In this document: piece by piece, positions 1-22,786 of the stretch | Layout of the letters: each line of letters starts with the position of its first letter | How positions within the stretch are numbered: position 1 is the stretch's first letter | Source of the DNA: a virus | DNA: 22,786 nucleotides | IMG/VR virus record: IMGVR_UViG_3300013131_001784 | Span: 1 to 22,786 of that record | Direction: 5' to 3' (one strand) | Position numbers and translations under genes: made by a program | The notes under the pieces: model-generated | The model's input: only the letters and a program-made list of their open reading frames with translations | The model's database searches: none | What the model was told of the DNA's origin: nothing

Positions 1-543
1 AAGAATGTTGAGATTCTGAGCGATCGTCGAGAACAAGTCGGCGTAGAAGCTCATCGCCTCGTTGCGGCTCATCCGGTCGATGGTCCTGATGAACCGATGG
101 CGGACGAGTCCCTGAGACACTCCGAGCCGCTTCGCAGCCTCACTCTGGCAGGTCGTTTCGTACAGATAGACCATGATGTCGATGTCCATCGGGTCCGAGA
201 GAAACCTCCCGAGATCCCGCTTCATATCGTGGCGGTCCACGTGGGGAAGCTGGAGGAGGAACTTGATGCGGTTGATGGCGCGCTGGAGCCGGTAGCAGAC
301 CGTGGGCTGACTCACCCCGAAAATGGAAGCGATGTCGGTCTGCTTGAGGTGCCGAAAGAAGTAGAGGTCTACGAAGTCATATTCGATCGGCGGAAGCGAC
401 TCCATGATCTCCTTCACCTTGGAGATCATCTTCGCGTCGTCCGCGTCCGGAGAGCTGAAGATCGAGCTGAACAACCAGGTGTTCGACTCGTTGGAGAGCG
501 TCTGCTCTAGCGTCTGGGAGTCGGATAGCCGATTCTGATTCAC
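1..543 (-). CDS. Sigma-70 region 4-like protein with two helix-turn-helices (3' end outside window)
   Basis: I translated this by hand. The frame stays open for 181 codons to the left window edge, so the C-terminus is missing. It starts with GTG at 543, in a GTGA overlap with the stop of the NusG-like gene. Residues 43-97 read like a sigma region 4: an acidic helix (KEIMESLPPIEYDFVDLYFF), then HLKQTDIASIFGVSQPTVCYRLQ, a helix-turn-helix with the usual GVSQPTV turn. A second one follows at residues 120-157 (ETTCQSEAAKRLGVSQGLVR). No region 2 is seen in the part present. Region 4 domains contact the -35 promoter element and the RNA polymerase flap. The likely role, as an inference, is steering host RNA polymerase or acting as a sequence-specific transcription regulator. 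Its position directly after a NusG-like gene supports a transcription role. It could instead be a terminase-small-subunit-like DNA-binding protein, since those also carry such helices. Confidence 0.75.
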   Translation of the reverse strand, partial: MNQNRLSDSQTLEQTLSNESNTWLFSSIFSSPDADDAKMISKVKEIMESLPPIEYDFVDLYFFRHLKQTDIASIFGVSQPTVCYRLQRAINRIKFLLQLPHVDRHDMKRDLGRFLSDPMDIDIMVYLYETTCQSEAAKRLGVSQGLVRHRFIRTIDRMSRNEAMSFYADLFSTIAQNLNIL

Positions 544-1166
544 AGATCCTCCTCCTCGTACAGATCCGCCTCGTCCAGCGGAACAGAATCCGGGAAATCC
601 CGATCTTCGGACGCTTCCTCTTCCGAGTCTAGATTAGAGTCAAGGGCGACGAAAGGTATCCAAGCAATCACGTCGATAGACCGCAGGGTGATGCGAACCG
701 CCGCTCGGTCCGAGTTGAGGTCTATTATGTCCCCCTCTAGGCGAGCGTAGTTCCCCCCGACGACCCGGACCCGGACCCCGACCTCTAGGCTGGAGGAGGT
801 AGAGGCGCGGAGCTGCTGTCGCAGCGTCTCGATGCGGGAGTCGGGAACGCAATGTATGACCCGGATCCCGTGGACCCCGCGAGACGAGATAACCTGAGCT
901 ACCAGGTTCCCCTTCTCCAGAGCGAAGTACCGCGTCTCCGGCAACCCGGAAGCGACGAAGGCGTACCCCTCGATTAGACGAACGGATACGCGCCGACCCC
1001 CCTTTTCGTAGGAGGTGTACGGAACGAACAGGGGGTAGGAAGCCTCTACCCCCAGCTCGGTTCGCAACGCTTTCGCGAGCGTACCCTCGACCGCCTTGTC
1101 CTCACCCACTTTGGTGAGTTCCAGGGTCGCCCACGTCATCGCGTCTCTGTCGTCCGCTTGATTCAC
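540..1166 (-). CDS. NusG-like transcription elongation factor (NGN + KOW)
   Basis: 208 aa from the GTG at 1166. Residues 10-110 resemble the NusG N-terminal (NGN) domain: MTWATLEL, then FVPYTSYEKGG, then LIEGYAFVASGLPETRYF. Residues 128-175 are a KOW domain (VGVRVRVVGGNYARLEGDI followed by IPFVAL). A strongly acidic tail (178-208, ending YEEEDL) is an addition to the usual layout. NusG-family NGN domains bind the RNA polymerase clamp and control pausing, termination or antitermination. The start is uncertain: GTG 1166 has a GGGA 5 nt upstream but overlaps dnaX by 65 nt; ATG 1139 begins exactly where the NGN homology starts and overlaps by 38 nt. It lies between dnaX and the tandem helix-turn-helix gene. 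Family assignment is by recognised motifs only; whether it promotes or blocks termination cannot be told from sequence. Confidence 0.83.
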   Translation of the reverse strand: MNQADDRDAMTWATLELTKVGEDKAVEGTLAKALRTELGVEASYPLFVPYTSYEKGGRRVSVRLIEGYAFVASGLPETRYFALEKGNLVAQVISSRGVHGIRVIHCVPDSRIETLRQQLRASTSSSLEVGVRVRVVGGNYARLEGDIIDLNSDRAAVRITLRSIDVIAWIPFVALDSNLDSEEEASEDRDFPDSVPLDEADLYEEEDL

Positions 1167-2463
1167 TTGATCCCGTAAGCTCCGAGGCTCGCATCTTTAC
1201 GAGCCGGAAGAACTCCAGAGGTCGAAGCTCAAGGGGAGAAGGAACAGAGGGCGCGGGGGCGGGGGTAGTTGCATCGTCCTTCCTCACAGCGCGAGGATGG
1301 ACGTAAACGTCGTCCACCATCTTCGGCTTGTCGTTAGGGGATGCGTCTACCTTACCTGACTTCGGGGGAGGAGCAGGAACGGAGGGTTCCGAGGCGCGGA
1401 GTTGAGGCCGGTTTAGGTCGCGATGCAGCGAGGCTACGTCGCAAAGCAGCATCGAAGCCGTCGGTCGCCCCGGCCTAGACGAAAACCTATCGGCAAAGAA
1501 AAGAAAATCGTCGGCCTGTCCCGAGTCCAGCGCGACCTGACCCATGTAGCCGGGGAAGTTAGTTATCCCGAGCGATACCTTGTAGGAGGTCATCGACAGG
1601 TCCGAGAGCTTCTCGTACAGGATCGAGGGCGAGCTTCGCTTCGTTAGATCGTCGGCCTGCTTCAGCGCCACAGAGAGGTCCGAACGGATCGATCTCAAAA
1701 GGCTCAGACACTCGGCGTTCAAGTCGAGGTGGAGGTACTTGGCGACGTTCTCGCGGGAGACGGGGCCGAGCATCGACACGCCCTCGACCGCCTTGAGAGC
1801 ATCCCGAATGTGGCACTCGGTTAGCTCGCCGATGAGCGTGAGGGCGTCCCGCTCGTAGGCGATGCCTTCGGCGTCGCAAATCTGTGCGAGGCGGGAGCCG
1901 ACCTGTTCCGGGAGGACGGGCTTGATGACGAACGCTGGGGCGCACCGGGAGAGGATAGTCGCCCGCATCTTCTCGGGCTCCGTCGTGCAGAAGATGCACA
2001 CGAGGGACTTATCCTCGCCGCCGGGGACCGTGTCCTCCATCGGCTTGAGGAGCGCATCGAGAGCGTCGAGCGTGAGCCGGTGGGACTCGTCGAACAAGTA
2101 GAGCCGCCGCTTGCCGGAGAAGGTGCTGTACTGAATCTCCTCAATGATCTTGCGAACGGAGTCCTTGCCGCTGTTGGTGGCGGCGTCGATCTCAAAGAAG
2201 TTCTCGGAGGAACCCCCCTCTAGGATCGACCGGCACGATGGACACGCATCGCACGGCCCCCCGTCTACCGGGGTGGCGCACAAGAGCGACCTCGCGAGGA
2301 TGCGTCCGAGCGTCGTCTTGCCGGAGCCCCACGGACCCGCGAACAGGTAGCTCTGGTAGAACCCTGCGCCCGACCGGACGTATTGGCGGAGGATCTGAAC
2401 GGTGCCGTCTTGGCCGAGCACGTCAGCGTAGGCGCGGGGGCGATACTTCGTGTCGAGGCTCAC
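1102..2463 (-). CDS. dnaX: DNA polymerase III gamma/tau-type clamp-loader ATPase
   Basis: 453 aa, starting with GTG at 2463 behind a GTAAAGG ribosome site. It has the full DnaX signature: KYRP near the N-terminus, Walker A GPWGSGKT (43-50), a zinc site of C62/C71/C74/C77, Walker B LYLFDESH (121-128, DESH instead of DEAH), and the SRC motif at 172-174 (ILSRC) that supplies the trans-acting arginine. The AAA+ lid and collar follow to about residue 330. The remaining ~120 residues are Pro/Ser/Lys-rich and poorly conserved, so this is a short gamma/tau form. In the family, three DnaX subunits with delta and delta' use ATP to open and load the sliding clamp. Delta, delta' and a clamp are all in this window, so the phage appears to carry its own loader. 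A structured leader precedes it (see 2475-2536). Confidence 0.95.
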   Translation of the reverse strand: MSLDTKYRPRAYADVLGQDGTVQILRQYVRSGAGFYQSYLFAGPWGSGKTTLGRILARSLLCATPVDGGPCDACPSCRSILEGGSSENFFEIDAATNSGKDSVRKIIEEIQYSTFSGKRRLYLFDESHRLTLDALDALLKPMEDTVPGGEDKSLVCIFCTTEPEKMRATILSRCAPAFVIKPVLPEQVGSRLAQICDAEGIAYERDALTLIGELTECHIRDALKAVEGVSMLGPVSRENVAKYLHLDLNAECLSLLRSIRSDLSVALKQADDLTKRSSPSILYEKLSDLSMTSYKVSLGITNFPGYMGQVALDSGQADDFLFFADRFSSRPGRPTASMLLCDVASLHRDLNRPQLRASEPSVPAPPPKSGKVDASPNDKPKMVDDVYVHPRAVRKDDATTPAPAPSVPSPLELRPLEFFRLVKMRASELTGSSESSGRQRRDDVGDPGTHQSG

Positions 2464-2474
2464 GACTACCTTTA

Positions 2475-2536
2475 CCCCTTCAATAGCGAAGGGGCGACGG
2501 GTTTCCCGCGTCGCCCCTTCTTTCTAGCTGAGAAGG
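2475..2536 (-). promoter_or_regulatory. Attenuator-like leader with competing hairpins before dnaX
   Basis: In the RNA of the minus strand, four segments lie between the stop of the 68-aa gene and the dnaX ribosome site. Segment 1 is CCUUCU (2536-2531); segment 2 begins AGAAGG and continues GGCGAC (2521-2510); segment 3 is GUCGCCCCUUC (2498-2488, the complement of segment 2); segment 4 is GAAGGGG (2481-2475). Segments 1:2 can form 6 bp, 2:3 form 11 bp plus an inner GGG-AAA-CCC, and 3:4 form 7 bp around the loop GCUAUU. The pairings are mutually exclusive. The 3:4 hairpin ends right next to the dnaX Shine-Dalgarno. No U-tract follows in the leftward direction, so translational control or RNA processing fits better than a simple terminator. 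Base pairing is seen; regulation is inferred. Confidence 0.5.
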
Positions 2537-2539
2537 TGC

Positions 2540-2746
2540 TCAGCCCTTCTTCTGGACGAACTCATACAAGCTCTCCGCAGCGGCCTTGATGTCATCAATC
2601 GACGGGGCCGGGAGGTGCTTCGGAGGGCGGTTCTCCAGCGAAGCCGTTTGCATCTCGCTGTCGCGAGCGGCGTGCCACTGCTCATAGAGCATATCCTTGG
2701 CCTCAGACAGCAGCGCGTGGCGGATTTCGTAACCGGACGTACCCAT
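2540..2746 (-). CDS. Small phage protein, 68 aa, unknown function
   Basis: The start ATG at 2746 has a clear GAGG 6 nt upstream. The protein begins MGTSGYEIRHALLSEAKDML and ends SLYEFVQKKG. It is mostly helical by composition and has no cysteine, membrane segment or known motif. The pattern (a GYEIR start, a helix ending near QW, a Pro-rich middle with an IDDIKAAAESLYEFV helix) recalls small uncharacterised proteins of T4-like cyanophages and other marine phages. That is memory, not a search. It sits between the metallopeptidase-like gene (after a 75-nt gap holding a direct repeat and a hairpin) and dnaX. Its stop codon lies only a few bases before the dnaX leader hairpins, so its translation could influence their folding. 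Confidence 0.7.
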   Translation of the reverse strand: MGTSGYEIRHALLSEAKDMLYEQWHAARDSEMQTASLENRPPKHLPAPSIDDIKAAAESLYEFVQKKG

Positions 2747-2755
2747 GACGTACCT

Positions 2756-2782
2756 CGTGTGTGAATGGAACCCGTGTGTGAA
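2756..2782. repeat. 10-bp direct repeat CGTGTGTGAA, two copies
   Basis: Two identical copies of CGTGTGTGAA lie at 2756-2765 and 2773-2782, 17 bp apart start to start. They are just upstream of the 68-aa gene and next to a hairpin at 2784-2806. They could be a small operator or part of the untranslated leader. Two copies alone do not establish a function. Confidence 0.55.
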
Positions 2783-2783
2783 C

Positions 2784-2806
2784 GCCCCGTGGTTCCGTGC
2801 CGGGGC
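2784..2806 (-). terminator. GC-rich hairpin between the metallopeptidase-like gene and the 68-aa gene
   Basis: GCCCCG (2784-2789) is complementary to CGGGGC (2801-2806) around an 11-nt loop. It begins 16 bases after the stop of the gene at 2822-3298. There is no following U-tract, so a classical intrinsic terminator is not supported. It may end or stabilise the upstream message. Confidence 0.35.
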
Positions 2807-2821
2807 TAGAGGACTATACCG

Positions 2822-3298
2822 TCAATCCTCGTCCTTCGCCTTGCCCTTGATCATCTCCTCCACGTCCATCGACGCGCCGGACTCCTGCTGGGGGCGGGGT
2901 CGCCAATCGCCGTGGCGGTTCAACTCGTCCCAATAGAACGCGATGTCCGGGGCGGCAATCGAGCACTTGATCTCGCCCGATACAGCGTCCTCTTCGACTT
3001 TGCATCCGCACAAGAGGTGATCGAGCAGCGCCGACTGCTGCGGGTTGGAAAGCAGCTTCCACTCGTCAGCGGCGATCTCCAAGATGAACTTGTAGTTGCT
3101 CTTCGTGAACGCATTGAGGAGCGGCGGGGCCTTCTTGCTCGTGCCGAGCGTCACCTGACCACCGCGCTTCGACGCCTTGCCCCGGAAGATGATGGCGATC
3201 TCATCATCCACGATGGCGAGGGTCGGGTGGTGGTTGGCGATCAACCGAAGCATCTCGTCGCGAACGTCTTTTCCGGCCTCCCACAGATCGGTGCTCAT
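2822..3298 (-). CDS. Phage metallopeptidase-family homologue with lost HExxH motif
   Basis: 158 aa. The ATG at 3298 shares one base with the primase stop (TGATG). The layout matches the putative phage metallopeptidase family (the Pfam PhageMetallopep type): an N-terminal helix, ANHHPTLAIV, a GKASKRGG stretch, the FILEIAADEWKLL strand-helix, then the motif helix SALLDHLLCGC, then DIAFYWDELNRHGDW near the end. Family members usually read LLDHELxH here. In this protein it is H94-L-L-C-G98: both the catalytic Glu and the second zinc His are gone. I checked the codons (CAC CTC TTG TGC GGA). The fold is probably kept while peptidase activity is lost, unless C97/C99 and others create a different metal site. 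The charged tail (from about 143) is rich in Asp/Glu/Lys. Function unknown; family call moderately sure. Confidence 0.72.
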   Translation of the reverse strand: MSTDLWEAGKDVRDEMLRLIANHHPTLAIVDDEIAIIFRGKASKRGGQVTLGTSKKAPPLLNAFTKSNYKFILEIAADEWKLLSNPQQSALLDHLLCGCKVEEDAVSGEIKCSIAAPDIAFYWDELNRHGDWRPRPQQESGASMDVEEMIKGKAKDED

Positions 3299-4077
3299 CA
3301 GTCTTCTCCTAGAAAAACTCGCCTCAGCTTCTTCGACCCGCCAGAGGACCAGACCTCACCGGGATCTTTGCCGACGTAGCGATAGTCCGCAGACCTTACG
3401 CCCCGGCGCTTCAATAGGTCGAGCGCCCCTCGGCGGTACTTGCCGGTGTTGGGGTCCTGCCATCCGAGCGTCGCCCGCCGTCCGGCCTCATCGTTGTCGT
3501 AGACCATATAGACGACGTTCTCGCATAGGCGGGCGAGGAAGTCCGCGTTGCGAACCGACAACCCTGCCCGGAGCGTAGCGACCACGGCGTCAGTCGGAGG
3601 CGCGACCATCTCTAGGGCGAACAAGTCGAACACACCCTCAGCAACCCAAACGGAGCCGCCCGCCCATAGCTTCTCGGCGGCATAAGGAGCGCCGATGAGC
3701 ACGGGGCACCAATCAGCCTCCGGGGTACGGAACTCCGTGACCCTCTTCTCAAAGCGCGAGCGGGCCTCAAACCCAACGAGCAACCCCGACGGCGACCGCA
3801 ACGGGATGAAAAGCATCCCGGCGAGCGCCTCCCCTCGGGGTCCGTACCGAGCGTTGAACGCAGAGTTGGGCGACGGGTCAGGGGCGGGTTCCCACTCTCG
3901 GATACCAAGCCGCTCGATCCCCTCGGGCGTACCGGCTCGCCCTAGTAGGTAGCCCTCGGCGTCTTCCGAGAGCGTGAGCCGGGGTAGGTGCGCCTCTAGC
4001 CAGCGGACGATAGAGGAGGGTTCCACGGTCCGAGAACCGCTACCGTCCTGCTGGGATTGTGCAGCACCACGCTCCAT
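3298..4077 (-). CDS. DnaG-type primase fragment with Toprim domain
   Basis: 259 aa from ATG 4077. The middle (residues 85-115, LAGMLFIPLRSPSGLLVGFEAR) matches the N-lobe of the DnaG RNA-polymerase domain. The Toprim domain follows: VWVAEGVFDLFAL with catalytic E147, ATLRAGLS, then VYDNDEAGRRA with the metal-binding D194 and D196, and a terminal KDPGEVW like the KDPDE of DnaG. It should make RNA primers or handle nucleic acid in a primase complex. The usual N-terminal CHC2-type zinc domain and the C-terminal helicase-binding domain are absent; the protein is less than half the usual length of DnaG. The start ATG has GGGAG 3 nt upstream but overlaps the previous gene by 82 nt; GTG 4026 would shorten the overlap but has a poor ribosome site. 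Confidence 0.83.
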   Translation of the reverse strand: MERGAAQSQQDGSGSRTVEPSSIVRWLEAHLPRLTLSEDAEGYLLGRAGTPEGIERLGIREWEPAPDPSPNSAFNARYGPRGEALAGMLFIPLRSPSGLLVGFEARSRFEKRVTEFRTPEADWCPVLIGAPYAAEKLWAGGSVWVAEGVFDLFALEMVAPPTDAVVATLRAGLSVRNADFLARLCENVVYMVYDNDEAGRRATLGWQDPNTGKYRRGALDLLKRRGVRSADYRYVGKDPGEVWSSGGSKKLRRVFLGED

Positions 4078-4514
4078 TTGCTCCCTAGCTTCGCTAGTAC
4101 GCCTAGATACGCCTTGTCCTTCGGAATGAGCACGGCGCACCCCTCGGGTATCCAATCCCGCACCTCGCCCGGAACCGGCAAGGACTCCCCGACGAGCAAC
4201 TCGGCGTCCTTCACGTCGAAGTAAGCGAGGTACTCACGGGCCTTCTCGACGCCCTCGGGCGTGCAAGGGAACCCGTTGCCCCACTTGCGGAGGTCGCCCT
4301 CGCGAGCCACCTCGCGCACGAGGTCGATATTGATAGGGGGCACTTCCCCGTCACGGATCGCCGCCCGGATGAACCCGCCGCGAGCCGAGTCGATCCAGAT
4401 CCACTTCTTCATCCCCAACACGAGGTACGGGCTCGACTCCGATGAGACGGGCACCTCGATCATCAGCCCCGGCTTCCGGGAGCCGAAGTCTACCTCGACC
4501 CACAGGTCAGCCAC
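3996..4514 (-). CDS. Unrecognised protein, 172 aa
   Basis: I do not recognise this protein. GTG 4514 overlaps the preceding stop by 8 nt. It opens with beta-rich sequence (LWVEVDFGSRKPGLMIEVPV), contains MKKWIWIDSARGGFIRAAI, and a central stretch WGNGFPCTPEGVEKAREYLAYFDVKD that looks like a helix-rich module. There is no signal peptide, membrane segment or catalytic motif. Its 3' end overlaps the primase by 82 nt, suggesting coupled translation. That makes a primase partner conceivable, for example supplying an N-terminal domain missing from the short primase, but it has only two cysteines, far apart (C84 and C126), so it is not an obvious zinc-ribbon. Confidence 0.7.
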   Translation of the reverse strand: MADLWVEVDFGSRKPGLMIEVPVSSESSPYLVLGMKKWIWIDSARGGFIRAAIRDGEVPPINIDLVREVAREGDLRKWGNGFPCTPEGVEKAREYLAYFDVKDAELLVGESLPVPGEVRDWIPEGCAVLIPKDKAYLGVLAKLGSKWSVVLHNPSRTVAVLGPWNPPLSSAG

Positions 4515-5175
4515 GACGCATCACCTCTAGCATCGCCTCGACCCGCCTCTGAACGTAGAGGAGCGCCGACACAAGGAGGAGCTTCCAAGTCGGCGGTCGG
4601 AACGGAGCCAAGCTCCGCGCTAGCTCTTCCTCATCGTCCTCGGAGTCGTCCTCGGGATCCTCTACGCCGGACTCCTCGGGGGGTGGGGCGGGAGGCTCAG
4701 GAGCCGGATCGGGAGGCGGGGGATCCTCGGGAGCCGGGGGTTCGACCGGAGGCGGGGGAGGCTCCTCGGAGGGCTCCTCGTCAGTGAGCGGGGCGGGCGG
4801 GGGGACCTCCTCGTTCAAGACCCACATGAGAGCCGCCATGTCCGGGTACCTATCTGCGATCTCAGGGAGGCTCGCCCCGTCGAGAAAGCCGTCGAACCCC
4901 TCGCGCAGCATCTCCTTCGTCCGGGCGCAAGCGAAGAGCGGGCACTTGGCGGCACGGGCGTCGCCCCCGTACCGCTCATCGCACGGGGAACCCTCCCACG
5001 TCCCCGGCGAATCAGCCCCCTTCATGCAAACGTGTAGAGCGCCCGCTGGACCTCGGACGGTCCCGTTGTGAACGCAGTTCTGCGGGCGACGGGACAACCC
5101 GCCACGGATTTCTCGCTTCAAGTGGCGGAAGCGCACCTGAACGAGCTTGTGGCGGACTTGTCCCTCGGGCTTCAT
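4507..5175 (-). CDS. Cys-rich N-domain plus proline-rich linker protein
   Basis: 222 aa from ATG 5175, in an ATGA overlap with the previous gene. Residues 1-90 are basic and carry C34, C50, C65, C78 and C83, in contexts such as NCVHNG, VCMKG, PCDERYGGD and KCPLFAC; such spacing suggests zinc or Fe-S binding. A helix (86-122) follows, then about 45 residues dominated by Pro and Glu/Asp (124-170, runs such as PPPPPVEPPAPEDPPPPDP), a purely acidic patch (171-185), and a C-terminal helix PTWKLLLVSALLYVQRRVEA. The last helix is amphipathic to hydrophobic and could bind a membrane or partner. A Cys-rich module with CDxRYGG followed by CPLF is something I associate with unnamed phage proteins. No function is assigned. 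The reading frame is supported by neighbour overlaps on both sides. Confidence 0.72.
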   Translation of the reverse strand: MKPEGQVRHKLVQVRFRHLKREIRGGLSRRPQNCVHNGTVRGPAGALHVCMKGADSPGTWEGSPCDERYGGDARAAKCPLFACARTKEMLREGFDGFLDGASLPEIADRYPDMAALMWVLNEEVPPPAPLTDEEPSEEPPPPPVEPPAPEDPPPPDPAPEPPAPPPEESGVEDPEDDSEDDEEELARSLAPFRPPTWKLLLVSALLYVQRRVEAMLEVMRRG

Positions 5176-5738
5176 TCCATTAGCTCTTCGTAAGAGAACG
5201 AAGACCCTAGCGCGTCCCGGACTCCGACGGAATCCTCCGACCAACCGATGATACGGTTGGTCAACACATGGACGTGAGACGGTACGCGAAGCCCCGCGAG
5301 TACGAAGTCGATCCCCTTCTGGGTCGGTCTCCACAAGCCGGAGTTCTTCTTGTTAGAGTCCTCGTTGCCCTTCGTCTCAGCTAGTCCCCAAAAGGCGACG
5401 CAGGGGTAGTCCCGACCGTCGAACTCACAGTCCTTGAAGTTGATCCAGGAATGCCGACCCCTCGACAGGTGAATCCGGACGAGCGAGCACAGGAACCGGA
5501 CCATGTTCGCGTTGAGCTTGCGCTTGTAAACCTTGACGAGCTGGTCGCAGCAGGGACAGACGACGCCCTTGTCGGCGTTTGCCGATACGAACGCCCGGAC
5601 CTTCCCGACCGAATCGAAATCCGGAGCCGGGGCTCCGGCCTCGGAGGGTAGGAGCTTCGCGGGCTTCGGCTCCTCGGGGGGTTCTGCGTTCTCGGGATCA
5701 GCGAAAAACCAATCGTCCATCGTCCAATCTCGGCTCAT
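5172..5738 (-). CDS. Unrecognised protein with CPCC motif, 188 aa
   Basis: The ATG at 5738 overlaps the stop of the Rad50 C-half (ATGA). The first ~40 residues are acidic and Pro-rich (MSRDWTMDDWFF then PEEPKPAKLLP). A conserved-looking core starts with VVCPCCDQLVKVYKRKLNANMV (C61, C63, C64), followed by VRFLCSLVRIHLSRGRHSWIN, GRDYPCVAFWGL and LWRPTQKGIDFVLAGLRVPSHV. The latter resembles a winged-helix arrangement, with GLWRPTQKG as a typical wing-helix start. The CPCC and later cysteines may hold a zinc. A DNA-binding role is therefore possible but only inferred. It ends in an ATGA overlap with the next gene, so it belongs to the same transcription unit as the Rad50 C-half. Confidence 0.72.
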   Translation of the reverse strand: MSRDWTMDDWFFADPENAEPPEEPKPAKLLPSEAGAPAPDFDSVGKVRAFVSANADKGVVCPCCDQLVKVYKRKLNANMVRFLCSLVRIHLSRGRHSWINFKDCEFDGRDYPCVAFWGLAETKGNEDSNKKNSGLWRPTQKGIDFVLAGLRVPSHVHVLTNRIIGWSEDSVGVRDALGSSFSYEELME

Positions 5739-6367
5739 CGTATCCTCTGGAATGTCGAAAAGCCCCGGTCGCGCTTGATCCGGTACGCCCGATCCGCAGC
5801 GTCAACGAGGGCGGGATTATGTGTAACCAACAGAATATCAACGCCCATCTTCCGGCACAGCGTCTTGAGGAACGCCGACATGTTGAGGACGTACCGTTCG
5901 TCGAAAGCGGGCAGGCTCTCGTCGAGAAACAAGACGGGGCGCAACCCCCGTCGAACAATCAAAGCGAGTCGGAGCAGGACCGATTGCACGGTGCTGACGG
6001 CCCCGCCGAACCCCTCTAGGCTGACCCCCTCGATGACAGTCCCGTCCTCCTTGGTCTGGGAGGTGACGAGCGTCACGTTCACTTTTCCGCGAGACACCTC
6101 TACGTCGGCGCGGACGTTGATGTCCTGGTCATCGAAGACCGCCCGGACGCCCTCGCTCTGGAGCGTCTCGATGGCCTTGACGCCCTCGGTGATCTCCTGG
6201 TCGATTAGCTTCCGGAAAAGCGCCGCGACGAGATCCAGAAGGTCGATGCGTTCCTGCAACGCCTCGACGGAGGCGCGAGATTCCTCTAGCGCCGACAGCG
6301 CGGCGTCCCGTCTCCCGAGAGAGCGAGACGCCGCTTCCGTCAGGGACTTCAGGCGACCTTCATCCAT
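5735..6367 (-). CDS. sbcC: C-terminal half of split Rad50/SbcC ATPase
   Basis: 210 aa from ATG 6367, overlapping the clamp stop by 19 nt. Residues 1-45 are a short coiled coil (EAASRSLGRRDAALSALEES). The rest is the C-terminal ATPase lobe of Rad50/SbcC/T4 gp46: an ABC signature-like segment at 117-135 (LEGFGGAVSTVQSVLLRLAL), Walker B VLFLDE (145-150), D-loop SLPAFDERY, and the switch histidine H183 in ILLVTHNP. Walker A and the zinc hook are absent. Both are present in the gene at 10568-11662, so the two proteins should assemble to give complete ATP sites. The partner nuclease (Mre11/SbcD-like) is at 8766-9740. Stand-alone C-terminal halves of this kind do, to my recollection, occur in some other phages. 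The ATP-binding signature is somewhat degenerate (GFGGAVSTVQ versus LSGGE). Confidence 0.87.
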   Translation of the reverse strand: MDEGRLKSLTEAASRSLGRRDAALSALEESRASVEALQERIDLLDLVAALFRKLIDQEITEGVKAIETLQSEGVRAVFDDQDINVRADVEVSRGKVNVTLVTSQTKEDGTVIEGVSLEGFGGAVSTVQSVLLRLALIVRRGLRPVLFLDESLPAFDERYVLNMSAFLKTLCRKMGVDILLVTHNPALVDAADRAYRIKRDRGFSTFQRIR

Positions 6368-7485
6368 GCGACCGTCGTGAGGTAGGTATCCGACCCGCGC
6401 ACGTCGCGGAAACGGACCCAACCGCCCTTACCCTTCTTGGAGACCGAGAAGCGGACGGTGTCGCTGGAGTGACCCTCCAGAACCTTGGAGATGTAGACGT
6501 GGGAGATCGGGAAGCCGCCGTCCGGGAGGTCCGGAACGTCGTCAGACTTCTTCCCTTCGCCGAGCGTCTTGAGGCTGAGGGAGATCGGCTTCCCCTGAGC
6601 GGAAGCCATCGAGAGGAACACCTCTCCAGCCTTCGTCGATCCCATACGGAGGAGAGTGTCATCCCATCGAGCCCCTGCCGCCAGGAACCGAATCGAAGCG
6701 AGAACGTCGCTCTTCGGGAGGTCCCACCAGTAGTCGTCCTCGACCGTCCAATCGACGGCGATGTCCGGAAAACGGCTCCCGAACTTCGACTCCCCGTACA
6801 CGGCTCCGTCTGACCCCTTGAAGAACAGGGCGCGATCCGACTCCAGAACCTCGACCTCGGTTTCCTTACACGAGGCGAGGAACGAGGAGGCGGAACCGAG
6901 ATCCTTGCCAAACACCCGGATAGACGATCCCTCCATCCCGGCGATCTTGCTGAGAGCGACGGCCATCTGATCCGTCGAGTAGAGGCACCCGCCCCGGAAC
7001 TCTGCCACGCACAGGTGGGGAGCCTTCTGCTCCTGATCGTAGACGAATGACTTGGCGTGATTCAGCGCGTCGTGGAGCCGGTTCGCCGGAATGGTCGCGG
7101 TCTTGGTCGCCCCTGCGAGAACCTCGTCCCAGTACGGGAACAGGTCGGGGTCGAGACTGGCAAAGACGTTCTTGCCGCGACCCGTCGAGACGAGGATCTC
7201 ATTCGACTCGCCCGACGTAATCGTCAGGGTCGAATCGTCCGAGAGCGCCTCCATCAGATAGGCGATGCGCTTGGCCTCCACGGTGAACGACTTGCCCGCC
7301 TCTTCAACAGTCGCCACGACCGGACACGAAGAGAACGTGCGCCCCGAATAGGACAGAACCTCTACCTTCCCGTCCTTCGGTCGGAAGAGGTAGTGGGTCG
7401 AAATGTCCCCGCCTCCGGGGGCGACGGTGTTGGATACGATCTTGAGAGTAGCGTCCAGGTCGCGCTTGGCCAGCAGAATCTTCAT
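6349..7485 (-). CDS. dnaN: Sliding clamp, DnaN (beta)-like
   Basis: 378 aa, close to the ~366 aa of bacterial beta clamps, which are three-domain rings. The N-terminus MKILLAKRDLDATLKIVSNTVAP matches the first helix and strand of DnaN (MKFxVxRxxLxxxLxxVxxxV). Repeating features follow: FTVEAKRIAYLMEALSDDSTLTI, IPANRLHDALNHAKSFVYDQ, and LYSTDQMAVALSKI, which match the domain 1/2 pattern (TDxxRLA). Domain 3 is divergent; the usual C-terminal PMRL is replaced by VAWMKVA. ATG 7485 has a GAGG at 5 nt. The clamp would tether the phage polymerase to DNA; its loader subunits are at both ends of the window. It lies between a small coiled-coil protein and the Rad50 C-half, an unusual placement. A clamp is clearly the best call, though the identity to DnaN is low. 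Confidence 0.83.
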   Translation of the reverse strand: MKILLAKRDLDATLKIVSNTVAPGGGDISTHYLFRPKDGKVEVLSYSGRTFSSCPVVATVEEAGKSFTVEAKRIAYLMEALSDDSTLTITSGESNEILVSTGRGKNVFASLDPDLFPYWDEVLAGATKTATIPANRLHDALNHAKSFVYDQEQKAPHLCVAEFRGGCLYSTDQMAVALSKIAGMEGSSIRVFGKDLGSASSFLASCKETEVEVLESDRALFFKGSDGAVYGESKFGSRFPDIAVDWTVEDDYWWDLPKSDVLASIRFLAAGARWDDTLLRMGSTKAGEVFLSMASAQGKPISLSLKTLGEGKKSDDVPDLPDGGFPISHVYISKVLEGHSSDTVRFSVSKKGKGGWVRFRDVRGSDTYLTTVAWMKVA

Positions 7486-7496
7486 GTTACCTCACG

Positions 7497-7757
7497 TCAG
7501 AGATACGGTTTCAAAGCCTTTTCGGCAGAGTCGAGCTTGGTCTCGAACTGACGAAGAGAAGTCTCAATGGTGGATTCCAGCTTGGAAATCGTGTCGTCCA
7601 GCGTATCCGGGTCGAGATTCTTCGCTCGACACTCCTCGCGAACGGACTCCAGAGCCCTCTCCGATTCCTCTAGGCGACCTAGTAGGCGCTGGTGACGGGT
7701 TGCTAGCTCGTCCCGACGCTTCGCCGCCGCGTCGATGCGCGTCTTGAAGTCGCTCAT
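7497..7757 (-). CDS. Small coiled-coil protein, 86 aa
   Basis: ATG 7757 has a perfect AAAGGAG; the TAA stop of the preceding nuclease gene lies inside that ribosome site (TAAAGGAG). Nearly all of the sequence is charged heptad-like helix: RIDAAAKRRDELATRHQRLL, then EESERALESVREECRAKNL, a break at DPDT, then DDTISKLESTIETSLRQFET. There is a single cysteine (C43). No enzyme motif is seen. It lies between the Cas4-like nuclease and the clamp, within the split Rad50-Mre11 cluster. It may be an accessory coil of that complex (inference); helical hairpin proteins of this size can be many things. Translation and packing support the gene as real. Confidence 0.72.
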   Translation of the reverse strand: MSDFKTRIDAAAKRRDELATRHQRLLGRLEESERALESVREECRAKNLDPDTLDDTISKLESTIETSLRQFETKLDSAEKALKPYL

Positions 7758-7766
7758 GGATCTCCT

Positions 7767-8756
7767 TTACGCCTTCGGCTTACCGAAACCGTCCCCTAGA
7801 CCGAACTCGACCATTCCGCCGGAGGACTCGATGACCGACTCGGCTTCGGACTTCGGGCGCTTCGTGCGAACCTGTACCGTCGATTTACGGGCGTCGCACA
7901 CGTTCTGGTAGTCGCAGAACCGGCACGCCTTCGACGAGGGGGTCGCGTCGAAGTGCTCCTTCACGATGGCCTTGTACGTCTCTTGGGCGCGGTGGGCGAC
8001 GACCTTGAGGTCGTCCTTCTGGAACGGGATGTCCACCAGCCCCGTCCACTCAGACGGGTCGCCCTCGTGTTCCTTCGGAGGGGAGCCTTCGGGATACCGG
8101 AAGTAGATGAACGCGAGCTTCGACGGGAGCGTGTGGTAGGCGAGGTAGAAACAGAGCGCGTACCACCGGAGTTGGTCGGGGTTCGTGTACTTGCCGGGGT
8201 TGAGCGAGTTCTTGCCGTCGTAGATGGAGAGCCCCGCGTCGTCCCGCCGGATGATGAGATCCGGTCGCCCCGCGATGGGTACGTTCCCGTCGAGCATCGT
8301 AGACAGATCCACCTCGGCCTTCGCGTAAGGGCCGAGCAGACGGTTGCGCTTCATCGTCTTGAGGTAGCCGAGCACCCCGTCGATACACACCTGAAGCATC
8401 GCCTCCCGCGAGGGGGCCTCGTTCCAAAGGGGGTCTTTTCCCTCGGCGGCGTGCTTGAGGAACCTACGGGGAGACTCTAGGGCGAACTCCTTATGAACGA
8501 TCTGGGTGAGGTTGTCCGCCAAGCTCGCAGGCTCGCGCCAAAGCTCGTCGTTGTAGAGCCGCTCCATCGTCGCGGCGATAACCGTCCCCATGAGCGCGTG
8601 ATGCTCGCTGGATTGCTCCTCGACGGGAACCGGCTTGGAGCGACCGGGACCGCCTCCTACGTCGATGGTGCCGTAGCCTCTCGACCAGAGGAACTTCTGC
8701 GGGCACTCCTCGTAGGACTCGATGTTGCTCCAATAGAGCTTGAAGGGGCGGGCCAT
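7767..8756 (-). CDS. Cas4/RecB-type PD-(D/E)XK nuclease with predicted Fe-S cluster
   Basis: 329 aa from ATG 8756. Nuclease motifs: E148 in AEVDLS, GRPDLIIR with D166, YDGKNS with D180 and K182, and the RecB/Cas4 motif QLRWYA with Q195 and Y199. Four cysteines are arranged as in Cas4 and AddB: C18 near the N-terminus (YEECPQKF) and C278, C281, C287 (CRFCDYQNVC) at the end. These normally bind a 4Fe-4S cluster that staples the fold. Such enzymes resect or trim DNA ends. It follows the Mre11-like gene, so it probably works in double-strand break processing or replication-recombination rather than CRISPR adaptation; there is no cas1, cas2 or array here. The spacing to the upstream gene is 9 nt, with a weak ribosome site (GTAAAGTC element). 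Confidence 0.88.
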   Translation of the reverse strand: MARPFKLYWSNIESYEECPQKFLWSRGYGTIDVGGGPGRSKPVPVEEQSSEHHALMGTVIAATMERLYNDELWREPASLADNLTQIVHKEFALESPRRFLKHAAEGKDPLWNEAPSREAMLQVCIDGVLGYLKTMKRNRLLGPYAKAEVDLSTMLDGNVPIAGRPDLIIRRDDAGLSIYDGKNSLNPGKYTNPDQLRWYALCFYLAYHTLPSKLAFIYFRYPEGSPPKEHEGDPSEWTGLVDIPFQKDDLKVVAHRAQETYKAIVKEHFDATPSSKACRFCDYQNVCDARKSTVQVRTKRPKSEAESVIESSGGMVEFGLGDGFGKPKA

Positions 8757-8765
8757 CCCAAGACT

Positions 8766-9740
8766 TTACCGTCCGCCCGCCTTTTCGACGTAGAGAACCG
8801 CCTGTTCTTTCACCTCGTCAGGTACGCCGGGGAGGTTGCGAATCGCGTCCCGAAGCGAGGTCTGAGACGAGGGGGAGAGCACCGCTTGGAGGTGGTCCAC
8901 GAACTCCTCCGTCATCGACGCCCGGAGGTCGGTTTGGTCCTTCGCCACGAGGTCGAACACCTCGGAAGCGGGGGCGTGGCGGAGCGGAATCTTCGTCGCC
9001 TCGACTCCCTCGGGGGAGAAGTCGATCCGAGCGACTGACGGGATACGGGTGAGGTCGTCTTGAGAGAGCGACCCCCGCGTGAGGCTCCCGATGTTGACGA
9101 CGGTCTTGCCGCCGGGAGTCTCAACGATGCCTTGGTCCTTGTGCCAATGACCGAAGCAGAACACGTCCCCGTCGAACCCGTCGAGGTCGGCGTACTTGAT
9201 CACGTCCTCGGACTCAAAGAGCATCCCGCCGTCCTTCGACGCGAGAACGTGGGCGATCACGACGAGGTAGTTCTCGTCGCCCTTCTTGATGCGCCGGAAC
9301 CGCTCTAAGTCGTAGCTCGTCCCGTGATACGGCACGCCGACGACCCGGACCTTGGTCGCCCCGTCCGTAAAGACGGCTTCGTGCTCATCGTAGCACCGCC
9401 GGAACGCCCCCGACTCGTACATCACGCCGAGCGGTTGTTGCGGAAGGAACGTGTAGTCGCCGTACACGCAATCGTGATTGCCGACGTTCGCGTAGACGGG
9501 GCACGGGTAGGCGCGATGGACCTCGATGGCCTGACGAACGAGCGCGTGCGAGTTACGGGAGGGGCTCTTCAGGTCGAAGAAGTCCCCGCCGTCGAGTACC
9601 GCCGTCGCCTTGAGGTCGCGGGCTAGATCCCCCACGTTGGCGAGCTTCCGAAGCACCGTCTCGGTCCAGTTGTCCGTGCGGGACCGGGGGGTGTGATCCG
9701 ACAAGTGAACGTCGGTGCGCCAGAGGAGGGTGATAGCCAC
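8766..9740 (-). CDS. sbcD: Mre11/SbcD-like nuclease
   Basis: 324 aa, starting with GTG at 9740. All calcineurin-like metallophosphoesterase motifs are visible: D10-x-H12 (RTDVHLSD), GGD53 (LDGGDFFD), GN88H89D (ANVGNHD), a histidine in VVIAHV, and GHWH (CFGHWHKD). This is the double-manganese centre of Mre11/SbcD/T4 gp47. After residue ~250 a capping region and a helical tail (DEVKEQAVLYVEKAGGR) follow, comparable to the Rad50-binding end. With the Rad50 halves it would form an ATP-driven endo/exonuclease that processes broken or hairpin ends and feeds RecA. No Shine-Dalgarno lies at the normal distance; the only candidate (AGAGG) is in a small hairpin upstream (9743-9758). Confidence 0.92.
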   Translation of the reverse strand: MAITLLWRTDVHLSDHTPRSRTDNWTETVLRKLANVGDLARDLKATAVLDGGDFFDLKSPSRNSHALVRQAIEVHRAYPCPVYANVGNHDCVYGDYTFLPQQPLGVMYESGAFRRCYDEHEAVFTDGATKVRVVGVPYHGTSYDLERFRRIKKGDENYLVVIAHVLASKDGGMLFESEDVIKYADLDGFDGDVFCFGHWHKDQGIVETPGGKTVVNIGSLTRGSLSQDDLTRIPSVARIDFSPEGVEATKIPLRHAPASEVFDLVAKDQTDLRASMTEEFVDHLQAVLSPSSQTSLRDAIRNLPGVPDEVKEQAVLYVEKAGGR

Positions 9741-9742
9741 GG

Positions 9743-9758
9743 AGAGGTTACGCCCTCT
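9743..9758 (-). promoter_or_regulatory. Short hairpin over the only candidate ribosome site of the Mre11-like gene
   Basis: On the minus strand, AGAGG can pair with CCTCT around a 6-nt loop (GCGTAA) just before GTG 9740. The purine-rich AGAGG is the only candidate ribosome site, and the stop codon (TAA) of the upstream gene lies in the loop. The arrangement suggests translation coupled to that of the upstream gene. The stem is only 5 bp. Confidence 0.35.
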
Positions 9759-10347
9759 TTAGCTCGGGGTGGTTCGTCTCTAGCCAAGAGATCGCCTCAC
9801 GCCCCGCCTTCGACATCACGATCCCGTTCTTGATCGAGACGTAGTGCGACTTGAGCATCTTCTCGGCGAGGCTCGCATCCTCGGCGCGGAGGTGGTAGCT
9901 CGACACGAGCGCGTCCACGACCCACTCGATCTTGTTGTCGTCAGTGTGGCCGGTGAGCCACCGCTCGACGGCGAGCCCCGCCGCGTAAGCGTCTGCCTCG
10001 TACTTGACGCGGGCCTCAGCCTCCGCGAGGTAGAGCCACGCGAACTTCAGCCCGGACTCCTGAAACTGTAGGACGTGTTGGCACTCGTGGGTCAGGATCT
10101 CAATGAACAGCAACGGGTCATCCCGGTGCGGCTTCGGCATATAGATGCGGGAGCCGACCGTCGTGGTGAAGCGGGACTTGAAATCGTCCCCCTTGGCGAC
10201 GCCCGTCGCCCCAAAGAACCGGGCGAGGTCGAACCCTGTCGCGATGGCGTCCATCTCGGGGGCGCTCTCCTTCGCGACGACCGCGCAGTCGAACCGCTCC
10301 TCCATGTACGCGCCGAACACCTTGGCGACTGCCTTGAGGTCGGTCAT
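9748..10347 (-). CDS. Putative HExxH zinc-dependent peptidase-like protein
   Basis: 199 aa from ATG 10347, with GGGAG 6 nt upstream. The core motif is ILTHECQHVLQF: H87-E88-C-Q-H91 fits HExxH with a long helix, and the downstream helix EAEARVKYEADAYAAG offers a third ligand (E117 or a nearby acid), the pattern of gluzincin-like peptidases. The residues before it (FTTTVGSRIYMPKP then LLFIEIL) look like the edge strand and helix of a zincin. There is no signal peptide or membrane segment, so a cytoplasmic role is expected. Its substrate is unknown. It directly follows the lipoprotein gene and precedes mre11. HExxH occurs by chance fairly often; the acidic helix at the right distance makes a metal site likely, but peptidase activity is not shown. 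Confidence 0.68.
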   Translation of the reverse strand: MTDLKAVAKVFGAYMEERFDCAVVAKESAPEMDAIATGFDLARFFGATGVAKGDDFKSRFTTTVGSRIYMPKPHRDDPLLFIEILTHECQHVLQFQESGLKFAWLYLAEAEARVKYEADAYAAGLAVERWLTGHTDDNKIEWVVDALVSSYHLRAEDASLAEKMLKSHYVSIKNGIVMSKAGREAISWLETNHPELKRA

Positions 10348-10350
10348 CGG

Positions 10351-10590
10351 TCACTCCCCCGTGCAAGCGGCTTGAGGGACACACGCATGGACCCCGTCAG
10401 AGGTCATACAGCACACACCCCCCACCTCAGTGCATGAAACGTCCCCGACCGGGGTCCACCGCCCCGTGCCCGAACAAACGTAAGGACGGTCGTTCATGCA
10501 CGTCGTCGTGTTGGGACGGCAACCGTCTTGCGGGGGCAAACAGCTCCCCGCCGCGAACAGAAACACGCTAACCGTGAGTAGCTTCATCAT
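10351..10590 (-). CDS. Cys-rich secreted lipoprotein-like protein, 79 aa
   Basis: The start ATG at 10590 (or 10587) has GGAG at 4 nt and overlaps the Rad50 N-half by 23 nt. A short signal sequence (MMKLLTVSVFLFAAGSC) ends in a lipobox-like AGS-C17; the -3 Ala is acceptable but not ideal. The mature part is small and carries eight further cysteines (24, 31, 39, 53, 60, 61, 70, 76) in the arrangement C-x6-C-x7-C-x13-C-x6-CC, with YVCSGTGRW and GVCCMTSDG. This pattern resembles the many small Cys-rich surface proteins in myxobacterial genomes (impression, no search). It would be exported and disulfide-bonded. A lipoprotein is odd inside a replication operon; superinfection exclusion or another host-envelope role is possible. 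Confidence 0.65.
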   Translation of the reverse strand: MMKLLTVSVFLFAAGSCLPPQDGCRPNTTTCMNDRPYVCSGTGRWTPVGDVSCTEVGGVCCMTSDGVHACVPQAACTGE

Positions 10591-11662
10591 GGGTCTCCAT
10601 CCCGCACGTCGGGCACACGCCCGCCTCAGATAGAAGCGTCGATAGGCTCTCGCGGGACTCTCTTACTTCGACTGCGGACTTTTCGGACTCTTGCCGGAGG
10701 CTCGACAAAGACTGAACCCTCAATCGCAGTACGTCCCGTAACGCCGCCGCCGCAGTCAGGAGAGCTACCGACCCGCCTACGTCTAGCGAGGGGAGGTCTA
10801 TCCCCTTCGCGGCGTCGAGAGCTGAACGGGAGTCGAGTACGGCTTGGTTGGCAGATACCAGCCTAGCGAGAGCCGACCGGACCCACTCTAGCGCGGCGGA
10901 ACCCTTCGACGCTTTCGATAGCGACGAGTCCTCCAGGTCTAGGAGCGTCCTCAGCGGCGCGAGGCGGTCTGCCTCTTTCTGCGCGAGGGAGAGACGATCC
11001 CGAAGCGCCCGAGCCTCGGATAGCTTCAATCGAAGGGAGACAATCTCGACTTGAAGAGACTGGGTTTCTCGGACCTGAGCGAGAGCGCCCTCTAGCCCGT
11101 CGAACTTCTTGACGGAGGACTCGTGCTTGGAGGCATCTTCCTGACGGAGCTTGAGATCGCTCGCCGCCGTGCGCCGGTCAGACTGAGCGTTGCGGAGCGC
11201 CTCGTTCAAGACGCCCACACGGGTCACGTCCGAGACGGCCTCGGCGAGCACCGACCCCGGTTCGTCGATCAAGAACACCTGACCGACGAACTGATGGGCG
11301 AACTGCGGCCAAAGCTCGCGACCCGCCGCCTCAACGGGCTGCACCCCCAGAGAGGTCATCTCCGGGGGTGCGCCTTGGCCGACCTTGTTGAGCGTCTGAC
11401 CGTCGAGGACGTAGCGATTTACCTTCTCGCCCTTCTCCCACACGAGCGAGCGCCCGTCCGCGAAGTCGAGCGAGACCTCGCACGACGCCTTGCCGTGGCG
11501 GACGTACTTGGTCCCGCGAGCGTTCGTGAACGCCCCGTAGACGGCCCGGATCATCGCCGTCTTGCCGGAGTTGTTAGGTCCGGTGACGACGGTGAGCCCG
11601 TCCACGTCTAGCGAAGCGTCCTCGATGCTCTGGAAGTTCTTTACCCGAAGACGGAAGGGCAC
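10568..11662 (-). CDS. sbcC: N-terminal half of split Rad50/SbcC ATPase, ending at the zinc hook
   Basis: 364 aa from GTG 11662. It begins MPFRLRVKNFQSIEDASLDV, with Walker A GPNNSGKT (28-35), the typical start of Rad50/SbcC/gp46. A Q-loop-like region follows (QFAHQFVGQVFLIDEPGS), then ~190 residues of coiled coil (about 155-345) and a zinc-hook motif C350-P-T-C353 (EAGVCPTCG). The protein stops 11 residues later with THDEATHG. In complete Rad50 a second coil and the Walker B lobe would follow the hook. Here these are encoded by the gene at 5735-6367, so the split falls at the apex of the coiled coil. The mature complex would need both, plus Mre11 (8766-9740). I found no frame continuation downstream that would make this a simple frameshift; the next gene is unrelated. 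Confidence 0.9.
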   Translation of the reverse strand: MPFRLRVKNFQSIEDASLDVDGLTVVTGPNNSGKTAMIRAVYGAFTNARGTKYVRHGKASCEVSLDFADGRSLVWEKGEKVNRYVLDGQTLNKVGQGAPPEMTSLGVQPVEAAGRELWPQFAHQFVGQVFLIDEPGSVLAEAVSDVTRVGVLNEALRNAQSDRRTAASDLKLRQEDASKHESSVKKFDGLEGALAQVRETQSLQVEIVSLRLKLSEARALRDRLSLAQKEADRLAPLRTLLDLEDSSLSKASKGSAALEWVRSALARLVSANQAVLDSRSALDAAKGIDLPSLDVGGSVALLTAAAALRDVLRLRVQSLSSLRQESEKSAVEVRESRESLSTLLSEAGVCPTCGMETHDEATHG

Positions 11663-11681
11663 GGCAGACTTTACGCCCGCC

Positions 11682-12929
11682 TCACGAGAAGTCGGGTTCG
11701 TCCTCGGCGCTCGCTGCCTTCTGGGCGTCGGTCTTCGGAACGAAATCCGAGAACAGATCGTCCTCTACCGGCTCCGCGTCGTCGCCCAGATCCGTCGGGG
11801 CGGCGGTAGCGCCGAGCTTCGGAGCGACCTGAGCGAAGAGGGCGGGGAGGTTCCCCTTGTCCTCGCCGATCTGCTTGATGAGGGAGTCCATCCCTTGGGC
11901 GCGGATCGGACCCTTGGGCGCGGTCGGCCAATCGTACCAGGCCCCGCCCTTGTTGACGATCTTGTAGGCGATGGCGAGGTCCACGACGCTGCGGGTGTTG
12001 TCGATGCCGGTGCCCGACTTCAGGTAGAACTTCTGCTCGTGGTGAACGGAGTCGCTGACCTTGCACTTGTCGAGCTTGGCGAGAACGAGGGTGCCCGTCA
12101 CCATGTCCTCAGGCTTTCCGGTGATGGCATTGAACTGCTTGGTCTTCTCCTTCATAAAGACCCGCAGCATCATCCGGACCGCTGAGTAGAATTTCCACGC
12201 CTCGCCGCCCTGCGCCTCGCTATCGGGACCGTGGCCGGTGGTGGCGATCTTCTTGCGGAGCTGGGAAATACCGATGACCGCCGTGTTGGTCTTGGAGATC
12301 AGCGACTTGAACTTCGGGAGGAACTGCGACCACTTCTGAGCGACGAGGCCGATACGGCTCTGAGCGCCCTCTTCCTTGATGTCGCGGTGGTAGAGATCCT
12401 CGGGGACCGCCGCGCCGACCGAGTCGATGACGATAAGGTCCACGCCCTCGCTCGCCATCTGGACCATGATCTTCAGCCCCTCCTCCAGCGTCTCAGGCTG
12501 CATGAGAAGGAAGCGGGACTCGTCGCTGACGGGAACCCCGAGCGCGGCAGCGTAGCGGGGTTCGACCTCGTTCTCCCAGTCGATGTAGACGCAAGTGCCC
12601 CCGGCGTTACACACGGAAGCAGCGGTCGAGAGAGCGAGCGTCGTCTTGCCTGCGCCTGCGTTGCCGTAGAGGTTGAGGATACGCCCACGGGGAATACCGG
12701 GGCACGGAGCGACGCCGTACTGATTGGGACGACCTCCGATGAGGAAGTCCACGATGATCGACCCCGTGGGGATATGGGGCATCGACTGCCGGAGTGCGTT
12801 GTCCGTCAGAGGAACTACGTGATCTTCCTTGATGACGCCCTTGAGAGCCGCGCGAGCCCTCTGGAGGGGGCTGAGGTTCTTTGCCGGGACGGGAGTTGCT
12901 ACCATCGTTTCCTTCTTCTTCGCTGCCAT
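11682..12929 (-). CDS. recA: RecA/UvsX-like recombinase
   Basis: 415 aa from ATG 12929 (MAAKKKETMVATP), preceded by GAGG about 11 nt upstream; an earlier in-frame ATG at 13001 lies inside the previous gene and lacks homology. Walker A is GNAGAGKT (89-96); the catalytic-Glu motif reads VYIDWENEVEP (E119); Walker B is VDLIVIDSVGAAVP (D169). The DNA-binding L2 region follows AVIGISQLRKK. The protein should form the presynaptic filament for strand exchange. The C-terminus is acidic and ends EDEPDFS, as in RecA/UvsX tails. It lies between SSB/UvsY-like genes upstream and the Rad50-Mre11 genes downstream, consistent with a recombination-dependent replication operon like that of T4. Confidence 0.95.
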   Translation of the reverse strand: MAAKKKETMVATPVPAKNLSPLQRARAALKGVIKEDHVVPLTDNALRQSMPHIPTGSIIVDFLIGGRPNQYGVAPCPGIPRGRILNLYGNAGAGKTTLALSTAASVCNAGGTCVYIDWENEVEPRYAAALGVPVSDESRFLLMQPETLEEGLKIMVQMASEGVDLIVIDSVGAAVPEDLYHRDIKEEGAQSRIGLVAQKWSQFLPKFKSLISKTNTAVIGISQLRKKIATTGHGPDSEAQGGEAWKFYSAVRMMLRVFMKEKTKQFNAITGKPEDMVTGTLVLAKLDKCKVSDSVHHEQKFYLKSGTGIDNTRSVVDLAIAYKIVNKGGAWYDWPTAPKGPIRAQGMDSLIKQIGEDKGNLPALFAQVAPKLGATAAPTDLGDDAEPVEDDLFSDFVPKTDAQKAASAEDEPDFS

Positions 12930-12955
12930 TGTGTAGTCGCCTCGTTGGGTGTGGG

Positions 12956-13576
12956 TCAGGAGCTTGTCTTCAAGACAGACTCGGAGCGGATTTCGTCCCA
13001 CGCAGCGCGAGCGTTGCGGAGCGCGTCCTCGGCGGTCTTACTCTTACCGCCGACGCCGTTGATGAAGCAAAAGACGCCCTCGGGTTCGCCGTCATCGTTC
13101 CGGTAGAACTTCACGCAGTCGTTCGTGTCGGGCGTGCTGGCGTACTTGAGGACCGTCTCGGTAAGCGAGCTTAGGGGCGGATCGCTGGTCGGAACCGGGG
13201 TGCCGGTAGCTTCTGCCAATCCCAACTCATCGCGTCGAGCGAACAGCCAATCACGGAAGATGAGCCAATCGCGAGTATCGAAATCCGCGCCGATCTTCCC
13301 GAATCGACCGTGGTACTCGTCGATTTCTCGACCTAGCTGGTCGCAATCCTGCGCGCTGAGAACATCGCGGTGCCGCTTCATCAAGTCTTGGATGAGCCCC
13401 GGCATATATGTCTGTCGCCCGAGCGAGTACCGCATCGAACAGAACAAAAGCGTCCGTAGGTCGCGCCCCTCGACGGGTTGCTCCCGGTCAATCGGAGGAA
13501 TCGGGCGCTTGGGACCAGCGGAAGTAGCGGTCTTCTTCGCGGAAGAGGAGGCCCTTTTTGATTGTCTTTCCGGCAT
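12956..13576 (-). CDS. Unrecognised protein with RYxLGR motif, 206 aa
   Basis: The ATG at 13576 has GAGG at 5 nt although it overlaps the RuvC gene by 89 nt. Residues 1-35 are Lys/Ser/Pro-rich and probably disordered. A globular domain from ~40 to ~115 has the motif MRYSLGRQTYMPGLIQDLMK (R49-Y50, L52-G53-R54), which I associate with an uncharacterised domain found in many phages. The C-terminal ~45 residues (VKFYRNDDGEPEGVFCFING, then SKTAEDALRNARAAWDEIRS) resemble the partly formed beta-sheet and helix of HicB-type small domains (weak). No enzyme motif. Position between ruvC and recA suggests a DNA-processing or accessory role. I cannot name the function. Confidence 0.7.
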   Translation of the reverse strand: MPERQSKRASSSAKKTATSAGPKRPIPPIDREQPVEGRDLRTLLFCSMRYSLGRQTYMPGLIQDLMKRHRDVLSAQDCDQLGREIDEYHGRFGKIGADFDTRDWLIFRDWLFARRDELGLAEATGTPVPTSDPPLSSLTETVLKYASTPDTNDCVKFYRNDDGEPEGVFCFINGVGGKSKTAEDALRNARAAWDEIRSESVLKTSS

Positions 13577-14144
13577 TCTTTCCTCGGATGAACGTGTGTA
13601 CGTCTAGGAACTGCTTACGCTCGACGGGGCTGAGTTCTGACTCGGGTATTACCCCCTCCGCGAAAAGCCAAAACCGACCGGCCAACCTCCCAATCAAGTA
13701 GGCGTCCGCTTCGTTGTGGTTCCAACGACCCCCGCCCCCGGTGTCTGCCTTCGCGGCATCGACCATGTCGCCCTTGAGCATCTTCCATCCGGCGGGGCGT
13801 TGGATGGATTCTCGGGCGTGGGCTTTCCCTTGGCCGGGAGAGAAGAACACCACGTCTCGGCGCTCCAGCTTGAGGGCCTCGTTGGAGTACAAGAACAACC
13901 CGTACATCCCTTCCGAGAATAGGTCATTGAAGATGGGAGACTCGATACCGACCCGATCTGGCTTGGTGCGCTGAATCAGAGCGCGGAGAGATTCCCGCAA
14001 GAAGATGTACCGATCCACGAAGGTCACGTCGGCTTTCGTAGCGAACCGTCCACGGTCTACGCAACGGGCAGAGCCAGTGGCGTCGGTGTCATGTACCGCC
14101 CAACCGAAGTTGGTGAGGCTAGGATCGAGGCCAAGTACAATCAC
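13488..14144 (-). CDS. ruvC: RuvC-like Holliday-junction resolvase
   Basis: 218 aa. Start is GTG 14144, preceded by a strong AGGAG. The RNase H-like fold carries D7 in MIVLGLDPSLTNFGWAV, E68 in RVGIESPIF, and the C-terminal acidic pair HNEADAYLIG (E145/D147). These match the three to four metal-binding residues of RuvC (D-E-...-DxxD). It should cut four-way junctions and branched DNA formed during phage replication and packaging. A basic stretch at the end (KNAGKTIKKG) may bind DNA. The protein is longer than E. coli RuvC (173 aa). Its 5' leader contains a 12-bp hairpin, and the 3' end overlaps the following gene by 89 nt. RuvC-type resolvases are common in phages; specificity is not deducible. 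Confidence 0.9.
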   Translation of the reverse strand: MIVLGLDPSLTNFGWAVHDTDATGSARCVDRGRFATKADVTFVDRYIFLRESLRALIQRTKPDRVGIESPIFNDLFSEGMYGLFLYSNEALKLERRDVVFFSPGQGKAHARESIQRPAGWKMLKGDMVDAAKADTGGGGRWNHNEADAYLIGRLAGRFWLFAEGVIPESELSPVERKQFLDVHTFIRGKNAGKTIKKGLLFREEDRYFRWSQAPDSSD

Positions 14145-14159
14145 GGCGCTCCTAGTAGA

Positions 14160-14192
14160 ACGCCGGTCGGCCCGCGAGGAGCCGACCGGCGT
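14160..14192 (-). promoter_or_regulatory. 12-bp hairpin in the ruvC leader
   Basis: On the minus strand ACGCCGGTCGGC pairs perfectly with GCCGACCGGCGT around a 9-nt loop (TCCTCGCGG). It ends 15 nt before the ruvC GTG, leaving only the AGGAG ribosome site and TTCTACT between. No U-tract follows, so this is not a typical terminator; leader stability, processing, or translational control are alternatives. Confidence 0.6.
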
Positions 14193-14210
14193 CGGGATTG
14201 GTTGGTGCGT

Positions 14211-14233
14211 GGAAAAGCCCGGCGTGAACCGGG
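14211..14233 (-). terminator. Possible intrinsic terminator after ssb
   Basis: Read leftward, CCCGG-TTCACG-CCGGG forms a short 5-bp hairpin directly followed by CTTTTCC, a small U-run. It lies 173 nt after the SSB stop and 67 nt before the ruvC start. The stem is short; partial termination is plausible, reducing ruvC expression relative to ssb. Confidence 0.4.
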
Positions 14234-14405
14234 GATTCCTTTTCTCCTTGCGCCTCGCACCCTGCGCGACGGTGACCCGGAAGGACGTTGCGGGTCGGAG
14301 ACGTAGTGGCGACGCTCGCTAGCAGGAGGGTACCGCGAGCTTCACCGGGGTCGCAGGGCGATGCGAAATCCCCGATCCGGCGTCGCCGCCGCCGGTTGGT
14401 CTAGG

Positions 14406-15116
14406 TCATCCGAGGATGTCGTCGAGCATATTGTCGAAGTCGGCGCTGTTCGACGGGGTGACACCGCCGCCCGCGACCGGACCGCCCCCGCCCGCACGAC
14501 CGAGACGCTCGCGGATCTGGTCGATGGTGAGATCCTGAGCCAACTCGGTGTTGATGGAGCTGAGGTGGTTCTTGACCGCCTCGATGATCGGACCCGCCTT
14601 GTCCTTCTCCGCGAGCTTGCGGAAGAGAGACTCGCGGCACGGCGAGAGGGTCATCTTCTGGTACTGCGTGTCGGTGCAGGCGATGGTGAGGTCGTGCTGA
14701 CCGAGCGGGAACTCGCGGTGGTTCTGCTCGATGTTCCGGTACTTGTCCGTGGAGAAGATCCACGGCATCACCGAGAACTCGCCGTTCTGGAACCGCGCCT
14801 TGTCGAGGTTGCCCGCCGTGTCCGTCGGCCACTTGCAGATCAGCGTGGCGACCTGCATCTTCGACGGGGTGCCTCCGGCGATCTTGACGTACTCGGGACC
14901 CTTGTCGATGAAGTAGCCGACGCCCTGGAGGTAGAGGCGCTTGCACCCGATGAACTTCGGGGTGGGGGCCTCCAGATTGGGCTTGCCGTCCTCGGCTCCG
15001 GGCCACCACACGAAGGAGACACGATACTTCTCGCCCTCCTTGGCCTTGAACCGCTTGGTCTTGCCGGAGAGGTTGTCGTCACCGGAACCGAAACCGAACT
15101 CTGAGTATCCGCTCAT
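14406..15116 (-). CDS. Single-stranded DNA-binding protein-like
   Basis: 236 aa from ATG 15116. The N-terminus is Gly-rich, followed by beta-rich sequence (RFKAKEGEKYRVSFVWWPG, then FIGCKRLYLQGVGYFIDKGPEYVKIAGG, PSKMQVATLICKWPTD), consistent with an OB-like fold, and conserved aromatic/basic strands. The C-terminal third has a Gly-rich linker (GRAGGGGPVAGGGVTP) and an acidic tail, NSADFDNMLDDILG, as expected of an SSB interaction tip. It lies beside RecA, a UvsY-like candidate and RuvC, in the position gp32 would hold in T4-like recombination. It could contain a zinc (few Cys: C58, C110, C165, C178), as gp32 does, but the pattern is not typical. Function inferred from architecture and context. 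Confidence 0.7.
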   Translation of the reverse strand: MSGYSEFGFGSGDDNLSGKTKRFKAKEGEKYRVSFVWWPGAEDGKPNLEAPTPKFIGCKRLYLQGVGYFIDKGPEYVKIAGGTPSKMQVATLICKWPTDTAGNLDKARFQNGEFSVMPWIFSTDKYRNIEQNHREFPLGQHDLTIACTDTQYQKMTLSPCRESLFRKLAEKDKAGPIIEAVKNHLSSINTELAQDLTIDQIRERLGRAGGGGPVAGGGVTPSNSADFDNMLDDILG

Positions 15117-15215
15117 GTTGCTTCTCTCTTCTCGTTGGGGGTGTGTAGGGCGACGGGTCAGTTAGTTGAAGGACGCCCCACGGAATCTATTACGCTCTGA
15201 GGAGCCTGATTCGGG
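15117..15215. other. 99-bp gap between UvsY-like gene and ssb
   Basis: The leftward strand contains CGTAATAGATTCC, which could be a weak -10 (TAATAG), but the matching -35 is poor. A loose GGGCG/CGCCC pair spans 15148-15178. The last part (CACACCCCCAACGAG) is shared with the recA leader. No ORF is seen. Confidence 0.35.
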
Positions 15216-15974
15216 TCAGAAAAGATCGATCAGGCTGTCGATTTGATCCGCCGTCTCGGACGGCGTGGGTAGCTCCCGCTTCTCCGGGAGCGATCCGACT
15301 ACTTCGTCTACTACGGCGTCAGCGGCGGCGTCCGTTACGGACTCGTCGCCTTGGAGGTCGGGAACGTCCGCCGGAGGGGTCGAGGGGTGCTTGTCGATGT
15401 TGGAGAGAACCGAGTCGAGGAGCGCGTCTACCCCGTCGGCGGCGCGGTCTGGGATTGCCGCCGTAGAGCCGGGAGCCCGGATGCCCCAGCGACCGCCGAG
15501 CGAGATTTCCTCCTGGCAGATTTTGAGCTGGTCCCGGAGGCGAGACGAGATGTCCTTGAGGTCTGCCCGCTTGGTACGGACGACGACCAGCACAGCCTCT
15601 AGGTCTTCGACGGCGAAGCCGAGCTTGTCGATCTCTTCTTTGGAGGACCGGAGCTTCGTCGCGGCGATGGCCTCGCGGTCAGCGACGTTGCGCCCCGCCC
15701 GGACTTCAGGGTCGTTCGTGAGGAGCCCCTGCACCTCTAGCTTGAAGTCGGCCTGAGCGCGACGGTGCTCCCGCTTGTACCAATGGAGGTCCTGCGAGAC
15801 ATCGAGGAAGATCCGCTCGCACCGGGATAGCATCCCCCGACACTCGGCGATCTTCTGGTTGAGACGCTTCGGGCCGAGCGCGAGCGGGTCGGCATCGAGT
15901 TCGACCTGCATCCCGGACAGGTCCACGTAGAGCGCGTCGAACCGAGCCGGAGAAGTATCGGGAGCGTTGCTCAT
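15216..15974 (-). CDS. Helical protein, candidate UvsY-type recombination mediator
   Basis: 252 aa from ATG 15974, in an ATGA overlap with the gene before. An in-frame extension to 16082 is Arg/Ser-rich, has no ribosome site, and would overlap by 112 nt, so it is rejected. Residues 12-155 are almost wholly helical, with three helices: KRLNQKIAECRGMLSRCERI, YKREHRRAQADFKLEVQGLL, and KEEIDKLGFAVEDLEAVLVV continuing to RDQLKICQEEI. A charged, Pro/Asp-rich linker follows and the very end, QIDSLIDLF, is an acidic-hydrophobic tip like those of SSB proteins. The layout (helix bundle, then a long helix that ends near an aromatic) recalls T4 UvsY, which loads UvsX onto gp32-coated DNA; the neighbours (SSB, RecA) fit. 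There is no direct sequence proof. Confidence 0.5.
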   Translation of the reverse strand: MSNAPDTSPARFDALYVDLSGMQVELDADPLALGPKRLNQKIAECRGMLSRCERIFLDVSQDLHWYKREHRRAQADFKLEVQGLLTNDPEVRAGRNVADREAIAATKLRSSKEEIDKLGFAVEDLEAVLVVVRTKRADLKDISSRLRDQLKICQEEISLGGRWGIRAPGSTAAIPDRAADGVDALLDSVLSNIDKHPSTPPADVPDLQGDESVTDAAADAVVDEVVGSLPEKRELPTPSETADQIDSLIDLF

Positions 15975-16393
15975 TCCTTGGCCGGGGCAGGAGGCTGACT
16001 TCCGTTCCCGTTCGCGTGATCGAGCACGGAGACGAGAACCTGGGCGTAGTTCTGTTTGATGCCGCGAATCGCCGCCTCGCACGACGACGGAGAGATATTA
16101 CCCCCGGCCATCGCGTTACGGTGGGCCGCGATGTCGGCTTCGCGGGCGAGGAGACACGAGGCGACGAGCGCCTCCTGGAGAGTCATGGCGGTCATCGTCG
16201 TCGAGGTGTCCGACTCGTCGCCCGTCGCGAGGAGATCCTGACCCCCGTCCTCTTGGACGGTGTTCCACGCGGCGGAGAAGCCGACGTAAGTATCGCCGAA
16301 CTTGCCCTTCACGCTACGGGTGGCGACTACCTTGGTGACGCGGAGGTTCGCCTTGACTCGCTTGACTAGATCGCGGATTTCGTCGTTGCTCAT
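15971..16393 (-). CDS. Unrecognised protein, 140 aa
   Basis: ATG 16393 follows a good AAAGAGG (about 9 nt). The start reads MSNDEIRDLVKRVKANLRVT, a basic helix, then KVVATRSVKGKFGDTYVGFSAAWNTVQEDGG, likely beta-strands with a basic loop, and a helix-rich end (LQEALVASCLLAREADIAAHR, then SCEAAIRGIKQNYAQVLVSVL) with a Pro-rich tail. No known motif. The gene is coupled by ATGA overlap to the UvsY-like candidate and followed by SSB. Basic N-terminal half and context make a DNA-binding or recombination accessory role likely, but this is inference. Confidence 0.68.
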   Translation of the reverse strand: MSNDEIRDLVKRVKANLRVTKVVATRSVKGKFGDTYVGFSAAWNTVQEDGGQDLLATGDESDTSTTMTAMTLQEALVASCLLAREADIAAHRNAMAGGNISPSSCEAAIRGIKQNYAQVLVSVLDHANGNGSQPPAPAKE

Positions 16394-16441
16394 GTTGTCC
16401 AGCCTCTTTGGTGGGCGGTGGTAACTTCCTTACGCCTTTCG

Positions 16442-18781
16442 CTAGGAAATCGAGGCTAGAAGTCTCTGCTTGAGAAGGGTGTTACGGGCGCTTTCCCGCT
16501 CATTGGCGACGGCCCGGACGACCGCCGAGCGGGTACCCACGAGGACGACTTTCTTACGGGCGCGGGTAATCGCCGTGTAGAAGAGGTTGCGCTGTAGCTG
16601 GTGCGAGAACGAGTTGACGACCGGCATCACAATGCAGTCGTACTCTAGGCCCTGGCACTTATGGACCGTGACTGCGTAGGCGAGCCGTAGAACGGTCGGC
16701 ACCTTGGCGAACGGCACCTTGACGTGGAGCACCGGGGGGCCGTGGATCTTGATCTCGACCTCTTTGTTCTTGCGGTCGATAGAAACGAGCTTCCCTACGT
16801 CGCCGTTGAACACCCCGAGCTTGTAATCGTTCTTGACGACCATGATGCGGTCGTCCTCGCGGAGAACGTCCGAGCCGAGCTTCATCTCCCGCAACGTGGG
16901 CTGCTTGGGATTGAGTAGTTCCCGGAGCCGGGAGTTGAGCGTAGTAACCCCCACGGCCCCGGCGTGACGAGGCGAGAGCACCTGAAAGTTCCGGCGCTGC
17001 TCATATAGCTTTGAAGCGATATTGCACACGAGGTCGGCGACCTTGTCCTCGTCGCTGACCTCTAGCAAAGCGAAGTCGCTCCCGACCGGAGCCTCCGGCA
17101 CCTCGCCCCGGTACACGTCATGGGCGGCGTGGATGATCGGGCTGGTGTCGGCCTGACGGAAAATCTCCGTGAGCGCGACCGTTGGGAAGATGCCCGAGGC
17201 AATCAAGTCACGCAGCACGTTGCCGGGACCGACCGACGGTAGCTGAGCAGCGTCCCCGACGAACACGAGCCTCGCGTCCTTCCGGGTACACACGAGAATC
17301 CGGTAGAGGAGGTGCTGGTCGATCATCGAGGACTCGTCCACGACGACCACTTGGGCGGGGTGGGGGTTGCCGGGGCCGAATCCCCAATCCTCTCCCTGAC
17401 CGTCCGAGGTAGCGGCGTTACCGTCCCCGTCGCCGACGACGCCCGCGTAGGTAGACTCCCGAGACTCGTCCGAACCGCCGGATGCCTTGAACGCTCGATG
17501 GATCGTTGAGGCGGGTGCGCCCGTGACGCTGGCGATGCGCTTGGCGGCGATGCCCGTCGGCGCGAGTAGAAGGAACGGGATGCCCGCCTCTTGAAGGAGC
17601 AAGACCGCCATCCGAAGGCTAGTTGTCTTGCCGGTGCCGGGGAGCCCGGAGATGACCGACACGGGTTCCGTGAGGGCGTGGACGACGCCTTGTACTTGGA
17701 GACCGGAGAGCGAAACTCCCCCGACTGAGCCGAGCCGAGCGAGCGCCGCTTGTACCGCGCCCCGAAGAGTCAAAGCCCCCGTTGCGTCATCGACGGCGAG
17801 CGCCTTGACGCACGCGGCCTCTTGGTCCGAGGGAATCACCGCGTTCCGAGCGCGGTCCATTAGCATTTGGGCCGACTCCGACTCCATGCGGTACGACCAC
17901 GGATCATAGATGGCCGTCGTTCCGGGCTGAGTCGTCCGGTCGAGGACGAGCAATCCCGCGTTGGCAGCGGCCTTGACGGTCTGGGCGATGTCGGCGTCAG
18001 CGAAGCCGGGGTCCATGCCCCGTACCGCCCCGAGTAGCTCGCCGCTGATCGCGAACAAGTGCCCGAATCCCTTGCCCGACCGAGCCGCGTAGAGCACCGC
18101 CCCGAAAAGCCGCTTCGGGTTCGCCGCCGAACAGTCAAGATGAAGTCGAGTCGCTACCGAGTCGGCCTCGTGGAACGAAAACCCGTCAATTTGGACGAGG
18201 CTCCACGGGTCCGTCGAGAGTACCTCTTGCGCCTTGTCTCCGAAGTGCGACCAAACTTGACGGATGCGACCCTGCGGCAATCCGAGGTCGTTCAAGAAGT
18301 CGAGCGCGAGGAAATGCGAGCGGGCTGCTTGCCACCGCGAGTGGACATGGAGCGCCGTGAACTTGGTGAGGCCGGGGGCCTCGCGGATTTTCTCCGGATC
18401 AAGGAGCGCCTTGTTTAGCTCGTTGCCGAAGTGCGTCTTCAGGCTAGCAGCGACCGAGGGGCCGATGCCGTGAGAAACAAGCACCTTCTCGCAGGTATCC
18501 GCGTCCCAATCGCTCTTGATGATGGGGGCGCGGGTGACGCGAATCTGCCGCCCGTATTGAGGGTGGTCGTCCCACACGCCTTCCCACCCGAACCAAGTAC
18601 CGACGCCGACCTTCAAGCCGGGGATGTCGCCCCGGATAGTGATTTGCCCCGACAAGGCAACGGCTTCGGGATTCTCGGTTACTGATTCAGAGTCGAGCAC
18701 CATGCGGAGGACGTAGAACGCCTTGGCGGCGTTCTCAAAGACGACGCTGTGGACCCGACCGCTGAAATACGACGGCTTCAT
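16442..18781 (-). CDS. RecD2-like superfamily 1B helicase
   Basis: 779 aa from ATG 18781, in an ATGA overlap with the small gene upstream. The N-terminal region (FSGRVHSVVFENAAKAFYVL, then GWEGVWDDHPQYGRQI) is the OB-like domain of RecD2-type enzymes, followed by a helix-hairpin-helix-like region (CEKVLVSHGIGPSVAASL). Helicase motifs: Walker A SGLPGTGKTTSL (~378-389), motif II VVVDESSMID (~480), GDAAQLPSVGPGNVLRDL, TEIFRQ, and AYAVTVHKCQGLEYD (~703) with FYTAITRARKKVVLVG near the C-terminus. SF1B helicases of this type move 5'->3'. No RecB or RecC partner is present, as in Deinococcus RecD2. In phages, T4 Dda is a functional parallel. Likely roles are fork restart or branch processing. About 50 residues around 430-470 (GGSDESRESTYAGVVGDGDG) look like an inserted linker. 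Confidence 0.92.
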   Translation of the reverse strand: MKPSYFSGRVHSVVFENAAKAFYVLRMVLDSESVTENPEAVALSGQITIRGDIPGLKVGVGTWFGWEGVWDDHPQYGRQIRVTRAPIIKSDWDADTCEKVLVSHGIGPSVAASLKTHFGNELNKALLDPEKIREAPGLTKFTALHVHSRWQAARSHFLALDFLNDLGLPQGRIRQVWSHFGDKAQEVLSTDPWSLVQIDGFSFHEADSVATRLHLDCSAANPKRLFGAVLYAARSGKGFGHLFAISGELLGAVRGMDPGFADADIAQTVKAAANAGLLVLDRTTQPGTTAIYDPWSYRMESESAQMLMDRARNAVIPSDQEAACVKALAVDDATGALTLRGAVQAALARLGSVGGVSLSGLQVQGVVHALTEPVSVISGLPGTGKTTSLRMAVLLLQEAGIPFLLLAPTGIAAKRIASVTGAPASTIHRAFKASGGSDESRESTYAGVVGDGDGNAATSDGQGEDWGFGPGNPHPAQVVVVDESSMIDQHLLYRILVCTRKDARLVFVGDAAQLPSVGPGNVLRDLIASGIFPTVALTEIFRQADTSPIIHAAHDVYRGEVPEAPVGSDFALLEVSDEDKVADLVCNIASKLYEQRRNFQVLSPRHAGAVGVTTLNSRLRELLNPKQPTLREMKLGSDVLREDDRIMVVKNDYKLGVFNGDVGKLVSIDRKNKEVEIKIHGPPVLHVKVPFAKVPTVLRLAYAVTVHKCQGLEYDCIVMPVVNSFSHQLQRNLFYTAITRARKKVVLVGTRSAVVRAVANERESARNTLLKQRLLASIS

Positions 18782-19233
18782 CGAACCTTGAGTTGATCGA
18801 GCGCGACCCGGAGTTGTTCCAGACCCTCTAGATTTACGCCTTCAGGCGTGATCGGGTTCCACCTAACGGGAACCGCCGCCACGATACAACGATGCCCCGG
18901 AAGGTAGGAGAGAGGAAACGGCACCTCGCCCACCTTCCAGGAATCTCCGGATCGGGTTAGGACCCCCGTCTCTCGGAAGGTGAGCATACGGTGAGGATAG
19001 AGGTGGTGCCCGAACGGGCAATCCTCTCTCCAGTAGCAGGAACCCAGACCGCGCTGGTCCGCCGGACGGTGAGAGGGGGCGAGGTGGAACGCGAGAACCT
19101 GGATCTCTACGCCGTCGAACGGCGAAAGATCCAGGGACCCAGAAGCGTCGTCGCCCTCAAAACGAAGAATCGGCCCGTCCTCATAGAACAGGCCGACCCC
19201 TACTAGCACGGGAGGGTATTTCGGGGAGTCCAA
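18778..19233 (-). CDS. Unrecognised small protein with possible CCHH zinc site
   Basis: 151 aa. The best start is TTG 19233, 17 nt after the RNR stop; upstream is a GTAAAGTC element rather than a good Shine-Dalgarno. Mid-protein, C66-YWRED-C72-PFG-H76-HLYP-H81 has the spacing of a small zinc-binding loop (C-x5-C-x3-H-x4-H). The rest is beta-rich, Pro-containing and not membrane-bound; no enzyme motif is seen. It overlaps recD by 4 nt and lies directly after RNR. Zinc binding is inferred; it could be a helicase cofactor or a nucleic-acid-binding protein. Confidence 0.65.
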   Translation of the reverse strand: MDSPKYPPVLVGVGLFYEDGPILRFEGDDASGSLDLSPFDGVEIQVLAFHLAPSHRPADQRGLGSCYWREDCPFGHHLYPHRMLTFRETGVLTRSGDSWKVGEVPFPLSYLPGHRCIVAAVPVRWNPITPEGVNLEGLEQLRVALDQLKVR

Positions 19234-19250
19234 GCCCCGACTTTACCTGA

Positions 19251-21179
19251 TCAGATCTCGCAGACCCCGCCCACGCACGCGGCCTCTTGCGAACCGTGAC
19301 CCTCGTCCATCTGCTCGTAGAGCGATAGGTCGCCGAAATTGATCCGGGGCATCTCACTCTCGGACTTGAGGTACTCCTCTTCCGTGATCTCGATGTACGG
19401 GGCGAGACGGTACACGCCGCCGTCATACGGCAGGAAGCTCAGGCCGGTTACCTCATCGAAGTTCTCGTAGAGCCAATCCCCGACCGCCTTCCACTCGTCG
19501 TCGCGGACGTAGATCGTGGCGGATTGGTTGTGGCCCTTCTCGTTGCACCACGTCCGCATGATCTTGAGGTAGCGGTTGAGTTGGTCGAGCGCCTTCTCGT
19601 CGTTCCGGGTCATCGCCGTCTCCGGCGCTTTCACCGGGAACCGGGCGACCCACACGTCCACCTTGTCGTCATCGAGGTTCTCTTGCCCGTTCTCCTTGAA
19701 GACGGGCACCCCGGCGTCCTTGATGAGGCGGAAGAGAGGATCCTTCGACGAGATACGAACGTGCCGGTGGTAGAACTTCGCGTACCGAGGGTGAAAGCCG
19801 CTAGCGCAATCCACGAACTGCGACGAGTTGCCTGAAGGCTTGCCACAGGTGATCGCCGCAGCGCGGTTGATGCCGATGGCGTCCGCTGCAATGATCGCGG
19901 TGCTACGGGCGATGGCGTTCAAGTACTCCATCGCATCGTCGTCCGTCGATAGCGCGGGGTTGTCGCATTGGCCGGTGATGTCCACGCCGAGGAGCCGGTC
20001 CTCGTTGCATAGCTCCGACCACGCCGGACGGAGATACGGGAAGTGCGTGTAGCTGGATTGGACCGCGCCGATCCACGTCGCCGCCCGGACCTTCGTCGCC
20101 ATCGTCTCAACGGTGTCATGCGCCCTCATGACCGCCGCCGTGAGATTGCAAAACTGCCCGCCGCCGCCCTCGCCGGTCCACGGGTCGAGCGCCCGCTTGA
20201 ACCGGAGAAGAATCTCGCCGCAGGGATTACTACGGAATTCGCCGCCGCGCTTCGCGACCTTGTCGGCGGAGACGATGTAGAAGCCGCGCTCGCCCGAACC
20301 CGACTCCGCGAGCGCCTTCCACTCCACGTCGAACGTGGAGCGGTCCGGGCGCTCCGTCCAGACGGCGGAGTTGTTCGCCATGTAGCGGATCGACGGGAAC
20401 GAACCCCGCTTCCAATCCTTCGCGTGGCGCATCTCCTCGTCGCCCGGATCGCTGAAAGAGATCAACGAGGCTCGGCGGAACCCGCCGACCATCACGATCT
20501 CAGCGATCATGCACATCATGTCGTGCGCCTCGATGGGCTTGAGGCGGCGACCGGCAGCGCCCGAGATCGTCTCTGAGGCGAAGTCGAGAACCCGCTTGAG
20601 CGGCTCCGGCCCGGAGGCACGACCGCCCTTGGTCTTGAGGCGAGCGCCCTTCTCGCGGATCTTGGAGTAGTCGAACGCGACCTTGTTGCCACGGTGAAGC
20701 TCAGTCACCGCGAAGAACACCGCGTCGGCCCACCCCTCCGTCGAGTCGTCAATCGCGTAGCCGATCTCCTTGCCGGTCGGCTCAGCGACGACCGGGAGAT
20801 TGTCCACGAACGTGCGCTCAACTGAGAAGCCTACCCCCGTGCCCTGCATGAGGATGTAGAGCGCCTCGCTGAACGCCTTGAGGTTGTCTACGGGGAGGAA
20901 CGAGCAGTTGTACCCACAGGTATTGTCGCGGGCCATCGCGTCGCCCGCACACCACAACGCGCGCATCGACGGCAACACGTCGAAGTTGAGGATGAGCGTG
21001 CGGGCCTTCTCCGACAGATCTGCTGGGACGTTCTTTCCCGTGAAGATGAAATCGACGTAGCGGTCTACCGTCTCGGGCCACGATTCGCGGCGCTTTTCGG
21101 ACTCCAACCACCGCGCATAGGTGCGCGTGTAAACGAACTCACTCAGCAGATTCGGGAAAGAGAACGCCCTGTCGAGCAT
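19251..21179 (-). CDS. nrdJ: Class II (adenosylcobalamin-dependent) ribonucleotide reductase
   Basis: 642 aa from ATG 21179 with GAGGG at about 6 nt. It matches the monomeric B12-dependent ribonucleotide reductase type (Lactobacillus leichmannii RTPR style). FDVLPSMRALWCAG is followed by RDNTCGYNCSFLP (the first active-site Cys region, residues ~85-93). The finger-loop SNPCGEI (around residue 318) holds the thiyl-radical cysteine. GGGGQFCNLTA contains the second reducing Cys. The C-terminus ends C635-VGGV-C640-EI, the mobile disulfide pair re-reduced by thioredoxin-type donors; L. leichmannii ends similarly. No NrdB or activase is needed. The enzyme makes deoxynucleotides from ribonucleotides for phage DNA synthesis, and requires cobalamin from the host. 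The 178-bp gap upstream suggests separate control. Confidence 0.95.
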   Translation of the reverse strand: MLDRAFSFPNLLSEFVYTRTYARWLESEKRRESWPETVDRYVDFIFTGKNVPADLSEKARTLILNFDVLPSMRALWCAGDAMARDNTCGYNCSFLPVDNLKAFSEALYILMQGTGVGFSVERTFVDNLPVVAEPTGKEIGYAIDDSTEGWADAVFFAVTELHRGNKVAFDYSKIREKGARLKTKGGRASGPEPLKRVLDFASETISGAAGRRLKPIEAHDMMCMIAEIVMVGGFRRASLISFSDPGDEEMRHAKDWKRGSFPSIRYMANNSAVWTERPDRSTFDVEWKALAESGSGERGFYIVSADKVAKRGGEFRSNPCGEILLRFKRALDPWTGEGGGGQFCNLTAAVMRAHDTVETMATKVRAATWIGAVQSSYTHFPYLRPAWSELCNEDRLLGVDITGQCDNPALSTDDDAMEYLNAIARSTAIIAADAIGINRAAAITCGKPSGNSSQFVDCASGFHPRYAKFYHRHVRISSKDPLFRLIKDAGVPVFKENGQENLDDDKVDVWVARFPVKAPETAMTRNDEKALDQLNRYLKIMRTWCNEKGHNQSATIYVRDDEWKAVGDWLYENFDEVTGLSFLPYDGGVYRLAPYIEITEEEYLKSESEMPRINFGDLSLYEQMDEGHGSQEAACVGGVCEI

Positions 21180-21357
21180 AGAGGCCCTCGCTCTAGTAGA
21201 AATAGCGACGCAGTTTGAGTCCTAGACCCGTCTAGGAGAAGACCCGTCGCCACGGCCTTCCCGCCTTCGTCCGGATCCGCCTACCTTCGGCTAGTAGGTC
21301 AACCTATCGGTCAAACACCGCGACCCGTAGCGGACCCCTTATCAAAGAAGGCTATCC
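21180..21357. other. 178-bp intergenic region before nrdJ
   Basis: No ORF. On the leftward strand TTGACC occurs twice (about 21299-21317), resembling a -35 element, but no good -10 is at the right distance. It also contains the 18-bp palindrome at 21220-21237 and a CCTAC/GTAGG hairpin (21280-21298). The nrdJ leader contains TTCTACTAGAGCG, shared with the ruvC leader. This is the best candidate for a regulatory region for nucleotide metabolism, but the promoter is unproven. Confidence 0.5.
21220..21237. promoter_or_regulatory. Perfect palindrome, operator-like
   Basis: TCCTAGAC-CC-GTCTAGGA is an 8-bp perfect inverted repeat with a 2-bp centre, about 40 bp upstream of the nrdJ start. Such short-spaced palindromes typically bind dimeric repressors. 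The same RNA could form only a strained hairpin, so a DNA-level operator is more likely. Confidence 0.45.
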
Positions 21358-22314
21358 CTAGTATCGACCTAGAAAAGCGCGAACCAGACCGGCCTCTAAC
21401 AGGTTCCACGGCGAGACGCTACCCCGGAAGGTCGCCTCCTGGGAGACGGAGATTACCTGGAGAAGGTTCGCGCACCCGGATACCTTCCAACGGAGCGCAG
21501 CGGGCAAAACTTTCTTCTCCCAGAACCAAGGATTCGCTCCGACACTTCCCGCTGCCGCTGAGGGGGACAATCCCGAAGCGTGTAGGTGCGCGGCTTGGAG
21601 CCATCTCATCACAGTCGGAGACAGTACCCGACCGCACAGCTCAATCGTCGGGTCAGACCCCTTCGCCTTCCGAAAGCGATCCATCTCCAAGAGGAGCGTC
21701 CGGGAGTTCTGGGCCGCGAGCGCCTCTGCGATAGCTGAACCGTCGGTTTCTACGAGGGCGGCGACCGTGGCCCGGAGGTGATCCGGGAGAACCTTCTCGG
21801 CGTCTCCCGCGTAGAGGACGGCTTTCTGGATCTCAAACGCGAGTATCCCGAGGTCCGTACCGACCTTCCGAACGAGCGCCGTCGCCAAAGACGGGTCGAG
21901 AACCTTCCCGCGAGACTTCGCCTCCTCGACGCAGAACGCCGAGGCGTGTTCCTCCATCTTGTAGAACGCCGGGAGGCTGAACGTCTTGACGAGCGCCTTG
22001 GGCACCGAGTCGAGCGGGGGCGCGAGCTTGTCGGCGTCAGTTACGAGCAACAGCACGACGCTCGGGTCCGGGTCGTCCAACTGAGACCGGAGCAACGACG
22101 CGGCGAGCTTCTCGGCCCGCGACACCACGAGGAGTGTGTTCGCCCCGAACAGGCTCGTAGACGCGAGGCTCTCCTCTACGTCGCCGGAGACCCCCGCGTC
22201 CACGGGAAGGACGTTCCACCCTTCGCGAGCGCGAGTAGAGGTGACCTTGCGGACGAGACGCCGCCGTTGGAACTCATCGGTCCCGGCGACCACGAGGACG
22301 GGCGGGTTCTTCAC
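21358..22314 (-). CDS. holA: DNA polymerase III delta subunit-like clamp-loader protein
   Basis: 318 aa from GTG 22314, which overlaps the delta' stop as GTGA and is preceded by GAGGG. The longer in-frame start at 22401 gives only a Pro/Arg-rich extension and would overlap the delta' gene by 91 nt. N-terminal PVLVVAGTDEFQRRRLVRKV and SLFGANTLLVVSRAEKL are the delta pattern (a GEEPFL-type start, then LFGxxxLVVV). LLVTDADKLAPPL and IRKVGTDLG-like helices follow. The C-terminal half is the helical collar domain that joins the loader ring. Delta binds the beta clamp and opens it. Together with DnaX (1102-2463) and delta' next door this gives a bacterial-type phage clamp loader. Confidence 0.88.
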   Translation of the reverse strand: MKNPPVLVVAGTDEFQRRRLVRKVTSTRAREGWNVLPVDAGVSGDVEESLASTSLFGANTLLVVSRAEKLAASLLRSQLDDPDPSVVLLLVTDADKLAPPLDSVPKALVKTFSLPAFYKMEEHASAFCVEEAKSRGKVLDPSLATALVRKVGTDLGILAFEIQKAVLYAGDAEKVLPDHLRATVAALVETDGSAIAEALAAQNSRTLLLEMDRFRKAKGSDPTIELCGRVLSPTVMRWLQAAHLHASGLSPSAAAGSVGANPWFWEKKVLPAALRWKVSGCANLLQVISVSQEATFRGSVSPWNLLEAGLVRAFLGRY

Positions 22315-22786
22315 GCGACCCTCACGAGGAACGGGGCGAGAACCCGCGCCGGGGTGAGGGGGGCGTCCTTGAGGGCGCGGAGCCGCCGGAGTCCCGCCCA
22401 CAAGTCGAGTAGGTCGTCTTGCACCGAGGGGTCACTGAGGCGGGACGCGAGCACCCCCACGACGGCCTCAACGAGAAGATCCGTCTCACCCTTCGCTTCG
22501 CGGAACTCCTCAATCAACACAGTCCAGTTGCCCTGAATGTAGGCGGAGACGAGCTTGGTCGCCCTGTCCGTGTAGAAGTCGAGCCGGGGGTCCCCACCGG
22601 GGGCAAACTTCAAGACGCACCTCGACCGGATCGTCGGAAGCACCTCCCCGAGATCCCTCGCCCACAAGTAGAGCCGGGGTCCGTGGACGAACGGCTCCTC
22701 GACCGTCTTGAGGAGGACATCCCCGGTCGCGAGGGCCACCTCGTCTACGGGGCCGACGACCACCGAGAAGGGCTTGTCACCGACCG
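22311..22786 (-). CDS. holB: DNA polymerase III delta' subunit-like protein (5' end outside window)
   Basis: The frame is open to the right edge, so the N-terminal domain is missing; 157 residues are visible. LLKTVEEP and, further on, LPTIRSRC are hallmarks of delta' and DnaX (LLKxLEEP, LPTIxSRC). Before them, KPFSVVVGPVDEVAL matches the Walker B-like strand, with no DEAx box visible (VDE only), as expected for the non-hydrolysing delta'. The end is helical. It ends in a GTGA overlap with delta. In the loader, delta' is the rigid stator that supports ATP-driven opening. Assignment to delta' rather than to another DnaX-like protein rests on the neighbouring delta and a separate dnaX. Confidence 0.82.
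   Translation of the reverse strand, partial: VGDKPFSVVVGPVDEVALATGDVLLKTVEEPFVHGPRLYLWARDLGEVLPTIRSRCVLKFAPGGDPRLDFYTDRATKLVSAYIQGNWTVLIEEFREAKGETDLLVEAVVGVLASRLSDPSVQDDLLDLWAGLRRLRALKDAPLTPARVLAPFLVRVA

Follow-up and report, generated by a model that had tools for sequence, protein, structure and literature searches.

The 22,786-base IMG/VR phage fragment analysed here (record IMGVR_UViG_3300013131_001784; hereafter the window) very probably encodes an SbcCD-like Mre11-Rad50 nuclease for DNA-end processing, whose Rad50 subunit is predicted to come from three polypeptides. The genes of the window form a single long minus-strand run of replication and recombination functions, within which we recognised an N-terminal Rad50 half carrying the zinc hook (N), a C-terminal half (C) and, encoded between them, a small coiled-coil protein (S). 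The homology of each piece, the N-S-C gene order, the position of the hook, natural gene fusions and a near mutual exclusion with SbcC were all computed. The features concerned are the following.

10568-11662, minus strand: N, Rad50 N-lobe with modular helical arm and C-terminal zinc hook, 364 aa, GTG start (phrog_16465, E 5e-20; AAA_23; profile and fold matches)
11558-11581, minus strand: Walker A GPNNSGKT, N residues 28-35 (read from sequence; G28, G33 and K34 invariant in 22 relatives)
10604-10615, minus strand: zinc-hook motif CPTC, N residues 350-353 (read from sequence; C350, P351 and C353 invariant in 22 relatives; the N profile aligns to solved Rad50 hooks)
10351-10590: small lipoprotein-like gene, between N and C
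9748-10347: putative metallopeptidase, between N and C
8766-9740, minus strand: Mre11/SbcD-type nuclease, 324 aa (motifs DVH, GGDFFD, GNHD, AH and GHWH; Metallophos, E 2.7e-9; sbcd, E 1.3e-6, below the cut-off)
7767-8756: PD-(D/E)XK nuclease, between N and C
7497-7757, minus strand: S, the third piece, a small coiled-coil protein of 86 aa in which a DPDTL break separates two helices (weak match to phrog_5328, E 2e-4; counterparts in relatives)
6349-7485: sliding clamp, between N and C
5735-6367, minus strand: C, short coil and Rad50 C-lobe, 210 aa, translated from an ATG that overlaps the clamp gene's end (phrog_15167, E 6e-19; profile and fold matches)
5996-6013, minus strand: GFGGAV at the ABC-signature position, C residues 119-124, LSGGE/Q serine absent (alignment)
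5918-5932, minus strand: Walker B LFLDE, C residues 146-150 (D149 and E150 invariant in 30 relatives)
5819-5824, minus strand: switch/H-loop TH, C residues 182-183 (T182 and H183 invariant in 30 relatives)

The initial annotation of this DNA had described a Rad50/SbcC split into two genes about 4.2 kb apart, and its coordinates were correct, as N and C are separated by 4,200 bases holding exactly six genes. The motifs that it had listed for N could all be read at 10568-11662, namely Walker A, the Q-loop (FAHQF, Q124), the coil and the CPTC hook, after which 11 residues remain before the stop. In C, which also carries a 75-residue leading helix, Walker B, the D-loop and the switch His were found as described, but the supposed signature is GFGGAV and not the canonical LSGGE/Q. 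The count of six intervening genes, including the clamp and an Mre11 gene that retains its metal-ligand motifs, was likewise accurate, except that one of them, S, is in our reading part of the system itself.

Profile and fold comparisons confirmed N and C as predicted halves of a Rad50/SbcC-type ATPase, with N keeping the hook. The best structure match for a profile of 30 C-halves was the Pyrococcus Rad50 C-lobe chain 3qkr_B (E 2.6e-13), and a profile of 22 N-halves matched the Rad50 N-lobes 5f3w/3aux (E 6e-8 to 2e-7); its matches to the zinc-hook structures 1l8d/6zff were weak (E 0.005-0.007). Foldseek searches with AlphaFold models retrieved Rad50 C-lobes for C (1.5e-8) and a Rad50 N-lobe for N (7.5e-5). 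N thus contains a lobe I of the Rad50 type, including Walker A and the Q-loop, as well as the CxxC zinc hook typical of Rad50/SbcC, and C a lobe II of this type, including Walker B, the D-loop and the H-loop; no single chain joins the two lobes by an antiparallel coil, as they are encoded by two genes. A Rad50_zn_hook match in one related locus (L067) fell below the cut-off, and N of the window scored 16.2 bits against the 478.5 of the TIGR00618 SbcC cut-off, a threshold also failed by every SbcC found in the phylum scan described below. Lamassu LmuB or another defence SMC-like ATPase was rejected as an identity, since the PADLOC matches covered P-loop and coil segments only and the neighbours are recombination and replication genes.

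A chromosomal relative of N aligned to residues 3-453 of the 878 of PRK03918 (archaeal Rad50; E 3.9e-20), ending in the hook, and its partner C matched the end of PRK03918 (816-877) and, over nearly the whole C length, residues 690-893 of PRK01156, a second archaeal Rad50 model. Because N stops at 453 and C starts at 690, the Rad50 coil from ~453 to ~690, the whole descending strand, is encoded in neither half. This result does not agree with a break at the hook, the apex of the arm, as initially proposed: C resumes only at the last ~210 Rad50 residues, and ~240 residues of descending coil are absent.

Judged from its sequence, the arm of N is made of modules of ~48 residues. The AF2 model of N (pTM 0.37) has four helices of ~50 residues each within residues 136-347. 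Among relatives, the length of the arm up to the hook ranges from 162 to 358 residues, with clusters near 162, 206, 252, 299 and 358, and, with the hook as the origin, prolines show a period of ~48.5 residues (97 clusters in 44 arms), with a vector strength of 0.45 that was equalled in 0 of 2000 shuffles with relatedness partly filtered. S (75-111 aa) and C (201-242 aa) stay constant in size while the arm varies, so the arm has no plain antiparallel 1:1 partner along its whole length. Tiling of the descending strand by copies of S was not supported, as module arithmetic gave no whole numbers across relatives and neither S nor C lengths track the arm. A tentative alternative for the same enzyme is that two N-arms run in parallel, zipped together and sharing a zinc hook, with S capping or bracing their base. 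The near-module steps of the arm beside constant C and S, the regular proline breaks and the lack in C and S of a descending strand of matching length would all suit this arrangement; however, the four ~50-residue helices fit a folded-back bundle equally well, and we consider parallel arms possible rather than probable.

The initial annotation had also suggested that paired N and C genes be sought in phage genomes and compared in order and hook position, and both features proved constant. N, S and C follow this order on one strand in 76/76 trio loci of phages and bacteria, some of which are near copies, and a CxxC hook lies near the C-terminus of N in 75/75 trio loci with a complete N C-terminus, the N match of the 76th ending early. 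Mre11 is present in nearly every full-trio locus, which links the system genetically to Mre11/SbcD. S has counterparts in distant loci, among them gp34 of Bacillus phage vB_BboS-125, an ORF of 129 aa in the jumbo phage LR745208 and small genes of bacterial operons, and its break motif G-x-x-P-[DE]-x-L is conserved over a range that includes jumbo phages and Tissierellia. The place of S between N and C is kept even where other genes are inserted, such as an AP2-type gene (noted in locus L001 and, between N and S, in vB_BboS-125) or Mre11, nuclease and clamp (in the group of the window). The layout with the clamp gene between the halves, to which the initial annotation had drawn attention, is shared by the closest relatives, in which N, Mre11, nuclease, S, clamp and C are spread in this order across ~5 kb; elsewhere N, S and C are adjacent, mostly abutting or overlapping in chromosomal loci. 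The S profile had no match in 7 loci holding N and C. Small coiled-coil ORFs occur near C in three of those inspected (L044, L045 and L052). Among the relatives, one (Magritte) has no hook, and two carry an intein exactly in Walker A.

Natural fusions join the pieces otherwise found apart. In three genomes (L133-L135), one chain of 684-700 aa comprises Mre11, N-lobe and C-lobe without arm or hook, the lobe matches being adjacent (gaps of ~8 and ~12 residues) or overlapping. The C-lobe tree placed these armless fusions inside the split bacterial clade, where their neighbour is a genome encoding N, S and C separately (SH-aLRT 84-89); they are re-fusions that lost the arm and, with it, S. A further candidate fusion (L136) was discarded as RecN (signature SGGE). 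In a viral locus (L053) and in the Paenibacillus plasmid pSC2, Mre11 is fused to N, followed by S and C. The Mre11/N-lobe/C-lobe fusions constitute strong evidence for a putative composite head, and all these fusions taken together are the strongest evidence that we computed for such a head and its partnership with Mre11. Of the earlier supposition that the halves share one ATPase head and leave the hook on one of them, the second part is borne out by N, and a shared head is most likely in view of the natural fusions and of the invariant pairing and order. The split C-lobes join canonical SbcC by a long branch (3.18), and the split probably arose only once.

It is unlikely, in our estimate, that N and C by themselves make up the enzyme and that S is an unrelated neighbour kept by operon inertia. 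S is indeed a low-complexity coil with a weak match to a public family and a negative profile in the 7 loci mentioned; its length does not rise with that of N (Spearman -0.41), which implies that S does not simply pair 1:1 with the arm as a strand of full length; and the armless fusions do without it, although this is also consistent with S needing an arm. Against these points stand the place of S between N and C in every trio despite inserted genes, in phages and chromosomes alike, the wide conservation of its break motif, and its loss exactly where the arm is lost. We therefore favour three pieces, with S as the third, over the two polypeptides of the initial annotation. Much less credible is the proposal that N and C are not one enzyme at all, so that Mre11 would recruit two independent proteins, N as a zinc-hook tether or ATPase and C as an ABC-type ATPase. 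The halves may lie about 100 kb apart, as in Tunturi_5, and C has no canonical signature; nevertheless, each half alone lacks half of an ABC nucleotide site (N contributes Walker A alone, and C just Walker B and the H-loop), natural chains join both lobes to Mre11 and nest in the split clade, and N occurs somewhere in 29 of the 35 virus records with a C-half, the six others being contigs of 41-91 kb of unknown completeness. A sequencing or assembly artefact, a frameshift or a recent breakage into a pseudogene is hardly conceivable, with six intact genes between the halves and the same split and intact motifs in many independent records.

The initial annotation had considered phages only, and the three-piece system turned out to be chromosomal in Bacillota as well. 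A scan of bacterial genomes returned 24 loci, 23 from Bacillota and one from a Cloacimonadota MAG, with copies annotated as 'metallophosphoesterase' or 'hypothetical protein'. Several genomes of Bacillota carry Mre11-N-S-C as a tight operon on the chromosome; in two that were inspected, it is flanked by recA and rny (RNase Y) in Aedoeadaptatus ivorii and by recA-recX and rny in Thermoflavimicrobium, these flanking genes being assigned by reading the sequence. Among 398 genomes from the phylum of A. ivorii, scanned with only the top two SbcC candidates per genome scored, 67 had split C, 172 had full-type SbcC and 3 had both, compared to 29 expected (Fisher test, relatedness ignored; p-value: 3e-14). 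Full-length SbcC was absent from 14 of 18 split-bearing genomes, whose SbcC matches were P-loop fragments of SMC/RecN/RecF-sized proteins; the four with full SbcC (Sutcliffiella, Paenibacillus agilis, Dethiobacter and Brevibacillus) carry a phage-like split subtype. Canonical SbcC was found in none of the 24 split-bearing virus records searched at E 1e-5. As split C and SbcC nearly exclude each other, the split enzyme appears to replace SbcCD in the genomes that carry it.

The signature of the split family reads [RF...]GG[GAS][VIL] in place of the LSGGE found in all six canonical SbcC read alongside and kept by canonical SbcC from relatives of these genomes, and it lacks the serine of LSGGQ/E: the alignment places glycine, or the preceding R/F, at its position. 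Because this serine, an ATP contact in Rad50, is replaced, the binding of ATP at this point is probably altered, and the ATP sandwich may be different or weak.

We infer physical assembly of the pieces and ATPase and nuclease activities as follows. N would supply lobe I (Walker A and Q-loop) and the arm with its C-terminal zinc hook, and C would supply lobe II (signature-like loop, Walker B and H-loop) on a short coil; both would associate at the base of the arm to give one ABC head. Two heads would sandwich ATP and gate Mre11, and one zinc ion would join the hooks of two N chains into a dimer. As the system has no equivalent of the descending coil of an ordinary Rad50, the most likely place for S, with its helix-break-helix form, is against the arm of N or the coil of C, which it would complete or brace. 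In the phage, the complex could serve recombination-dependent replication by resecting or clipping DNA ends, acting beside RecA/UvsX, RuvC, a RecD-like helicase, the PD-(D/E)XK nuclease and the clamp. A broader proposal, which we rate about as likely as not, is that these enzymes form a distinct three-subunit Mre11-Rad50 class, in which the arm would not be the antiparallel coil that a Rad50 chain usually forms with itself. N-arms built of modules and differing in length would end in the hook, S would complete or brace the arm and C would only close the head. For part of the Bacillota, where its operon lies beside recA, and for several phage lineages, this class would be the standard SbcCD, and the armless single-chain forms would be derived from it.

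Rad50 arms and hooks are thought to require a single chain running up the arm and down again. With head halves, arm and hook in different genes, the split systems are natural experiments on the purpose of arm and hook, offering variants in which the arm is lengthened by modules, arm and hook are deleted (the armless fusions), the hook is lost (Magritte) or the signature serine is replaced, and the small size of the split proteins makes both this purpose and the need for the serine in the ATP sandwich directly testable. The system would also account for the apparent absence of SbcCD from many genomes of Bacillota in which no SbcC is seen.

A full-text literature search, covering open-licence papers, found no account of a split Rad50, which may be described elsewhere. 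Yoshida et al. 2011 (PMC3175470) reported Mre11-Rad50 fusions with one NTPase segment missing, from Anaerostipes and from a Bacillus phage; these combine Mre11 and Rad50-like parts as here, whereas that study described neither S nor a separate gene encoding the absent segment. We propose that a separate C gene is the source of the segment missing from these fusions, including that of Bacillus phage 0305phi8-36. Relatives of N, C and S already belong to the PHROG families phrog_16465 ('exonuclease'), phrog_15167 ('ATPase') and phrog_5328 (no assigned function), which PHROGs do not link as one enzyme; our reading joins these orphan phage families into one machine. The closest solved structures for both lobes are those of archaeal Rad50 (Pyrococcus furiosus 3qkr and 1ii8), several entries of which have the lobes as separate chains, an experimental construct, whereas the split described here is natural. 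Phage T4 encodes a Rad50/Mre11 pair, gp46/gp47, for recombination-dependent replication, but its gp46 is one continuous polypeptide and not the product of separate genes. With SbcCD (TIGR00618/TIGR00619), the split system shares an Mre11/SbcD-type gene beside an ABC ATPase with a Walker A lobe, coil, CxxC hook and Walker B lobe; it differs in having three ATPase genes, in missing the descending coil, in having lost the signature serine and in lying far from canonical SbcC in the C-lobe tree. The split system would thus work like Mre11-Rad50 while departing from two defining features of SbcC, the single chain and the signature serine.

In two loci, Mre11 is naturally fused to the Rad50 N-half and is followed by separate genes for the small coiled-coil piece (S) and the C-half, and in three others Mre11 and both Rad50 lobes form an armless single chain, with an AddB-like gene adjoining each:
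L053:6814-9132, Mre11 + N-half fusion
L140:2052-4577, Mre11 + N-half fusion
L133:2764-4818, Mre11 + N-lobe + C-lobe
L134:4152-6254, Mre11 + N-lobe + C-lobe
L135:3583-5670, Mre11 + N-lobe + C-lobe

The two halves are also found far apart. In Tunturiibacter phage Tunturi_5 (circular record, 308,711 bases), about 107 kb separates the N-half (L003:5001-6458) and C-half (L004:4857-5546) genes, which lie on opposite strands. The N-half of Microbacterium phage Magritte (L005:4989-6041) has no CxxC hook, and its C-half (L006) is encoded near the opposite end of the linear record.

Within the window, two genes are located between the N-half and Mre11, and jumbo phage LR745208 also has ORFs resembling both. 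Also encoded is a set of clamp and clamp-loader ORFs resembling those of DNA polymerase III, together with other neighbors:
9748-10347, putative metallopeptidase (HECQH motif, phrog_13834)
10351-10590, small cysteine-rich lipoprotein-like gene
1102-2463, DnaX/tau-like
6349-7485, beta-like clamp
21358-22401, delta-like
22311-22763, delta-prime-like
19251-21179, class II (B12-dependent) ribonucleotide reductase
1-543, Sigma-70 region-4 protein
540-1166, adjoining NusG/KOW-like-looking ORF, with no Pfam match

Two relatives harbor an intein with a LAGLIDADG endonuclease within the N-half Walker A, inserted at GK^T:
L013:2686-4806
L029:3385-5631
The helicase core of the LR745208 RecD-like protein (L002:545-3334) holds an intein-like insert, which is absent from the RecD-like gene of the window (16442-18781).
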